Position numbers and translations under genes: made by a program. The notes under the pieces were generated by a model, which was not told where the DNA came from, searched no databases, and saw nothing but the letters and a program-made list of their open reading frames with translations. Shown here piece after piece: positions 1-64,000 of a stretch of 64,000 nucleotides of DNA. This DNA comes from Bacteroidota bacterium (GTDB lineage Bacteria > Bacteroidota > Ignavibacteria > UBA10030 > UBA8401). Position 1 is the stretch's first letter. Each line of letters begins with the position of its first letter. The DNA lies in the NCBI GenBank assembly GCA_030679145.1, contig JAUXTU010000036.1, positions 150,480-214,479 on the forward strand, given 5' to 3'.

Positions 1-476
1 CGGTGTTCAAAAGGGTGAAAATGTAAATAATGATTTCTATTGATCATCATATATGGTGTTCTTACCGCGGGAATCCCGTTGTTATTGGTTAAGAAACCAC
101 GTTTGTCCACTTTATCCAATCGTCCAACGCAGTATACGTTGTTCTCGGTTTGAATTAATTCCAACATTTCTTCTAAAAATAAACCCTTTATTGTCACAGT
201 ATCACTATCCAATAAAAAGACAAAATCTTTATTCGTTTCTTCAATAGCGGCATGCATTGCGGGGCCATGGAAAATATTTTCAGAAAACTTTAATAACGTA
301 GTAGCTGGATTATTTACTATCAAATTATTGATGCTTTCAAGAGAATTATCACTGGATCCATTATCAACAATTAAAATATCGACAGTCGGGTAAAATGCTC
401 GGAATGATTCTACTGCAGTCCCAAGCAGATCGGGAGTTTGAAAATTAATTATAACGACACTCAATTTTTCGAACAT
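1..476 (-). CDS. Family 2 glycosyltransferase, N-terminal part (cut by window edge)
   Basis: The minus-strand frame opens with ATG at 476 and stays open to the window edge, giving about 158 residues. It begins MFEKLSVVIINFQTPDLL and continues with VDILIVDNGSSDNS and VFLLDSDTV. These are the usual GT-A fold landmarks of family 2 glycosyltransferases: the first beta strand, the nucleotide-binding DNGSSD segment and a DxD-like metal site. Such enzymes move a sugar from a nucleotide-sugar to an acceptor, often in surface polysaccharide or glycoprotein synthesis. Donor and acceptor cannot be told from this part. The C-terminus lies outside the window. Confidence 0.85.
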   Translation of the reverse strand, partial: MFEKLSVVIINFQTPDLLGTAVESFRAFYPTVDILIVDNGSSDNSLESINNLIVNNPATTLLKFSENIFHGPAMHAAIEETNKDFVFLLDSDTVTIKGLFLEEMLELIQTENNVYCVGRLDKVDKRGFLTNNNGIPAVRTPYMMINRNHYLHFHPFEH

Positions 477-580
477 AATACCTTTTATAGTGAATACCTC
501 GAATTGAGGGTACGAAACAAATCAAAGAAAACCAAACTGTTCTTGCAATTTACGTTATTCTAAACTATTTTGAACTCATC

Positions 581-1657
581 ATGGAATTTGAAGAATTTGA
601 TATAGAGTTTCTCGCTCAAAAAATATCCGACAACCCCGAGTCACCGCTCTTTGCGCGGCTTGCAGACCTTTATATTGGTAATGAGCAAGCAGGCGAAGCG
701 ATAAAATTAACAGAGGAAGGGGTTAAACTTTTCCCCAATTATTGCACAGGATATATTGTGCTCGGGAAAGCACATCTTGCATTGAAGGAATTCTCTCAGG
801 CAATCAGCGCATTTGAAAAAGCATTGGAACTTTCACCGTTCAATCAAACCGTTTCAAAACTCCTTGAATCTGTTCCAAACAAATCGGATGAATCGACTAG
901 AACAACGGATGGAAATTATTTTGCACCACAGCCGTTGTCAACAGATGATCAGCCAAAACCGATCCAAGACGCAATGGTTCAAGAACAACCTCTCACACAG
1001 GGTTCAGAAGAATTTTCCGGATCGTTCTATAATCAACCGATCGTTCAGACATCAATTGGTCAGTCTCAAGAATATGTACAGCAGAATAGCGGTGAATCAT
1101 TCCCATCGTTCGATGAATATTTTGCAGAAAATCAACAACGTATCGCAGTTAATGCTGAAAAAAAATTAGATGATTATCTGACCGAAAGTTCAATTGAGCA
1201 GAATATTACGACATCGAGAGATATCGATCCGGCAATTTTTACCGATACAACATTAGAAACTTCTACGATTGAACCTGAAGCAGTATTCTCAGCCCCAGAA
1301 CAAGCTCAACAATCTACAGAGACGACAGAAGAAGATATTTCAAAAGATGATGAAAACAAACAACTGTCAGATCTAGATTCTCTGACGGAAAAATTACAAT
1401 CTGCCGAAAAAATTGTTCCGCAGGAAAATTATCAATCGAAAACACCTGTTCCTGATACAACGCAGGATGAGCAAGTTTACGAAACAGATGCAGTAACACC
1501 GACGCTGGCTGAGATCTATGCTTCTCAAGGAGAGCTTAGTGCGGCTATTCAGGCGTATGAGATCCTTATGTTCTCACAGCCGGCAAAGGGGGGAGAGTTC
1601 CAAAAACGTATCAGGGAGCTGCAGCAACTTCAAATGGAAAAAGATGGGTTGATTTAA
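581..1657 (+). CDS. TPR-repeat protein with long low-complexity middle
   Basis: This is a 358-residue protein without a signal peptide. Residues about 20-95 form tetratricopeptide-like helix pairs (ARLADLYIGNEQAGEAIKL, then LGKAHLALKEFSQAISAFEK). The last 50 residues hold one more (LAEIYASQGELSAAIQAYE). Between them is a stretch rich in Gln, Ser, Thr and Glu that is probably disordered. TPR proteins act as binding scaffolds, and nothing here shows the partner. No clear ribosome-binding site precedes the ATG. The gene ends just before a hairpin shared with rpsT on the other strand. Confidence 0.8.
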   Translation: MEFEEFDIEFLAQKISDNPESPLFARLADLYIGNEQAGEAIKLTEEGVKLFPNYCTGYIVLGKAHLALKEFSQAISAFEKALELSPFNQTVSKLLESVPNKSDESTRTTDGNYFAPQPLSTDDQPKPIQDAMVQEQPLTQGSEEFSGSFYNQPIVQTSIGQSQEYVQQNSGESFPSFDEYFAENQQRIAVNAEKKLDDYLTESSIEQNITTSRDIDPAIFTDTTLETSTIEPEAVFSAPEQAQQSTETTEEDISKDDENKQLSDLDSLTEKLQSAEKIVPQENYQSKTPVPDTTQDEQVYETDAVTPTLAEIYASQGELSAAIQAYEILMFSQPAKGGEFQKRIRELQQLQMEKDGLI

Positions 1658-1660
1658 AAC

Positions 1661-1695
1661 AAAAAAACCTTGTCATTAACGACAAGGTTTTTTTA
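1661..1695. terminator. Bidirectional intrinsic terminator
   Basis: A perfect 10-bp stem (AAACCTTGTC / GACAAGGTTT) with loop ATTAAC has a run of A on the left and a run of T on the right. It can therefore stop transcription from both convergent genes, the TPR gene and rpsT. Confidence 0.85.
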
Positions 1696-1713
1696 TATCC
1701 AACGAACAAATAT

Positions 1714-1968
1714 TTATTTTAATTTGTTGACGAATTTTGTCAATTTCGATTTCAGATTTGCTGCTTTGTTGGCATGGATCACTTTTTTCCCTGCAAGCTT
1801 ATCAAGGAACGAAACCGTTTCCTTCAACAACGATACTGCAGTTTCTTGCTTTTCTGCAGAGCGAACTTTCTTTAACAATGTTTTCATTGTTGATTTTTCT
1901 GCGACATTACGTTTTGCGCGACGGTCATTAGTGCGGATACGTTTGATCGCTGATTTATGTTGTGCCAT
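1714..1968 (-). CDS. rpsT: 30S ribosomal protein S20
   Basis: The 84-residue, very lysine-rich protein starts MAQHKSAIKRIRTNDRRAKR, the typical S20 start that binds 16S rRNA. It contains AGKKVIHANKAANLKSKL near the C-terminus, which is also S20. Length is normal for the family. A strong ribosome-binding site, GGAGGG, sits just upstream of the ATG (plus-strand 1973-1978). S20 is a primary binder of the 5' domain of the small subunit. The gene stands alone between the terminator at 1661-1695 and the surA-like operon. Confidence 0.97.
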   Translation of the reverse strand: MAQHKSAIKRIRTNDRRAKRNVAEKSTMKTLLKKVRSAEKQETAVSLLKETVSFLDKLAGKKVIHANKAANLKSKLTKFVNKLK

Positions 1969-2034
1969 TACTTCCCTCCGATGGTAAATTATTTCTGTAA
2001 CAATGTGAATAAGTATAATGAAATTTAAAATGAG

Positions 2035-3297
2035 TTACAATTTTTTTTCCCAATAAATTGTCTTTCGTAGATTCTCCACCCACTGCTCGTATTTTTGGCT
2101 GAGCTTGAATTGTAATGCTAATTGTTCTAACCGCTTGTAATCATCATTCAGATTGATCGTATGTTCGTCAGTGATCGATCGGACAACGATGATATGATAA
2201 CCGTATTTATTTTGTACTGTTAATTTTCTCGGTTCACTAATGTCCCCCTTTTTAGCTGCTTTTACAAAATCCTCATAAGCAGGATCAAGTTGATCTATTG
2301 CTACTCTGCCTAAATCGCCGCCAATATCCTTTGTATCATTATCTTCCGAATATTTTCTAGCCAGCACGCCGAAAATTTCCCCCTGTAATGCTTGTGCACG
2401 GATACGGCCGAGCTGTGCTATCGTCGAATCATCATTATTTTGCGATACTTGGACAGGAAAGAGAATATGTCTTGTACGAACTGCATCTCCGCGCCGTTCA
2501 ACAAGCTGAATGATATGATATCCAAATTGTGTTTTCACCGGTTTTGAAATTTCATCTACTGCTAACGTAAATGCGACTTCTTCAAATTCTTTTACGAATG
2601 AACCGCGCCGAGCAAATCCAAGATCTCCTCCTTGAGAAGCAGTACCGTCGCTGGAATAGCGTTTTGCAAAATCTGCAAAATCGCCTCCTGCTTTGATACT
2701 GTCTATAATTTTCTGAGCTTTTAATACCAATAATTGCAGCACAGTGGTATCCGGCTTCGGTTCGATATAGATATGACTTAATTCAAATTCTTTCGGAACT
2801 TTTGGAATACTATCTTTATAGGTTGCAAAAAAATCGTCCACTTCACGACGAGAGACTGTCAATTGTGCCTGCCGCTGTTGTTGAATTTTTTGAACCAGCA
2901 TTTGTTTACGCACCAGTTCGCGAAACTGGAAATCCCGTTTCATTCTGTTGACGGTCATTCCATACATCTCTTCCATCTTTTGCTGTCCGCCGACCTGATA
3001 CATCATTCTGGAGATCTGTTGTTCCAACCTTTCTGTCACTTCTTCATCTGAAACGATGACGCTGTCTTCTATTGCCTGCGCCAGAACAAGTTTATCGTTG
3101 ATCATTCCGTCCAGCACGCGCTCCCTCAATTCTTTTGATGTTGGATCAACCCTGTTTTGTACCGCAAGCTGTTGCACAGTAAAATTAAGATCGGATTCGG
3201 TAATAACCTCTCTGTCTACAACAGCGATGATCCTGTCCAGCGATTTTTGAGCGTAGGTTATTGAAAGGAAAAGAAAAACGGCAAATAATGTTCTCAT
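2035..3297 (-). CDS. surA: SurA-like periplasmic peptidyl-prolyl isomerase
   Basis: This is a 420-residue protein with signal peptide MRTLFAVFLFLSITYAQ. A SurA N-terminal helical domain follows (LDRIIAVVDREVITESDL), then two parvulin (PpiC) domains. The first spans about residues 170-270 (GGDLGFARRGSFVKEFEE, TQFGYHIIQLVERR) and the second about 275-380 (TRHILFP, GGDLGRV, YGYHIIVV). SurA escorts unfolded outer-membrane proteins through the periplasm and isomerises Xaa-Pro bonds. It is the last gene of a three-parvulin operon and starts 4 bases after the stop of the 293-residue gene. Confidence 0.9.
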   Translation of the reverse strand: MRTLFAVFLFLSITYAQKSLDRIIAVVDREVITESDLNFTVQQLAVQNRVDPTSKELRERVLDGMINDKLVLAQAIEDSVIVSDEEVTERLEQQISRMMYQVGGQQKMEEMYGMTVNRMKRDFQFRELVRKQMLVQKIQQQRQAQLTVSRREVDDFFATYKDSIPKVPKEFELSHIYIEPKPDTTVLQLLVLKAQKIIDSIKAGGDFADFAKRYSSDGTASQGGDLGFARRGSFVKEFEEVAFTLAVDEISKPVKTQFGYHIIQLVERRGDAVRTRHILFPVQVSQNNDDSTIAQLGRIRAQALQGEIFGVLARKYSEDNDTKDIGGDLGRVAIDQLDPAYEDFVKAAKKGDISEPRKLTVQNKYGYHIIVVRSITDEHTINLNDDYKRLEQLALQFKLSQKYEQWVENLRKTIYWEKKL

Positions 3298-3301
3298 AAT
3301 T

Positions 3302-4183
3302 TTACTCGTGTTGTGCTAAAGAATCTTGATTTGCAATCATCAATTGTACAGTGTATCTGTTGCGTAATGTTTGTATGAACTGCTGATACCGCTGCTGCCG
3401 AAGTTCCATGGCAAGGCGGGATCGAATTTCAGGTTCAACATTTTGAAGAGGCGAAGGCATGCCGCTTTTAAATTGTCCGAGTGAACGTATCACAACGAAA
3501 CCAACGCTTGTTTTCACAGGGAACGATACCTCAAACATACCGAGAGCATTTGCGACCTTCCACAACTCCGGCGGGTACAGTGCGGACTGTGTGAAGAACA
3601 CCGAATCTCGAAACGACATAATAGGATTTGCAGAGCTCGATCGAAACTGAGCGACACTGTTATTCCAACCCAGTTCACCTAATGAAACCTCACGAAATTG
3701 ATTTGCCGCTTCGAGCGATTGAAAGATAACGATGGACAATTTTACCAGATTCTCTTGGAGAGTGAACTCACTGCTGTGAATCTGAAAATATGTCGCGATC
3801 TCATCGGAACGAATCGAACTTTCTGCTAATGAGTACACTTCATTCTCAAGCAGTTCGGATATGCATAATTGTTTCTTTGCTTCAGAAATTTTTCGCTGGA
3901 TATGTTCCGCGGCATCGTAACCGCGCTGCTGCGCTTCCTGATATAATAATTCGTTGGTGATCCATCGGTTTGCTATTTGACGGATATCATCCTGGGTCAA
4001 CTGATCGATTCCGTTGCTGTTTGCCCGCACCATCTCCATGGTCAATGTTTGATTGTTGACCCGTGCAACCACATTTTCTGCAGTCTGCTCTTGTGTACAT
4101 CCGGCAGCAAATAGTGTGATGATAAAAATGAAAAGAGGAAAGCGTGATGAAACGCCTTCCTCTGAAAACAATTGTGTCGGCAT
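3302..4183 (-). CDS. Lipid-anchored SurA/PrsA-like protein, degenerate parvulin domain
   Basis: The 293-residue protein has an N-terminal lipoprotein signal with lipobox FAAGC near residue 29. A SurA-N-like part follows (VVARVNNQTLTMEMV, NRWITNELLYQEAQQRGYD) and then a region with weak parvulin resemblance (FPVKTSVGFVVIRSLGQ). The GGDLG motif of active parvulins is not visible, so it may act as a holdase rather than an isomerase. Its ATG overlaps the stop of the upstream 701-residue gene (TAATG), which suggests translational coupling. It probably works with its two neighbours on outer-membrane or secreted proteins. Confidence 0.8.
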   Translation of the reverse strand: MPTQLFSEEGVSSRFPLFIFIITLFAAGCTQEQTAENVVARVNNQTLTMEMVRANSNGIDQLTQDDIRQIANRWITNELLYQEAQQRGYDAAEHIQRKISEAKKQLCISELLENEVYSLAESSIRSDEIATYFQIHSSEFTLQENLVKLSIVIFQSLEAANQFREVSLGELGWNNSVAQFRSSSANPIMSFRDSVFFTQSALYPPELWKVANALGMFEVSFPVKTSVGFVVIRSLGQFKSGMPSPLQNVEPEIRSRLAMELRQQRYQQFIQTLRNRYTVQLMIANQDSLAQHE

Positions 4184-6288
4184 TAAGGCTGTTGTGTTGA
4201 TGTCGCGGTTGTTTCTTTAGCGTATGTTTTTGCCAAACCTTCTTTATTGAGCACAACGGGATATTTTTTCTTTAAACTTTCATACCATTCGTCGCCCAAC
4301 CGTTTTGTTTCAAATTCTTGATACGCGCTTGAAACTTCCGATGCTGCTTCTTCAAATGTTTTTTCACGCGCCGCATCTTTTTGCAGTATCTTAATGAACG
4401 AAAAACCGCCTTCAAACGGGAAGTATTGGCTTGTATCGTTTGTCTGCGAGGTCCAGGCACGCGATGTCAGATCGTTGGTTGTTACCAATTGAAGGCCTAA
4501 TACGCCTCGTTTTTCAATGCTGGTGTTTCGTGTATTGAATCGTGCAGCAGCAGAATCAAACGAGATCGGAGCAACTGCGATCTTGATCGTGTCGAATTCA
4601 ATTTTTTTATTCTTTGATTTCGATTTAGATTTTTTTGCAACCAGCGAATCGATTGTATATCCACCCATAGCATTTTTTACGATGCGAGCGATACTGTCGG
4701 TAGCAACAAAGATCTCTTGAATGTTCACGCGGTCAGGCCACGTATAGTTTGAATGATGTTCTGCGTGGAATTTTTTTAAGAGAGAGTCCGATGGCTGAAC
4801 TTTATTCCATACATTTTCCTGTTCTGCTTTGAACAACAAAATTCCTTCTTCGTATTCTTTCATCGTAAGACCAAACTCTGGGAATTTATCTTCCAGTTGT
4901 CGCGCATGATATTCTGTTACCAAACCGGTCCCTACTTTGTTGATGATAGTGGAAACTGTATTGGACGATTTAAGGTCGAGATTTTTTAATTCAGGGTTTG
5001 ATTTTGATAGTGTGATCACTGAATCGACAGTGATCTTTGCGTTTGTAAATGTCAGCAGAACCGAGGAGCGAACAGAGGAAGAAATGGTGCTGTCCCATTT
5101 TGCATCGTTCGTTGTTTTCGATGTATCGACAGAGTTCGCAAACAATGCTGCAATACTGTCGTTCTCTTTGAATGAGTACATTTTTTTGATCTTGCCGACC
5201 ATATTATTGTAATCATATTGGAAACGATAGTTCTGGTATTCTGATTTTAATTGTTGTTCCATATCCTTGAAAGGAGCAATACCCTGTGCTTTGGCACGTT
5301 TGATCAAATGGAGACCGAATTGTGTCTGAACAATTCCGGAAAGTTCGCCATCCTTAAGATTGTATAATGCTTCATCAAATTCACGAACAGTTCTTCCGCG
5401 TTCAATAAAACCGAGATCACCGCCGCGTCCGCCGCTGTAGGTGTCGTCAGACATTGTTTTTGCATATTCAGCAAAATCTTTTCCGGCAAGAACTGAATCA
5501 CGAATTGAGAGAAGTTCTTTTGCAGCTTTTGTGGAGTCTTCAACGCTCGCTCCGCGAGCCATTCGTTTCATAATATGGCTTGCCTGAACCGGACCATGAT
5601 TTTCTTTAATATCTGTTATCTTGATGATGTGATAACCGAACTGAGTTTTGACCGGAACCGTGGAAAATTCTCCGACTTTCATTGAATACGCGACATCTTC
5701 AAATTCAGGGACTAATTGTCCGGCACTAAAGTAGTATATATCTCCTTTGTTATTTTGCACAGAAGGATCTTTTGAATTGTTCACTGCTAATTGTTCAAAT
5801 GAATATCCTTTTTTCAATGAATCAATGATCGTCATTCCTATATTGAATGCCGCAATGGTATCTGCGGGATTGGATGAAGATACGCCGATAAGGATATGGC
5901 TTGCTCGAAGCTGTTTTAATTTTCGATTATACATCTGCTCCATAGCCGGTTTGTTGATCTCTTTTTCCAGCATGTATGAAACGCCTAAATTTTTTCTGTA
6001 ATCATTAAGTTCATTGCGTAATTCAGCATCGTTGTTATAACCTAACGCGTATGCTTCTTTTACTTTCAAACGAAATTTCACGTAGAGATCGAGGAATTTT
6101 TGTCGATCTTCAACAGAAGTTTTTGCGGCTGCTTCACGTCCGCCGTTATTCTTAGCGTAGACCTTTTCAAAATCTTCAACTGAGATTTTATCTCCGGCAA
6201 TATCGGCAACATACGAACCGCTGCAGCCAATGATTCCTGCAAACAATGCAAAGAATAGTGTGGTCATCATTAACTTTTTCAAACGCAT
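4183..6288 (-). CDS. Lipid-anchored peptidyl-prolyl isomerase with two parvulin domains (PpiD/PrsA-like)
   Basis: The 701-residue protein has a lipoprotein signal ending in FAGIIGC near residue 22. Two parvulin domains are clear: RASHILIGVSSS to TQFGYHIIKIT (about 120-230) and ASHIMKRMARG to TQFGLHLIKRA (about 238-345, with GGDLGFIERGRTVREFDE). A long C-terminal half of helical character follows, ending in a Thr/Ser-rich tail. Such proteins hold and isomerise client proteins at the periplasmic membrane face. It is the first gene of the three-parvulin operon, and the gap upstream (6289-6471) is the likely promoter region. Confidence 0.88.
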   Translation of the reverse strand: MRLKKLMMTTLFFALFAGIIGCSGSYVADIAGDKISVEDFEKVYAKNNGGREAAAKTSVEDRQKFLDLYVKFRLKVKEAYALGYNNDAELRNELNDYRKNLGVSYMLEKEINKPAMEQMYNRKLKQLRASHILIGVSSSNPADTIAAFNIGMTIIDSLKKGYSFEQLAVNNSKDPSVQNNKGDIYYFSAGQLVPEFEDVAYSMKVGEFSTVPVKTQFGYHIIKITDIKENHGPVQASHIMKRMARGASVEDSTKAAKELLSIRDSVLAGKDFAEYAKTMSDDTYSGGRGGDLGFIERGRTVREFDEALYNLKDGELSGIVQTQFGLHLIKRAKAQGIAPFKDMEQQLKSEYQNYRFQYDYNNMVGKIKKMYSFKENDSIAALFANSVDTSKTTNDAKWDSTISSSVRSSVLLTFTNAKITVDSVITLSKSNPELKNLDLKSSNTVSTIINKVGTGLVTEYHARQLEDKFPEFGLTMKEYEEGILLFKAEQENVWNKVQPSDSLLKKFHAEHHSNYTWPDRVNIQEIFVATDSIARIVKNAMGGYTIDSLVAKKSKSKSKNKKIEFDTIKIAVAPISFDSAAARFNTRNTSIEKRGVLGLQLVTTNDLTSRAWTSQTNDTSQYFPFEGGFSFIKILQKDAAREKTFEEAASEVSSAYQEFETKRLGDEWYESLKKKYPVVLNKEGLAKTYAKETTATSTQQP

Positions 6289-6471
6289 ACTACAAATCTC
6301 CTTTTATTGAAAAAAAAGTGTGGTAAAAAACGTTGTAAGTGTATAAAAATACTGAAATTAGGGGATATAATCAATGTTTGCTCAATTTAAGTATTTGTCC
6401 GGCTTATTTTAGACGATTTAGAAAAAGGTATGTTCCATTGGTATTTTGAAGGAACTTAACTATTTTCACCT

Positions 6472-6654
6472 ATGGATTTCTATGGAATATTCCACTGCTC
6501 ATTTTGCGGGGAAGAGAACGAAGTATTTGTTGAACCTGAAGACGGGGAAGAACAGACAATAACCGAAGATTGTTCAGTCTGTTGCCGACCAAATGTTTTG
6601 ACCATTCGTATTCTTGGCGAAAAGATCATTATCAATTCAGAATTTGAAGGATAA
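6472..6654 (+). CDS. CPXCG-type cysteine-rich small protein
   Basis: This 60-residue protein has two cysteine pairs, HCSFCGEEN (C9, C12) and EDCSVCCRPN (C34, C37, plus C38), in an acidic context. This is the layout of the CPXCG-motif family of small zinc-ribbon-like proteins. The biochemical role of the family is not established. It is followed after 4 bases by the DinB-like gene, so the two are probably co-transcribed. Confidence 0.82.
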   Translation: MDFYGIFHCSFCGEENEVFVEPEDGEEQTITEDCSVCCRPNVLTIRILGEKIIINSEFEG

Positions 6655-6658
6655 CCGC

Positions 6659-7150
6659 ATGACAGCAGTGCAATTTCACGATTATGCAGTTCAACAGTTA
6701 GCCCCGACCGAACCGCTCTTTCTTCGTGTTCCTCCGGAACAAAAAGATTGGAAGCCGACTGAAGAATCATTTACTGTGGGACAATTGATGTATCACATGG
6801 CGTATGCATTACGGTTTAACGCTAACGGAATTTTAAAGAATGAATGGGCTCTTCCAACGCTGCGTCATGTATTTATCACGAATAGAAAAACACCAAGCGG
6901 AACTGTGGATGAATGTATAAATTTGTATCGCGAGAATTCAAAATATTTTCTTGATATCTTTACGACGATGAACGAAGAAGAATTTCAAACAGGAGAATTG
7001 GATACGTTACAATTGGGAAGAGCACAAAAATGGAAAATGTCTCTTTTTGCATTGGAACATCATCTGAATCACAAAGCGGAATTGTTTATGTATTTGAAGA
7101 CGATGGGAGTGAAAGTAAATTCGAAAGATTTGTATGGAGCGTTGGGGTAA
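6659..7150 (+). CDS. DinB-like four-helix-bundle protein
   Basis: The product has 163 residues from the ATG at 6659, which follows GAAGGA at about 8 bases. An upstream in-frame TTG inside the CPXCG gene is less likely. The pattern VGQLMYHMAYALRF early and LFALEHHLNHKAELFMYL late supplies the histidines typical of the DinB/YfiT metal-binding fold. Family members include thiol-dependent transferases, but a substrate cannot be assigned. The stop codon abuts a composite repeat. Confidence 0.75.
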   Translation: MTAVQFHDYAVQQLAPTEPLFLRVPPEQKDWKPTEESFTVGQLMYHMAYALRFNANGILKNEWALPTLRHVFITNRKTPSGTVDECINLYRENSKYFLDIFTTMNEEEFQTGELDTLQLGRAQKWKMSLFALEHHLNHKAELFMYLKTMGVKVNSKDLYGALG

Positions 7151-7289
7151 TGAGTCATCTAAAAAATCTACAATCAATATCATTTCGAAGAACGGAGCGA
7201 CGAGAAATTTCAAATTCCAACTCAAAATCAAAAACGAGATTCTTCGCTTCGTTCAGAATGTCAATGGACAACTAATTTTCAGATGAAAT
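7149..7289. repeat. Composite inverted-repeat element, copy A
   Basis: The left end TAATGAGTCATCTAAAAAAT and the right end ATTTTCAGATGA are degenerate forms of the end repeat seen at 24368-24543 and 39565-39686. The inner part is homologous to copy B from CAACTCAAAATCAA onward (7218 here, 24438 there), including GAGATTCTTC and the CTTCGTTCAGAATG palindrome arm. It fills the whole gap between two convergent genes and overlaps both stop codons. Confidence 0.6.
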
Positions 7290-7844
7290 AATATCAACAA
7301 ACTGTTTGATAATGAATGCTGTTGCGCCCCACACCGGTTCGTTCCACACATCGTACAAATATACCTGCCGCACAACACCTTTTAATTCACGCATTTCCGT
7401 GCGACGAAGTAACGGATCGAGGAATTTTTCCAACGAAATTATTAACACTTCAGCAACTTCATCAGGGCTGGTCTTCAATGCTGAAAGTGATTTAATGTGA
7501 CCAACAATCGGCGTAACAACAAACCCGCTGGGTATATGAATATCATCCAGTCTTCCAAGAATAGTAATTGCCGAAGAAGGAATTCCAATTTCTTCTTCCA
7601 CTTCGCGCAGAGCAGTTGCGTTGGATGACTCATCGGAATTGTCCACCACACCGCCGGGAAAAGATATTTGCCCCTTATGATGCTCAACAGTATCTGTTCG
7701 TTTCGTAAGGAGGAGATGTAATTGATCATCTTTTGTTACAAGGGGAACCATTACACATGCTTGTCTCATTTCTGAATGAGAAAGCGAAGTATATTGGTTG
7801 AGCAAAAGTTTCTTTTGAATGTGTTGTAAAGAAAGCTTATTCAT
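7272..7844 (-). CDS. Nudix hydrolase, probable coenzyme A pyrophosphatase (NudL-like)
   Basis: The 190-residue protein carries a Nudix box with GG at the front and REVEEEIGI at the end (GX5EX7REUXEEXGU). Just before it is LLTKRTDTVEHHKGQISFPG, which fits the extra signature of the CoA-diphosphatase branch (UPF0035). These enzymes cut CoA to phosphopantetheine and 3',5'-ADP with Mg or Mn. The downstream gene starts directly after it with no gap (stop of the NADH dehydrogenase at 7845), so it is the second gene of a two-gene operon. Its last codons and stop lie in the right end of repeat copy A. Confidence 0.87.
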   Translation of the reverse strand: MNKLSLQHIQKKLLLNQYTSLSHSEMRQACVMVPLVTKDDQLHLLLTKRTDTVEHHKGQISFPGGVVDNSDESSNATALREVEEEIGIPSSAITILGRLDDIHIPSGFVVTPIVGHIKSLSALKTSPDEVAEVLIISLEKFLDPLLRRTEMRELKGVVRQVYLYDVWNEPVWGATAFIIKQFVDIISSEN

Positions 7845-9080
7845 TTAAAATCTGCTTGAATCTCTTCCGAAGATGAAAGTTTTTATCCAATCAAAGACGA
7901 CAAGAACTTTATTTTTCCAACTCACTAGTTTTGTAAGATACGCTGAGCGCCAAAAAATCCATGTAGAAAATCCTCGTCCCTTTACTTGAGGAAGATCTGC
8001 CAAAGCTCGGTTGCCTCCAATATAGGCAAGCATCCCCCGATGTTGGTAAATAAATGGTTTGACAGGTTTTTCTTTTGCCATTGAATTTAATGTCTTTGCA
8101 AGATAATGCCCCTCTTGTTGTGCAACTTGCGAGGTTGCCGGCAGAACTTTTCCTTCAATTGTTGCGCAATCTCCCAATGAGTAAATATTAGTGAAACCTT
8201 TTATATGAAAAAATTCATCAGTTACCAAACGAGAACCTCTATCTTTTTCGAACGGCAGTGATTTTACAAATGGTGTCTGCGTGTTTCCGGTTGACCAGAC
8301 CATCATTCCGTACGGAACATGCGAACCATCGGTAAGCAGAATTTCTTTCGCTTCAACTTTGGCAACCTGCGACTGCAGGCGGACAGAGATCTTCTGACGC
8401 TGGAAAGTTTTAATGGTGTATTCGCTCAACACTGCGTCAAATGTACTAAGCAAAGCGTCACCCGCTTCGAACAATGTAATATCAACATCTGCAAGGATAT
8501 TTGGATACGAATGTATGAGATCTTCAGTTAAAAAATCATGAAGTTCTGCCGCAAATTCCACTCCTGTAGGTCCACCGCCGACAACAACAAAATGCAGTAA
8601 TCGTTTTCGTTCTTCAAATTGTAAATTCGGTGTGCTGGCTCGTTCCAGATTTTCGATGATACGTTGACGGATTGCCCTAGCGTCAGACAGTTCCTTCAAA
8701 AATAAGCCATACTGCTCAACGCCGCTGATACCAAATGTATTACTGATTGCACCGACACCGACAACTAATTTATCAAACGAAAGCGAAAATTCATTTCCAT
8801 CAAGTGCATTTTTACATTGAATTGTATTATCAGTTGTATTGACATTTGTACAGTACGCATGATAATATGTAATATTATCTTTTGCACCGCGAATCGGCTC
8901 GATGATGGAGCGAAATTCGATTGTGCCAACAGTAGTGCTTGGAAGCAGCGGAGTAAAAATAAAATGGTTCCTGGGACTGACAACAATAACATCGTACAGA
9001 TTTGTATCGATTACTTTTAAAGTACTGAAGGAAGCAAAACCGCTTCCAAGAATAATCAATTTTTGTTTTAGAGATTTCAT
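7845..9080 (-). CDS. ndh: Type II NADH dehydrogenase (NDH-2 family flavoprotein)
   Basis: The 411-residue protein starts with an FAD-binding Rossmann motif, KLIILGSGFASFSTLKVI. The second, NADH-binding, motif VVVGGGPTGVEFAAEL is near residue 165, and the FAD-site segment IYSLGDCATIEG near residue 305. The C-terminus (HRGMLAYIGGNRALADLP, then WIFWRSAYLTKLVSW) matches the membrane-attaching end of NDH-2. The enzyme passes electrons from NADH to quinone without pumping protons. It is transcribed together with the Nudix gene. Confidence 0.9.
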   Translation of the reverse strand: MKSLKQKLIILGSGFASFSTLKVIDTNLYDVIVVSPRNHFIFTPLLPSTTVGTIEFRSIIEPIRGAKDNITYYHAYCTNVNTTDNTIQCKNALDGNEFSLSFDKLVVGVGAISNTFGISGVEQYGLFLKELSDARAIRQRIIENLERASTPNLQFEERKRLLHFVVVGGGPTGVEFAAELHDFLTEDLIHSYPNILADVDITLFEAGDALLSTFDAVLSEYTIKTFQRQKISVRLQSQVAKVEAKEILLTDGSHVPYGMMVWSTGNTQTPFVKSLPFEKDRGSRLVTDEFFHIKGFTNIYSLGDCATIEGKVLPATSQVAQQEGHYLAKTLNSMAKEKPVKPFIYQHRGMLAYIGGNRALADLPQVKGRGFSTWIFWRSAYLTKLVSWKNKVLVVFDWIKTFIFGRDSSRF

Positions 9081-9468
9081 TGTATATTTCTTTCAATCAG
9101 ACTTTCTTATCTGAAAATAATGATTTTTTCCTTGAACTGACACTGTTGTGTGGGGCTTTCGTTCACGGGCTCTTTAAACTTGTCGGTAAAATGGCTGTCC
9201 AACAAGCGTTCGTTTATTGCAAATAAAAGTAATTGTACGCTCAAGATTCTGAAAATTTCTGCATTAGAAACAATGAGACAAGATGCAATGTTTGCGTCTT
9301 CTGTGCAAAATATGCAGTGTCAATGAAATGGAATCATCTTTAGATCGCTGAATTCATCGATTCTATTTCTGGTATAGATGTTGCAGTAATACAGCTATCA
9401 CTCTCAGATTGCAGGAACATACGCTTGGGAAAAGATGGTTTTGCTTATTAACATTGAGAGGTGATATT
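9081..9468. other. Intergenic region without recognised gene
   Basis: These 388 bases separate divergent genes and must hold promoters for the ndh operon and for the Spy-like gene. I see no reading frame that looks real. A weak hairpin (AGATGCAA / TTGCGTCT) lies near 9280-9300. A ribosome-binding site, GAGAGGTG, stands before the ATG at 9469. Confidence 0.5.
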
Positions 9469-9834
9469 ATGAACTACCGCATTCTGTTATTGGTATTGGT
9501 TACTGTTACCTGTATTTCGTTCACCGCGGTTTCACAACCACGGGGCAATAGAGTTGAACTGCAGTTGAAACGAATACATGAAAAAGTTGAATTGACAAAA
9601 GAACAGACGATAAAAGTGAAAGATTTGTTGCAAAAAGCTCAGGATGAAATACGTGCACAATTTGAGAACAATGATGGAGATAGAGAAGCGAGGCGTGAAG
9701 CAATAATGAAACAGGCGGAAAAAACAGACAGTGAAATTATCAAGCTGTTGACAAAAGAACAAAGACCAAAATATAACGAGTATACAAAAGAACGACGAAA
9801 ACAAATGCAAGATCGAATGAGAGAACGACAATAA
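9469..9834 (+). CDS. Periplasmic Spy/CpxP-like helical protein
   Basis: The product has 121 residues from the ATG at 9469, chosen because GAGAGGTG precedes it and a signal peptide follows directly (ILLLVLVTVTCISFTAVSQ). The mature part is highly charged and helical, with two similar segments, VELTKEQTIKVKDLLQKA and IIKLLTKEQRPKYNEYTKE. This is the layout of Spy/CpxP-type periplasmic proteins or of small LTXXQ-like proteins. A chaperone or stress role would be inference only. The lipoprotein gene follows 34 bases later, probably in the same transcript. Confidence 0.65.
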   Translation: MNYRILLLVLVTVTCISFTAVSQPRGNRVELQLKRIHEKVELTKEQTIKVKDLLQKAQDEIRAQFENNDGDREARREAIMKQAEKTDSEIIKLLTKEQRPKYNEYTKERRKQMQDRMRERQ

Positions 9835-9868
9835 CCCTCATTCAATAAATAATTTATAAGGAGTACTA

Positions 9869-10753
9869 ATGAAACAACTAACAACATTTTGCATACTGTT
9901 GGTGATTACAGGAATTTTTCTAACAGGCTGCGATAAAAACGGAGTAGCATCAGAAGATTCGAGTGTGTTATACGAAGATGCTGCAGAATCAATCTCTGCG
10001 GCAATGGGAGATGAAAGCGGCGGCGCAATGGAAAGTTTTGTCGACATCTCTGCAGTTGCAGGAGAAAGTTCCGGCAGCAGAGCATTTTCAAAGATCAGCG
10101 GAGAAAACTCGGTGATGACCGTTGCAACTCCTCGGGTGTATGATGCAGCAACAGGCTGGTGGACTGTTACAATAGATCGTTCACGTACTGGAATTATTGT
10201 CAGTGCCTCCGTACAACGCGTCTATCAATATCAATTCCAAAAGAATGGTGTTGTTCAAAAAGACCGCATTACAGGAACAGATACAGCCAACACATTGAAA
10301 TTCAAAATTGTCAGCGGAAGCGGATTCTTTCGAAACCAACGTGTGCATCATAATCTTACTCAATTGCAAGGCGGATGGACGGCAACAAAGATTGACAACG
10401 ATACCGTTGTAATAAACTCCGACACAACATTTGTTCGCGCAGGTGTTGATTCGATCATCACGCGAAATATGATTCGCACATTTACGCATACAACCACGAT
10501 GGAATTCATCAACATTAAAGCATTACGATACAAACCGACCTTGACAGGTTGGAGGGATAATTTCCATAATGCAGTCAGCGGAACCGTTAATGGTACATTC
10601 AATGCTACCATCACATTTGAGCGTGGCACAGCGTATAAAGAACGAACGATCAATAAAACATTTACTGTTGATTTAGCAGCCGGAACAGGCTCGTTGACAA
10701 TCAACGGCGGCGGTAAATTTGGAATGGATCTTCACGAAGGCAAAAGAAAATAA
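9869..10753 (+). CDS. Unrecognised lipoprotein
   Basis: This 294-residue protein has lipoprotein signal MKQLTTFCILLVITGIFLTG followed by Cys21. The mature part is rich in Ser, Thr, Gly and beta-forming residues and shows no family I know. AGGAG lies at good spacing before the ATG. It follows the Spy-like gene and ends shortly before a nested hairpin. It is likely to sit at the outer or inner membrane facing the periplasm. Confidence 0.7.
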   Translation: MKQLTTFCILLVITGIFLTGCDKNGVASEDSSVLYEDAAESISAAMGDESGGAMESFVDISAVAGESSGSRAFSKISGENSVMTVATPRVYDAATGWWTVTIDRSRTGIIVSASVQRVYQYQFQKNGVVQKDRITGTDTANTLKFKIVSGSGFFRNQRVHHNLTQLQGGWTATKIDNDTVVINSDTTFVRAGVDSIITRNMIRTFTHTTTMEFINIKALRYKPTLTGWRDNFHNAVSGTVNGTFNATITFERGTAYKERTINKTFTVDLAAGTGSLTINGGGKFGMDLHEGKRK

Positions 10754-10772
10754 CCGCGGTAAGAATTTCTTC

Positions 10773-10826
10773 AAGGCGAGACAAGCCCGCCAACGGCGGG
10801 CAAGCAATTGTCCTCGCCTTTTTTTA
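10773..10826 (+). terminator. Nested hairpin terminator containing a GC-rich palindrome
   Basis: The outer stem AAGGCGAG (10773-10780) pairs with CTCGCCTT (10813-10820) and is followed by a run of T. Inside it sits a second perfect stem, GCCCGCC AAC GGCGGGC (10785-10801), which looks like a dispersed palindrome inserted into the loop. It closes the Spy-like/lipoprotein transcript. Confidence 0.75.
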
Positions 10827-10835
10827 TTTTCCACA

Positions 10836-11672
10836 ATGAAAATAATTTTCGCAGCAGTATGTATTGTCTCGCTATTACACTCTCAGCAGCTGCAGATAAT
10901 AAAAACCCCTTCTTCCGGAAAAAATGGAACTGAACTTGCAAAGGACTTTCTTTCGCTCGGCAGAATTGAACGAGAAAATTTGTTGTATGCGATCATACTT
11001 GAGGGGCAAATACCGAATTTTTTGCACACGTTAGTCTCCATCCAAACAACAGCAACTATCAATGAAAAAGAATATACACTTGAATATTTTGTTATCCCGG
11101 ATTATCTCTCCATTGGAAACGACGGTGATTATTTTTTGTGTCCAATGACGCCGCTGCTCGCGCAACGAATAGCAAACACATTGGATTGCATTCTGCCAAC
11201 AAAAAAAATGGTTGATCAGATATATACAACGGCTGTTGTAAAACTCTCTCCGCAGCCAATACCACCCGATTCACTGATGACAACGGTGTCACGATTCATT
11301 CAGCATAATGACTCAGTTCAATTGCTTCGTAAGACATTGGTTGATCGTTTTCCGTTAGGATCACTAGTCGCGGGAACAAAAAAAGATATTATCATCCATC
11401 AAAAGATCTATTCTGAATTAAAACCGAACAGACCAAAACCGGTTGTTATTTATGGATGGCACAAATTGAACGGCGAAGCGATCCAGCCGCCGAATAATTG
11501 GCATCAGGAAACATACGTAGATTATAGTCATGGAGTTCGATTGGTGCAGAAAATGGGAAAGATCAACGGCGCGGATATTTCACTGGTTGATATTCTTCAG
11601 GATGAAACGTACCATGTTCTTATTTCCGATACAGTATTGGTGAAACCGTATTATAATATTCCCGATCAATAA
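10836..11672 (+). CDS. Unrecognised secreted protein
   Basis: The product has 278 residues from the ATG at 10836, which begins a signal peptide (MKIIFAAVCIVSLLHSQQ). Starting earlier, at 10719, would run the gene through the terminator hairpin and is rejected. The mature part contains TYVDYSHGVRLVQKMGKING near the C-terminus and a Pro-rich stretch near residue 160. I recognise no catalytic motif. The PQQ-type dehydrogenase gene starts 17 bases after its stop, so the two may share a transcript. Confidence 0.65.
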   Translation: MKIIFAAVCIVSLLHSQQLQIIKTPSSGKNGTELAKDFLSLGRIERENLLYAIILEGQIPNFLHTLVSIQTTATINEKEYTLEYFVIPDYLSIGNDGDYFLCPMTPLLAQRIANTLDCILPTKKMVDQIYTTAVVKLSPQPIPPDSLMTTVSRFIQHNDSVQLLRKTLVDRFPLGSLVAGTKKDIIIHQKIYSELKPNRPKPVVIYGWHKLNGEAIQPPNNWHQETYVDYSHGVRLVQKMGKINGADISLVDILQDETYHVLISDTVLVKPYYNIPDQ

Positions 11673-11689
11673 ACACTAAGGAATACAGT

Positions 11690-12946
11690 ATGAAGTATAT
11701 TTGTATGTTTGCTGCTCTTTCTCTGGTTTTACTCTCACAGTGTACCGCTCAAACACTCCCAACGACAGTTCACATGACACCGATTGCCGACCTAGCATTA
11801 CAATCGAAAAAAATAATCGTTCCGGAAAAATATAAACAGGAATTTTCGGAGAATCTTTCGCTTTCCGTTCCCCAAGGATACGAAGTAAAAGTATTTCATG
11901 TCGGCGGACTTTCAAAACCAAGATTCTTTGCATGGAGTCCGGACAGTGTTCTTCATGTTGCAGATAAAAACGAAGGAACGATCATTGCACTTCCCGATAA
12001 AAATCATGATGGAGTTGCAGATGAAGCCATTGTTGTTGCTTCCGGTTTTAGCAAATCTCACGATATGAAATTCTACAACGGCGCATTATATGTTGCCGAA
12101 GAAACCAAAGTGACAAAATGCATTGATCAAGACGGTGATGGAATTTATGAAACGAAATCCACATTTATCACCATGGTGAAAGGAGGACAACAAGGGGGCG
12201 GAGGACACGATACGCGAACAATAGTTTTCGATCCGACAAAGAAAAAAATGTATCTCTCAATTGGTTCAATGTGCAACGCTTGTCGTGAAGAACACCGTGC
12301 GATCATAGAAGAGTGGAATGATGACGGCACAGGGCGAAAAGTTTTTGCGACAGGTTGCCGCAATGCTATTGGAATGACATTGCATAATGGAAAATTATGG
12401 GCTACCAATAACGGATTCGATTGGCAGGGAGATGATATTCCGCCGGAATGGATCGATATTGTGCGTGACGGAGGTTTCTACGGTTATCCGTACGCGTATG
12501 CGCATGGTATATGGGTTGATTTTAATGTGAACAGTGATTACCGGAGTCTGCTACCGTTGAATGCCGATGACAGCGCAAAAGTGCGGTCAATGAAACAACC
12601 CGCAGCATTAGTTCAGGCGCACAGTGCACCGATGGCGATCGAGTTTTCGAATGCATCGTTTCAACCGAATTTTCGTCATGGGGCTTTTGTTGCGTTTCGC
12701 GGATCGTGGAACAGATCGACAGCAACGGGATTCAAGATCGTCTATCTTGATTTTGATGATGCGAACGATTCAACGGCAAACTCTGTCGCAGATTTTGTTC
12801 GAGGATTTCTTGTTGATCCTTCAACAAGAAAAGTATGGGGAAGACCCGTAGGGCTTGAGACCGATATGCGCGGTAATCTCTATATCAGTTCCGATGATAT
12901 TACAGAATGTATTCTTATTGTTTCACCGGTTAAGAATAAAAATTGA
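11690..12946 (+). CDS. Secreted PQQ-dependent sugar dehydrogenase-like beta-propeller
   Basis: The 418-residue protein has a signal peptide ending near TAQ (residues 19-21). The body shows the glucose/sorbosone dehydrogenase pattern: PQGYEVKVFHVGGLSKPRF, repeated DKNHDGVADE and DQDGDGIYE loops that may bind calcium, GCRNAIGMTLHNGKLWATNN, and GRPVGLETDMRGNLYISSDD at the end. Such propellers oxidise sugars in the periplasm using PQQ, although many relatives are uncharacterised. No haem motif is present. It lies 17 bases after the unrecognised secreted gene. Confidence 0.82.
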   Translation: MKYICMFAALSLVLLSQCTAQTLPTTVHMTPIADLALQSKKIIVPEKYKQEFSENLSLSVPQGYEVKVFHVGGLSKPRFFAWSPDSVLHVADKNEGTIIALPDKNHDGVADEAIVVASGFSKSHDMKFYNGALYVAEETKVTKCIDQDGDGIYETKSTFITMVKGGQQGGGGHDTRTIVFDPTKKKMYLSIGSMCNACREEHRAIIEEWNDDGTGRKVFATGCRNAIGMTLHNGKLWATNNGFDWQGDDIPPEWIDIVRDGGFYGYPYAYAHGIWVDFNVNSDYRSLLPLNADDSAKVRSMKQPAALVQAHSAPMAIEFSNASFQPNFRHGAFVAFRGSWNRSTATGFKIVYLDFDDANDSTANSVADFVRGFLVDPSTRKVWGRPVGLETDMRGNLYISSDDITECILIVSPVKNKN

Positions 12947-12957
12947 TAAATATTTTT

Positions 12958-12992
12958 ACCGTTTCCTCAAAAATTCCGTTACAGGAAACGGT
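12958..12992. terminator. Hairpin between convergent genes
   Basis: ACCGTTTCC (12958-12966) pairs perfectly with GGAAACGGT (12984-12992). The hairpin lies between the convergent sugar dehydrogenase and PLP-enzyme genes. The T run on either side is weak, so its use as an intrinsic terminator is uncertain. Confidence 0.5.
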
Positions 12993-13003
12993 AATTTAAT
13001 AAT

Positions 13004-14320
13004 TTACACCGTCTGTACTTCCGATGACGTAAGATCATAGATGTCAATTCCTTCTTCAACACCAACGCTTACGTGATCCAGTGCTTGGCGAATATCTTCG
13101 ATCAGGTCGTCGTAATGTTCAACACCAACGGAGAGACGGATCAATTTATCACTGATACCGAGAATCTTCTTTTCCTCATCATCAACATCGCAATGAGTCA
13201 TTGTTGCGGGATGTTCGATAAGACTTTCCGTACTTCCCAAACTAACAGCAAGATGGATCAATTTCAAATGATTCAGGAATTGGAATGCCTCTACTTCGCC
13301 CCCTTTAATATCGAATGAAAGCATTGCGCCGCCGGAGAGACACTGTTTTGTAAAAATATTGTATTGCACCGGATTCGATTCGTTTAAGAATCCGAGATAA
13401 TATGTTTTTTCAATTTTCGGATGTAGTTCTAAAAATTCCGCAACTTTTTTGGCATTGCGTGCCTGCATATCCATTCGTGCTTTTAATGTTTCGAGACTTC
13501 GGAGCAGAAGCCAGCCGGTCCATGGTCCCGCCATATTTCCTAAAAATGTGCGAAGCGTCTTCACTCGTTTGATCAATGTTTTATTTCCAAGCACTGCACC
13601 GGCAATAACATCGCTGTGTCCGCCGATATATTTTGTTGCTGAATAGAGAACAAGATCTGCACCGAACTTTAACGGATGCTGCCAGAGCGGACCAAAATAT
13701 GTATTGTCAACCGCAACTAAAATCTCTTTTTCCGATGTTGAAAAATATTTCGCAACAGATTTACAATCCTCAATATCGATCAAATCGTTTGTTGGATTAG
13801 CCGGTGTTTCAATATACACCAACGCAAGCTTGTCAGCTTTGCCGGTCTTCTTTACGATCTCAATTATTTCTTCTTTTGTCTGTCCTGTTCTGAAATACAC
13901 GCCGTGGATCCCGAATTTGGTCAGCGTCGTTTTTATAAAATGTTCCGATCCTCCGTACAGCGGAAGCGAATAGAGAAGCAGATCTCCCGGTTTGAGAAAC
14001 TCCAGAAGCACCGTTGACACAGCAGACATTCCGCTTTCGAACACAGCACACTCTTCTGCACCGTCCCACAGTGTAAGACGATTCTCTAAAATTTCAAGAT
14101 CGGGATTGTTCAACCGGCTATAGATGAGACCGAGTTTTTCATTCGAACGCTGTTCACGTTTGCCGTAAGCAACTTCAAAGAATGCTTTTCCTTCTTCAGC
14201 AGATTTAAAAACAAATGTTGACGTTTGGAAGATTGGACATTTGATTGCGCCTTCTGACCATTGGGGATTGTAACCGTAAGACATCATCAGGCTTTCGGGG
14301 TGCATCGACTTGTTTTCCAT
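13004..14320 (-). CDS. PLP-dependent Cys/Met metabolism enzyme (gamma-synthase/gamma-lyase family)
   Basis: The 438-residue protein contains the family landmarks: IYSRLNNPDLEILENRL, FESGMSAVSTVLLEF, YIETPANPTNDLIDI and VLYSATKYIGGHSDVIAGAV, whose lysine binds PLP, then VSLGSTESLIEHPATMTH. Members include cystathionine gamma-synthase, cystathionine gamma-lyase and methionine gamma-lyase. The exact reaction cannot be settled from motifs. Length is slightly above the usual size because of an insert after residue 50. It stands alone, with a 239-base gap to the divergent aminopeptidase gene. Confidence 0.88.
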   Translation of the reverse strand: MENKSMHPESLMMSYGYNPQWSEGAIKCPIFQTSTFVFKSAEEGKAFFEVAYGKREQRSNEKLGLIYSRLNNPDLEILENRLTLWDGAEECAVFESGMSAVSTVLLEFLKPGDLLLYSLPLYGGSEHFIKTTLTKFGIHGVYFRTGQTKEEIIEIVKKTGKADKLALVYIETPANPTNDLIDIEDCKSVAKYFSTSEKEILVAVDNTYFGPLWQHPLKFGADLVLYSATKYIGGHSDVIAGAVLGNKTLIKRVKTLRTFLGNMAGPWTGWLLLRSLETLKARMDMQARNAKKVAEFLELHPKIEKTYYLGFLNESNPVQYNIFTKQCLSGGAMLSFDIKGGEVEAFQFLNHLKLIHLAVSLGSTESLIEHPATMTHCDVDDEEKKILGISDKLIRLSVGVEHYDDLIEDIRQALDHVSVGVEEGIDIYDLTSSEVQTV

Positions 14321-14559
14321 AGTGTAATTCCAAATTTGTTTACTGAAAAGAACGGCAAATGGTGAATTATCCGTTAGTAAAGTACCTCCGGAAATTTAGT
14401 GAAGCAAGACAGAAATGCTATTTTTATTGAGATAAAAGAGATATTTGTCCGAATTTGCCGCCCTGCAAAAATCCTTAACAATTATCTTGAAAATATCGGA
14501 TCATATTCTTCATTTCAGATTTTCGTCGTATATTGTTCTCACAATTTTTAGGAGAAATA

Positions 14560-15990
14560 ATGAGAAAGATTTTATTGACCGTCATTTGTTTGGTATCCTT
14601 GGCTTCAGCCCAACAAGATCCAATGCTTAAATATCTTCAATACGATATGGACATGATCTCACCGGCGACCTATAAAGCGCGAAGAGATTCTGTGATGAAG
14701 ATGATCGGTCAAGATGCCGCTGCAATTTTTTATTCCGCTCCGGAACGGATGAGGAATGCCGATGTTGACTATCTATACCGCCAGTCCGATAATTTCTATT
14801 ATCTCACAGGATTCACAGAACCGAATGCGATCTTGATCCTTTCTCCGAAAGGGGTTAAAATAAAGATCACTGATTCAACATCACAAATAGTGAACGAAGC
14901 ATTGTTCGTTCAAGAGAAAAATCCATTGGCAGAAACATGGACAGGACGGCGTTACGGAACGGTAGGTGCAACGAAACTTATTGGAATGCAATTCGCATTG
15001 ACAAATGATAAATTTAAATCAGCATTTTCTGCTACCATGTTTTCGGGGATCAAATATTTGTACGCTCCATCCATCACTTCCGATGTCAGCGGAGAGATAC
15101 GCAATCTGCTTTCGCCGCTTCAAAATTGGATCGATAATGTAAAAGTGAGGAATTCAAAAGTAGAATTGCGCGACCCCAGTGCGATGGTGCATACAATGCG
15201 CATCATCAAATCGGCTGAAGAGATCGAGATGCTGAAGAAGGCATCAGAGATCAGTGTTACAGCACATAACCAAGCGATGATGTCTGTTGAGCCGGGAATG
15301 TTTGAGTATGAACTTCAAGCGTTATATGAGTACTCATTTCTACGGCAGGGGGCGGAATACACCGGATATCCCTGCATCAACGGTGCGGGGGAAAATTCCG
15401 TGATCCTCCATTACAACACAAACAGAAAAAAGATCAACAACGGCGATCTTGTGCTTTCGGATTGTGCAGCTGAATATAGAGGATATTCCAGCGATGTTAC
15501 GCGGACATATCCGGCGAACGGAAAATTCACAAAAGATCAAAAAGAAATTTATCAGATCGTGCTGAATGCTCAAAAAGCGGCGATTGCAAAAATGAAACCC
15601 GATGTTGCATGGAAGGAAGTTACTGCGGTTGCCGATTCAATTATTGAAAATGGATTGTTTGCGCTTGGTATCATCAACGCAAAAGATGGAAAGCAGTTCA
15701 AAAAATTCTACAATCATGGCCTCGGTCATCCGGTTGGATTGAATGTTCATGATGTTGGGCAAAGTACGTTGGCTGCGGGAATGTTATATACTGTTGAGCC
15801 AGGGATTTATATTCCGGAAACAAGCCAAAGCGTTGATCCGAAATATTTCAACATTGGTGCTCGAATAGAAGATGTTATTCTTGTAACCGAAACAGGAAAT
15901 AAAAATCTCTCCGAAGGTGCGCCAAGAGAGGTCAACGAAATAGAATCGTTGATGAAGAAAAAAGGAATTGGGAATCAGCCGTTGAAATAA
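14560..15990 (+). CDS. pepP: Secreted aminopeptidase P (Xaa-Pro aminopeptidase, M24B)
   Basis: The product has 476 residues from the ATG at 14560. The start was chosen because AGGAG sits 5-10 bases upstream and a signal peptide follows (MRKILLTVICLVSLASAQ). The N-terminal domain resembles aminopeptidase P (DYLYRQSDNFYYLTGFTEPN). The catalytic domain keeps the metal ligands: two Asp in SDCAAEYRGYSSDVTRTYPA, His in HGLGHPVGLNVHDVG, Glu in YTVEPGIYIPE and Glu in GARIEDVILVTE. It removes the N-terminal residue before proline. The signal peptide predicts a periplasmic or exported enzyme, unlike cytoplasmic PepP. Confidence 0.9.
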   Translation: MRKILLTVICLVSLASAQQDPMLKYLQYDMDMISPATYKARRDSVMKMIGQDAAAIFYSAPERMRNADVDYLYRQSDNFYYLTGFTEPNAILILSPKGVKIKITDSTSQIVNEALFVQEKNPLAETWTGRRYGTVGATKLIGMQFALTNDKFKSAFSATMFSGIKYLYAPSITSDVSGEIRNLLSPLQNWIDNVKVRNSKVELRDPSAMVHTMRIIKSAEEIEMLKKASEISVTAHNQAMMSVEPGMFEYELQALYEYSFLRQGAEYTGYPCINGAGENSVILHYNTNRKKINNGDLVLSDCAAEYRGYSSDVTRTYPANGKFTKDQKEIYQIVLNAQKAAIAKMKPDVAWKEVTAVADSIIENGLFALGIINAKDGKQFKKFYNHGLGHPVGLNVHDVGQSTLAAGMLYTVEPGIYIPETSQSVDPKYFNIGARIEDVILVTETGNKNLSEGAPREVNEIESLMKKKGIGNQPLK

Positions 15991-16022
15991 ATCTTATCTA
16001 TCAAAGTAAGTGAAAAAAGAAT

Positions 16023-16094
16023 ACCACAAAGACACTAAGGCACAAAGATATTTTAAAATTACATCTAACCTTAGTGTCTTTGTGACTTTGTGGT
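16023..16094. repeat. Imperfect long inverted repeat (CACAAAGACACTAAG family)
   Basis: ACCACAAAGACACTAAGG (16023-16040) is mirrored by CCTTAGTGTCTTTGTG and further by CTTTGTGGT (16069-16094). It lies between the convergent pepP and ada genes. The arms are close to a dispersed repeat type, and a related GC-variant occurs at 23459-23537. Confidence 0.65.
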
Positions 16095-16122
16095 TAAAAA
16101 TCTTCTTTTTGCAAAAATTCAA

Positions 16123-17163
16123 TTATTTATTCTTTTTCTCAAAATCCAGCAGCCATTTTTTTCTCCACAACCCTCCGCCATATCCGGTTAACGTTCCATC
16201 AGAACCGATCACACGATGACACGGAATCACGATCGAAATTCGATTGAATCCGTTTGCATTGGCAACTGCGCGCACTGCTTTTGCATTCTTCATCCGTTCC
16301 GCCTGCTGTTTATATGAAACAGTATCTCCGTACGGAATCTTGTGTAATTGATTCCATACCGCCTGCTGAAATTCTGTTGCCGGAGTAACTAACGGAACAT
16401 CGAACTCTTTTCGCTTTCCGTCAAAATATTCCGCAAGCTGCTTCTGAATTTTTTCAAGATGTTTGTTGGTGCCGAACAAGATCGTTCCGTTCAATCGTTT
16501 ACGGATGTCGCGGAGTTCAAATTCCAACATTCGTCGGTCGGTGTATTCCAGCAGACACACACCTTCTTCTGTTGCACATGCGAACATAGGTCCGAGCGGT
16601 GTTGGGAAGCGGGTGATGGTAATGATCGTTGTCGCCGAATGATCCGATGGTTTTTTTCCGATCAATGACCGAAATGCATCGCTGAATCCGCTGAGCGATT
16701 CGTAGCCGGTATCATACGCCGCGGATGAGACTGTTTCGCCTTCCGATAATTTTTTGAACGCGCTGTTGATCCGCATCATGCGCTGGTAGGCGTGGAATGT
16801 GATTCCGTGATTCTTTTTGAACCATCGGCGGATGCGGTTCGGTTCGATCTGTAACGACCGCAGATCGCCGTCCTTCACTTTTTCCAGCGGATTGTCCGTG
16901 ATGCGAGCAATGATTTTCTTTATTTCTGCAGGATAATCTCCGGCGATGGTCATTGGCGAGCAGACTTTGCAGGGACGATAACCATGAAGGATCGCATCTT
17001 TTTGCGAATGGAAATATTCCACATTTTCCCGCTTCGGCTTTCGTGCGGTGCAGGTGGGGCGGCAAAAAATACCGGTGGTTTTGATCGCGGCGAAGAACGT
17101 TCCTTCAAACGAGCTGTCTTTGCGGAGCAGGGCGTTATACATTGTATCGGCTGAGAGTGTCAT
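16123..17163 (-). CDS. ada: Ada: methylated-DNA repair methyltransferase and transcription activator
   Basis: The 346-residue protein has all three Ada parts. The N-terminal zinc domain carries C34, C38, C65 and C68 (GIFCRPTCTARKP, YRPCKVCSP), where Cys38 accepts methyl from phosphotriesters. An AraC-type helix-turn-helix follows (about 85-180, RIRRWFKKNHGITFHAYQRM). The O6-methylguanine methyltransferase domain ends with IVIPCHRVIGSDGTLTGYGG, where Cys315 is the acceptor. In the family, methylated Ada activates its own gene and other alkylation-repair genes. It stands alone, next to the AT-rich island. Confidence 0.95.
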   Translation of the reverse strand: MTLSADTMYNALLRKDSSFEGTFFAAIKTTGIFCRPTCTARKPKRENVEYFHSQKDAILHGYRPCKVCSPMTIAGDYPAEIKKIIARITDNPLEKVKDGDLRSLQIEPNRIRRWFKKNHGITFHAYQRMMRINSAFKKLSEGETVSSAAYDTGYESLSGFSDAFRSLIGKKPSDHSATTIITITRFPTPLGPMFACATEEGVCLLEYTDRRMLEFELRDIRKRLNGTILFGTNKHLEKIQKQLAEYFDGKRKEFDVPLVTPATEFQQAVWNQLHKIPYGDTVSYKQQAERMKNAKAVRAVANANGFNRISIVIPCHRVIGSDGTLTGYGGGLWRKKWLLDFEKKNK

Positions 17164-17384
17164 AATTTTTTATTGCAAGATACAACGAACCGCAACGGTG
17201 TTACAACCGAAAAATTGACAGGGAATTTTTGATGTAAACGATAGTCTCTAATTAAAGTAAAAACGATAATAATTTGTATTAAATATAAGAAATTATGGCA
17301 ATTGCGATAGGGGGTTAAAAAAGGTATATTTTAAGAGGATATATAGTTCCATCTTTTTTTAATTTTTGATTATTATTTTGTGAT

Positions 17385-18266
17385 ATGTTTACTCGTAGAA
17401 AAATATTACTTGCAATTTTAGAAACAAGCGGTGGCGAATTAAACAATACCGATATGGAAAAGTTGTTGTTTGTTTACTGTAATGAATACAAGAAAAATCA
17501 CTTTGATTTCTTTCCATACAAGTTTGGTTGTTTTAGTTTTCTTTCCTACCAAGATAAACGGGTTTTGACACAGCAAGGATTTCTTGCGGATAGTGATAAT
17601 TTCAAATTAAAGAAACGACAAAACTATCTTAATATCGTTGAAGGAGACGAGCGAAAGAATATCGAAGAATTTGCTAAACGAAGAAAGAACCTTCGAGGGA
17701 AAAATCTTATTCGTTATGTTTATGTAAACTATCCTTATTTTGCAATTCGTAGTGAAATAAAAGAAGAAATACTTCAGTCAAACGAACTTGATGCTGTAAA
17801 ATCTTCGATGAATAGTGATACAAGTATTTGTTTGATGACTATTGGGTATGAAGGACTTACGATAGATTCCTATATCAATAAACTAATCCAGAATAACGTA
17901 GCTCTTGTTGTTGATGTGCGGAGAAATCCTCTTTCGATGAAATATGGATTCAGTAAAACACGCTTCCGGAATTACCTTGAACGTGCAGGGATACGATATG
18001 AACATATTCCAGCATTGGGCATAGAATCATCTCAGAGAAAAAACCTTGAAACCGAGAAAGATTACAAAGCTCTTTTCAAAAAATATAAATCTCAATCGCT
18101 CCCAAAATGCCACGAAGAATTGGACCGAATTGAAAACCTCGTAATGATACATCGTCGTGTTGCATTAACCTGCTTTGAAGCTGAGGCTCATTCGTGTCAC
18201 CGCCATAAAATTATTGAATATCTTCAATCTGATAGGAACTGGAGTATTCAGATCAAACATATCTAG
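17385..18266 (+). CDS. DUF488 protein with a SocA/Panacea-like N-terminal extension
   Basis: This is a 293-residue protein. Residues 150-293 are a DUF488 domain: TIGYEGLTIDSYINKL (152-167), VVDVRRNPLSMKYGFSKT (175-192), YEHIPALGI, and ALTCFEAEAHSCHRHKI with C263, C271 and H272. Residues 1-120 look like the DUF4065 (SocA/Panacea) fold: ILLAILETSGGELNNTDMEK, LLFVYCNEY, then FFPYKFGCFSF. That assignment is inference from pattern only. DUF488 has no settled biochemistry, though its Cys/His/Arg pattern suggests nucleic-acid or nucleotide chemistry. It is the first gene of an AT-rich block that ends in Shedu, and the next gene follows after 19 bases. Confidence 0.78.
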   Translation: MFTRRKILLAILETSGGELNNTDMEKLLFVYCNEYKKNHFDFFPYKFGCFSFLSYQDKRVLTQQGFLADSDNFKLKKRQNYLNIVEGDERKNIEEFAKRRKNLRGKNLIRYVYVNYPYFAIRSEIKEEILQSNELDAVKSSMNSDTSICLMTIGYEGLTIDSYINKLIQNNVALVVDVRRNPLSMKYGFSKTRFRNYLERAGIRYEHIPALGIESSQRKNLETEKDYKALFKKYKSQSLPKCHEELDRIENLVMIHRRVALTCFEAEAHSCHRHKIIEYLQSDRNWSIQIKHI

Positions 18267-18285
18267 CACCTTCTAATGGGGACTT

Positions 18286-19137
18286 ATGGAATATCTTCCG
18301 GAGATTATTGAAAATGCAAAAGTCCTCATTACAGTAAAAACTTACCCCCTTCCTTCAAACAAGTACGAAGAGCTTGTCTGTACTGCAGGCGTTCTTGAAG
18401 ATGGCAGATGGATTCGTATTTACCCTATCCCATTCCGATCTCTTCCAAACGATAAAAAATTTGGAAAATACCAATGGATTCAACTTGATCTTATTCGCAA
18501 TAAAAAAGATTTCAGACCGGAAAGCTATCGACCAAAATCCGATGCTTCTAGTATTCAAATCCTAGATAAAGTGGGAACAGAACATGAGTGGGCTGAGAGG
18601 AAAAAATTTGTTTTGCGGGATGTATTTACCTCATTCAAAGATCTGATTGAACTTGCAAAAAGTGATACTCAAAAATCGCTTGCTACGTTCCGCCCAAGAG
18701 AAATTGTTGAATTTATTATAGAAGACGATAAGCGGACTTGGAAAGAACAGTGGATTGCTAACTATGAACAATATGGATTATTTGATATAGATGAAAAAGG
18801 GGAAGGAGTTCTTCGAAAGATTGTTGATAAGATTCCATATAAATACTCTTATCGATTTTTCTGTGAAGGAGAAACTAAGCCTCGCACACTGATGATTGAA
18901 GATTGGGAAATTGGTGCTCTCTACTGGAATTGTTTGAAACAGGTCGATGGAGATGAAACCAAAGCAAACGAGCTTGTCAGTAAAAAATACTTTGAAGAAT
19001 TCTTAAATAAAAAAGATCTTCATCTTTTTGTAGGAACGACCAAGCAGTATCACAATGTTGCTCCTAACCCATTCGTTATTATTGGTGTGTTTTATCCGCC
19101 AACACGGAAAGATATAGGACAGGTAGAACTTTTTTGA
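18286..19137 (+). CDS. Conserved unknown protein, possibly a dual-OB-type protein, paired with DUF488
   Basis: The 283-residue protein has no signal peptide. The most striking stretch is LVCTAGVLEDGRWIRIYPIP followed by FRSL (residues 30-53), and further on FFCEGETKPRTLMIEDWEIG near 200-225. I recall this kind of start in conserved proteins encoded beside DUF488, some named dual OB-domain proteins, but I cannot confirm a family from sequence alone. An OB fold would imply nucleic-acid binding. Spacing to the DUF488 gene is 19 bases, so co-expression is likely. The gene is clearly intact. Confidence 0.7.
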   Translation: MEYLPEIIENAKVLITVKTYPLPSNKYEELVCTAGVLEDGRWIRIYPIPFRSLPNDKKFGKYQWIQLDLIRNKKDFRPESYRPKSDASSIQILDKVGTEHEWAERKKFVLRDVFTSFKDLIELAKSDTQKSLATFRPREIVEFIIEDDKRTWKEQWIANYEQYGLFDIDEKGEGVLRKIVDKIPYKYSYRFFCEGETKPRTLMIEDWEIGALYWNCLKQVDGDETKANELVSKKYFEEFLNKKDLHLFVGTTKQYHNVAPNPFVIIGVFYPPTRKDIGQVELF

Positions 19138-19181
19138 AAGATTGACAGAGTTTTAGGATTTTTTTTGCTCAAGAGATTTTT

Positions 19182-20855
19182 ATGAACAATGAATTTATTT
19201 TATATGACCGAATTGTCAATGGAAATTTAAGACCTCATTTGGAGCGATTCAGTACTCCTGTTGGACTTAAAGAATTAGAAAAGGAGTTTTATTCCAAAAC
19301 AATTATTATCCAAAATGATAATATTGGGTCTCTATTTGATGAGTTTATAAACGATTTTCATGGGATTAAAGATGGTGACAAATTAGAGATAGAAATAAGT
19401 GATGACGATGCAACCCCACAAATAGTTCTTCGACCCATTCTGAATTCTGAAGAAGAATCCCTTATAAATATTGACATCCCACCACCACCAAATGAAAAAG
19501 CAGAAATATTTCTGAGAATAATTGAAAATGAATACAATAGAATCGAAACATCACTTACAAAAAATCTTACTTCCTTAAATAATGAAAACGATATAAAAAT
19601 CTACGGATTGAAAAATATTCAAATCGCAAAAAAGATCGCACGTGATTCACATTTGCTCGGGAAAAAGATAGAGAAAATAGGGGTTGAGAGTTGGGATAAC
19701 CCTAACACATATATTATTTATGTTCTAAAAAAACACCTGATATATTCATTGTTAATAATGCAAAATATTTATTGTCCTTTAATCGGACAAAAGATTCAAA
19801 CCGAAGGTGAATTGGAAGATGAGCTGTTTGATTGTCAACACTCAATAGCTATTAGTAAAGCAGCATCATTGAGTGATTTTATAAATGTCAGACATATTGA
19901 AAAGCTCTATAATGAAATTGCTAAAAGTGCAACATTAGAAGAAAAAATAAATTTATTTAAAAATAAAGTGATTGAACAAATGCAATCAATCACTAAAAAA
20001 TCGAAATCTAAATATGGCGTTGTAAAATTCGAATATGATTTGAAGAAACTGTACCAAAAAGAATTAGGAAAACTCCTTTCCGAGTATTATTATCGAAAAC
20101 TTATTTCGGAATCAAAAGAAATAGGAATTGTAAAAAAATATGAACAAATAATCAAAACAATTACAAAATTAAAAATAAATCATGCAAGTATAGAGGGGCA
20201 AGCATTAGAAAGTTCTGATTTTTTTTCTAAAATGGAATTGGAAAAAGAATTGCTAAAAGAATTAATGGATATATCACTTTCGATACCTAAACCAGAAAAT
20301 ATTTGTAAAGATTTAATTTCGCTCTTAGTGGTAATGCAAACAAGAAAACATTCTTTCCGCAATGAAAATCAGTTGAACGATTATCTATGTGATTTACTTA
20401 GGGTTAAAGGATATTATGTTGCCGATCAATCTAGAAGTGGTCGTTCTGGATCAGATAATGTTGAAAATTATGAAAGCGGGGAACTTGATATTTCAATTAG
20501 AGACATCACAAATAACGGCGTTATTAAAACAATAATTGAATCGCTTGAAATAGATTCCTGTGGTGATGGAAATAATGTGATTAAGTCTCATATTGGCAAA
20601 TTATTAAGCAGATATGACACAGCTGGTAACGAGGAGAATTACGTTATTGTTTATTCAAAAGCATCAGATTTTAATGCTCTTTGGATAAAATATAAAAATC
20701 ACATTGATCGATTTATTTTTCAGGGTGTAAAAAATGTTGAAGATATTGAAGTTGAACAAATATCAAAGTCAAATATAAAAGTGGGGAAGAGCTATATAGA
20801 GAAAGAAGGGAAACAATTGAAATTATACCATCTTTTTGTAGACATGAAAAAATAA
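19182..20855 (+). CDS. Unknown 557-residue protein with nuclease-like C-terminal region
   Basis: The protein is largely helical and very lysine-, isoleucine- and asparagine-rich, matching the strong AT content of its gene. Residues about 385-510 resemble the PD-(D/E)XK fold: a leading helix ENQLNDYLCDLLRVKGYYVA, then ESGELDISIRD with D436, then TIIESLEID with E453. The expected lysine of ExK is replaced (E453-S-L-E456), so catalysis by the standard mechanism is uncertain. I do not recognise residues 1-380. It starts 44 bases after the preceding gene and ends 24 bases before Shedu, all on one strand. Confidence 0.65.
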   Translation: MNNEFILYDRIVNGNLRPHLERFSTPVGLKELEKEFYSKTIIIQNDNIGSLFDEFINDFHGIKDGDKLEIEISDDDATPQIVLRPILNSEEESLINIDIPPPPNEKAEIFLRIIENEYNRIETSLTKNLTSLNNENDIKIYGLKNIQIAKKIARDSHLLGKKIEKIGVESWDNPNTYIIYVLKKHLIYSLLIMQNIYCPLIGQKIQTEGELEDELFDCQHSIAISKAASLSDFINVRHIEKLYNEIAKSATLEEKINLFKNKVIEQMQSITKKSKSKYGVVKFEYDLKKLYQKELGKLLSEYYYRKLISESKEIGIVKKYEQIIKTITKLKINHASIEGQALESSDFFSKMELEKELLKELMDISLSIPKPENICKDLISLLVVMQTRKHSFRNENQLNDYLCDLLRVKGYYVADQSRSGRSGSDNVENYESGELDISIRDITNNGVIKTIIESLEIDSCGDGNNVIKSHIGKLLSRYDTAGNEENYVIVYSKASDFNALWIKYKNHIDRFIFQGVKNVEDIEVEQISKSNIKVGKSYIEKEGKQLKLYHLFVDMKK

Positions 20856-20879
20856 CCATATCTATCTTAATCATACTTA

Positions 20880-22028
20880 ATGAAAATGGATCAAACTATA
20901 AAAACAAAATCAACTTCTTCTAATACAGCGCTTGGTGAAGAAATATTACTGCGAGAGTCCAGCAAATCTAGGCTCGTCTTTAAGCCGTTGTTAGTGAAAA
21001 ATCTTAAGAATCCACAACATTGCATTAAAGGTGAATTCACTTTTCAAGTTAAGAAACCATCGGGAATTTGGGAAGACTATAAAACGCTTAACCTGAATAA
21101 AATGAAAGATCAAGAATGGATAAAGTTGTCGTTGCATTCAGAGGAAATCTTCAATCTTATAACCACGCTTGACAAGTATTATGGTATTTTCCAAAAATAT
21201 GGTATCCGACAAGGACAGAATGAGTTCTTTATAACAGATAAAAATGTTCGTCCTCTTTTAGACCAAATATTATCTAACAAAGATAATTTTCGTAAACTAC
21301 TTGCTGCTGGCGGTGCAGAAATTCTTGATAAACTCTTTGCTTGGATGTCAGCTACGCAGGATTCTGGGCTAATTGTTGACAAACTTCAAAAACTAAATAT
21401 TGATAATCTTAAAAAAATCAACTCTCTAATAGGTGTTAGTAACCTACGGAAAGTTTTATCTATTTGGGATCAAAATAAAAATAACAGTGATGAGGAATTT
21501 TGGCAAAGAACACTGAAGGAACATACATGGGTGATATCACAAGTTTTTTCTCATCCAGTTGTCATTCTTCAGCAAAAAGCCTATGTGGGTGGAAAGGTGA
21601 TCGATAACACTAAAGGTAATGTTGTCGATTTTCTATTTAAAAACAAACTTACATCAAATGTAGTATTAATTGAGATTAAAACTCCTTTGACTAAGCTAAT
21701 GGGGGCACAATATAGACAAAACACATTTGCAGTATCGCAAGAACTCACAGGTCCTATTAACCAGGTATTAACTTACAAAGATGAACTTCAAAAGAGTTTT
21801 TATAATCTTGCGGATAAAACTAATTCAAGATACCATTCTTTTAATCCTCAGTGCTTAGTAATAGCTGGTTGTTTTTCAAGTGAATCATTGAATGATATAG
21901 GGAAAAGATCTTTCGAACTTTTTCGAACTGACTTAAAAAATGTAGAAATAATCACATTCGACGAACTGTTTGAAAAAATTAATCTCTTGGTATTACTTCT
22001 TGAAAACGACAATATGTCAAGTAACTGA
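20880..22028 (+). CDS. sduA: Shedu anti-phage nuclease (SduA, DUF4263)
   Basis: The 382-residue protein has a C-terminal DUF4263 domain from about residue 205. It contains DEEFWQRTLKEHTWVISQVF, then NVVDFLF (D250), VVLIEIKTP (E265, K267) and TGPINQVLTYKDEL (Q295). This gives a complete PD-(D/E)XK core and the Shedu-specific glutamine helix. Shedu is a known single-gene defence system in which the protein cuts nucleic acid on infection. Residues 1-200 are a family-variable sensing region. An alternative ATG lies two codons downstream. It is the last gene of the AT-rich block, followed by a perfect hairpin. Confidence 0.88.
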   Translation: MKMDQTIKTKSTSSNTALGEEILLRESSKSRLVFKPLLVKNLKNPQHCIKGEFTFQVKKPSGIWEDYKTLNLNKMKDQEWIKLSLHSEEIFNLITTLDKYYGIFQKYGIRQGQNEFFITDKNVRPLLDQILSNKDNFRKLLAAGGAEILDKLFAWMSATQDSGLIVDKLQKLNIDNLKKINSLIGVSNLRKVLSIWDQNKNNSDEEFWQRTLKEHTWVISQVFSHPVVILQQKAYVGGKVIDNTKGNVVDFLFKNKLTSNVVLIEIKTPLTKLMGAQYRQNTFAVSQELTGPINQVLTYKDELQKSFYNLADKTNSRYHSFNPQCLVIAGCFSSESLNDIGKRSFELFRTDLKNVEIITFDELFEKINLLVLLLENDNMSSN

Positions 22029-22070
22029 TGTTTGTTTTCTAATTAGCGTTGTTTTCTTTTGGTAAGTACC

Positions 22071-22098
22071 ACCATTTTGTTGTTACCAACAAAATGGT
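22071..22098. terminator. Perfect hairpin after the Shedu gene
   Basis: ACCATTTTGTTG (22071-22082) and CAACAAAATGGT (22087-22098) form a perfect 12-bp stem with a 4-base loop between the convergent Shedu and DUF885 genes. There is no strong T run, so termination is likely but not certain. Confidence 0.6.
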
Positions 22099-22107
22099 CT
22101 ATTAAAA

Positions 22108-23415
22108 TTATTTCAATCCACCCGGCAATCTCGGCGATGAGATCAAATCAGTAAATACTTTCCATCGTTTTTCTGCGGTCGGATTTTTCCCCGCCTTCTT
22201 CTCAACATATTGTCTTACCAAATCTTGTCCGAGATTATAATTGATGATGTAACTGCGGTATTTGTCAACGAACTTAATCCGTTGTTCGGCGCGGGCAGAA
22301 TCAAACAACGCATATGTTGTCAACCAGCGCATTGTTTCATCTTTGGAAAATTTGCCGTCAAGATGTCCACGCGCCGCTTCGTTTCCTGCGTAGACAAGCT
22401 CCTCAACGAGTGATAGTATTGTATAGTATTGCTCAACTTGGGTTGTATCAAGTCCGGCAAGCGGGAAGAGAACTTCTTTTTCAAATTTCATCCGCTCTTT
22501 GGATGGAAGGACAACATCAATTCCGAAATTTGCACTTCCTTCGGCGATCAGCGACTGCGGACTGAAGAGAGGATAAACGGAAAATTCGATCCATCCTTTT
22601 TTCTTTAACAATTCGGATTCGAGAAGAACATTGTACACATGGTGCCCAGGATATCCTTCATGCGCGGCAAGATCTATTGCACGGTCAATGAAGATCGGAA
22701 GATCGGTATTTACTTGAATAATACTGTGTGCATTTCCTTGGTACCAATTATATCCGCTCCACGCTTTATTGGTCACGTATTCAACAACAAAACTTTCGTT
22801 CTCCGGAAGAGTGATGAATTGTTTTGTCCGTGCGCGGCATTCACTGATTGCACGCGTAAAGACTGTATCAAGTTTTTCTTTTGGAATAATGAATTGATTT
22901 CTGAACCGCAAGTACCGTTCTTGTATTGTTCCCTCACCTGAGGGAAGTGATTTTTCAAGATCTTTCAATATTGCCAAAAAATATCTCTCGGAATTCTTCG
23001 GTGGCTGCACATCGTACAGTTTCTTCGCTTCTATATCGAATGAATATTTTGTTCCTGAAAGCATTTCGAGCTTTGTATATGCGGCAGAAAGCTGTTTCTG
23101 CAGATATGTCTTGCGAAGCGCAGATGATTGGTCTTTCCTTGGAACACGAACCCGTTTTAAGCGATTCGAAATTGCATCAGCCCGATCTTTTAAAGCCGTT
23201 AGTTCATATTTCATTTTCTTTGCAGCTTCTTGCCATTCTTTTGGTCCATAATATGCATCCACAAAATCGGGATCGTGCTGACCGATATCGAGGATCAAGC
23301 GAACGTATTGTTGTGCAATGTCATTCATAGTAATTGCTTTTCTTTGTGCCGAAGCAGTGTTGAAAAAAATGAATGTGAGAAACAAGAGTATTGATACGGC
23401 GTTGATATGCTTCAT
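22108..23415 (-). CDS. Secreted DUF885 metallohydrolase-like protein
   Basis: The 435-residue protein has signal peptide MKHINAVSILLFLTFIFFNT ending near ASA. It contains AAHEGYPGHHVYNVLL, the hallmark HEGYPGHH zinc site of DUF885, and later IAEGSANFGIDVVL, which supplies the likely third ligand. DUF885 proteins are related to thermolysin-like or carboxypeptidase-type metallopeptidases, but substrates are mostly unknown. The gene stands alone between the defence block and a repeat-bearing gap. Confidence 0.82.
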   Translation of the reverse strand: MKHINAVSILLFLTFIFFNTASAQRKAITMNDIAQQYVRLILDIGQHDPDFVDAYYGPKEWQEAAKKMKYELTALKDRADAISNRLKRVRVPRKDQSSALRKTYLQKQLSAAYTKLEMLSGTKYSFDIEAKKLYDVQPPKNSERYFLAILKDLEKSLPSGEGTIQERYLRFRNQFIIPKEKLDTVFTRAISECRARTKQFITLPENESFVVEYVTNKAWSGYNWYQGNAHSIIQVNTDLPIFIDRAIDLAAHEGYPGHHVYNVLLESELLKKKGWIEFSVYPLFSPQSLIAEGSANFGIDVVLPSKERMKFEKEVLFPLAGLDTTQVEQYYTILSLVEELVYAGNEAARGHLDGKFSKDETMRWLTTYALFDSARAEQRIKFVDKYRSYIINYNLGQDLVRQYVEKKAGKNPTAEKRWKVFTDLISSPRLPGGLK

Positions 23416-23458
23416 AGGTTTCTTTCAATTGTTCTGTTGATGAGATGAATTATTTTTT

Positions 23459-23537
23459 ACCGCGGAGGACGCAAAGGTCGCAAAGAAGATTTTTAAATAT
23501 TTGAAACTATCTTTGCGCACTTAGCGAACTTTGCGGT
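23459..23537. repeat. Imperfect inverted repeat (GCAAAG family)
   Basis: ACCGCGGAGGACGCAAAGG on the left is mirrored by TTTGCGCACTTAGCG and ACTTTGCGGT on the right. It lies between the stop of the SDR gene and the start of the DUF885 gene. It is a GC variant of the repeat at 16023-16094. Confidence 0.6.
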
Positions 23538-23545
23538 GAATTCAG

Positions 23546-24322
23546 TTATTGAGTTTTTCTATGGACCATTGTTGGTGCAGATTGATCTGTTGCCATAAGA
23601 ATGATGTTGTTCACATTCACATGTGCGGGGCGTGTTGCTGCCCACGTGATCGATTCTGCAATATCGTCCGGAGTGAGCGGAGTTAATCCTTCGTACACTT
23701 TTTTTGCACGGTCGCCGTCGCCGCGAAAACGAACAATGCTGAATTCTGTTTCGACCAGTCCGGGATCAACGGACGTGACACGAATCGGTGTGCCAAGCAG
23801 ATCCATTTTCATTCCTTGTGAGATTGCATTGACTGCAAACTTTGTTCCGGCGTAGACATTTCCTTTGGAGTATGTCCAATGTCCCGCAACAGAACCGATA
23901 TTGATGATGTGCCCTGAATTTCGTTCGATCATTCCGGGAAGAATTGCGCGGGTTACATACAGCAATCCTTTCACATTCGTGTCGATCATTTCATCCCAAT
24001 CCTCGATCTTTGCATCCTGGATATTGTCCAATCCGCGGGATAATCCGGCATTGTTGACGAGAACGGAAATATCTTTCCATTCAGCCGGAAGTCCGTTCAA
24101 TACCGATTCCACTTTTTTTTGATTGCGAACATCAAGTTGAAAAGCATATGCTTTTATGTTGAACTGTTTCTTCAATTCATCTGCAAGCGTTTGAACTTTT
24201 TCCAGTCTGCGCGCACAGATAAGAATGTTTGCACCAAGTTCCGCAAATTTTACGGCGGATGCTTTTCCGATACCGGACGATGCGCCGGTGATAAAAATGA
24301 TTTTATTTTTGAGGTTTGTCAT
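23546..24322 (-). CDS. Short-chain dehydrogenase/reductase (YdfG-like)
   Basis: The 258-residue protein has the classical SDR motifs: the cofactor loop TGASSGIGKAS (residues 14-24), with ICARR after the second strand favouring NADP, then VLVNNAGLSRG, the catalytic Ser in IINIGSVAGHW and the YxxxK site in YAGTKFAVNAIS. PGLVETEFSIVRF follows as in the YdfG branch, which oxidises 3-hydroxy acids and serine-like substrates. The exact substrate is unknown. It is a single-gene unit, with composite repeat copy B upstream. Confidence 0.88.
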   Translation of the reverse strand: MTNLKNKIIFITGASSGIGKASAVKFAELGANILICARRLEKVQTLADELKKQFNIKAYAFQLDVRNQKKVESVLNGLPAEWKDISVLVNNAGLSRGLDNIQDAKIEDWDEMIDTNVKGLLYVTRAILPGMIERNSGHIINIGSVAGHWTYSKGNVYAGTKFAVNAISQGMKMDLLGTPIRVTSVDPGLVETEFSIVRFRGDGDRAKKVYEGLTPLTPDDIAESITWAATRPAHVNVNNIILMATDQSAPTMVHRKTQ

Positions 24323-24367
24323 AGAAAATTATTCAATAATGTAAGCCACGGATTCACAGATTAAAAT

Positions 24368-24543
24368 AATGAGACATCTGAAAAATCAACAATCATTGTC
24401 ATTCCTCGTTGCAGAGCAACGAGGAATCCCGCTTTTCAACTCAAAATCAAGAACGAGATTCTTCACTTCGTTCAGAATGACAAAGGACAATTACCGTTGT
24501 ACGGCATCCCGTACAACGGTACAATTTTTCAAATGTCTCATAA
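24368..24543. repeat. Composite inverted-repeat element, copy B
   Basis: The left end AATGAGACATCTGAAAAAT (24368-24386) is matched by the inverted right end ATTTTTCAAATGTCTCAT (24524-24541) with one mismatch. Inside are a CATTCCTCGTTGC/GCAACGAGGAAT palindrome, a GAGATTCTTC...GTTCAGAATGAC arm shared with copy A, and a perfect 12-bp stem ACCGTTGTACGG / CCGTACAACGGT (24493-24520). It lies between the SDR gene start and the outer-membrane-protein gene end. Confidence 0.75.
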
Positions 24544-24569
24544 TATAAAAAAATCCGTAATGAAATATT

Positions 24570-25652
24570 CTAAAGTTTATTGCGATAGGCTAATCCAAAA
24601 GGAGAATATTGAATGGAAAATCCTGCAATGAATTGATTCCTGTTTCCAATACTGGCGAATAATCCCGGTGAAAATCCAAAGAGATCGATCACACCCGGAT
24701 AGATATTCAGCCGTACTTTTTCATTGACGCGATTTGATACCATCAATGATGCAAGAACAGAATTCTCCCTGTCATAGAATATTCCTGCAATATATCCGAG
24801 AGATACGGTAACAGTGCGCGCACCATTGGTAACATCAACTGTGCGCAGATCCCGCGCCGCCGCACCAAACGCAACAGTGATACTTTCGTTGTTTGGTTGA
24901 TGGAATGATAATCCCAACATCCCATTATCACCAAAATGATAGAATAAACTTGTGCGCGAAAGGAATGGAAGTCCATATTTCATAATGTAATACTGTCCCT
25001 GATTTTCCAGTGTGTTGAACTGAGGATTCCACGCCGGCTGTCCCGGCCAGGCTGTCATATGCAGAGTAGAACTGAAAAATTCTGCAACTGCGTCAGATGT
25101 GAATAACAATGCGCCGCCAAGATTAAAAATATAAATATCGGCGATCGGATCGACATTTGGTCCGATGAAAACATCGTTTTCAACAGATTCGTTTACGAAA
25201 TGATATGCAGCAATGGTAAGCGTTGAGAAAAGAGCGGGGTATGGAAATTCATGAAATCGATACCACTCAAACATCATTCGTGAATCCATTCCGCCGCCGA
25301 TGAAATGGAGCGTATAATTCGGGAACCATTGCGCTTTTTCAATTTTAAAACTGGTCGGAAAAACTTCCTGTCCGATGAATTTATTCCATCCGAATTTATT
25401 GATCTGCGTGAACGGATCGGAAAGATTGTTGTACACATTTCGTGCGCCGATGCCGAACTTGATCGTGGAGAGTCTGCGCGAATGCGTTGCCGATTGCAGA
25501 ATGTCGAAACCGGTGTTGATGATGAGTGAACCGGGATTGATCAGTGATTCTGATCCGTAGGTTTTCCCTGTATAAAAATAATATCGATCTTGTGCGAAAG
25601 AAAATGGAGTGAAGATGATGAAACACCAGATCACAAAAAAAATGCAGTACAA
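24570..25652 (-). CDS. Putative outer-membrane beta-barrel-like protein
   Basis: The open frame runs back to 25814, but starting there would overlap the response-regulator gene. A TTG at 25652 places a hydrophobic signal peptide (CIFFVIWCFIIFTPFSFAQ) at the N-terminus and is preferred; GTG a few codons later is possible. The mature part has alternating aromatic and polar strands, PNVDPIADIYIFNLGG near the middle, and ends AGFSIQYSPFGLAYRNKL, typical of beta-barrels. No enzyme motif is visible. Start certainty is low. Confidence 0.65.
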   Translation of the reverse strand: MYCIFFVIWCFIIFTPFSFAQDRYYFYTGKTYGSESLINPGSLIINTGFDILQSATHSRRLSTIKFGIGARNVYNNLSDPFTQINKFGWNKFIGQEVFPTSFKIEKAQWFPNYTLHFIGGGMDSRMMFEWYRFHEFPYPALFSTLTIAAYHFVNESVENDVFIGPNVDPIADIYIFNLGGALLFTSDAVAEFFSSTLHMTAWPGQPAWNPQFNTLENQGQYYIMKYGLPFLSRTSLFYHFGDNGMLGLSFHQPNNESITVAFGAAARDLRTVDVTNGARTVTVSLGYIAGIFYDRENSVLASLMVSNRVNEKVRLNIYPGVIDLFGFSPGLFASIGNRNQFIAGFSIQYSPFGLAYRNKL

Positions 25653-25732
25653 ATTACAGGGACTGCATTTTCGATAATTCTGTTGTACGATAGACTGAAG
25701 AAGGAAAATAGAAAATGGAAAATTACGCCTGA

Positions 25733-26401
25733 CTACGGTTTTCCGGTCAAATCCAGCATTTTCATTTCGGAATCTTTCAGATATGGTTTGAATTGCGGGT
25801 CTTCGAGTGAGCACAGTTTTTTCACAATATCGGCAACACGGTTTCCGTTTGCAAGCGTGATATCAATATCCTTCAACAATTCTTCTACGCGGGGTGTTCC
25901 GATCTTTTTCTTCATCACTTGCAGTGTCAGCATCATGATTCCGAGCGGATTATTGATCTCGTGTCCGATGGTGACGGCAAGTTCGGTGATCGCTTTTTCG
26001 TGCTGATATTTTGCAAGTTCTTGTTGAAGCGCCGTGATGCGAAGTCCTACGTTGATACGGGCAACCAGTTCTTTATCGTTGAACGGTTTTGTGATAAAAT
26101 CATCCGCACCAAGGTCCATACCTTCAATCTTGTCTTCAGAACTATCGCGTGCTGTCAGCAGGATAAAATAGGTGTACTTCAGTTCGGGATGATTTTTGAT
26201 CCGTTTGCAGAATTCCGTTCCATCCATTTCCGGCATCATCCAATCAGAAACGATCAAATGAGGATGGATTTTTTCCGCTGCGGCGAGTCCGTGCTGTCCA
26301 TCTTCGGCAACATGAACCTCATAACCCAATACAGTTAAGCGCTTTTGAAGAAAAGACCGGATATAGCTGTCGTCATCAACGACAAGAATTTTAATTGCCA
26401 T
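25733..26401 (-). CDS. Receiver domain fused to a DHp-like segment, no ATPase domain
   Basis: The 222-residue protein has a receiver domain (1-122) with acidic DDD at 9-11, phospho-acceptor D53 in VSDWMMPEMDG, T83 and K105 in ITKPFNDKEL. A histidine-kinase dimerisation segment follows, ELAVTIGHEINNPLGIMM, with H147 in the HEINNPLG box. After that come about 65 residues with no N, G1 or G2 ATP-binding motif. It may be a hybrid regulator that needs a kinase in trans, a phosphotransfer protein, or a shortened kinase. It begins 3 bases after the rqcH stop, so it is co-transcribed. Confidence 0.85.
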   Translation of the reverse strand: MAIKILVVDDDSYIRSFLQKRLTVLGYEVHVAEDGQHGLAAAEKIHPHLIVSDWMMPEMDGTEFCKRIKNHPELKYTYFILLTARDSSEDKIEGMDLGADDFITKPFNDKELVARINVGLRITALQQELAKYQHEKAITELAVTIGHEINNPLGIMMLTLQVMKKKIGTPRVEELLKDIDITLANGNRVADIVKKLCSLEDPQFKPYLKDSEMKMLDLTGKP

Positions 26402-26404
26402 ACG

Positions 26405-28105
26405 TTACGCTTCGTTATTGGGTAATAAAGGCTTAACAAATATAACCTTTTCTCTGTCAAGTGCAACAGTACCGGCCGGTGCCCCCTTAGGCTTATGAAC
26501 AAACTTTCGTTCGGTCATCGCTACCGGTACGTGTTTTGCATTTTTCATTTTACTGTAATATGCCGCAATTGCAGCCGCTTGCTCTATTGCTTTCTTCGAC
26601 GGTGTCCCCTGAGAACCGCCAAGTTTCAACACAACATGAGAACCACTTGAACCGCGCGCGTGAAACCACAGATCGTTCGGTTTTGCAAATTTGAACGTCA
26701 GCAGGTCATTGTTTGCACTGTTCTTGCCAGCATAGACTAAAAAACCACCTTCTACAGAAAAAATTTTGAATGGTGGAAGTTCTTTATGTTCTTTTTCAGT
26801 CATATACCCAAGTTCTTTAACCACTCCCCCGTAAGAGTGTAAGTAATTTTTCCACGAAACGCTCTCATTGATGCCGTTAGACTTCTCTAATAGATCTTTA
26901 AGTATTGACTCTCTTTTCTTCAGAGTCGTCAGATGTAATTGCGATTCTTCTTTGGCAGTCTTCGATTTTTTTGCTTTGTCGTAGAATCGCCCAGCGTTTT
27001 TTTGTGGTGAAAGAGAAACATCAAGTGGTATCACCACTTTTTCGTTTTCAATATACGAATTTTCCAATGAAACGGATTTCATTCCTTTGGTTACCAGATG
27101 AAGATTTGCCGTTAACAGGTTCGCGAACAACTGATACTGTTCCGCCCGCGATGATTCTGACAGTTCTGATTCCACAGCACGAATTGTGCGGACTGCTTTT
27201 TCCAATTCTTTCGTCAGCCAGCCGACGATCTCTTTTTTCTTTTGTATGAAGGATGATGTTGAACGCTCAAAGCTGATAAACTTTTGAGTGCCAATGAAGA
27301 TATCATCGTATTGCTCCATTCGATATGAAGAAAGATACGTAAGTGGAAGAAGCGAAAAACAGACGGGAGATTGTTCGTCAAAATAAATGACCGGAGAAAT
27401 ATCTTTGAGCGATAATAATTCCTTTACGATGTGGTTTGTTATACTGAAGATTAAATCATTGTCATTCCCGCGAACGCGGGAATCCAGAGAACTAATTTTT
27501 GATTTTTCATTTACAGTAGAAGAGCAGCGAAAAAGAGTCTCATTTGCTAATGTCGTTCCAAGTTTCGGCACTGCCTTCTTCAACAGTTTCAAAAAATCGT
27601 CATTCCCGAATTCTTCTGTCGGGAATCGATCACGAGGTGGAAGAATATGTTCAATGGTAATAATCTGTTCATCTTTTTGGAGTTCGCGTTTTGTTGAGAT
27701 CAATTCTTTCTTATTCAAGAAAGCATCAATGATCGTCCCACGATCATCGCACAACATTACGTTCGATTTTGATGCAAACATATCAGTACATAACCACTGA
27801 TTGCCGGATATTTTCATGTATATAGTTCTGTCCGCTGCGCTGATGTAGACCGATTCGATATGTTTATCGATCAGCTCAGGAAAAAGTCCGACAGAATTTT
27901 TTCGCTGACGAAAATCCCCGCTTCGTGCGACGATATAATTCTCCCGCGCAGTGCAGGAGATTGTAATAGTATGAGGCTCAGGAGTGTACAGAACAATGGA
28001 AAGCGTATTCTTATCCTGCGAATAGATCTCTGCAATGACGGTGCGCGCATATCGTTGATGTAACAGATTTGCAGTATGAAGAAGAGTAAAATAATTGGAG
28101 ATCAT
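26405..28105 (-). CDS. rqcH: RqcH/Rqc2-type ribosome quality-control protein (NFACT family) with two repeat insertions
   Basis: This 566-residue protein has an N-terminal NFACT-N domain, a coiled-coil middle (about 290-420) and a C-terminal NFACT-R domain with NDLWFHARGSSGSHVVL and TERKFVHKPKGAPAGTV. In the family it binds stalled 50S-peptidyl-tRNA and adds alanine tails. Two palindromic repeats are read in frame: 27460-27490 gives SLDSRVRGNDN (about residues 205-216), and 27599-27628 gives RFPTEEFGNDD (about 160-169). Both fall in the N-terminal domain. The receiver-DHp gene follows 3 bases later. Upstream is a repeat-filled gap. Confidence 0.9.
   Translation of the reverse strand: MISNYFTLLHTANLLHQRYARTVIAEIYSQDKNTLSIVLYTPEPHTITISCTARENYIVARSGDFRQRKNSVGLFPELIDKHIESVYISAADRTIYMKISGNQWLCTDMFASKSNVMLCDDRGTIIDAFLNKKELISTKRELQKDEQIITIEHILPPRDRFPTEEFGNDDFLKLLKKAVPKLGTTLANETLFRCSSTVNEKSKISSLDSRVRGNDNDLIFSITNHIVKELLSLKDISPVIYFDEQSPVCFSLLPLTYLSSYRMEQYDDIFIGTQKFISFERSTSSFIQKKKEIVGWLTKELEKAVRTIRAVESELSESSRAEQYQLFANLLTANLHLVTKGMKSVSLENSYIENEKVVIPLDVSLSPQKNAGRFYDKAKKSKTAKEESQLHLTTLKKRESILKDLLEKSNGINESVSWKNYLHSYGGVVKELGYMTEKEHKELPPFKIFSVEGGFLVYAGKNSANNDLLTFKFAKPNDLWFHARGSSGSHVVLKLGGSQGTPSKKAIEQAAAIAAYYSKMKNAKHVPVAMTERKFVHKPKGAPAGTVALDREKVIFVKPLLPNNEA
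27460..27490. repeat. Palindromic repeat inside rqcH (first copy)
   Basis: ATTCCCGCG AA CGCGGGAAT (27464-27483) is a perfect palindrome with flanks TTGTC and CCAGAG, the common form of a dispersed bacterial repeat. It is read in frame as SLDSRVRGNDN in RqcH. Confidence 0.8.
27599..27628. repeat. Palindromic repeat inside rqcH (second copy)
   Basis: ATTCCCGA (27602-27609) and TCGGGAAT (27619-27626) form a palindrome of the same family as the first copy, preceded by CGTC. It is read in frame as RFPTEEFGNDD in RqcH. Confidence 0.7.
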
Positions 28106-28436
28106 ACGAAAAGATACGAAAAGAGAGAAGAAATTGCTTTAAAGAATAATTTCCTAAAAAAAAACACGAGAAGGGTAGTTGACGATTTTACATCATCTTT
28201 TTTTAAATTAACCCCCTCTTGTATTCTCCCCCTTTCAGGGGGAGAAATATATTCCCTCCCCTTAAAGGGGAGGGTTAGGGAGGGGTCTAAATAAGCATCA
28301 AGAATAAACGTTAAATACTTGCATCTCATCATCACGTTTCGGATTTTCTTTTCATCTTGTTTCCAAACAACGTGCGATTGAATTATTCAGATGCGAAGCG
28401 TTGAAGTGACGTAAAAATAACATTAAGGGAATATCT
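28106..28436. repeat. Gene-free gap with two GC-rich palindromes
   Basis: The gap between the divergent rqcH and osmC-like genes has TTCTCCCCC / GGGGGAGAA (28224-28246) and CCCTCCCC TTAAA GGGGAGGG (28254-28274), followed by TTAGGGAGGGGT. The whole block, about 28211-28287, is a dispersed-repeat type. No reading frame in it looks real. Promoters for both genes must lie in the remainder. Confidence 0.65.
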
Positions 28437-28964
28437 ATGAATGCAGAAGAACTTCGCTCCATCCAAAAACCGTTGAAAGAACATTATCGTGAACAACCGA
28501 ACGCTGCCATGCTCACACTCAAAGCTCACGGAAGAATTGGTGAGGGAGTAACGTGTTCTATTCAAACCGGAAAAGCCCTTGTTGAAGCGGGACTGCATCC
28601 TGCGACCGGTGGAAATGGGATGAGCGTTTGCTCGGGCGATATGCTTCTTGAAGCTCTTGTTGCTTGTGCCGGTGTAACACTTGCTTCGGTAGCAACAGCG
28701 ATAGAAATTAAATTGCATGATGCAGTGATACGGGCAGAAGGGGATATGGATTTTCGTGGAACATTGGGAGTGTCGAAAGAAACACCGGTAGGATTTCAGC
28801 ATATCCGTCTCTATTTTGACCTTACAACAGATGCTGCGGAAGAACAGATTTCTAAACTTATCAGTTTAACTGAGCGCTATTGTGTGGTGTACCAAACGCT
28901 CAAGCAATCACCACAAATTACCGTGGTACCGTCTATAAGTCGCTTGACGGAGAAAAATATATAA
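28437..28964 (+). CDS. OsmC/Ohr-family peroxide-resistance protein
   Basis: The 175-residue protein has LLEALVACAGVTLASVA with C77 and TERYCVVYQTLKQSP with C149, the two reactive cysteines of OsmC-like thiol peroxidases. C65 (SVCSGDM) is an extra one. Such proteins reduce organic hydroperoxides, usually with lipoyl donors. Length is slightly above the 140-150 of OsmC because of an N-terminal segment. AAGGGAATATCT precedes the ATG. It is a single-gene unit. Confidence 0.87.
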   Translation: MNAEELRSIQKPLKEHYREQPNAAMLTLKAHGRIGEGVTCSIQTGKALVEAGLHPATGGNGMSVCSGDMLLEALVACAGVTLASVATAIEIKLHDAVIRAEGDMDFRGTLGVSKETPVGFQHIRLYFDLTTDAAEEQISKLISLTERYCVVYQTLKQSPQITVVPSISRLTEKNI

Positions 28965-29088
28965 GATTACAAATTCTATATGGGTGGGGATAAGATGATC
29001 AAATATAATTCGGGAAAATAGGTGTTGAAATATAAGATTGGTGATAAAATCAAATAAAAATCACAAAAATAAAAAAAATACTGAGAAC

Positions 29089-29143
29089 TGTCCAAAAAGA
29101 GAGTGTACGCGCGTCATAAGGTGTCGGTTGAATTGATCGACAC
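29089..29143 (+). promoter_or_regulatory. Candidate ECF-type promoter and inverted repeat before the DGPF gene
   Basis: TGTCCA (29089-29094) is followed after 17 bases by CGTC (29112-29115), the general form of an ECF sigma promoter. Downstream, GTGTCG (29121-29126) and CGACAC (29138-29143) form a 6-bp inverted repeat with an 11-base spacer. The sigma factor encoded two genes on could use the first and a regulator could bind the second. This is inference from pattern. Confidence 0.4.
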
Positions 29144-29163
29144 AAACAAATAAAGGAGGTATC

Positions 29164-29511
29164 ATGCCTAAACAAAAGTATCTATGTATCCAACGAAGCC
29201 AGATGGGGAAGCTGGGGAAAGGTGAAAAGCCATCTCCCGCCCAAATGGAGGAGATGTACACCATTTTCAATGCTTGGAAGGAGAAATACCAGAAAAATAT
29301 TGTCGACATGGGAGGTAGGTTAATGGCCGGAAAGACCGTCACATCAGAAGGTGCAAAGGACGGACCTTTTGTGGAAGCAAAGGAGATGATTGGCGGATAC
29401 ATGATTGTATCCGCGGAAAGTTTGGAAGAGGCGATAGAGATAGCTCGTCAGTGTCCCGGAGTGGTGATGCCAGGGTCAAGCGTTGAAGTCAGAGAGATCC
29501 ACGCTCCTTGA
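29164..29511 (+). CDS. DGPF/YciI-like protein, partner of ECF42 sigma factor
   Basis: The 115-residue protein has the DGPF signature in KDGPFVEAKEMIGGYMIVSA (residues 67-86). The fold is the YCII ferredoxin-like type. A perfect AGGAGGT stands 4 bases before the ATG. DGPF proteins are encoded beside, and regulated by, ECF42 sigma factors in many bacteria, but their chemistry is not established. The stop codon overlaps the start of the sigma gene, which implies coupling. Confidence 0.88.
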   Translation: MPKQKYLCIQRSQMGKLGKGEKPSPAQMEEMYTIFNAWKEKYQKNIVDMGGRLMAGKTVTSEGAKDGPFVEAKEMIGGYMIVSAESLEEAIEIARQCPGVVMPGSSVEVREIHAP

Positions 29512-30761
29512 CTACGCCCAAACTGGTTGAACACTTCTTCCGGCACGAATACGGTAGGCTCGTGGCAATGTTGTCGCGTCGCGTGGGAGTGCGACATATC
29601 GAGGATGTCGAAGACGCAGTTCAGTCCGCCTTGATGACCGCACTTGATGCTTGGATAGTGGCGGGTTTGCCGGACAATCCATCTGCCTGGCTTTATCGGG
29701 TGGCTCACAACGAACTGATAGGAGAGTTGCGTCAACGAACAGGCCGCCATCGCATCCTGGAGAAAAACGCAAAAGTAGATATCGGTAATATGAAGAACGA
29801 CCCCGAGATTTTCCTGGCGGGAGAGGTGCGAGACGACCTATTGCGGATGTTGTTTGTCTGTTGCGACGAGGTGATTCCTGTGGAATCACAACTGGTGTTT
29901 GCTCTGAAGACTTTGTGTGGATTCAGTATTCAGGAAATCGCACTTCGGTTATTTATCAGCGAAGCCAATGTATACAAACGCCTCGGTCGAGCCCGCAGCT
30001 GTTTGCGGAGACTTCAACCCCAAACCGATGAGCTTACCAGTGCGCAATACTCCGTGCGACTTTCGTCCGTGAACAAAGTATTGTATCTTCTTTTCACTGA
30101 GGGATATCTTTCTTCACACACCGAACAAGCTATCCGGCAGGAACTTTGTAACGAAGCGATACGGCTGGCGACACTACTCGCGGAACACCAGGTAGGTCAG
30201 AATCCGGAAACGTTTGCACTATTAGCTTTAATGCATCTACATGCAGCACGCATTACCGCTCGTCAGGACGAATCCGGAGGGTTACTCTTGTTGGAGGAGC
30301 AGGATCGAGAACTCTGGGATAAACAGGAAATTCAGGTCGGGTTGGAGTGGTTAGCCAAATCTGCTTATGGCGATGCTTTTTCTCGGTACCACGCAGAGGC
30401 AGGGATTGCAGCAGAACATTGCCTCGCTCACTCGTTTCAAGATACCCGTTGGGATAAAATCGTGGAATGTTATTCGATGTTGGAGCGTATCGCGCCATCT
30501 GCGTTACACAAGCTGAATCGTGCGGTAGCCGTCGCGGAGTGGAAAGGACCTGCTGTGGGACTCGCCGTTCTCAAAGGGTTTGAACCGCCGACCTGGCTAG
30601 CTGGCTCCTATCTATGGTCTGCTGTTCTGGCCGATTTACATCAACGCTGCGGAAATACACAGACAGCGAATATTTATCGCGACGTAGCTTTGAAATCGGC
30701 TCCTTCTAGGGCAGTAAAGGAGCTTTTGCAACGACGACTCGGAACCGACCATGTTGGTTAA
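29508..30761 (+). CDS. ECF42-type RNA polymerase sigma factor with C-terminal TPR-like extension
   Basis: The frame opens with TTG at 29508 overlapping the DGPF stop (TTGA), giving 417 residues. Region 2 is EDVEDAVQSALMTALDAW plus LPDNPSAWLYRVAHNELI, and region 4 is GFSIQEIALRLFISEANVYK with RLGRARSCLR. The remaining 230 residues are helical (TPR-like), typical of ECF42, which needs this tail for activity. No anti-sigma factor is adjacent, as is usual in that group. The gene is GC-richer than its neighbours, which hints at acquisition. Confidence 0.87.
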   Translation: MTTPKLVEHFFRHEYGRLVAMLSRRVGVRHIEDVEDAVQSALMTALDAWIVAGLPDNPSAWLYRVAHNELIGELRQRTGRHRILEKNAKVDIGNMKNDPEIFLAGEVRDDLLRMLFVCCDEVIPVESQLVFALKTLCGFSIQEIALRLFISEANVYKRLGRARSCLRRLQPQTDELTSAQYSVRLSSVNKVLYLLFTEGYLSSHTEQAIRQELCNEAIRLATLLAEHQVGQNPETFALLALMHLHAARITARQDESGGLLLLEEQDRELWDKQEIQVGLEWLAKSAYGDAFSRYHAEAGIAAEHCLAHSFQDTRWDKIVECYSMLERIAPSALHKLNRAVAVAEWKGPAVGLAVLKGFEPPTWLAGSYLWSAVLADLHQRCGNTQTANIYRDVALKSAPSRAVKELLQRRLGTDHVG

Positions 30762-30916
30762 TCAAATGAAACCCAAAAAAAAACATCTCACAGCAGCGAA
30801 CAGACACGAGAACCGCCAACAGTTTTTTATGACAATTCTTAACTGTTTGACAATGCTATAATATTACAAAATAAAAGTGGAGATCAGAGACCACTAAAAA
30901 AACGGGGCGCTACCGA

Positions 30917-30928
30917 CCTGCCGGCAGG
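30917..30928. repeat. Short perfect palindrome CCTGCCGGCAGG
   Basis: The 12-base palindrome with flanks typical of a dispersed repeat lies in the 210-base gap between the sigma factor gene and the DUF1761 gene. Nothing else was recognised in the gap. Confidence 0.5.
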
Positions 30929-30971
30929 CAGACAGGAGCCAAACGAGTAGAAAATTAAAAAGGTGATAGTC

Positions 30972-31400
30972 ATGGAATTAAAAATTAACGTTGTCGCAAT
31001 TTTGGCGGCAGTCGCTGTAAATTTCGTAATCGGATTTGTATGGTATGCCGCTCTTTTTGCAAAGCCATGGGGAAAAGAAATGGGTTACGATCCTAATATG
31101 AGACCCGATAAAAAAACTATGATTAAAGGTATGGCGCTTATGATTATCGGTAACTTTCTTTTTGCTTGGATACTTGCTTTCTACTTAGCGGGCTGGCAAT
31201 ATATTCCGGGTGCAAAAGAAATGAGTCCTTTGGTAACCGGCATAAATTCAGCCATCTCTGTGTGGATTGGTTTTTATGTACCCGTTCATTTGAGTAGAAT
31301 TGTTTGGGAAAAGCATTCGTGGAAGTTATTCTTCATTAATAGCGGATATCATTTGGTTGCGACAGCAGTTGTGGCGGTGATTCTTTCTTACTGGGTATAA
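30972..31400 (+). CDS. DUF1761 integral membrane protein
   Basis: The product has 142 residues from the ATG at 30972, which has AGGTG seven bases upstream; a GTG three codons earlier is possible. Four hydrophobic helices are visible, at about 8-28 (VVAILAAVAVNFVIGFVWYA), 50-70, 85-105 and 120-142. The pattern (WYAALFAKPWGKEMGYD) fits DUF1761, membrane proteins of unknown role. It ends before a bidirectional hairpin terminator. Confidence 0.82.
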   Translation: MELKINVVAILAAVAVNFVIGFVWYAALFAKPWGKEMGYDPNMRPDKKTMIKGMALMIIGNFLFAWILAFYLAGWQYIPGAKEMSPLVTGINSAISVWIGFYVPVHLSRIVWEKHSWKLFFINSGYHLVATAVVAVILSYWV

Positions 31401-31473
31401 AAACAAAAACCTTGGTTGTTATATCCTTCCTAACATCCCATTGAAAATGTAACGTAAACGAAGTTCTATAAAT

Positions 31474-31505
31474 AAAAAATCCCAAACAGTGTTTGGGATT
31501 TTTTA
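31474..31505. terminator. Bidirectional intrinsic terminator
   Basis: CCCAAAC (31481-31487) and GTTTGGG (31491-31497) form the core, extended by AAAAAT and ATTTTTT on the sides. It lies between the convergent DUF1761 and FkbM genes. Confidence 0.85.
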
Positions 31506-32483
31506 TTAAAGCAAACTAAACCTTCGTTTTCTTGCATAATATTGTAATTCAAAATCTCTGGTTTTATGATACAATTCACTATCTTCGCGATGAAAAACAC
31601 AAATATCAGCATGTCGATTAGTGCCGCTTCCAGAAAAATAATAATGTAATTCTTCAAGCAATCGCATTTCTGCAAAATTAGTGCTACAAAGTAAATCACC
31701 ATGTCCTTCATAAATCAACAGCGAAAAATAACCAAGGTCTTCCAAAAATCTAAAAATAGAAAACCCATCATCATTATGAAGAGTAAAATACCTCGGGGAA
31801 TATTCAAAGAAAATTATTGGCTTAGTGTCTTGTAAATACTTCTTTGCTCCACGTAGAATTTTACAATCGTATCCATCAACATCTATTTTTAACATCTTGG
31901 AATCCCAAAAAAATGAGTGTTGTTCCAAGAGAGTAGTCAAAGTTGAAACTTGAGTTTGTGCATTGGGGGAAAATGATAAATTCTTTGATCCGCCATAATT
32001 ATCAGTCAGTTTAACATCGGCGGTTGTATCATTTTCCCCAACTAAAGCGTGTACTGTTACAGCTTCCTCGATCATACCAACATTCGATTCCAATAATGAG
32101 AAATATTTCCTGTCACCTTCAATGCACAAAATCGGAAAAAATGATTCGGTTCTTACAACGGCAAAACTATCTCCAATGTTAGCACCAATATCTATTAATG
32201 AAAAATTCTTAAAATAAGAATTGGCAATTGAAGCAATATTCGCAAGATTTTGAAATTGCGTGGGGTCTTCGGTATAATCAATTGGTAAATAGTGTGATAA
32301 AGGGAATTGAAGAATATATTTCCCAATTTTAGATTGTATAAGAGGGTCGCTAAATAGTAATACTATCTTGCGCAGCAGAAAAAGAAATCCAAGTATTATT
32401 TTTGGAAAATACCCCTTACCTTTTCGTTTTGGAATAAGGTATTTAATTGCATTGATAAGATACTGTGGGAAAAAATTTATCAT
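31506..32483 (-). CDS. FkbM-family methyltransferase
   Basis: The product has 325 residues from the ATG at 32483, which has GAGAAAG about ten bases before it; ATG at 32504 or GTG at 32522 are alternatives. The SAM site is NFSLIDIGANIGDSFAVVRT, then FPILCIEGDRKYFSLLESNV and MLKIDVDGYDCKILRGAKKY. These are the hallmarks of FkbM enzymes, which O-methylate sugars or polyketides. A role in surface glycan methylation is inferred. It has no close operon partner: the GNAT gene upstream starts after an 88-base gap. Confidence 0.87.
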   Translation of the reverse strand: MINFFPQYLINAIKYLIPKRKGKGYFPKIILGFLFLLRKIVLLFSDPLIQSKIGKYILQFPLSHYLPIDYTEDPTQFQNLANIASIANSYFKNFSLIDIGANIGDSFAVVRTESFFPILCIEGDRKYFSLLESNVGMIEEAVTVHALVGENDTTADVKLTDNYGGSKNLSFSPNAQTQVSTLTTLLEQHSFFWDSKMLKIDVDGYDCKILRGAKKYLQDTKPIIFFEYSPRYFTLHNDDGFSIFRFLEDLGYFSLLIYEGHGDLLCSTNFAEMRLLEELHYYFSGSGTNRHADICVFHREDSELYHKTRDFELQYYARKRRFSLL

Positions 32484-32571
32484 AGCTAATTCACTTTCTC
32501 TCATTTCCAACAGTTTTGTCACGAAGTGATTTCTTGGGTTTTTTTGTCTCTCTACTCATCTACTCCACGAC

Positions 32572-33057
32572 TCAAACAGTTCCGCTCCGCCGCCAGAATC
32601 CAACATCGACCCATTTCCCGAATTTATTTCCAACCTCCGGAAAATGCCCGACCTTTGTGAATCCGCATTTCTCATGTAATTTAACGCTGGCTTCGTTTGG
32701 GAGGGATATCCCGCCGATGATAACGTGATATTTTGGTAAGAGTAACGAGAGTAATTCCGAGTAGAGTTTATAACCGATCCCTTTGCCTTCCGATCCATTT
32801 CTCAAATAAATAGTCGATTCAACTGAGCTGTCGTACGCTTTTCGATCCCGGAATTTAGAAGTGTATGCGTATCCAATGACCTGCCCATGTTCCTCATAGA
32901 CAAGATATGGTCCTATTCTCTTATAGGTCACCATTCGTTTTGCTATGTCAATTGACGTTATCGGATCGAGTTCAAAGGTGATGATCGTGTTCAGAATGTA
33001 GTAGTTGTAAATCTCCGCTATCGCAGCGGCATCTGAAACATGAGCTTCTCTGATCAT
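32572..33057 (-). CDS. GNAT acetyltransferase, phosphinothricin/methionine-sulfoximine type
   Basis: The product has 161 residues from the ATG at 33057; an ATG six codons upstream is possible. It has MIREAHVSDAAAIAEIYNYY, the acetyl-CoA pyrophosphate loop in RNGSEGKGIGYKLYSELL, and HEKCGFTKVGHFPEVGNKFG at the C-terminus. This matches the PAT/YncA branch of GNAT enzymes, which N-acetylate methionine sulfoximine or related compounds. The exact substrate is unsure. It is a single-gene unit. Confidence 0.87.
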   Translation of the reverse strand: MIREAHVSDAAAIAEIYNYYILNTIITFELDPITSIDIAKRMVTYKRIGPYLVYEEHGQVIGYAYTSKFRDRKAYDSSVESTIYLRNGSEGKGIGYKLYSELLSLLLPKYHVIIGGISLPNEASVKLHEKCGFTKVGHFPEVGNKFGKWVDVGFWRRSGTV

Positions 33058-33090
33058 CCGTTTCTCCGTACACATTTCTTGTAAGTAAAA

Positions 33091-33132
33091 ACAAGATTTC
33101 TCTCCCGCTAACGCAGGATCGAAATGACAATG
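33091..33132. repeat. Partial dispersed palindrome between GNAT and pyrG genes
   Basis: ACAAGATTTCTCTCCCGC is followed by GCAGGATCGAAATGACAATG. The arms are imperfectly complementary and match the ends of the repeats at 34846-34943. It lies between the GNAT start and the pyrG stop. Confidence 0.5.
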
Positions 33133-33177
33133 ATTGAGATACTTTCATCTCAACTACTCATCTACTCCATGACTCAA

Positions 33178-34812
<1,635 letters not shown>

Positions 34813-34845
34813 TTAAATGTTAACGTATAAGATTTCAAAAAAATT

Positions 34846-34943
34846 GTTTTGTCATTTCGAACGAGTCCCAAAGGGGCGAGTGAGAAATCTTGTTTTTGTT
34901 TTCAAATGAAATGAGATTCCCCACTTCGTTCGGAATGACAACG
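34846..34943. repeat. Dispersed inverted repeat (GTCATTTCGAACGA family)
   Basis: TTTTGTCATTTCGAACGAG on the left and CTTCGTTCGGAATGACAACG on the right are imperfect inverted copies, with GAGAAATC and GAGATTCC inside. It lies between the pyrG start and the stop of the MHS gene. Its right half resembles that of copies A and B. Confidence 0.65.
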
Positions 34944-34961
34944 ATTAAGTAGTTAAGTGTT

Positions 34962-36299
34962 TTATTTTGTATCCAACTCGTCCCACAACTTTACATTACT
35001 GGTATCTTTTGTATAGATCATTCCGACAACAAACGTCATCAATGCAATTCCAATAGGATAAAGAAGTCCCGCATAAATATTTCCTGTTTGCGCAACCAGT
35101 GCAACGCCGATCAGCGGAACGAGTCCACCGAACACTCCGTTGCCGATATGATACGGCAGTGACATTGATGTGTATCGGATCTTTGTCGGGAATAATTCTA
35201 CCAGATATGCGGCGATCGGCCCATACACCATTGTAACAAAAATTACTTGAATGAATACCAATACACTCAGCATCACCGAGTTCGGATTATTCGGATCGGC
35301 CGCAAAGAAATTCATTCCCATATAAATTGGAACATAACTTACTGCAGCGATGAGACACCCACTCATGATAATTTTTTTTCTTCCGATTCTATCGGATAGC
35401 GCACCGAATACTACGAAGAACGGAGTTGCAAGCAGCAATGCAACCGCAACAATAAAATTCGCCGTCATAAAATGGATCTTTAATACCGTCTGTAAATAAT
35501 AGAGCGCGTAAAATTGCCCTGTGTACCATACAACTCCCTGTCCTGCAGTTGCACCGAACAATGCTTTCGCCATAATTTTCCAATTTTCTTTGCTGGAGAA
35601 TGCGTCTTTCAACGGATGTTTTGACGTTTTTCCCGCTGCTTTCATCCTTGTAAAAAGCGGAGATTCTTGTAATCGCATCCGGATGATATAAGAAAAGACA
35701 ACGAGTACGATTGAAAGTAGGAACGGAATTCTCCATCCCCATTCTCTGAATGCATCTTCACCTAACGTTGAACGAACGGAAAGGATCACACCAAGAGAAA
35801 CAAATAATCCGAGCGTTGCCGTTGTTTGAATGAAACTTGTGTAGAATCCGCGTTTATCATCCGGACTATGTTCTGCAATGTATGTTGCAGCCCCTCCATA
35901 TTCACCACCGAGAGCTAGACCTTGTGTAAGTCGGAGTATAACGAGAAAGAACGGCGCCCAGAGTCCAATAGTGTCGTACGTTGGAAGCAATCCGATCATT
36001 GTCGTGGCGCCTCCCATAATTAGAAGCGTAACAAGAAATGCATATTTTCTCCCGACAACATCGCCAATTCGTCCAAAAAAAACCGCTCCAAACGGACGGA
36101 CAGCGAAACCAGTTGCAAAGATTGCAAGAGTCGAAAGCAATGCTGCTGTAGGATTCTCTTTCGGGAAGAATAATCCCGACATAATTGGCGCAAGACTTCC
36201 GAAAATGTAGAAATCATACCATTCGATCATTGTTCCGGCGGAGGAAGCGCCAATCACGTTCCAGATATTGTATTCTTTAAGGAAGTCTGTATTTGCCAT
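34962..36299 (-). CDS. MFS transporter, metabolite:H+ symporter (MHS) family
   Basis: The 445-residue protein has twelve hydrophobic helices. The start MIEWYDFYIFGSLAPI and the loop GRIGDVVGRKYAFLVTLLIM are the MHS hallmark, with RLTQGLALGGEYGGAATY in helix 4 and GALSDRIGRKKIIMSGCL in the second half. Family members (ProP, KgtP, ShiA) take up osmolytes or organic acids with protons. The substrate cannot be told. It is preceded by kdsB, with a GC-rich repeat between them. Confidence 0.9.
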   Translation of the reverse strand: MANTDFLKEYNIWNVIGASSAGTMIEWYDFYIFGSLAPIMSGLFFPKENPTAALLSTLAIFATGFAVRPFGAVFFGRIGDVVGRKYAFLVTLLIMGGATTMIGLLPTYDTIGLWAPFFLVILRLTQGLALGGEYGGAATYIAEHSPDDKRGFYTSFIQTTATLGLFVSLGVILSVRSTLGEDAFREWGWRIPFLLSIVLVVFSYIIRMRLQESPLFTRMKAAGKTSKHPLKDAFSSKENWKIMAKALFGATAGQGVVWYTGQFYALYYLQTVLKIHFMTANFIVAVALLLATPFFVVFGALSDRIGRKKIIMSGCLIAAVSYVPIYMGMNFFAADPNNPNSVMLSVLVFIQVIFVTMVYGPIAAYLVELFPTKIRYTSMSLPYHIGNGVFGGLVPLIGVALVAQTGNIYAGLLYPIGIALMTFVVGMIYTKDTSNVKLWDELDTK

Positions 36300-36311
36300 A
36301 TTTTTTCTTTT

Positions 36312-36352
36312 GGTATCCGCGACCTTTAGGTCGCGCAGGCTAAAGCCCGCGG
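36312..36352. repeat. Dispersed palindromes overlapping the kdsB stop
   Basis: CGCGACCT TT AGGTCGCG (36318-36335) and GGCTAAAGCC (36338-36347) form two adjacent palindromes, flanked by CCGCGG. The kdsB stop codon (36340-36342) and the last codons of NRGL lie inside the second one. A related GCAACCTTTAGGGTTGC block sits in copy C. Confidence 0.65.
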
Positions 36353-37092
36353 TTACTTATTAACGCAATTATTTTTTGAAGATCTTCCGGTGTGTCAACG
36401 GGGAGCGATTCATATTCCGTGACGGCACATTTTATTTTGTAACCATTTTCTAAAATTCGTAACTGTTCAAGTTTTTCTGTTATCTCCAACGGAGATTGTT
36501 TCAATGTTGTATAATGCTGTAAAAAATCTGCACGATACACATAAATACCGAAGTGCTTGTAGAACTGTGTTCTCGCAAACCACTCATGATCCTTCTTTGC
36601 ATCACGCACATACGGGATTGGTGAACGGCTAAAATAGAGAGCGTAATTATTATTATCCAGCACCACTTTTACGATGTTAGGATTAAACACATCCTGATGT
36701 GTTGTTGTTTTTTTAACTGCTGTTCCGACAACTGCCGTTGCATCATCAATCAATAATTGTATCGTTTGGTCGATCAACTTTGGATCGATCATCGGTTCAT
36801 CCCCTTGAATGTTCACGACGATATCGGCTTGATAATTCTTCGCGATCAGTGCAATCCGATCGCTTCCGCTTTGAATATCTACGGGTGTCATCTGCACGTT
36901 TCCGCCGAATGCTTTCACAGCGGATTCTATTCGTTCATCATCTGTCGCAATAACGACATCAGTCAGCAGGGCAGATTTTTTTGCCTGTTCGTAAACACGT
37001 TGTATCATCGGTTTTCCGCAAATATCCACAAGCGGCTTTGCAGGAAGTCTGGTTGATGCGTAGCGGGATGGTATAATGCCGATTATTTTCAT
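36340..37092 (-). CDS. kdsB: 3-deoxy-manno-octulosonate cytidylyltransferase (CMP-KDO synthetase)
   Basis: The 250-residue protein starts MKIIGIIPSRYASTRLPAKP, contains VIATDDERI and VVNIQGDEPMIDP, and ends EKLEQLRILENGYKIKCAVT and VDTPEDLQKI, all diagnostic for KdsB. It couples KDO to CMP for lipopolysaccharide inner-core synthesis. This indicates a Gram-negative envelope. Its last residues and stop overlap a dispersed palindrome. A separate repeat lies between its start and gatC. Confidence 0.96.
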   Translation of the reverse strand: MKIIGIIPSRYASTRLPAKPLVDICGKPMIQRVYEQAKKSALLTDVVIATDDERIESAVKAFGGNVQMTPVDIQSGSDRIALIAKNYQADIVVNIQGDEPMIDPKLIDQTIQLLIDDATAVVGTAVKKTTTHQDVFNPNIVKVVLDNNNYALYFSRSPIPYVRDAKKDHEWFARTQFYKHFGIYVYRADFLQHYTTLKQSPLEITEKLEQLRILENGYKIKCAVTEYESLPVDTPEDLQKIIALISNRGL

Positions 37093-37109
37093 TTTATTTA
37101 TTTATTTAG

Positions 37110-37209
37110 GTCATTGCGAGCGAATGCTTTTTATGAGCGAAGCAATCTTACTACGCACAAGAAGATTGCTTCGTCGTCTTGAAAAAAAATCAAGACTCCT
37201 CGCAATGAC
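37110..37209. repeat. Dispersed inverted repeat (GTCATTGCGAG family)
   Basis: GTCATTGCGAG (37110-37120) and CTCGCAATGAC (37199-37209) are perfect inverted ends. Inside, GCGAAGCAATCTT and AAGATTGCTTCGTC form a second pair. It lies between gatC and kdsB. Confidence 0.8.
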
Positions 37210-37221
37210 GCTAAGGTATTT

Positions 37222-37509
37222 TTATCCAATCACTTTCGGAACTTTAAAATGTTCATCGGTCTTATCCGGAGCATTCTTCAATGCTTCATCGGTCGAGATC
37301 GACGGCTTCACGATATCATCACGAAAGACATTATTCAATTCGATCACTTGAGCCAACGGTTCAATATTCGTTGTATCAACGGAATTCAACTGCTCCATAT
37401 ATTTCAGAATATCGTTGAATTGGTGCGTGAACTTTTCTTTTTCCGCTTCGGAAAATTCCAATTTCGCAAGTTTCGCAATATGTTCTACATCTTTTATAGT
37501 GACGGACAT
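37222..37509 (-). CDS. gatC: Asp-tRNA(Asn)/Glu-tRNA(Gln) amidotransferase subunit C
   Basis: The 95-residue protein begins MSVTIKDVEHIAKLAKLEFS, has FNDILKYMEQLNSVDTTNIE and LNNVFRDDIV, and is normal in length. GatC joins GatA and GatB to form the transamidation complex, which here probably makes Gln-tRNA or Asn-tRNA. gatA and gatB are not in the window. It starts 2 bases after the plsC stop, so it shares that operon. Confidence 0.95.
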   Translation of the reverse strand: MSVTIKDVEHIAKLAKLEFSEAEKEKFTHQFNDILKYMEQLNSVDTTNIEPLAQVIELNNVFRDDIVKPSISTDEALKNAPDKTDEHFKVPKVIG

Positions 37510-37511
37510 AA

Positions 37512-38225
37512 TTATACCGGTTCTTTAAATTGGTGTACGATTATTTCACGAACAGTGTTCATCAATTGTATTTCCTGTTCGCGCGAGGTGATGTTCTTTG
37601 TTTCGATCGGAGCACTCACAACAACTTCGATCTGCGACGAACGAATATCGAACGAGCCTTTTGGAAGGATACTGTAACTTCCATTGATAGCGATTGGAAC
37701 GATCGGAATTCCTGATTTTGCCGCCAATGAAAATGCTCCCCGCTTGAACGGAAGCAGTTTACCGTCACGTGTTCGTGTTCCTTCTGCAAATAACAGCACT
37801 TGTCCACCTTCACCAATTGCTTTAGCCGCACGGTCGAGAGATTTCATCGCTTCAGTTCCTTTTGAACGATCGACCATAATATGATATCCCCAGCGAAGCG
37901 CCCAGCCCCAAAAAGGAATGTAGGACAATTCTTTCTTGAACATGATACGAATGTGCGGAAAGGTGTTCATCAATACCGGAATATCGAACATGCTTGCGTG
38001 ATTGCTGACAAGAATATAATTTCCGTATGGATTGACATGCTCCATTCCTTTTACAGTCAACGTTATTCTGCATAATATCAGCACAAATTTTGTCCATATT
38101 CTTCCGCTCCAAAAATAAATTTTTCCAGAGCGTTCGAACGGGAGCGAACATATTGCAAGAATGGAAACCGGAACAACTGTTACCGCGATAATGATAAGTC
38201 TGAGAATAGTAATAAACCATCTCAT
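37512..38225 (-). CDS. plsC: 1-acyl-sn-glycerol-3-phosphate acyltransferase
   Basis: The 237-residue protein has an N-terminal membrane helix (ITILRLIIIAVTVVPVSILA), the HX4D box in VSNHASMFDIPVLMN, FAEGTRTRDGKLLPFKRGAF and IPIVPIAINGS. It makes phosphatidic acid from lysophosphatidic acid. Its start overlaps the stop of the Ste24-like gene by four bases (ATGA), and gatC follows 2 bases after its stop. Confidence 0.92.
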   Translation of the reverse strand: MRWFITILRLIIIAVTVVPVSILAICSLPFERSGKIYFWSGRIWTKFVLILCRITLTVKGMEHVNPYGNYILVSNHASMFDIPVLMNTFPHIRIMFKKELSYIPFWGWALRWGYHIMVDRSKGTEAMKSLDRAAKAIGEGGQVLLFAEGTRTRDGKLLPFKRGAFSLAAKSGIPIVPIAINGSYSILPKGSFDIRSSQIEVVVSAPIETKNITSREQEIQLMNTVREIIVHQFKEPV

Positions 38226-39343
38226 ATGATCTGCTCCGCTGCGTGTATTCGTTTTGCAATGGAAGGGTGGCTGTAGAATAAAAATTCAACAAGCGCATGC
38301 GGTGTTCGATCTGCAAGATTCATTTCAGCAAGTTTGTTCATAGTTGAAATGAATGCGGGCTTATTCTTCGTCCGTTCAACGGCGTAACGATCAGCTTCAA
38401 ATTCATGTTTGCGAGAAATAATATTACCGATCGGTGACGTAAAAAGAGAATAGATGCTCAGCCATAATGTAAGCAGCGGAAGCGCGGCGATCTGACTGAT
38501 GGATGTGAATCCAAACCAGGATAACGAAGCAGAATATGCAAGCGATGTGAGATACAATCCAAGAAAGATACTGACCGTTCCGACAGCAATTCCTTTCCAG
38601 ATATGTCCATGCGAGTAATGTCCGAGTTCGTGAGCGAACACAGTTTCTATTTCATCTTCGGAAAAATTCTCGATCAACGTATCACCAAGCAAAATCCGTT
38701 TTGATTTTCCGATGCCGGTGAATGCAGCATTTGCTTTTTTTGTCGTTTTGCTCAGATTGAACGAATAAATCCCTTCAACATACATTGATGTTGATTTCGT
38801 TAACGACAGAATTTTTTCTTTCAACGGAGAATCTTCCAATGGAATTAATTTGTAAAACAATGGAAGAATCACAATGGGCGCAATTCGTGAGAGTCCGATG
38901 GAAACAATGAACAATGTCACTGCAACCGGGAACCACCAATACATGCTAAAAGTTAAAAGGAAGAAGTAAAAAATCAGTGCCAATGGAATAAATATTGGAA
39001 TGGCAATCAACATTCCTTTCACGCTTTCCCATAACCATTGGAAAAATGTTTGGTTTGAGAGATTGTATCGATGTTCAAGGATGAATCCGGCGTAAAAACT
39101 GAATGGAAACGAAACAATTCCGGTGATGATCCCAAAGATCGCTGAAAAAGTGATCACAGCGAAATAGACATTTGATGAAAAAGAAAAAGCGAATTGTTCT
39201 ATTGAAAGAGTATAACCGCCTGCAAGAAGACCGATTGTTAAAAGAAAGGATACCACACCGCCGATTAGAGACACTACAAGTTTGATCTTGTTGTACCGTT
39301 TTACATCATGTGCGGTCTCATTCATAAACAATAGGAATATCAT
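38222..39343 (-). CDS. Ste24-like M48 membrane metalloprotease
   Basis: The 373-residue protein has several hydrophobic helices and the zinc site FAHELGHYSHGH, with a later EFEADRYAVE as third ligand. It matches CAAX-prenyl-protease-1-like M48 enzymes, which in bacteria probably work in membrane protein quality control. The frame stays open upstream of the ATG at 39343 for about 25 hydrophobic codons (TIFTVGLLNFLSANVSLPIF) back to a stop, but without ATG, GTG or TTG. An ATG six codons downstream is another possible start. It is the first gene of the operon with plsC and gatC. Confidence 0.88.
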   Translation of the reverse strand: MIFLLFMNETAHDVKRYNKIKLVVSLIGGVVSFLLTIGLLAGGYTLSIEQFAFSFSSNVYFAVITFSAIFGIITGIVSFPFSFYAGFILEHRYNLSNQTFFQWLWESVKGMLIAIPIFIPLALIFYFFLLTFSMYWWFPVAVTLFIVSIGLSRIAPIVILPLFYKLIPLEDSPLKEKILSLTKSTSMYVEGIYSFNLSKTTKKANAAFTGIGKSKRILLGDTLIENFSEDEIETVFAHELGHYSHGHIWKGIAVGTVSIFLGLYLTSLAYSASLSWFGFTSISQIAALPLLTLWLSIYSLFTSPIGNIISRKHEFEADRYAVERTKNKPAFISTMNKLAEMNLADRTPHALVEFLFYSHPSIAKRIHAAEQII

Positions 39344-39564
39344 TCCAACAAATATTGGAAGAGATACATTGGCGCTAAGAAAATTGAGTAAACCGACAGT
39401 GAAGATTGTGGATTGGTGACCTGTGGTTTAATGAAAATACAAAAGGAGAAAGGAAAAAACAAATATTGTTTTTGACCTTTCGTTTGTAAAATTGCTTGAG
39501 AAATTGGAGAAAAGTTGAAGTTTTTCTATCGGCTTGAAGTTGTGAAACCGAAAAAGTATATTAA

Positions 39565-39686
39565 AAAGACATCTGAAAAATTTCTGAACCATAGTATCCG
39601 CAACCTTTAGGGTTGCGAAAAACAATTGATTTAGAGTTTTTAACGCACGCATAAAGCGTGCGGATACATTTTTCAGATGTCTCATT
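39565..39686. repeat. Composite inverted-repeat element, copy C
   Basis: GACATCTGAAAAAT (39568-39581) and ATTTTTCAGATGTC (39668-39681) are perfect inverted ends, continued by TCATT on the right. Inside lie CGCAACC TTTAG GGTTGCG and ACGCACGC ATAAAGCGTGCG palindromes, the outer pair being ATCCGCA / TGCGGAT. It lies in the gap upstream of the toxin-antitoxin genes. The rest of 39344-39706 shows nothing else recognisable. Confidence 0.8.
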
Positions 39687-39706
39687 AAAATAAAAACGAG
39701 CATATA

Positions 39707-39916
39707 ATGCATACAACATTCAGTGACATATTGGATAAGGTTGAAAAACTTCCAACGACCCAGCAAGAGACGCTTATTGATATTGTCCGAAAGCGTTTAA
39801 TTGAAGATCGTCGGATAGAAATCGGTAAAAATGCTGGTGAAACATTAAAAGCATTCCGAACAGGAAAAGCGAACAGGGGTAATGTTGAGGATTTGAAGAA
39901 AGCTCTCAAGAAATGA
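39707..39916 (+). CDS. Putative type II antitoxin
   Basis: This is a 69-residue helical protein: FSDILDKVEKLPTTQQETLI, then DIVRKRLIEDRRIEIGKNAG and a basic C-terminus LKKALKK. Such a short protein directly before a RelE/YafQ-type toxin is expected to be its antitoxin and DNA-binding autoregulator. The stop overlaps the toxin start by four bases (ATGA). It lies just after repeat copy C. Confidence 0.8.
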   Translation: MHTTFSDILDKVEKLPTTQQETLIDIVRKRLIEDRRIEIGKNAGETLKAFRTGKANRGNVEDLKKALKK

Positions 39917-40197
39917 ATCGCCAACTTGTTTGGCATAAAAGTTTTCTCCGTGCGTTCAAGAAACTGACAAAACGAAACGCAGTATTAGAAGAGAAAATTT
40001 TTACTACTCTGCAATTGCTAACCGATAACCCATTTCATCCCTTACTCGACACTCACAAACTTCACGGAACGCTTCTAGGATATTGGGCGTGTAGTGTTGA
40101 ATATGATTGTCGAATTGTATTTGTTATTGAAAAAGAAAAATCAACGATAGAGAACATCATTCTCATTGATATTGGAACTCATGATGAAGTGTATTGA
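39913..40197 (+). CDS. RelE/YafQ-type mRNA-interferase toxin
   Basis: The 94-residue basic protein has THKLHGTLLGYWACSVEYDC (with H48, H51, D65) and ends LIDIGTHDEVY with H90, the typical YafQ/RelE catalytic pattern. R67 follows in CRIVFVIEKEK. These enzymes cut mRNA on the ribosome. Translation is probably coupled to the antitoxin gene, with which it overlaps. Both genes appear intact. Confidence 0.85.
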   Translation: MNRQLVWHKSFLRAFKKLTKRNAVLEEKIFTTLQLLTDNPFHPLLDTHKLHGTLLGYWACSVEYDCRIVFVIEKEKSTIENIILIDIGTHDEVY

Positions 40198-40247
40198 TGG
40201 TTCAATAATCCCGAAATCATAAAAGACTTCGAGTATATACTATGAAA

Positions 40248-42524
40248 CTATTTTTCTTTTATTTCTCCTTTCTTCCCAAACTTTGATCGCAGATCTTCCA
40301 ACGAATACGAACGTTCTTTGAATGATTCAGTTTCGATTTTTTTCTTCGCGGGTGAAGTGATGCTTTGCTGAGATCGCATTGAAAGAGCGATTCGTTTCAA
40401 TTGCTCGTTCACTTCCATTACGCGAACTTTTACGATCTGTCCAACTTTAACCACCGTCTTTGCGTCTTCAACGTATCGATCGGCAAGCTGGGAAATGTGA
40501 ACAAGTCCGTCTTGATGCACACCGATATCAATAAAAGCGCCAAAGTTGGCAACGTTGGTAACAATTCCTTCTAATTCCATTCCCGGTTTCAGGTCGGAAA
40601 TTTCTTTGATGCCATCTTTGAATGTTGCGTATTTGAATTCCGCGCGCGGATCGCGTCCAGGTTTTTTTAACTCAGTGATGATGTCGCGCAATGTCGGTTC
40701 TCCGACAGTTTTTGTCACATATTTTTTGATATCGAGTTTATCAAGCGTAGAAGGATTCTTCATCACTTCATCGAATGTTAGTTTAACATCACCCAGAATT
40801 TTTTCAACGATCGGATAACTTTCCGGGTGAACACCGGAGCCGTCCAGCGGATTCTTTGCTTTTCGGATTCTTAAAAACCCTGCTGCTTGCTCAAATGCTT
40901 TCGGTCCAAATTTCGGAACTTTCTGTAGTTCTTTTCGACTTTTGAATGCACCGTTCTCATTTCTATACTCTACGATACTTTTTGCGAGTGGAAGATTTAT
41001 TCCCGCTACGTAACTAAGCAATTCTTTTGACGCCATATTCAGATCAACGCCGACAAAATTCACACAGCTTTGAACGGTCTCTTCCAATTTTTTCTTCAAT
41101 AATTTCTGATCCACATCATGTTGATATTGTCCGACGCCTATCGATTTCGGGTCGATCTTCACCAATTCTGCAAGTGGGTCCTGCAATCGTCGTCCGATGG
41201 AGATTGCACCGCGAACTGTTATATCCAGATCCGGGAATTCGTCAATCGCCACTTCGCTTGCAGAATAAATGGATGCGCCGGATTCGTTCACGATCACTTT
41301 GGTCGGTTTTTTCTTTATTCCTTTTAAAGCTTCAATAATGAATTCATCTGTCTCACGGCTCGCAGTACCATTACCGATCGCGATCAATTCGATGGAATAT
41401 TTTTCGATCAACCTCTGAACGACCTTTTTAGCTTTTTCCCGTTCCGCCTCGCCGGATGTATGCGGGAAGATGGCAATGTATTCCGAGAATTTCCCCGTCT
41501 CGTCCATCACCGCTACTTTGCATCCACTCCGGAATCCCGGATCAACGCCGAGCGTCGGTTTCATTCCTGCGGGAGAGGAGAGCAGCATTTCGCGAATATT
41601 CGATTCAAATGTTTTTATGGACTCGAGATCCGCGATCTCTTTTTTTGTCAGCCGTACTTCGCCGACAATGGTAGTTCGCATCAATCGTTCGAATGCATCT
41701 TTCAGCATTGCAGAATAGAATGTGCGTACCGCGTCGATATTGGATTTGCTTTCCTGGGATTCCAAATAATGGTGGACAAATTCCTCTTCAAAATGAATGG
41801 AGAACGATATGACATCTTCCGCTTCTCCGCGGCGCATGGCAAGCATATTATGTGGCTGGATATCCTTTACTTTGAATTTGTAATCGCGGTACATCTCGTA
41901 TTTTGTCGTGCCAACAGGGAATTTCTTTGCGTCGATCGTTGAAACGAACACTCCTTCCGATAATAAATACTCACGAATGTGCTGACGGTATTCTGCTTTC
42001 TCGGATATCTCTTCAGCGAGAATATCCGCTGCGCCGCCTAATGCTTCTTGAATTGTTTTTACATCCAGTTTCTTTGAAAGATATTTTTCCGCTTCTTTTT
42101 CCAGATTGACCCGCTTTGCTTCTGTATTATTCTTTGCTTTGATCCATTCAGCAAGCGGCTCCAATCCTTTTTCTTTTGCGATTGTTGCGCGGGTTCGTTT
42201 TTTCGGTTTATAGGGAAGATAGAGATCTTCCAATTCTGTTTTTGACAGACATTCTTGAATTGTCTTTTTTAATTTAGGAGTTAACTTTTTCTGTTCATCA
42301 ATTGATTTTAAGATTGTTTCTTTTCGTTCTTCCAATTCCAGAAGATAATCGAATCGGTCAAAAAGGTTACGAAGCTGGGTTTCGTCCATCTCTTCTGTGC
42401 GTTCTTTTCGATATCGTGCGATGAAGGGAATTGTCCCGCCATCGGCGCGAAGTTCAAGGGCATTTGCTACTTGTTTTGGTTTTAAGGAAAGTTCTTGCGA
42501 AAGCAGTTTTGGAATATCGAGCAT
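40248..42524 (-). CDS. tex: Tex-family RNA-binding transcription accessory protein
   Basis: This 758-residue protein has the Tex layout: an N-terminal helical domain (IPFIARYRKERTEEMDETQL), a YqgF-like domain with LGVDPGFRSGCKVAVMD, helix-hairpin-helix motifs (VAGINLPLAKSIVEYRNENG), and a C-terminal S1 domain (GIVTNVANFGAFIDIGVHQD GLVHISQLAD). Tex binds RNA and affects transcription and stress survival. The length is normal. It stands alone, with the type IX-secreted gene upstream. Confidence 0.96.
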   Translation of the reverse strand: MLDIPKLLSQELSLKPKQVANALELRADGGTIPFIARYRKERTEEMDETQLRNLFDRFDYLLELEERKETILKSIDEQKKLTPKLKKTIQECLSKTELEDLYLPYKPKKRTRATIAKEKGLEPLAEWIKAKNNTEAKRVNLEKEAEKYLSKKLDVKTIQEALGGAADILAEEISEKAEYRQHIREYLLSEGVFVSTIDAKKFPVGTTKYEMYRDYKFKVKDIQPHNMLAMRRGEAEDVISFSIHFEEEFVHHYLESQESKSNIDAVRTFYSAMLKDAFERLMRTTIVGEVRLTKKEIADLESIKTFESNIREMLLSSPAGMKPTLGVDPGFRSGCKVAVMDETGKFSEYIAIFPHTSGEAEREKAKKVVQRLIEKYSIELIAIGNGTASRETDEFIIEALKGIKKKPTKVIVNESGASIYSASEVAIDEFPDLDITVRGAISIGRRLQDPLAELVKIDPKSIGVGQYQHDVDQKLLKKKLEETVQSCVNFVGVDLNMASKELLSYVAGINLPLAKSIVEYRNENGAFKSRKELQKVPKFGPKAFEQAAGFLRIRKAKNPLDGSGVHPESYPIVEKILGDVKLTFDEVMKNPSTLDKLDIKKYVTKTVGEPTLRDIITELKKPGRDPRAEFKYATFKDGIKEISDLKPGMELEGIVTNVANFGAFIDIGVHQDGLVHISQLADRYVEDAKTVVKVGQIVKVRVMEVNEQLKRIALSMRSQQSITSPAKKKIETESFKERSYSLEDLRSKFGKKGEIKEK

Positions 42525-42673
42525 AAGAAAAGGAATAATTTAGAATGAATGAATAGTTGGATTACCGTACCGTCAGTAGGTTCAATGTACAAATAAAACA
42601 CCGCAGAAAATAAACCGTCATTTCTGCGGTGCTGTTGCAAAGATAGGAGAGAATTGGTGAATTACAAAATATT

Positions 42674-45577
42674 TTATTTGATGAGCACCATCTTTTTAGT
42701 TGACACGAAATTCCCAGCACGAAGAGTGTAAAAATAAATTCCGCTGGCCAGCCCGCCGGCATTTTGGCGGGAAAGTTTTGATGCGTTCAATTGTGCGGAA
42801 TAATTTCCCGCATCTTGTACTTCGTTCACCAGCGCGGCAACTTCTCTCCCTATAACATCATACACCTTTACCGTTACAAGAACAGCTTCCGGCAATTGGT
42901 ATTTGATTGTTGTAACGGGATTAAAAGGATTGGGGTAATTCTGAAACAATTCAAATGAACCTGGAATTGAACTATGATTGTTCTCTACCTCTAATGCTAC
43001 GTTCGAAACAGTAATCGTATCGTAATACGAAACACCTTTTATTGTAGAAATAAAAAGCGTATCTCCTCCTTGAATATCTTTTGCCGGCTCAAAAGGGTCA
43101 CCGGAAAAATAAATTTCCCATGTTGGACGTTCTTTACCTAGAATATTTTCCACAGCAATTACTGTAGATCCGTAAAGTGAATTTTCAGTAGAACTGAAAA
43201 AATAACTTTTTACAGCCGTGTTCGTTTTTTCATTAATCAATTTAAATTTAATTGGGTGTGCTCCCAAAATATCCGGGTATTTTGGATGTAATAAACTTGT
43301 ATCAACTACATAATTATAAAAAATCATTTTATAATCTACGGGGTTTGCATACAACGGGACTTCACCCGCAAAAATACTTTCCGCATAAAGGGAAACTTGA
43401 TACTTTGAAAGAGTGCTATCATTCCAAATGATTTTATTTACCTTAGTTATCGCACCATTAGAAAACAACGTAAGGCCGTCAAAAGCAGGAGACTCAGTAA
43501 ACGGACTCAACGGAACATTTTGAAGAGTATATATTCCTTTAGTTTTATTAAAGACAGTAAAAGTCCTTTTTTGTTTAGTTCCATAAGAATAGGAAAGGTC
43601 TTCAATAGTGTCACAAAACGAAATAACGTATGTGTCATTTGTTACTTTCTTTCGATCAAATACATTCACTGAAATTGAACTTGGATCGGAAAGATTCTGA
43701 TTGGTAAATAATGCATTGATATTTTGTAAAACAGATCTTGGCGTTTGTTTTGAAAATTTCAGTGTTGTAATAGTATATGTTAAACCGCCGTCGGAAAGCA
43801 CAAACTTTAATGAAATGGAATTACTATTAGGTAACGTTTCTAAATTTATTTTTACTGGTTGCGACGAAGTATCGGAATTTATGGTTTGGCTTGCGCTTAA
43901 TTGATATCCATTTCCCGCATCATACAACGTTTGAAGTGACAATATTGAATTGTCCGGGTCGCCGACCAGCATTTCAACATCAACAGTTTTTTGCGTCAGC
44001 GTATTGCCTGAAGAAAACATATCTCCCCGAACAGCAATAAATGGAGCACCGTTTCCGCTATTATCGACAGTAATATATCCGCTTTGAGAAAAATCAATCA
44101 ATTTTCCTTGAGCATCTTTCATAAAAATTCGAATGAAACCAAACGGACAATCGGCAATAGCGGTCGTATTCCATACATATGATAAATTATTTGATATATC
44201 GCTTACAATTGGTAGCCATGTAGTGCCGGCATCAGGACTGAAGTCAATATCAACCGAGCTCACAATTTTTTCTGAACTCCAGGAAATTTGAAAATTTTCA
44301 CTTACGGTTGTGTGCGATGTAAGATTTGTTAATTGAATGTGTGTTCCGATTTTGGAGGTATCGAAATTATTATTATACAGCACCTTTGCCATTTTTACTT
44401 TTTGAAAAATCTCTTTTGGTGTGTACCCATACGACATTACTGATACAATTTGCTTTGTCTCTCCCGATTCTAATGAAAAATAATTTGAACCAAATATGTA
44501 ATCTCCATCAGAACCTGCAACGGCAGTATCATTTATAATGTTGTCAGGATGAATAAAATGCCCTGGTTTTAATTTACCCCATAAAGATTCGTCATCTCCC
44601 ATTTTAAAATTGTTTGCCGGTGAAAAATAATCGAAGCTTGCAATTGAATCATTATTTGGCGCACCAACAAAAGCTGATCCAAACATTCCAACAGGTCCGC
44701 GCCACAGTGGATTACGTGAGGGTCCGCCATGTTTAAAGTCTCCGCTAACAATTACGTTTTCTTTTTTATAAAAAATTGTATAATCATCATTGTATTCTTG
44801 CGGACCGCCGTCATTTCCGGTAACTCCAATATATGTTCCTACTAAATCACCAAACACAACTTTGTTATATTTGAATGAACTTTCGTTTTTAATATCATAC
44901 ACTTTAAACATCACATCCCGAAAAAGCGGATGATTGAATTGCAAATATCGAACATCAACACGAATGCCGTGTCCTTTACGGCTTACATTGGTTGTGTCCG
45001 GATGATACGCAACGCCGAAAACATTGTTTGTGCTAATATTAAACCGCTCATCATTTTGGTCATCCATTTGAAAATATGTTTCAAGAGTAGCAACCGTTTT
45101 TCCCATTCCCAATAAGCCATTCCATTGTCCATTCCATAAAGTGGGCCACGATGACGGATCATTACTCATTGCTACAGTATCCACTGATGAATTTAAGAAA
45201 CCGCTTACAGGTTCAAATGCCCATTGTTTACCAGTGTTTGGATCTTCATCTCGTAATTGTGTGGGTCTACTGGTGGGGCAAGTTATTACAGAATGAATTG
45301 AATCCAATTTTCCATCGTTGTTATAATCTTTTATTGGTAATTCAAGTCCCAGTAAAACAGTTTCATCTCCGATATATCCATTCGATGGAAACAACCATGC
45401 ACCGCGTGAACCATTATCACCAGGCTGGCCTATCACGCCCCAATTGCCAAATACTGTTTTAATATTATTTCCATCCATTATTCCGAAGCGACGATACTCT
45501 TTACCGCTTTGTTGAGGAAAAATTTGTTGAGACGAAATAAGGAAGAATATAACGATGATGAAAATATGTTTGTTCAT
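42674..45577 (-). CDS. Large secreted protein with type IX sorting tail
   Basis: The product has 967 residues from the ATG at 45577, chosen because GGAG precedes it and a signal peptide follows (MNKHIFIIVIFFLISSQQIF). The body has many Asp/Gly/Asn-rich segments such as DYNNDGKLDSI and an Ig-like region, with no catalytic motif I recognise. The end has FQNYPNPFNPVTTIKYQLPE and YDVIGREVAALVNE, the standard type IX tail for export to the cell surface. A palindrome at 42752-42771 inserts RQNAGGLAS into this tail. It starts 46 bases after the stop of the VIT-VWA gene, so the two are probably co-transcribed. Confidence 0.85.
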   Translation of the reverse strand: MNKHIFIIVIFFLISSQQIFPQQSGKEYRRFGIMDGNNIKTVFGNWGVIGQPGDNGSRGAWLFPSNGYIGDETVLLGLELPIKDYNNDGKLDSIHSVITCPTSRPTQLRDEDPNTGKQWAFEPVSGFLNSSVDTVAMSNDPSSWPTLWNGQWNGLLGMGKTVATLETYFQMDDQNDERFNISTNNVFGVAYHPDTTNVSRKGHGIRVDVRYLQFNHPLFRDVMFKVYDIKNESSFKYNKVVFGDLVGTYIGVTGNDGGPQEYNDDYTIFYKKENVIVSGDFKHGGPSRNPLWRGPVGMFGSAFVGAPNNDSIASFDYFSPANNFKMGDDESLWGKLKPGHFIHPDNIINDTAVAGSDGDYIFGSNYFSLESGETKQIVSVMSYGYTPKEIFQKVKMAKVLYNNNFDTSKIGTHIQLTNLTSHTTVSENFQISWSSEKIVSSVDIDFSPDAGTTWLPIVSDISNNLSYVWNTTAIADCPFGFIRIFMKDAQGKLIDFSQSGYITVDNSGNGAPFIAVRGDMFSSGNTLTQKTVDVEMLVGDPDNSILSLQTLYDAGNGYQLSASQTINSDTSSQPVKINLETLPNSNSISLKFVLSDGGLTYTITTLKFSKQTPRSVLQNINALFTNQNLSDPSSISVNVFDRKKVTNDTYVISFCDTIEDLSYSYGTKQKRTFTVFNKTKGIYTLQNVPLSPFTESPAFDGLTLFSNGAITKVNKIIWNDSTLSKYQVSLYAESIFAGEVPLYANPVDYKMIFYNYVVDTSLLHPKYPDILGAHPIKFKLINEKTNTAVKSYFFSSTENSLYGSTVIAVENILGKERPTWEIYFSGDPFEPAKDIQGGDTLFISTIKGVSYYDTITVSNVALEVENNHSSIPGSFELFQNYPNPFNPVTTIKYQLPEAVLVTVKVYDVIGREVAALVNEVQDAGNYSAQLNASKLSRQNAGGLASGIYFYTLRAGNFVSTKKMVLIK
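42752..42771. repeat. Palindrome inserted in a type IX sorting tail
   Basis: CCCGCC (42752-42757) and GGCGGG (42766-42771) are inverted arms around GGCATTTT. It is read in frame as part of RQNAGGLAS in the secretion tail of the 967-residue protein. A related GCCCGCC AAC GGCGGGC palindrome lies in the terminator at 10773-10826. Confidence 0.7.
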
Positions 45578-45623
45578 AAAACTCCAGTGATTACATTTTT
45601 TAATCCTATTGCCAGTCAAATTT

Positions 45624-47684
45624 TTATTTCATCAACAACATTTTGTGTGCAAGCAACGTTGTTCCAAAATCAAAGACCGCAACATACGCTCCGCTTGGAA
45701 GAATTCCGAATTTTGTTTTTGCATTCCAAACGATGGAATAGGTTCCTGAGCCATTTACCGAAACAAATAATTCATCAACCATTTGTCCAAGGGAATTATA
45801 AATTCTTATTTGAACAATTTTTTGAACATCGGATGCAACAGTAAATCGCAATGTGGTTGATGGATTGAATGGGTTCGGGAAATTTCCATCGATCCGAAAT
45901 GTAGTTGGTTGATTGGTTTGATTCTTTGTTGAACTACCTTCAACCGATTGCACGTTTCCAGGATTTGAAAAACTTGTGAACGGACTGATCACACCATAGC
46001 TGACACTCAATGCAATGATCTGTTTTTTTACAGAATCAGCCTGTGCACTTCCAATTTGAAGGTTGTAATATTTTACCAAGAGGTTTTCAATTTTCTTTTT
46101 TGCCCAAATTTTTGGGAGGAATTGATTTTTTGCAATTGCTGTATCAGATAGTGTTAACGAGTAGTTGTACGTTACAGGTTTTCCGAACGCCGTTCCCTTC
46201 AGCGTCAGATCGATCGGCGGCGTTTGCGAATAGATACCGGTAACCAACATTTGTTCACCCTTGTAAAGATTCGGCAAGGGATTTGGAAACACCTCGCGCA
46301 CTTTGTTTGAGGCAAGAGTCATTGTTGTATTCACAAGAACCGGATTTCTGATCTTCAAATAAAAATCGGTGATACGTTTTTCAAGTTCATCATTTCCCAA
46401 AAACTCAGATACCCCGTTATTTTGAGATGAAATGAGACTGAGTAGTTGAGTATTGACATCAGCACCAATTCCGAAGGCAAAAATAGCAACTTTTCGCTCA
46501 AGAGTTATGGAAAGTGTCTGAATTTTATTCAAAATATCCTGTGTATTAATTAAACCAGCGGTTGCCTGTCCATCGGTAAGAAAAATTATGATATTTGCAG
46601 TAGTGCTGTCTGCACTGAACGAAAATTGCGGAATCGCAGTTTCAAATGCACCAGAGATATTAGTCATTCCTCGAGCATCGACCTGGGCAATATATTGCAA
46701 AGCCGAATCACGTGTCTGTGCTGTAAAGAGAACATGTTTCGGTCTGAATGAAGTAATAATATCATCGAAATCAATAAGGTTGAATTTATCTCCTTCGTTG
46801 AGATTATTGACGATGAAACTCGCACCGTTTTTTGCTTGGATCATTTTTGTTCCGGACATGCTTCCGGAACGATCGATGATAAGCGTAAAAACTTTTTTTA
46901 AGATATCAACAGAGGCATTCGGATTTGGCTCTATAATAAATGCAAAATATCCTAGCGAGTCAGGAAGGTTCGTACTCAAGCCGAACAATCCTAACTCTGT
47001 AGATCGCAGCGTATACCGGAATTGGAAATTTGCGTTGGCGAGCCCTTCAATTTTTTTCCAAATGATTGATGCGAGATTACCGGAGTTCTGAATTATTGCT
47101 CCGGAATGATTCAACGATGTAACTGAATCAATTGTTCGTTGAGAATTGATAGAAAAGTTGATGTATTGGGAATCCACAGAAACAGTTTGTATCAATCGGT
47201 AATCGTTCGGATATGAAAAATCAACATTTCCATTTTTGTACGTCAGTAATTGAACGTACGTTAATTCCACTATCAGCACTGAATCTTTTTTCAGTTTGTC
47301 AGGAATTCCAAAATAGAGCGGGGTGGCACCAAGATACGTTTTTAAATTTTGCAGAATTGTTCCTCCACCGCCGGGCAGCGACGTATCTTGAGGGGTAGAC
47401 GAAAACACCGCTGTTGACCACACTCCGTTGAGATACCATCGTAAATTTAATCCGCTTGCGCCTTCCGGAAGCGGGAAAGCATATTTTATTATTTGCTCTG
47501 TGGCTAAAATATTTTTGAACGTTTGTTTTGCTGATATGATCGCTACCTGATTATCAACGGTTGCCGTTATAACAGATGCAGTCATCTTTGCGTAAACACC
47601 GGTCGATGCGTTGATGACTCCGACACCATTTGCTTGAACAATGGTGAATGTAAAAACGAACAGAAAAAAAGGTATGAATTTCAT
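45624..47684 (-). CDS. VIT-VWA domain protein with type IX sorting tail
   Basis: The 686-residue protein has signal peptide MKFIPFFLFVFTFTIVQANG. A VIT-like domain follows (about 30-110, SAKQTFKNILATEQIIKYAF, FPLPEGASGLNLRWYL), then a von Willebrand A domain near 270-440 with the metal site TLIIDRSGSMSGTKMI and FLTDGQATAGL. The tail has FPNPFNPSTTLRFTVAS, IYNSLGQMVDELFVS and SGAYVAVF. Such proteins bind partners through metal on the cell surface. It is the first gene of a pair; the larger secreted protein follows. Confidence 0.88.
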   Translation of the reverse strand: MKFIPFFLFVFTFTIVQANGVGVINASTGVYAKMTASVITATVDNQVAIISAKQTFKNILATEQIIKYAFPLPEGASGLNLRWYLNGVWSTAVFSSTPQDTSLPGGGGTILQNLKTYLGATPLYFGIPDKLKKDSVLIVELTYVQLLTYKNGNVDFSYPNDYRLIQTVSVDSQYINFSINSQRTIDSVTSLNHSGAIIQNSGNLASIIWKKIEGLANANFQFRYTLRSTELGLFGLSTNLPDSLGYFAFIIEPNPNASVDILKKVFTLIIDRSGSMSGTKMIQAKNGASFIVNNLNEGDKFNLIDFDDIITSFRPKHVLFTAQTRDSALQYIAQVDARGMTNISGAFETAIPQFSFSADSTTANIIIFLTDGQATAGLINTQDILNKIQTLSITLERKVAIFAFGIGADVNTQLLSLISSQNNGVSEFLGNDELEKRITDFYLKIRNPVLVNTTMTLASNKVREVFPNPLPNLYKGEQMLVTGIYSQTPPIDLTLKGTAFGKPVTYNYSLTLSDTAIAKNQFLPKIWAKKKIENLLVKYYNLQIGSAQADSVKKQIIALSVSYGVISPFTSFSNPGNVQSVEGSSTKNQTNQPTTFRIDGNFPNPFNPSTTLRFTVASDVQKIVQIRIYNSLGQMVDELFVSVNGSGTYSIVWNAKTKFGILPSGAYVAVFDFGTTLLAHKMLLMK

Positions 47685-47865
47685 ACGAAGCCTCTTTTGA
47701 GTGGTGAGATTTAGATTTTAACAATAGAAGTGTACCCGTTTATTATCTCAATATCAATACGTAAAGAACCTGAAACCAGAGCAATTAATCTGCATTGACA
47801 CTATATACAATTTTCACTACACTTGAGCAGTCATTCATCATTTTTCTTAAACTAATAAAACACAT

Positions 47866-49461
47866 ATGTCTCAAATCTCTAAAGAACGCCACATTGGTAA
47901 AATAAAAAGTATAACCAGTTCTACATTCTTCGTTTCATTGGATGAAGATCTTTTTGCAATGGAACGAACAGTGAATGGAAAAGTCTACCACATCGGACAG
48001 ATTGGCTCATTTATTATTATGCCTGCAGGGAATGTGGATGTTGTTGGCATTATCAATCGCGCATTTCAGGCGAGTGAGTTGAACCGTGAATTGGAAGCCC
48101 AAATCATTGGTTCCGTCATTGATGGAAAATTCCAAAAAGGTGTTGCATCGTTTCCAACACTCGGCGGTGACGTGTATATGAGCGATGATGAAGGTGCCGC
48201 AACCATCTTTGCATCTTTCGCACAATATGGATTTGCTGTTGGTGATATTTCTGGTTATGCGGGTGAACGTCAGTATATCGATCCGAATAAGTTTTTTGGA
48301 AAACATATTGCCGTGCTTGGATCGTCGGGCTCCGGAAAATCGACAACTGTTGCTTCCATTTTGCAAAAAGTACAGATGTTTGAAAATACGCACGTTATCA
48401 TTCTGGATCTACACAATGAATACTCGTCAGCATTCCGCGAGTATGGAAATCTTATCAATATCACAGAACTGGAAATGCCGTACTGGTTTATGAATTTTGA
48501 AGAGATGCGTGAAATGTTTGTTGATGAAAATGAGTCCTCCTCGCAAAGTCAGATCATGATGTTGAAAGATCTTGTGTTGAATGCAAAGAAGGCACGAAAT
48601 CAGGAATTGCAATCTATAATAACTGTTGACTCACCGGTCTTTTATGATTTAAACGAAGTGCGTGCAAAATTCCAATTTTATGATACCGAACGTGTTTCAA
48701 CAAGCACGGGTGTGCGAGAGGGACCATTTTTCGGTCAGTTCTCACGTTTTCTTGTTCGACTGGACAGCAAAATGACAGACCTTCGATATGGATTCATGTT
48801 TAAGCCAAAAAAATTCAAAGATTCAAATGCACTGAAAGATATTTTGAACAAACTTCTCGGCATCGAGAATAAAAAACAGATCACAGCGATCGATCTGAGC
48901 GGCGTTCCGTATGATATTGTAAACACTATCGTCGCGCTGCTTGCCCGAACAATATTCGATTTCAATTTTTGGAACAAAAACAAAGCAGAATTTCCTATTT
49001 TAATGCTCTTTGAAGAAGCGCACAATTATCTTCCGCAGATACCAACTCCGCAGAATCGTGCTGCGCGAAAGATCGTTGAACGTATTGCAAAAGAAGGAAG
49101 AAAGTACGGCGTTGCTTGTATGATCGTCAGCCAGCGCCCTTCGGAACTTTCCGAAACAATATTATCGCAGTGCAGTAATTTTGTTATAATGCGGCTAACA
49201 AACCCGACGGATCAAAATTTTGTTAAAAAATTAGTCCCCGATTCGTTTGCCGGAATGTTTGATATGCTCCCTTCAATGCGGCAGGGTGAAGCATTATTTG
49301 TCGGCGATGCAACCGCACTTCCGTCGCGTGTGCAGCTGGATTATCCGCAGCCTCCACCGAACAGTTCCGATATTCTCTTCTATGATAAATGGGTTGCAAC
49401 GGAACATCCAACCAATGTTGGAGAAGTTGTTGACCGTTGGTGGAAACAGGAGAGAGGGTAA
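47866..49461 (+). CDS. herA: HerA-like bipolar helicase/translocase ATPase
   Basis: The 531-residue protein has a HAS-barrel-like N-terminus (HIGKIKSITSSTFFVSLDED), Walker A HIAVLGSSGSGKSTTVASIL, Walker B ILMLFEEAHNYLP, sensor IVSQRPSELSETILSQCSNF and an arginine-finger-like segment MRLTNPTDQNFVKKLV. HerA forms hexamers that move DNA, usually with the NurA nuclease for end resection, or with SIR2 or other effectors in defence. No such partner is adjacent here; the next gene is an unrelated cyclase. Confidence 0.88.
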   Translation: MSQISKERHIGKIKSITSSTFFVSLDEDLFAMERTVNGKVYHIGQIGSFIIMPAGNVDVVGIINRAFQASELNRELEAQIIGSVIDGKFQKGVASFPTLGGDVYMSDDEGAATIFASFAQYGFAVGDISGYAGERQYIDPNKFFGKHIAVLGSSGSGKSTTVASILQKVQMFENTHVIILDLHNEYSSAFREYGNLINITELEMPYWFMNFEEMREMFVDENESSSQSQIMMLKDLVLNAKKARNQELQSIITVDSPVFYDLNEVRAKFQFYDTERVSTSTGVREGPFFGQFSRFLVRLDSKMTDLRYGFMFKPKKFKDSNALKDILNKLLGIENKKQITAIDLSGVPYDIVNTIVALLARTIFDFNFWNKNKAEFPILMLFEEAHNYLPQIPTPQNRAARKIVERIAKEGRKYGVACMIVSQRPSELSETILSQCSNFVIMRLTNPTDQNFVKKLVPDSFAGMFDMLPSMRQGEALFVGDATALPSRVQLDYPQPPPNSSDILFYDKWVATEHPTNVGEVVDRWWKQERG

Positions 49462-49466
49462 AAATA

Positions 49467-49530
49467 AATTCTAAATCCTAATATCAAAATCCTAAACACC
49501 ATTTGTTTAGGATATAGAATTTAGGATTTT
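49467..49530. repeat. Inverted repeat of the AATCCTAAA type
   Basis: ATCCTAAACA CCATT TGTTTAGGAT (49489-49513) forms a perfect hairpin. Around it, TTCTAAATCCTAATATC on the left and AGAATTTAGGATTTTG on the right repeat the same words. It lies between the HerA gene and the cyclase gene and may also act as a terminator. Confidence 0.65.
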
Positions 49531-49539
49531 GAGTATGTT

Positions 49540-51717
49540 ATGAAAAATCGCCTTGAACTAAAAATACTTCTGCTGCTTATTCTCGTCTTGATCGTCGGGT
49601 TCGGATCCTACGTTATTTTTTCGATCAATCGTGAATCGAACGTTCTGCTTGAGCAGCAGAGGGAAAAATCCCGATTGTATGGCGAAACAGTGATGGTTGG
49701 AATCCGTAACGTGATGCTTTCCGGAAAAGCACCGTATGCCGCCGAGCTGGTGAAAGATGCGCGCGAAAATCTTCAATTTGGAACGCTGCGTGTGTATGAT
49801 AATCAATCGAACGAAGTATTTCCGGATGAGGGTGCGGGAATTATTACGGGCGCAGGAGATGTCAATGTTCGCAAAGCAATCGAATCCAAACTGGAAGTGA
49901 TGTTTATGAACCAGGATTCTTTGGGAAAAGAATTCGTCCGTGTTGAACCGCTGCTGAACGAGCATGAATGTCAGCAATGTCACAGCGGAAATCATTCGGT
50001 GAGAGGAGTGACCCGTCTTTCATTAAATCCAATGTTGATGGCTGCTCATTCCAAGGATATGAGAACGAACAACGGTTCAGATACGCAGCAGGAAGTGGCG
50101 GAGATCATCAGTAATACATTGGAAGCAAGTTTTAAAAATATTATGCTCGCAGGGCAAGGTGAGTTGATGGATACTCTTGTTTATCGTGCATCGCGGCTTT
50201 CATTTATCAAAAAAATAAAAGTGTATGACCGTTTTGGCGCGCCGCATTTTGGCGGAGAAGACAACGCTACAGAAACAGATTCTATCACTGTTGCTATTGA
50301 ACAAGAACATCCTATACTACGCTGGGAAAAAAAGAATTCCATCCTTACACGGTTGGTTCCGTTTCGCAATGAAGAACGATGTCAGGTGTGTCATGGTTCA
50401 AAAAGTCAGTGGCGCGGTGTGATGGAGGTTTCGTTGGATCTTTCACAGATGACGATGAAGCCGGCGGAGATCGAGCATCAGCTGACAGCAATGCTTCAGT
50501 CAGTGATCGGTGTTGGTTTTCGAAGCATTATGCTCGTAGGGAAAGGAAGTTATGCGCGGATGTTCATTAACGATGTTCGAAAGATTCCTGCAGTGAAAGA
50601 TCTGCGGGTGTTCGATAAACTGGCGAATGAACGGTTTGTGAATGTTAAGCAGGATAGCAGCAGTTTGGCATTCGTTCGCGAAGCATTAAAGAAAGATTCT
50701 GTCATTGAATCAATGCAATGGATCGAGGGAGAGCAATATTTTGTTCGATACGCTACACTAAAGAATGAAAAGCGTTGTCAGGTGTGTCATGGCGACGACC
50801 ATGAAATACGGGGAGTAGTCGGTGTTACATCGTCAATGGCAATGATCAATGCTACCATTGAGAAAAATCAACTGTATTCCATCTTTGCGGGGATTGCAAC
50901 AATTCTAGTGGTATGGATTGTGATTCGGCTATTTATGAAAGTAGTGGTGGTCAATCCAATCGGTTTGCTGGGAAATGTAGTCCGCGAAGTTGGGAAAGGA
51001 AATTTTTCCGTTTCAACGGTTGTTCGGTCACAAGACGAGATCGGTGAACTGAGCACACGCATTAATGAAATGATCATCGGATTGCGTGAACGATTTCATC
51101 TTGAAAAATTTGTCTCAAAACAGACCGTTGATTATGTACAACGCGCATCCGAAATGGGTGTAAAACTTGGCGGAGAACGAAAGGTGGCGACTGTTTTTTT
51201 TTCTGATGTGCGAGGATTCACTGCATTTTCTGAAAAAGTAGAACCGGAAAAAGTTGTTGCAATGCTTAATTCGATTTTGAGCAAGCAGGCTGCCGTTGTG
51301 AAAAAATATGGCGGAGATATTGATAAATTTGTTGGTGATGAACTTGTTGCCGTATTTCAAGGAGAACACATGGTGAAGCATGCTGTACTGTGTTCCATTG
51401 AAATCCAGGAGATGATGCGATCGATCCCTGAATTGATTGGTGATGAAATTGCAATCGGTATAGGGATCAATACAGGAGAAATGATTATGGGTGCAATGGG
51501 AAGTGAAGACCGTATGGATTTTACTGTGATTGGTGATTCGGTAAATCTTGGCGCACGATTATGCAGTGCTGCAAGCGGTGGACAAATTATCGTTTCAGAA
51601 TATTCTGCACAGTATATTTTGAACGAAACTTCCATTGAATTAAAACGACTAGATCCAATCAAAGTAAAAGGGAAAGAAGCGTTCATTGAGATCTATGAAG
51701 CGAAAGCAAAAGATTAA
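49540..51717 (+). CDS. Class III nucleotidyl cyclase with three c-type haem sites and HAMP
   Basis: This is a 725-residue protein. An N-terminal helix (LLLLILVLIVGFGSYVIFSI) is followed by three similar sensor modules, each ending in a CxxCH haem site: CQQCH at 144-148, CQVCH at 281-285 and CQVCH at 413-417. Each shares the motif of an IML(A/V)G(Q/K)G turn and RGVxxxS after the haem. A second helix (about 446-470), a HAMP domain and the cyclase domain follow (VFFSDVRGFTAF with D556, DKFVGDELVAVF with K596 and D600, MDFTVIGDSVNLGARL). Residues favour ATP over GTP. A redox or gas signal to cAMP is inferred. Confidence 0.87.
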   Translation: MKNRLELKILLLLILVLIVGFGSYVIFSINRESNVLLEQQREKSRLYGETVMVGIRNVMLSGKAPYAAELVKDARENLQFGTLRVYDNQSNEVFPDEGAGIITGAGDVNVRKAIESKLEVMFMNQDSLGKEFVRVEPLLNEHECQQCHSGNHSVRGVTRLSLNPMLMAAHSKDMRTNNGSDTQQEVAEIISNTLEASFKNIMLAGQGELMDTLVYRASRLSFIKKIKVYDRFGAPHFGGEDNATETDSITVAIEQEHPILRWEKKNSILTRLVPFRNEERCQVCHGSKSQWRGVMEVSLDLSQMTMKPAEIEHQLTAMLQSVIGVGFRSIMLVGKGSYARMFINDVRKIPAVKDLRVFDKLANERFVNVKQDSSSLAFVREALKKDSVIESMQWIEGEQYFVRYATLKNEKRCQVCHGDDHEIRGVVGVTSSMAMINATIEKNQLYSIFAGIATILVVWIVIRLFMKVVVVNPIGLLGNVVREVGKGNFSVSTVVRSQDEIGELSTRINEMIIGLRERFHLEKFVSKQTVDYVQRASEMGVKLGGERKVATVFFSDVRGFTAFSEKVEPEKVVAMLNSILSKQAAVVKKYGGDIDKFVGDELVAVFQGEHMVKHAVLCSIEIQEMMRSIPELIGDEIAIGIGINTGEMIMGAMGSEDRMDFTVIGDSVNLGARLCSAASGGQIIVSEYSAQYILNETSIELKRLDPIKVKGKEAFIEIYEAKAKD

Positions 51718-51718
51718 A

Positions 51719-53470
51719 ATGGCAATACGTTTGTTTTTCTGCGACTTCGCTCAGCGTGACATATTATTTTTATTTCTTTTTACTTTTTCAACCCTCCTCA
51801 TTGCTCAATCTCCAAAACACGAACTTCGCGCGGTGTGGATATCATCCGCTGGCGGCGATTGGCCCAAATCTACCGATGTTGTTGAGCAACAACGTGCACT
51901 TGTTAAAATTTTAGATAATCTGAAAAAGCATAATTTTAACACGGTCTTTTTTCAAGTTCGCCCGAGGGGAAATACTTTCTATAAATCTTCAATAGAACCG
52001 TGGGCTGCACAATTAAGCGGTGTATTAGGAAAAGACCCGGGATGGGATCCACTTGAGTTTGCCATTGAAGAATCCCGCAAACGTGGATTGCAACTGCATG
52101 CTTGGTTTAATGTTGCAAAAGTATGGGGATCGGACAATCTTCCACAGGATCAACAACATATCACTCGTGCCCATCGTAATTGGATCCAACAAGTTGAAAA
52201 TGAATGGTGGGTTGACATGGGAAATCCGGATGTGCGCGAATACACCGAAAATCTTGTAAAGGAAATAGTGAATTCATACGATATTGATGGTATCCATTTC
52301 GATTTTATCAGGTATCCATCAGAGAAGTTTGATGATTGGAAATCGTTCAGAACATGGAGTGATGGAATGGATCGGTCGAATTGGCGACGGAATAATATTA
52401 CGTCATTCATCCGAACGTGTTATGAATTCATTCACGAGGAAAAACCATGGATCAAAGTTGGTGCAACGCCGCTCGGAATTTATCAATCGATCAACGGCGC
52501 GCAATCAATGTTCAACGGATATTCCGGCGTCTTTCAGGATTCGCGATGGTGGCTGAGCGAAGGAATTCTTGATTATGTTGTGCCGCAGTTATACTGGACG
52601 ATTGGTGAACAGAAGAATCCGAACGATCCGGACTTTGAAGCATTGTGTAATGATTGGGTGAGAGAGAATTATGGACGACATGTGTATGCGGGAATTGGAT
52701 CATACCGCGATAATATTCAAGAAGAAATTCGAGAACAGATTGACGTAACACGGAACACCTTCGCTGAAGGTCAGGCGTTTTTCCGATACGAACACGCAGC
52801 ATATCTCATCGATCAGATCGGAGAAGCATATCGCTTTCCGGCATTGGTCCCAAGAATGGTCTGGAAAGATTCGATCCCGCCGAATGCTCCAAAAAATATT
52901 TCTATCGATAGAAACGATAGATTCGATGTGTTGATCAAATGGAGTGAGTCTGAAATTTCTGCAGATAAAGAAGAAGCACGGACCTTTGTGGTATATCGTT
53001 CTTCCGTAAAAAATATTGATATTCAAAGATCGGAAAATATTTTGTCTGTGGTTCCGGCATCTCAATTTTCTTTCCGCGATGAAACGACAAACGGAAAAGA
53101 ATACTTTTATTCCGTCACTGCCGTCGATCGAGCAGGAAATGAAAGCGGGGAGACAGAACATCCGCTGACTGGAATTCAAACGATCTTTTCGAGGTATTCA
53201 AAAGCAAAAACTTCTGTTACACTGGTTCAAAATTTTCCCAATCCTGTTGTATCAACAACTTATATCGCATTTGAAATTCCGCAGCGGAATCTGATTTCAC
53301 TGAACGTGAAACACACTGTGACGCAACAAGAAACAACAATTGTTCAAGGAATGAAAGAATCCGGAATTCACATTGTTGCCTTTGATGCAAAGAAATTTTC
53401 TGCAGGGTTAATTGAATACCGTCTGCACGCAGGCGAAGCAATAATCACTAAAATGATGGAAAAAAAATAA
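51719..53470 (+). CDS. Secreted GHL10-type glycosidase (DUF187) with FN3 and sorting-like tail
   Basis: The product has 583 residues from the ATG at 51719, directly after the cyclase stop; earlier ATGs overlap the cyclase gene. The catalytic part begins ELRAVWISSAGGDWPKS and has FFQVRPRGNTFYKSSIEPWA, IDGIHFDFIRYPSEKF and LDYVVPQLYWTIGEQ. GHL10 proteins probably cleave peptidoglycan or related glycans. An FN3-like domain (about 395-490) and a tail with VQNFPNPVVSTTYIAFEIPQ follow, possibly a type IX signal. The N-terminus FCDFAQRDI arises from a dispersed repeat. Confidence 0.87.
   Translation: MAIRLFFCDFAQRDILFLFLFTFSTLLIAQSPKHELRAVWISSAGGDWPKSTDVVEQQRALVKILDNLKKHNFNTVFFQVRPRGNTFYKSSIEPWAAQLSGVLGKDPGWDPLEFAIEESRKRGLQLHAWFNVAKVWGSDNLPQDQQHITRAHRNWIQQVENEWWVDMGNPDVREYTENLVKEIVNSYDIDGIHFDFIRYPSEKFDDWKSFRTWSDGMDRSNWRRNNITSFIRTCYEFIHEEKPWIKVGATPLGIYQSINGAQSMFNGYSGVFQDSRWWLSEGILDYVVPQLYWTIGEQKNPNDPDFEALCNDWVRENYGRHVYAGIGSYRDNIQEEIREQIDVTRNTFAEGQAFFRYEHAAYLIDQIGEAYRFPALVPRMVWKDSIPPNAPKNISIDRNDRFDVLIKWSESEISADKEEARTFVVYRSSVKNIDIQRSENILSVVPASQFSFRDETTNGKEYFYSVTAVDRAGNESGETEHPLTGIQTIFSRYSKAKTSVTLVQNFPNPVVSTTYIAFEIPQRNLISLNVKHTVTQQETTIVQGMKESGIHIVAFDAKKFSAGLIEYRLHAGEAIITKMMEKK
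51734..51762. repeat. Dispersed repeat arm read as the N-terminus of the GHL10 protein
   Basis: GCGACTTCGCTCAGCGTGACA is a variant of the dispersed CTTCGCTCA/GAATGACA arm seen in other repeats of this window. It encodes CDFAQRD in front of the hydrophobic signal segment of the GHL10 protein. Confidence 0.5.
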
Positions 53471-53528
53471 CAGATCCGCAGCAAACGACCGACATGGAAT
53501 TGTATCGATCGCTTGTCATTTCGTCCAT

Positions 53529-53918
53529 TCAATTTTGCGCCAAAGCCGGATTGATCAATATCGATCTATAAAATTCTGCAACAATTTCATTCTCCTCTGT
53601 CTCCAAAGCATTTTGAATTGCTGTTCTTCCGTCACTGCCTCCAATTGTTACCAAAGCGAGCGCACCGGACATTTTCACATTCTCACTGTTTTCCTTTGAT
53701 AATAGTGATTTTAGCTCTTCAACTGCTCCGGTCAAATTGTATTTCCGGATATAATTAGCTGAACTTATCTTCACTCCGGCATTATCGGATTTCAGACATT
53801 CTTTATAGTTCAATTCAGCTTTAGACCAATTTACAGATGGTGGGTCGTTTTCAGGTGTTGCAGAAAAAGCGAATGTAACACCGAGCAATACAGCAAGCAC
53901 AACGCGCGTGGTTTTCAT
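53529..53918 (-). CDS. Small secreted HEAT-repeat-like protein
   Basis: The 129-residue protein has signal peptide MKTTRVVLAVLLGVTFAFSA. Helix pairs follow, such as YIRKYNLTGAVEELKSLLSK and MSGALALVTIGGSDGRTAIQ, the pattern of HEAT-like repeats used for protein binding. AGGAGG stands shortly before the ATG (plus-strand 53924-53929). It is a single-gene unit convergent with the GHL10 gene, and the partner is unknown. Confidence 0.7.
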   Translation of the reverse strand: MKTTRVVLAVLLGVTFAFSATPENDPPSVNWSKAELNYKECLKSDNAGVKISSANYIRKYNLTGAVEELKSLLSKENSENVKMSGALALVTIGGSDGRTAIQNALETEENEIVAEFYRSILINPALAQN

Positions 53919-54084
53919 AAAAACCTCCTCATGGATTGTATATGGATGATTGGTGATTTCTCGGTGGGTGCATGTTCAAACGAAACAACGGAAAAAAAGT
54001 TGCAAACAGCGTAATGAGTGGGTATATTTTTAACACTTCATAAGGGATTTGGTTCATTCTGTACTTTTTGTATGTAATGTTATA

Positions 54085-57000
54085 ATGAAAATTTGGTCAT
54101 TCATATTTCTTTTTATATTTTGCTGTCAATTTTTTTTTCCGCAACAACTTAATCATGGTGTAGAATCGTTTTCCGATGAGCAAGGTCTTCCGCAAAATTC
54201 TATTTATGCTATTCATCAAGATAAAAAAGGATTCTTGTGGGTTGGTACAGGTGATGGTTTAGCACAATTTGACGGATACTTTTTTCATTCCTATCGTCAT
54301 TCCCCCTTATTTTCACAATCACTTTCAAATAATTTTATCCGCTGTATCGCTGAAGATGCTGAAGGGGAAATCTGGCTTGGCTTAAATAACGGGTTGGATA
54401 TTCTTTCTCCTTCGACCGGTTCTTTTTATTCGCTCACCTCATCTCTCACAGAATCAATCCGGCAGACCGGAATTTGGTCTTCATCACTTTGTTTTGATGG
54501 AATAAAAACGATGTGGTATATCTCAAACAGAGATCTTTTTGCAATTGATGTGCGAACAAAGAATATTCGTCGCTATACAGAATCCGTTACTACTCGCCGT
54601 GGGCTTGAAGGAAACCCCAAAAGAATGTTTGTTGATTTGAATAACCAATTGTGTGTGTTTACAGAGAATAGTTTTTATCAATACAATGCCGAATCAGATT
54701 CGTTCACCAAAAGACCGTTAAAAAATTTTACCGGATATAGTTCTGTAAAGAAAGCCTACCAAGCTACGAATGGTTTTGTATGGATACTAACAGAGAACAA
54801 CGGTGTCTTTATTGCCGATGTTGGTTATGGTAGCATTCTCGGACATGCACTGAATAATATTTCCATGAGCGATCTCTATGGTGATAAGAATGGCGGAATC
54901 TTGGTTTCAACAAATACTGGGACTATCTATTTGTTCTCGAATGATGGAACAACACACACACAACTGTTTGATAATCACGGGAACGGAGAATCACCATTTA
55001 CGATCAACAAAATATTCTGCGATCAAAGCGGAAATATATGGATTGGAACAGATGGTGACGGTATAAAAAAGTATTCCCCGCACACTAATAAATTTAACAC
55101 CTTCTCTCATGAACCGCATTCATCCAATTCTCTGAGCGGAAATTTTATCAAATCTATCTATGAAGATCACATTGGACATCTCTGGTTTGGGGGAGTAAAT
55201 TCCAATATCTCTGATTATGACCAAGTGTCAAAAACGTTTCGTCATTTTTTTCTGCAAGGCGACAATGCTGTCATAACTAATATTATGGAAGATGACAGAC
55301 AGAAAATATGGTTTACAACAGCACAAAACCTGTATCGGTTCGATCCGGCAGATGAGAAAATTACTACAATTAACTCTTTACACATTCCGAATCCACGGTA
55401 CACAACGCTTCTACAAAAAAATCATAATATACTATGGTGTGGTACGCTCAATGGAGTGTATGAATATGATTTTAACAAAGGAAAAGTTCTACGAAACGAA
55501 GTACTACGCTCTACGGCATATCCATTTCTAGATAATGAAACTATTTCATTGTATCGGTCTTTGGATAAGTCGGTGTGGATAGGAACTGGGGACGGATTTG
55601 CGTTTATCACACCCAATGATTCTATTTCCAAATTTGCTACGAAGCGAATAGATTCTTTACTGATATCACCTTTACACATTAATTCGTTTCACGAACAAAA
55701 TGATAGCAGTATGTGGATAGGAACGAATAACGGCTTGTATCATTTCAATAGAACAACAATGCGTTTCTCTCCTTTTGGAATTGTTGAAGGAATTCCAAAC
55801 AACATTGTGTATGGCATTTTGGAAGATAGCCATAGAAATTTATGGATCAGTACAAACAAAGGTCTGTCAAAATTTTCTCTAGACAGCCATAGATTTCGAA
55901 ATTATACGCCGGATGACGGTTTACAATCATCTGAGTTTAACAGTGGGGCATATTGGAAAACTCGTTCAGGTCTGATGGTCTTTGGCGGAATAAAGGGAGT
56001 GAATATATTTCATCCGGATTTGATTCACGATAATCCGGTTATCCCGATCATAGTTTTTACGAAAATACAATTCAACGACAGCACATTAACACTCAGCAAT
56101 GGTTCTTCAACAACAAAATCCATTTCGATGAATTATTTACAAAATGCGCTCACCGTGGAATTTTCTGCGCTGGAATTTTCAAATTCCCATAAAAATATTT
56201 TTGCGTATCGTTTAGAAGGATTCGATAACGGCTGGAATTATATTGACACAAAACGAATTGCGCGATATACAAATCTTAATCCGGGAGAATATATCTTTAG
56301 AGTACGAGGAACGAATAACGACGGAATTTGGAGTACAGCAGATGCCACCCTATCCATTGATATTGTGATACCGTTTTGGATGTCGATGTGGTTTCGTATT
56401 ATTGGCATTCTTGCAGTTATTGTAATTATTGTCGGCAGCATTCGCATGTATGAACTCGGAAAAACTCGCAGACTGATTGAGGTGTTGGAACACCAACAGG
56501 CTTTAGAACTTGAGCGCTCACGCATTTCAAGAGACATGCACGATGAAGTTGGATCGAGTTTAACGCAGATCGCGGTCTTGAGTGAATTGGCGAAACGCGG
56601 GGACTCCCAAGTTCATCTTGAAAAAATTTCCACAACGTCTCGAGAGTTGATCGATAACATCAGCCAGATCATCTGGGCGATTAATCCGAAGAATGATAAG
56701 CTGGAAAATATGACGGCGTATCTGCGCGAGTATATCAGTGAAACATTCGAAATGACGAACATCCTCTGCATAATTTCATTTCCCGATGAACTTCCCACGC
56801 AATCGCTTACGGCAGAATATCGCAGGAATATTTTTCTTACGATAAAAGAGTCTGTGAACAATATTGTTAAATATTCGCTTGCGAGTGAAGTTCATGCACT
56901 ATTGAACATAGCCGGAAACGAACTCTCATTTTCCATTAGTGATAACGGCATCGGGTTCAATACTGTTGCCACTTCACGGTTCGGGATCGGTCTTCTCAAT

Positions 57001-57105
57001 ATGAAAAAACGTATCGAAGAAATCGGAGGCGTGTTTACAATTAACTCGGCTGTTGGAGAAGGAACAACGATCACATTCCGTGTACCGATTACTACATTCG
57101 TGTGA
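54085..57105 (+). CDS. Propeller-containing sensor histidine kinase (Reg_prop, Y_Y_Y, HisKA_3)
   Basis: The product has 1006 residues from the ATG at 54085, chosen because a signal segment follows (MKIWSFIFLFIFCCQFFFPQ). An in-frame start at 54049 exists. Repeated blades such as IYAIHQDKKGFLWVGTGDGL form a periplasmic beta-propeller pair. A Y_Y_Y domain (NIFAYRLEGFDNGWNYID), one membrane helix (WFRIIGILAVIVIIVGSIRM), HisKA_3 with H819 in RISRDMHDEVGSSLTQIAVL and a HATPase (SDNGIGFNTVATSRFGIGLL) follow. The LuxR-type regulator follows 35 bases later, its likely partner. Confidence 0.92.
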   Translation: MKIWSFIFLFIFCCQFFFPQQLNHGVESFSDEQGLPQNSIYAIHQDKKGFLWVGTGDGLAQFDGYFFHSYRHSPLFSQSLSNNFIRCIAEDAEGEIWLGLNNGLDILSPSTGSFYSLTSSLTESIRQTGIWSSSLCFDGIKTMWYISNRDLFAIDVRTKNIRRYTESVTTRRGLEGNPKRMFVDLNNQLCVFTENSFYQYNAESDSFTKRPLKNFTGYSSVKKAYQATNGFVWILTENNGVFIADVGYGSILGHALNNISMSDLYGDKNGGILVSTNTGTIYLFSNDGTTHTQLFDNHGNGESPFTINKIFCDQSGNIWIGTDGDGIKKYSPHTNKFNTFSHEPHSSNSLSGNFIKSIYEDHIGHLWFGGVNSNISDYDQVSKTFRHFFLQGDNAVITNIMEDDRQKIWFTTAQNLYRFDPADEKITTINSLHIPNPRYTTLLQKNHNILWCGTLNGVYEYDFNKGKVLRNEVLRSTAYPFLDNETISLYRSLDKSVWIGTGDGFAFITPNDSISKFATKRIDSLLISPLHINSFHEQNDSSMWIGTNNGLYHFNRTTMRFSPFGIVEGIPNNIVYGILEDSHRNLWISTNKGLSKFSLDSHRFRNYTPDDGLQSSEFNSGAYWKTRSGLMVFGGIKGVNIFHPDLIHDNPVIPIIVFTKIQFNDSTLTLSNGSSTTKSISMNYLQNALTVEFSALEFSNSHKNIFAYRLEGFDNGWNYIDTKRIARYTNLNPGEYIFRVRGTNNDGIWSTADATLSIDIVIPFWMSMWFRIIGILAVIVIIVGSIRMYELGKTRRLIEVLEHQQALELERSRISRDMHDEVGSSLTQIAVLSELAKRGDSQVHLEKISTTSRELIDNISQIIWAINPKNDKLENMTAYLREYISETFEMTNILCIISFPDELPTQSLTAEYRRNIFLTIKESVNNIVKYSLASEVHALLNIAGNELSFSISDNGIGFNTVATSRFGIGLLNMKKRIEEIGGVFTINSAVGEGTTITFRVPITTFV

Positions 57106-57140
57106 TTGTTACAAGTGGTAATCTATGGTACATTCACCCT

Positions 57141-57776
57141 ATGAAAAAGAAAACTATTACCGTAGCGATCGTTGAAGATCTTGATGATATCCGAAACGGA
57201 CTTTCGGTGCTCATTAATGGGTCTGAAGGATTTCGCTGTGTCGGAACATTCCCGAATGGAGTTGAGGCGCTTGCGGCAATTCCTGCATTGCTACCGGATG
57301 TAGTGCTGATGGATATTGATATGCCTAAGATGAACGGCATTGAATGTATTTACCGTTTGAAAAAAAAATTGCCGTTGTTGCAAATTGTTATGTTAACAGT
57401 ATTTGAAGACGATGAAAAAATATTTCAATCGTTGCAAGCAGGAGCAAGTGGATATTTATTGAAGAAAACACAGCCGGCAAAATTACTTGAATCAATAGAA
57501 GAATTACACAACGGTGGTTCACCAATGTCCAGCCAAATTGCACGAAAAGTTGTCGCCACATTTCAACAACCAACTATTGTGTTTAACGCTGCTCTTGCTT
57601 TAAGCCAGCGTGAACAGGAAATTCTTTCCTATCTTGCAAAAGGATTTCGTTATAAAGAAATTGCCGATACATTGTTCATCAGCGTTGAAACAGTCCGCAC
57701 ACATCTCCGCAACATCTACGAAAAACTGCATGTCCGTTCCCGCACGGAAGCGGTGTTGAAGTACCTGAATAAATAA
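57141..57776 (+). CDS. LuxR/NarL-type response regulator
   Basis: The product has 211 residues from the ATG at 57141; the upstream start at 57102 overlaps the kinase end and has no visible ribosome-binding site. The receiver has acidic ED residues near 12, D58 in VVLMDIDMPKMNG, T in MLTVFED and K in YLLKKTQ. The HTH ends ALSQREQEILSYLAKGFRYK and VETVRTHLRNIYEKLHVRSR. It is probably phosphorylated by the preceding kinase and controls unknown genes, perhaps those just downstream. Confidence 0.92.
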   Translation: MKKKTITVAIVEDLDDIRNGLSVLINGSEGFRCVGTFPNGVEALAAIPALLPDVVLMDIDMPKMNGIECIYRLKKKLPLLQIVMLTVFEDDEKIFQSLQAGASGYLLKKTQPAKLLESIEELHNGGSPMSSQIARKVVATFQQPTIVFNAALALSQREQEILSYLAKGFRYKEIADTLFISVETVRTHLRNIYEKLHVRSRTEAVLKYLNK

Positions 57777-58000
57777 GTTTTGGGATTCGGATTTTGCAAT
57801 TCAGGATGCAAAACACAAACCGCAAAACTCGAACCAATCTTTTCATATTCACCCCACTCTATCCAGCATACAATCTATTTTATTGAACATATCTTTAGTA
57901 TGAAGATTACTACTTTTGTGGTATTGATAACTGCCTGATCAACGAAGTATCTTGCTACAGTTATTATTCAACTCGCTTACAAAATTACAGGAGAAATTTT

Positions 58001-58039
58001 ATGGAACACGCTCCATTCACTATTTCACCAAAGCGATAG
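58001..58039 (+). CDS. Possible 12-residue leader or gene remnant
   Basis: A strong AGGAG with 7-base spacing precedes ATG at 58001, followed by MEHAPFTISPKR and a stop. The stop overlaps the ribosome-binding site of the next gene (GGAGAG before 58052). It may be a leader peptide, a coupling element or a remnant. It is too short to judge by homology. Confidence 0.25.
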   Translation: MEHAPFTISPKR

Positions 58040-58051
58040 GAGAGCAGTTGT

Positions 58052-58684
58052 ATGAATAAGTCCATTTTCACCATTTTTACTGCCGTGTTTATTTGCACCG
58101 CGTTGGCTGATGCTCAAGGTTTTTCATTTTACGGCTATGGCCAACGTTATTCCTCCCAGAAAAGACTAAGCGGGATTACATCAAGCGGTTATACCGGAGG
58201 AATATTCTTTGATTGGGGTGGTGATTTTGGAAGTTATGATTCAAAAACAATGAAGCCTCAAACCTTTACTTTAGGGTGGGCGATGGATGGTTTTGCTGGT
58301 TTAGGTACTTTCGATTCAGGCATTGGGATTGATTTAGGTGTAGACATATTTGGCCTCACGGGTCGTTACAAAATTAACAACGATAACATAGCCGGTTTTT
58401 TTTATGATCCTATTGTAATTTACGCAACACCTGTAGGAGGCTATGTTGGCAGTAAATTGATTCTAAAATATTCTTATAAGGACTTTCAAATAAATGTTGC
58501 ACGCGGAGGGAATGGTTTTTTTTACGGATGTTTTGTTCCCAAAGAAGATGAACCGCTTCATTCCTTTGAGTTTCAATATTGGTTCGGATCCGAAGATTTT
58601 GCTGGTTTACGATATTCAAATATTCCCTATCACAATTCTAAAGGGAGTGCGATGATGTTGTTTTACGGTTTTGGGATTAGATAA
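58052..58684 (+). CDS. Unrecognised secreted, possibly outer-membrane, protein
   Basis: The 210-residue protein has signal peptide MNKSIFTIFTAVFICTALAD ending AQ. The mature part is rich in Gly, Tyr, Phe and alternates as in beta-barrels (FSFYGYGQRYSSQ, FQYWFGSEDFAGLRYSN). The last residues (MMLFYGFGIR) fit an outer-membrane terminus. No family is recognised. GGAGAG precedes the ATG. The lipoprotein gene starts 45 bases later and may share its transcript. Confidence 0.65.
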   Translation: MNKSIFTIFTAVFICTALADAQGFSFYGYGQRYSSQKRLSGITSSGYTGGIFFDWGGDFGSYDSKTMKPQTFTLGWAMDGFAGLGTFDSGIGIDLGVDIFGLTGRYKINNDNIAGFFYDPIVIYATPVGGYVGSKLILKYSYKDFQINVARGGNGFFYGCFVPKEDEPLHSFEFQYWFGSEDFAGLRYSNIPYHNSKGSAMMLFYGFGIR

Positions 58685-58729
58685 TATTATTTTGTTACTA
58701 AACAACTTTCCATCAAAAAAGGAGAAATC

Positions 58730-59176
58730 ATGAAACCCTCTAAGCTATGTGCATTTTGTAGTATTATCGTAATTTTTTTCTTTACCGGATGTGTAACGGG
58801 CTATAAGGTGCTCTATAATGAAGGGAAGAGTACTGTTGTCTTGAACGGTGTTGTTCCTGTAGGGTTAAAAGTGTTTGAAAATGGAGAAGAGATTCCTATT
58901 CAAGAACGTGCAGGATCACTCCAAAAAATTAATGAAGATCAAACGTCAACAACTTATGCTGTTTCTTCGTATCAAAAATATCTTTTGCTTGATTATAGTG
59001 TAGATCACACACTTACCCTGCAATCAGGCGGCAAAACTACTGAAGTAAAAATGTCAGCACAACCCGAATGGTTGTGGTTCTGGTTGAGCGGTTTGTGGAT
59101 AATCGTGGATTATTACACTGGTGCAGTTAATGAATTTCCTGATTTATCTGTTCCTGCCAGCTTTTACGCAAAGTAG
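58730..59176 (+). CDS. Unrecognised small lipoprotein
   Basis: The 148-residue protein has lipoprotein signal MKPSKLCAFCSIIVIFFFTG followed by C21 and a VTGYK start. A hydrophobic, Trp-rich stretch (PEWLWFWLSGLWIIVDYYTG, about 112-131) lies near the C-terminus, similar to small outer-membrane lipoproteins with one reentrant segment. AGGAG precedes the ATG. It ends before a strong terminator. The function is unknown. Confidence 0.65.
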   Translation: MKPSKLCAFCSIIVIFFFTGCVTGYKVLYNEGKSTVVLNGVVPVGLKVFENGEEIPIQERAGSLQKINEDQTSTTYAVSSYQKYLLLDYSVDHTLTLQSGGKTTEVKMSAQPEWLWFWLSGLWIIVDYYTGAVNEFPDLSVPASFYAK

Positions 59177-59245
59177 TAAATAAGATGAAAAGGATAACTT
59201 CAAATATTGTTTCCCTGGGGAGGTGAAGCAATAAATGAATGACGA

Positions 59246-59277
59246 TAGGATGCCAAAAATTGGCATCCTATTTTTTT
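59246..59277 (+). terminator. Strong intrinsic terminator
   Basis: TAGGATGCCAA (59246-59256) and TTGGCATCCTA (59260-59270) form a perfect 11-bp stem with an AAA loop and a run of seven T. It closes the lipoprotein transcript and abuts the convergent rluE stop. Confidence 0.88.
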
Positions 59278-59280
59278 CAG

Positions 59281-59901
59281 TTAGGGAGATAAAATTATTG
59301 ATCTGCTTATTTCTTTCCATTCACCCGGTTGCAATTCCCCAATTTCCAAATTTCCAATCTTAATTCTTACTAATCGTAACGTCGGATGACCAACGGCAGC
59401 AGTCATTTTGCGCACTTGCCTGTTTCTGCCTTCACGCAAAACTATTTTCAGCCACGCCGTTGGAACAGTTTTACGGAATCGTATTAGTGTAGAACGTGTC
59501 GGAAGATTAGGTTCTTCCGTCAATAATTCAACTTCTGCCGGTTTTGTTTTTGTTCCTTCAATGACAACACCGTTGCGAAGTTGCTGCAATTCTTTTTCGG
59601 TTGGAATACGTTCTACTTGCGCAAGATAGGTTTTATGGTGCTCAAATTTCGGATCGGTAAGTTTGTTTTTTATTACGTTGTCATTCGTAAGAAGCAGTAA
59701 TCCTTCGCTGTCATAATCCAACCTACCGACCGGGTAGATGTCTTTGGGAAGAGAAAGAAAATCTTTCAGTGTTTGTTTCCCTGATTCAGGAGAGAATTGT
59801 GAGAGGACGGCGTATGGTTTGTAAAAAAAAATATAGCGATTAACGGTTTGAGTTTTATGGTTTGAGTTTTGAGATTCCAGTTTTACGAGATGTTTTTCCA
59901 T
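59281..59901 (-). CDS. rluE: 23S rRNA pseudouridine synthase RluE-like
   Basis: The 206-residue protein has YIFFYKPYAVLSQFSPESGK, the catalytic GRLDYDSEGLLLLTND with its Asp, and KTVPTAWLKIVLREGRNRQV, the RluE subclass. It modifies a uridine in 23S rRNA near the peptidyl-transfer region. No S4 domain is present, as is usual for RluE. Residues 7-21 (KLESQNSNHKTQTVN) are encoded by a repeat-like stretch and seem to have lengthened the N-terminus. The DUF2461 gene lies 59 bases upstream. Confidence 0.9.
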   Translation of the reverse strand: MEKHLVKLESQNSNHKTQTVNRYIFFYKPYAVLSQFSPESGKQTLKDFLSLPKDIYPVGRLDYDSEGLLLLTNDNVIKNKLTDPKFEHHKTYLAQVERIPTEKELQQLRNGVVIEGTKTKPAEVELLTEEPNLPTRSTLIRFRKTVPTAWLKIVLREGRNRQVRKMTAAVGHPTLRLVRIKIGNLEIGELQPGEWKEISRSIILSP

Positions 59902-59945
59902 ACCATGTTTTTTATTACGCGAAACTCAAATCTCAAAACTCCAAA
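59834..59945. repeat. Inverted repeat of the AACTCAAA type at the rluE start
   Basis: AACGGTTTGAGTTTTATGG and GTTTGAGTTTTGAGATTCC are matched by inverted words CGAAACTCAAATCTC and AAAACTCCAAAC (59920-59945). The left half is inside the coding frame of rluE, the right half in front of its ATG. Confidence 0.5.
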
Positions 59946-59960
59946 CAGGGATTACTTTTA

Positions 59961-60668
59961 TTAAAACCCCATCGCTTTATTCATAAAATCAACAAGCGGA
60001 GCTAGTTCTTTACAGAGTTGAGCAATCTGTTTCGGAAAATCTTTTTTATAACATGTATCTTCTTTCATATCAATTCCGGTGAAGAATTGTTTCATCTTCA
60101 GCCATTCGATCATCGGATGGTTTGGTTCGTATCCTTTTGGAGGCCTCGAAAGTTTTTTCCCTTCAATAACGCCGAATGTTTTTTTGAATGAAGGTTTATT
60201 AATGATCGATAGAAATGTCTTTGAATCTTCCGCGATTGCTTTTCTGATCTTTTTTAATTGATCATTATCCGGCATATAGATTCCGCCACCAAGAAATACT
60301 TCTCCCGGCGCGATATGAAGATAATATCCAGAACCTTCAAATCCTTTCGGTTTTCCTTTCAACACGAAATGTGCCGCCATGTGAGTTTTATACGGCGTTT
60401 TATCCTTGCTGAACCGTGTATCACGGTAGATCCTGAACATCGATCGTTTTGGATGGACATCGAACTCCGGTGCAAAATCCGAAAAATACGGCTGCATGGC
60501 TGCAATGAAACTCTGCATTGGAAATTTTACGAACTCCTCAAAATCATCTTTGTGAGCTTTGAACCAATCCCGATTGTTGTTCTTTTTCAGCTTCTTTAAA
60601 AAGCCAACACTCTCTTTTGGAAATCCATTGAAAGGAGGAAAATGCAGTTCGTCAAATTCTTTTAACAT
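59961..60668 (-). CDS. DUF2461/TIGR02453 family protein
   Basis: The 235-residue protein has FLKKLKKNNNRDWFKAHKDD, RDTRFSKDKTPYKTHMAAHF, YYLHIAPGEVFLGGGIYMPD and GYEPNHPMIEWLKMKQFF, the conserved blocks of DUF2461. The family is widespread, with unknown biochemical role. Start MLKEFDELHF is sensible with a normal length. It is placed between rluE and a sensor kinase on the same strand. Confidence 0.88.
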   Translation of the reverse strand: MLKEFDELHFPPFNGFPKESVGFLKKLKKNNNRDWFKAHKDDFEEFVKFPMQSFIAAMQPYFSDFAPEFDVHPKRSMFRIYRDTRFSKDKTPYKTHMAAHFVLKGKPKGFEGSGYYLHIAPGEVFLGGGIYMPDNDQLKKIRKAIAEDSKTFLSIINKPSFKKTFGVIEGKKLSRPPKGYEPNHPMIEWLKMKQFFTGIDMKEDTCYKKDFPKQIAQLCKELAPLVDFMNKAMGF

Positions 60669-60706
60669 TGTTGATCCGGTTGTGATGGATGCTCAAAAAA
60701 ATAGTA

Positions 60707-62902
60707 TCACGCAAAATTTCTTGAAAGGGGTAGAGAAACGGTAACAGTAGTTCCTTTATTCAGTTCACTTTCAATCGAGACTGTTCCATTATGCATTTGT
60801 ACACATTGCTGAACAATGGTCAGACCTAATCCTGTTCCGTAAATATTACTGACATTCGATGCTCGGAAGAATGAAGAGAATAAATGTTTCTGCTCAGCCG
60901 CCGGAATGCCGATACCACAATCGGATACTTTTATTATACAAGATGTTGGGTTTTGTTCAATATGTAATTTTACTTCAGTCTTATCCCGCGAATATTTGAA
61001 TGCGTTGGAAAGTAATTGTTGAGCAATGGTCTTGATAAGTTTTTCATCCACGGGAACAGAAGTAATATCTCCTTGTTCCGAAAGAATAAAATGATGCTGC
61101 GATTCAAGATCTTCCATTAATTCCCGCGCGGTTGATTGGAACAGTGTTTCCAAATTGGTGTTCGCAATAGTGAGTATATATTGTTCCGTGCTTGCTTTTG
61201 TGGTGAAGGTTACGTCACGCACCAATTCGATCAATTGACTGATCGATTCATTGATCCGCATGAATGAATGGTACCGCCTTTCATCACTCCATTTATCAAG
61301 GAATCGCTCCAGTAATTCAGTGTTTGTGGCGATTGTTACCAAAGATGTTCGCAGTTGATTGCTGACCATACCAATGAAGCGTGATTTTAGATCAAGCAGT
61401 TCTAGTTCGCGTTCTTTTGCTGCAGTAAAATGTCTTTTAGCGTCATGTTCAATGGTGTGATCCATCAAAAATCCGACGAACTTAGATTCGCTGGTATTGG
61501 TCTGTATCTCCACAATGTTCATTGATGCGGAAATTGTATCGTTTGTAGCAGCAACAATATTGGTTTCGCCTTGGAATTGCTCAGACCGATTCACGGAATT
61601 CTTCCATTGTTCCTCAAAGAAACTTCGTTCGTCACCCGGAAATAAACGGGAGAAATGTGTCTCGCGCAGTTCTTTCATTCCATAGCCGACGAGTTGTTCC
61701 AACGAAGAATTGCAGTATTCACATACACCATTGGTATTGACGACAAATGCTGGGATAGGAATGAGCCGAATAATATTGTAGATGCTTTGTTCGGCAAGTG
61801 CGAGATTGTTCGAATATTCAGCAAGTTCAGATTGTAATATTGTAATGGCGTTGGTCTGTTCTTTTAATTTTTGTTCCTGCTCATTGATCAGTGCATATAG
61901 TTTTTGTTTGCTCTCCTGAAGCGCATGTTCCGTTGCTTCACGGATATTGGTTTGTTCCTGCAGCAGATCCTTTGTTATTTCCAGTTCAACTTTTGTGTTT
62001 GTTAACTGTTGTGCTGAATCGGAAAGGCTGGAAAGATATTGTTCTTCACGCTGACGGAATTCTTCGGCATATTGTTCGCGTGTGGTACGTAATGATTCAT
62101 TGCTGATTTTTAAGTCAGCGAGTTCCTCCTGCAGCTGGTGAATCCGTTGCTCAAGAGTTATCTGAAATTCCTTTTCTTTTTTTACGATTTCATCCAAAAG
62201 AAATGCCCGCTGTACTTCATCCTGTTGAATTTGATCTTCGAGTTTTTTTCGTCGTTCGAGTTCTTGCTGCAGTTGAGCGGACAATGATTGAATATCCGCA
62301 TCTTTGCGTGATACGACATCATCCAATGAACTTACTCTGGATCCTTCGTTCTGTATTTTTTCGGAAAGGATCTCGATTGCACGTACTTTCTCGGATAACT
62401 CTCCCTCAACTTTTAACCGAAGTGAAGTTTCTCTTGATAATTCCTCACTGAGCGATTGGATCGTTTTTTCTTTTATTGCAACATTGGTATGCAATGTCGA
62501 TGTTCGGGATTCTTCTTGCTGTATTTGTTGTGTAAGCAATTTTTCCCTCTGTTCTTTTTCGGATAATGTCTGCTCAAGTGTTGTTCGATCGGCTGTCTCT
62601 TTCTGAAGCTGAGCGGACAACGACTGGATCTGTTTATCTTTTGATAATACTTCACCGCTCAACGTTATTGATCGCGATTCTTCGTGGGTTCGAACCTCAG
62701 CAAGCTGATGTTCTTTCTCTTTCAATACCGATTCTAATTTTTGTTTTTCGGTTGCAAGCTGCAGTTCATTGTTTCGTGCGGTATATGCTTTTTTTTGCTC
62801 TTCTTCCAGCATACGTGCATACCGTTTTTTAATGGCATAATATGAAATACCAGCTGCACCGGAAACGATAAAAAATGAATAGATGATGACTTCCATGGGC
62901 AT
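60707..62902 (-). CDS. Coiled-coil PAS histidine kinase with Asn in place of the phospho-acceptor His
   Basis: The product has 731 residues from the ATG at 62902; an upstream frame start at 62953 overlaps the SnoaL-like gene. One membrane helix (MEVIIYSFFIVSGAAGISYY) is followed by a coiled coil of over 300 residues with repeated LSEKEQREKLLTQQIQQEES-like units, a PAS domain (IPIPAFVVNTNGVCEYCNSS), a DHp segment FIGMVSNQLRTSLVTI and an intact HATPase (LLSNAFKYSRDK, SDCGIGIP, GTGLGLTIVQQ). Residue 515 is Asn, AAT on the minus strand, where His is expected. It starts 11 bases after the SnoaL-like stop. Confidence 0.85.
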   Translation of the reverse strand: MPMEVIIYSFFIVSGAAGISYYAIKKRYARMLEEEQKKAYTARNNELQLATEKQKLESVLKEKEHQLAEVRTHEESRSITLSGEVLSKDKQIQSLSAQLQKETADRTTLEQTLSEKEQREKLLTQQIQQEESRTSTLHTNVAIKEKTIQSLSEELSRETSLRLKVEGELSEKVRAIEILSEKIQNEGSRVSSLDDVVSRKDADIQSLSAQLQQELERRKKLEDQIQQDEVQRAFLLDEIVKKEKEFQITLEQRIHQLQEELADLKISNESLRTTREQYAEEFRQREEQYLSSLSDSAQQLTNTKVELEITKDLLQEQTNIREATEHALQESKQKLYALINEQEQKLKEQTNAITILQSELAEYSNNLALAEQSIYNIIRLIPIPAFVVNTNGVCEYCNSSLEQLVGYGMKELRETHFSRLFPGDERSFFEEQWKNSVNRSEQFQGETNIVAATNDTISASMNIVEIQTNTSESKFVGFLMDHTIEHDAKRHFTAAKERELELLDLKSRFIGMVSNQLRTSLVTIATNTELLERFLDKWSDERRYHSFMRINESISQLIELVRDVTFTTKASTEQYILTIANTNLETLFQSTARELMEDLESQHHFILSEQGDITSVPVDEKLIKTIAQQLLSNAFKYSRDKTEVKLHIEQNPTSCIIKVSDCGIGIPAAEQKHLFSSFFRASNVSNIYGTGLGLTIVQQCVQMHNGTVSIESELNKGTTVTVSLPLSRNFA

Positions 62903-62913
62903 GATTGTTATGA

Positions 62914-63351
62914 TCAATTTCCTGATGATGTGTGATCGTGAACGATCCGCCACTCACCGCTTGTGTTTCTGAATAATAATGTGAATAATCCCCACGGTTC
63001 ATCGTTTGACCGTTTCAAGCTCCATTTTCCGAACACCATAGCTGCATCGGATGAAATAAGATCAATTGAAATTTGACTGAACGTGAGAACTCCCATTTTT
63101 TCTTTAGACGGATAATTTTTTTTATATCGCTCGAGCATATTTTTCCACCCGTAGGTAACAGAACCGCCGGATGCAAACCGGAGTGAATCAAATTGTACAT
63201 ATCCGGTCATGAATGAATCAATATTACCGCTGTTCCATCCGGCAACCTGCCGATCAATGACAAGTTGTATTTGTTTTTTTCTTTGCTCGGTATTCTGAGC
63301 AAGCGAAGCGTTGACAAGAAACAAAGAGATAACAAGAGCGATAGTCTTCAT
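62914..63351 (-). CDS. Secreted SnoaL/DUF4440-like (NTF2 fold) protein
   Basis: The 145-residue protein has signal peptide MKTIALVISLFLVNASLAQN. The remaining part (IQLVIDRQVAGWNSGNIDSF, SLRFASGGSVTYGWKNMLER, AMVFGKWSLKRSN, WRIVHDHTSSG) is the NTF2-like fold of DUF4440 or YybH-like proteins. Some relatives bind small molecules or are enzymes. Its role is unknown. It is 11 bases from the coiled-coil kinase gene, so they may be co-transcribed. Confidence 0.82.
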   Translation of the reverse strand: MKTIALVISLFLVNASLAQNTEQRKKQIQLVIDRQVAGWNSGNIDSFMTGYVQFDSLRFASGGSVTYGWKNMLERYKKNYPSKEKMGVLTFSQISIDLISSDAAMVFGKWSLKRSNDEPWGLFTLLFRNTSGEWRIVHDHTSSGN

Positions 63352-63402
63352 AAAAAATGTACGCCAAGATAAGAAAAACTTAGAAAAATAAGTGTAAAAA
63401 TC

Positions 63403-63828
63403 TTACGATATATCAATAAATCGTGAACGGATTTCAGAAGGGGGAATAAGGCAGGAATCAAACTTTCCAAACAATCGGTAACGATATTTGGCGAAAATAT
63501 CGTAAAACCAATCTCTTACAGTGGATGGAATAATGTATCCGATCAAAAAAAGAGTCCACCATCCGCTAAGGTAGCGCGCAATCACCAGTGCTCCGGATGA
63601 ACGAATGAACACTTTTTCTGTCGGAGAATTGAACGATTTGATCAATATTAATGAATCGATTTCTTTAAGATATGTATGGCGCTCAAATAGTGATTTAGCA
63701 AACTGACTTTGAATTGCAGCGAATCGTATAGTTCCTTTTCTATCGTGTTTAATGATCAATTGAACGGTTGAATTGCAAAAGCCGCAGATGCCGTCATACA
63801 ACAGTATCAGGTCGGTTTCACTTTTCAT
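63403..63828 (-). CDS. DCC-family thiol-disulfide oxidoreductase-like protein (DUF393)
   Basis: The 141-residue protein starts with LLYDGICGFCNSTVQLII; D12, C15 and C18 match the DxxCxxC signature of DCC proteins. IRFAAIQSQFAK and SGALVIARYLSGWW follow as in the family, with YRLFGKFDSCLIPP at the end. A thiol redox role is inferred. Its start overlaps the end of the upstream hydrolase gene by 11 bases, so they form an operon. Confidence 0.9.
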   Translation of the reverse strand: MKSETDLILLYDGICGFCNSTVQLIIKHDRKGTIRFAAIQSQFAKSLFERHTYLKEIDSLILIKSFNSPTEKVFIRSSGALVIARYLSGWWTLFLIGYIIPSTVRDWFYDIFAKYRYRLFGKFDSCLIPPSEIRSRFIDIS

Positions 63829-64000
63829 TCAAATATAGATCTGCTATAGCATGTGCCTGTACAATCGGATCACCTTGATTGCGATTCGTTAAAACAATCA
63901 CCAGTATTTTCTGTTCAGGAAAAACAAGAATATGATTCCGAAATCCGCGCGTGCTTCCGCCGTGGTGTGGATGACGAATGCCACTGTATGTTTCAATATG
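63818..64000 (-). CDS. Serine beta-lactamase-like hydrolase, C-terminal end (cut by window edge)
   Basis: The minus-strand frame enters from the window edge and ends at the TGA at 63820-63818, giving 60 residues. It has HHGGSTRGFRNHILVFPEQK, then ILVIVLTNRNQGDPIVQAHA. The HGGS/T turn with a following GFRNHI strand is the C-terminal part (KTG-like site region) of class C beta-lactamase-like serine hydrolases. The catalytic SxxK is outside the window. Its stop lies inside the start of the DCC gene. Confidence 0.75.
   Translation of the reverse strand, partial: HIETYSGIRHPHHGGSTRGFRNHILVFPEQKILVIVLTNRNQGDPIVQAHAIADLYLNEK

Follow-up and report, generated by a model that had tools for sequence, protein, structure and literature searches.

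An inserted four-gene block in a Bacteroidota genome probably combines three separate defense units: a PDC-M19 pair, a candidate sensor–effector gene and Shedu

We analyzed a 64,000-nucleotide window of a Bacteroidota genome (contig JAUXTU010000036.1, positions 150,480 to 214,479) and identified within it an inserted block of four genes that we consider likely to be a horizontally acquired mini defense cluster of three functionally separate, co-oriented units. The insertion, its gene content and the independence of its modules in relatives were observed directly and the fold of gene 2 comes from a model, whereas every activity is inferred. The units are a PDC-M19 pair predicted to consist of a Panacea-like/DUF488 enzyme and a tandem-OB nucleic-acid-binding partner (genes 1 and 2), a putative single-gene sensor–effector whose N-terminal half is its own and whose C-terminal domain is shared and probably nuclease-like (gene 3), and the stand-alone nuclease Shedu SduA (gene 4). 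The Shedu nuclease and the PDC-M19 pair as a catalogued candidate were already known; new here are the shared C-terminal domain of gene 3 and the composition and partnership of M19, and one vague block becomes three testable units.

The inserted segment spans 4879 bp (window positions 17229–22107) and is missing at the orthologous junction of ada and the right-flank gene in a genome of the same genus (G001, locus L098), where only 65 bp separate the two genes and both keep the order and orientation that they have in the window. Global alignment of the window with this locus leaves a single large gap at 17229–22107, and because a same-genus genome lacks exactly this stretch, the block is an insertion. 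The GC content of the insert is 32.1% compared to 39.9% for the window and 41.5–42.2% for the 10-kb flanks, making it the lowest-GC stretch of its length within the window. The empty site and the base composition bear out the first-pass annotation, which had described the block as more AT-rich than its neighbors and as inserted defense cargo ending in Shedu. The four open reading frames all lie on the + strand (17385–18266, 18286–19137, 19182–20855 and 20880–22028) with intergenic gaps of 19, 44 and 24 bp, exactly as first described, and their GC contents are 34.5%, 36.7%, 29.2% and 32.8%, respectively.

Checks of open reading frames, Pfam matches and tRNAs found no transposase, integrase or tRNA with the insert, and no clear target duplication or recombinase accompanies it; in contrast to a known mobile element such as a transposon, integron or prophage, it has neither its own integrase or transposase nor a tRNA target. 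The perfect hairpin noted at the end of the block is present at 22071–22098, where gene 4 and the right-flank gene converge, and consists of 12-bp arms (22071–22082 and 22087–22098) around a 4-nt loop; it has no T run and was not called an intrinsic terminator by a terminator scan. On the left, the neighboring gene is Ada by Pfam, as annotated. The right-flank gene (22108–23415), annotated as DUF885, contains an HEGYPGHH motif yet has zero Pfam-A matches at E ≤ 1, and the DUF885 name was not confirmed. We also considered the insertion site as a defense hotspot and dropped this idea: other genus members show a tight junction or non-defense-looking sequence there, or a different local gene order, and we therefore claim no hotspot.

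Genes 1 and 2 match the PADLOC candidate system PDC-M19, with both proteins full length and adjacent across the 19-bp gap. PDCs are "guilt by embedding" candidates, unvalidated for the most part (PMC12988326), and a literature search retrieved neither the name PDC-M19 nor a demonstration that the pair blocks phage. The statement that the first three genes have no known defense role accordingly holds only with a qualification, since genes 1 and 2 are a catalogued candidate, albeit of this mostly unvalidated class. Gene 1 (PDC-M19A; 17385–18266, + strand; 293 aa) matches the PADLOC model at 360 bits over residues 1–293 and was correctly named a DUF488 protein (Pfam, 89 bits), the DUF488 domain occupying residues 160–280. 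All conserved residues are intact, including G154-Y-E156, D177/R179, C263/E265 and C271-H-R273 (alignment A5). Twelve of 25 scanned M19A proteins match Pfam SocA_Panacea weakly (best E 1.4e-4), and gene 1 itself gives no match at E ≤ 1; as DUF488 fills residues 160–280, we place this match in the N-terminal ~140 residues, which carry an LQKLLFL...PYK.GC.S block. By sequence, gene 1 probably has a Panacea-like N-terminus fused to its DUF488 domain. Panacea is a promiscuous antitoxin domain, and like the PanAT toxin–antitoxin systems, M19 is a mobile two-gene locus with a probable Panacea-like domain (PMC8832971). In PanAT, Panacea is a separate antitoxin, whereas in M19 the Panacea-like part is fused to a candidate enzyme, and DUF488 is absent from the text of the PanAT paper.

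The partner protein, gene 2 (PDC-M19B; 18286–19137, + strand; 283 aa; PADLOC 380 bits), yields an AlphaFold2 model with a pLDDT of 90. A Foldseek search with this model ranks CST, RPA, telomere-end-binding and HIN proteins on top (best E 3.5e-5) and also reveals a resemblance to viral LEF-3, and two gene 2 relatives weakly match Pfam DuOB (best E 0.0019). TM-scores over the full length reach only about 0.3, which a different placement of the two OB folds would explain. The model thus presents gene 2 as a tandem OB-fold protein similar to multi-OB proteins that bind single-stranded DNA. Searches of solved-structure sequences with gene 1 and with gene 2 returned nothing usable. The reading of PDC-M19 as Panacea-like plus DUF488 and tandem OB is that of the present analysis, and gives an unvalidated candidate a concrete composition: a probable Panacea-like–DUF488 enzyme and a predicted tandem-OB partner.

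We examined the distribution of M19 and found that gene 2 is a near-constant partner of gene 1. M19B is present in 21 of 297 same-phylum genomes, and a full M19A of 288–299 residues lies directly upstream in 15 of the 16 loci opened; none of these 15 loci contains a match to gene 3 or SduA. Restriction-modification genes adjoin or enclose the pair in 10 of the 15, which answers positively, for genes 1 and 2, the suggestion that the block's genes be checked for linkage to defense loci. The neighboring systems are type IIG (L033, L035 and L040), type III (L038 and L043), type I (L034, L042 and L045, plus L039 by similarity) and MTase_II (L046), and in L042 and L045 the pair stands beside HsdR in a same-strand gene run that includes other type I subunits. 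The same restriction-modification proteins used as BLAST queries matched none of eight flank loci and none of 16 X-domain loci (described below), a small control rather than a statistical test. The present locus keeps both proteins full length and adjacent, and differs in having gene 3 and Shedu as neighbors where most relatives have a restriction-modification operon.

M19 also extends to mobile elements, with M19B matches on 23 plasmids, the pair in seven records of temperate phages of Gordonia, where it adjoins the repressor, and on conjugative and archaeal plasmids, and M19 on 57 IMG/VR viral contigs. A DUF488 gene is adjacent to M19B in at least 46 of the 57 viral contigs, upstream in tandem in 27, downstream in tandem in one and convergent, mostly with short overlaps, in 18; among the remaining contigs, four end within the locus and another four have no M19B ORF called. 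The M19 partners thus stay together over restriction operons, plasmids and phages in differing gene arrangements, and because the partnership survives rearrangement between tandem and convergent order, the sequence comparison argues for a functional pair. At the convergent phage-contig loci (L133, L135–L140, L142–L145, L147–L149, L152, L153, L155 and L156), the DUF488 gene is short and its 3′ end mostly overlaps that of M19B by 10–56 bp. On the Sulfolobus plasmid pSOG1 (L031:3930–5858), a ParB–DUF488 fusion lies directly upstream of M19B, and CTP binding has been reported for an archaeal DUF488-containing ParB fusion in a 2025 PNAS paper (PMC12704722). An internal stop interrupts M19B in three genomes (L034, L045 and L017), with M19A intact in the two checked.

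We tentatively propose a mechanism in which single-stranded or damaged DNA is recognized by the OB protein, which in turn governs a DUF488 enzyme kept in check by a Panacea-like part. Gene 2 would bind the DNA and bring in or release the DUF488 enzyme, the Panacea-like part of gene 1 would hold that enzyme inactive, and the pair would form a toxin–antitoxin-like back-up that, beside restriction-modification systems, acts when restriction fails or leaves breaks. The main rival is an RM-modulating or element-maintenance role, with M19 serving to maintain mobile elements, counter restriction or process DNA, and settling in defense islands without defending the host. The prevalence of the pair on phage contigs, beside the Gordonia repressor and on conjugative and archaeal plasmids fits such a unit, as does adjacency to restriction-modification genes, which is also compatible with a modulating or anti-restriction role. 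PADLOC nevertheless lists PDC-M19 as a defense candidate, and chromosomal restriction-modification operons of several types host the pair, including among the subunit genes in L042 and L045, a placement that would be unusual for an anti-restriction gene and speaks against that role. On balance we regard a purely non-defensive M19 as somewhat unlikely.

Gene 3 (19182–20855, + strand; 557 aa) has no significant library match, and its family is absent from Pfam, PADLOC, NCBIfam and PHROGs. Full-length relatives were found neither by tblastn against plasmids and phages, which returned matches to the C-terminal domain only, nor by pattern scans over genomes and viral contigs, nor among 60 relatives or 341 class genomes. 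In plasmids, the tblastn matches to the gene 3 C-terminus lie in proteins annotated as "small GTP-binding" and COR, and an alignment-based genome scan added 12 further proteins. The shared region, which we call the X domain, comprises residues 372–557 (20295–20852, + strand), and these last ~185 residues are 32–45% identical in the plasmid and genome proteins. The N-terminal half of gene 3 has nothing detectable in common with the other X proteins and is predicted at pLDDT <50.

Analysis of domain architecture places X at the C-terminal end in five different contexts: 925-residue LRR–Roc–COR proteins (L023, L053–L056 and L058, and L024 from Photobacterium), LRR proteins of 650–690 residues (L049–L051 and L059), a 338-residue protein paired with an AAA_15/OLD-like ATPase (L057), proteins of 1287–1348 residues (L060, beside MkoC and Avs4, L067 and L068), and a 514-residue protein (L066). 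In genome G323, an X fragment adjoins another SduA gene, and no X-domain locus contains M19. The bacterial LRR–Roc–COR (Roco) proteins carry a C-terminal X that is 36–41% identical to that of gene 3, whereas Pfam finds none of the LRR, Roc and COR regions in gene 3. As far as scanned, X has no entry in Pfam, PADLOC, NCBIfam or PHROGs; it connects a stand-alone candidate gene with bacterial Roco proteins and with genes adjoining Mokosh, Avs4 and Shedu.

Several of these loci have further features. The LRR–Roc–COR–X proteins of Spirosoma, Chryseobacterium and Hyunsoonleella (L023:3781–6558; L053–L056 and L058) have a constant length of 925 aa, and on a Photobacterium toruni plasmid (L024:5763–8501) the LRR–Roc–COR–X gene lies in a Tn7-type I-F CRISPR transposon between an HTH gene and tniQ. 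In Halanaerobium saccharolyticum (L060:6647–18394), a 1287-aa X protein is followed by an MkoC-like protein and a full Avs4; the MkoC-like protein matches its profile over positions 1–963 of 1136, with the last ~170 positions absent, and X may take the place of this missing end. In Pseudomonas argentinensis (L057:7909–10510), the gene for an OLD-like AAA_15 ATPase (530 aa, NsnB-like) overlaps that of the 338-aa X protein, which has no PADLOC model, and the two constitute a candidate two-gene system.

In X, alignments A3 and A6 show conservation of E395, D415-Q416, G433-E434-x-D436, E453, H470, K473 and Y478-D479, with E395, D415-Q416, D436, E453, H470 and K473 invariant or nearly so across the fusions. 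The model of X is mostly at pLDDT 80–90 and has an α-α-β-β-β-α-β-α order of helices and strands that fits the core of the PD-(D/E)XK superfamily. The predicted order of secondary-structure elements and the conserved acidic residues of X are compatible with this superfamily, from which X differs in missing the (D/E)xK lysine and a significant fold match: E453 is kept with no K at +2, and K473 is conserved in the helix that follows. A Foldseek search with the model of the complete gene 3 protein yielded nothing significant, the second-ranked HamA of Hachiman (E = 0.08) being a hint only, and a search of solved-structure sequences with X returned nothing usable. We conclude with moderate confidence, from the alignments and the predicted model, that X works like a nuclease, and describe it as a putative PD-(D/E)XK-like nuclease that we do not file in the superfamily because the fold search was not significant. 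A relationship to the SduA C-terminal domain was rejected (hhalign probability 0.3%).

The missing lysine two residues after E453, the non-significant fold match and the hhalign result would also suit a catalytically dead or binding domain. We think this somewhat unlikely, since E395, D436, E453 and H470/K473 are near-invariant across very different fusions, beyond the needs of a scaffold, and the strand–helix order is compatible with a PD-(D/E)XK core. For gene 3 itself, we propose that residues 1–370 would sense a phage trigger and the C-terminal effector would cut nucleic acid, a reading we hold to be about evenly balanced. A broader and more speculative proposal is that X represents an immune effector domain not described before, probably with nuclease function, which combines with sensors of many kinds, LRR–Roc–COR among them. 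If true, X-bearing bacterial Roco proteins, relatives of human LRRK2, would serve as immune receptors that sense phage and act through a nuclease; a literature search combining Roco and antiphage terms retrieved nothing relevant.

The first-pass annotation treated the four genes as a candidate multi-gene module whose first three members might form a single system or extend Shedu, and neither reading is supported. An extended Shedu in which genes 1–3 act as sensors or regulators for an SduA effector would agree with the close packing, the common orientation, the gaps of 19–44 bp and the joint absence of all four genes from the sister genome. We consider it highly improbable: in 10 other genomes, the stretches examined around SduA relatives, up to about 7 kb on each side, contain none of M19, DUF488 and X, and the M19 pair occurs in 15 genomes and 57 viral contigs with no SduA or X domain in its loci. 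Only slightly less improbable is a system of three genes in which the M19 pair uses gene 3 as its nuclease effector. The shared strand and the 44-bp gap are in its favor, and X elsewhere (L057) is a separate effector-like protein beside an ATPase, but the X domain is found in none of the M19 loci examined and M19 in none of the X loci, and the GC content of gene 3 is clearly lower. For gene 3 against the M19 pair, the outcome that the annotation had named as refuting its reading, genes scattered and unlinked in relatives, was observed, with no full-length gene 3 relative found. Against independence, the tight same-strand packing and the lack of a clear internal promoter or terminator among the four genes fit one co-expressed operon too. 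We favor three separate units because the M19A–M19B pair recurs without gene 3 or SduA (15 loci), SduA occurs in 10 other genomes without genes 1–3 nearby, X is joined to unrelated N-termini, including LRR–Roc–COR, stands beside MkoC and Avs4 and beside an SduA gene, and is itself carried as cargo by a Tn7-type CRISPR transposon, and the GC content of gene 3 differs from that of genes 1 and 2.

The third unit agrees with its first-pass identification as Shedu, a family of DNA-cleaving, stand-alone nucleases. Gene 4 (20880–22028, + strand; 382 aa) matches PADLOC SduA at 473 bits and Pfam SduA_N and SduA_C, aligns with PDB 8ti8 at E = 4.2e-95 over residues 7–375, and retains the catalytic residues D250, E265 and K267 (D...ExK), which are identical in 11 of 11 aligned proteins. 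By every sequence test gene 4 is an intact Shedu SduA, full length, with both N- and C-terminal domains and the size of the 8ti8 protein, and would cleave DNA as known for Shedu; nothing in the protein sets it apart, only its neighbors. At two other loci (L175 and L179), SduA sits inside a type I restriction operon, with an HsdR-like gene on one side and HsdS/HsdM-like genes on the other.
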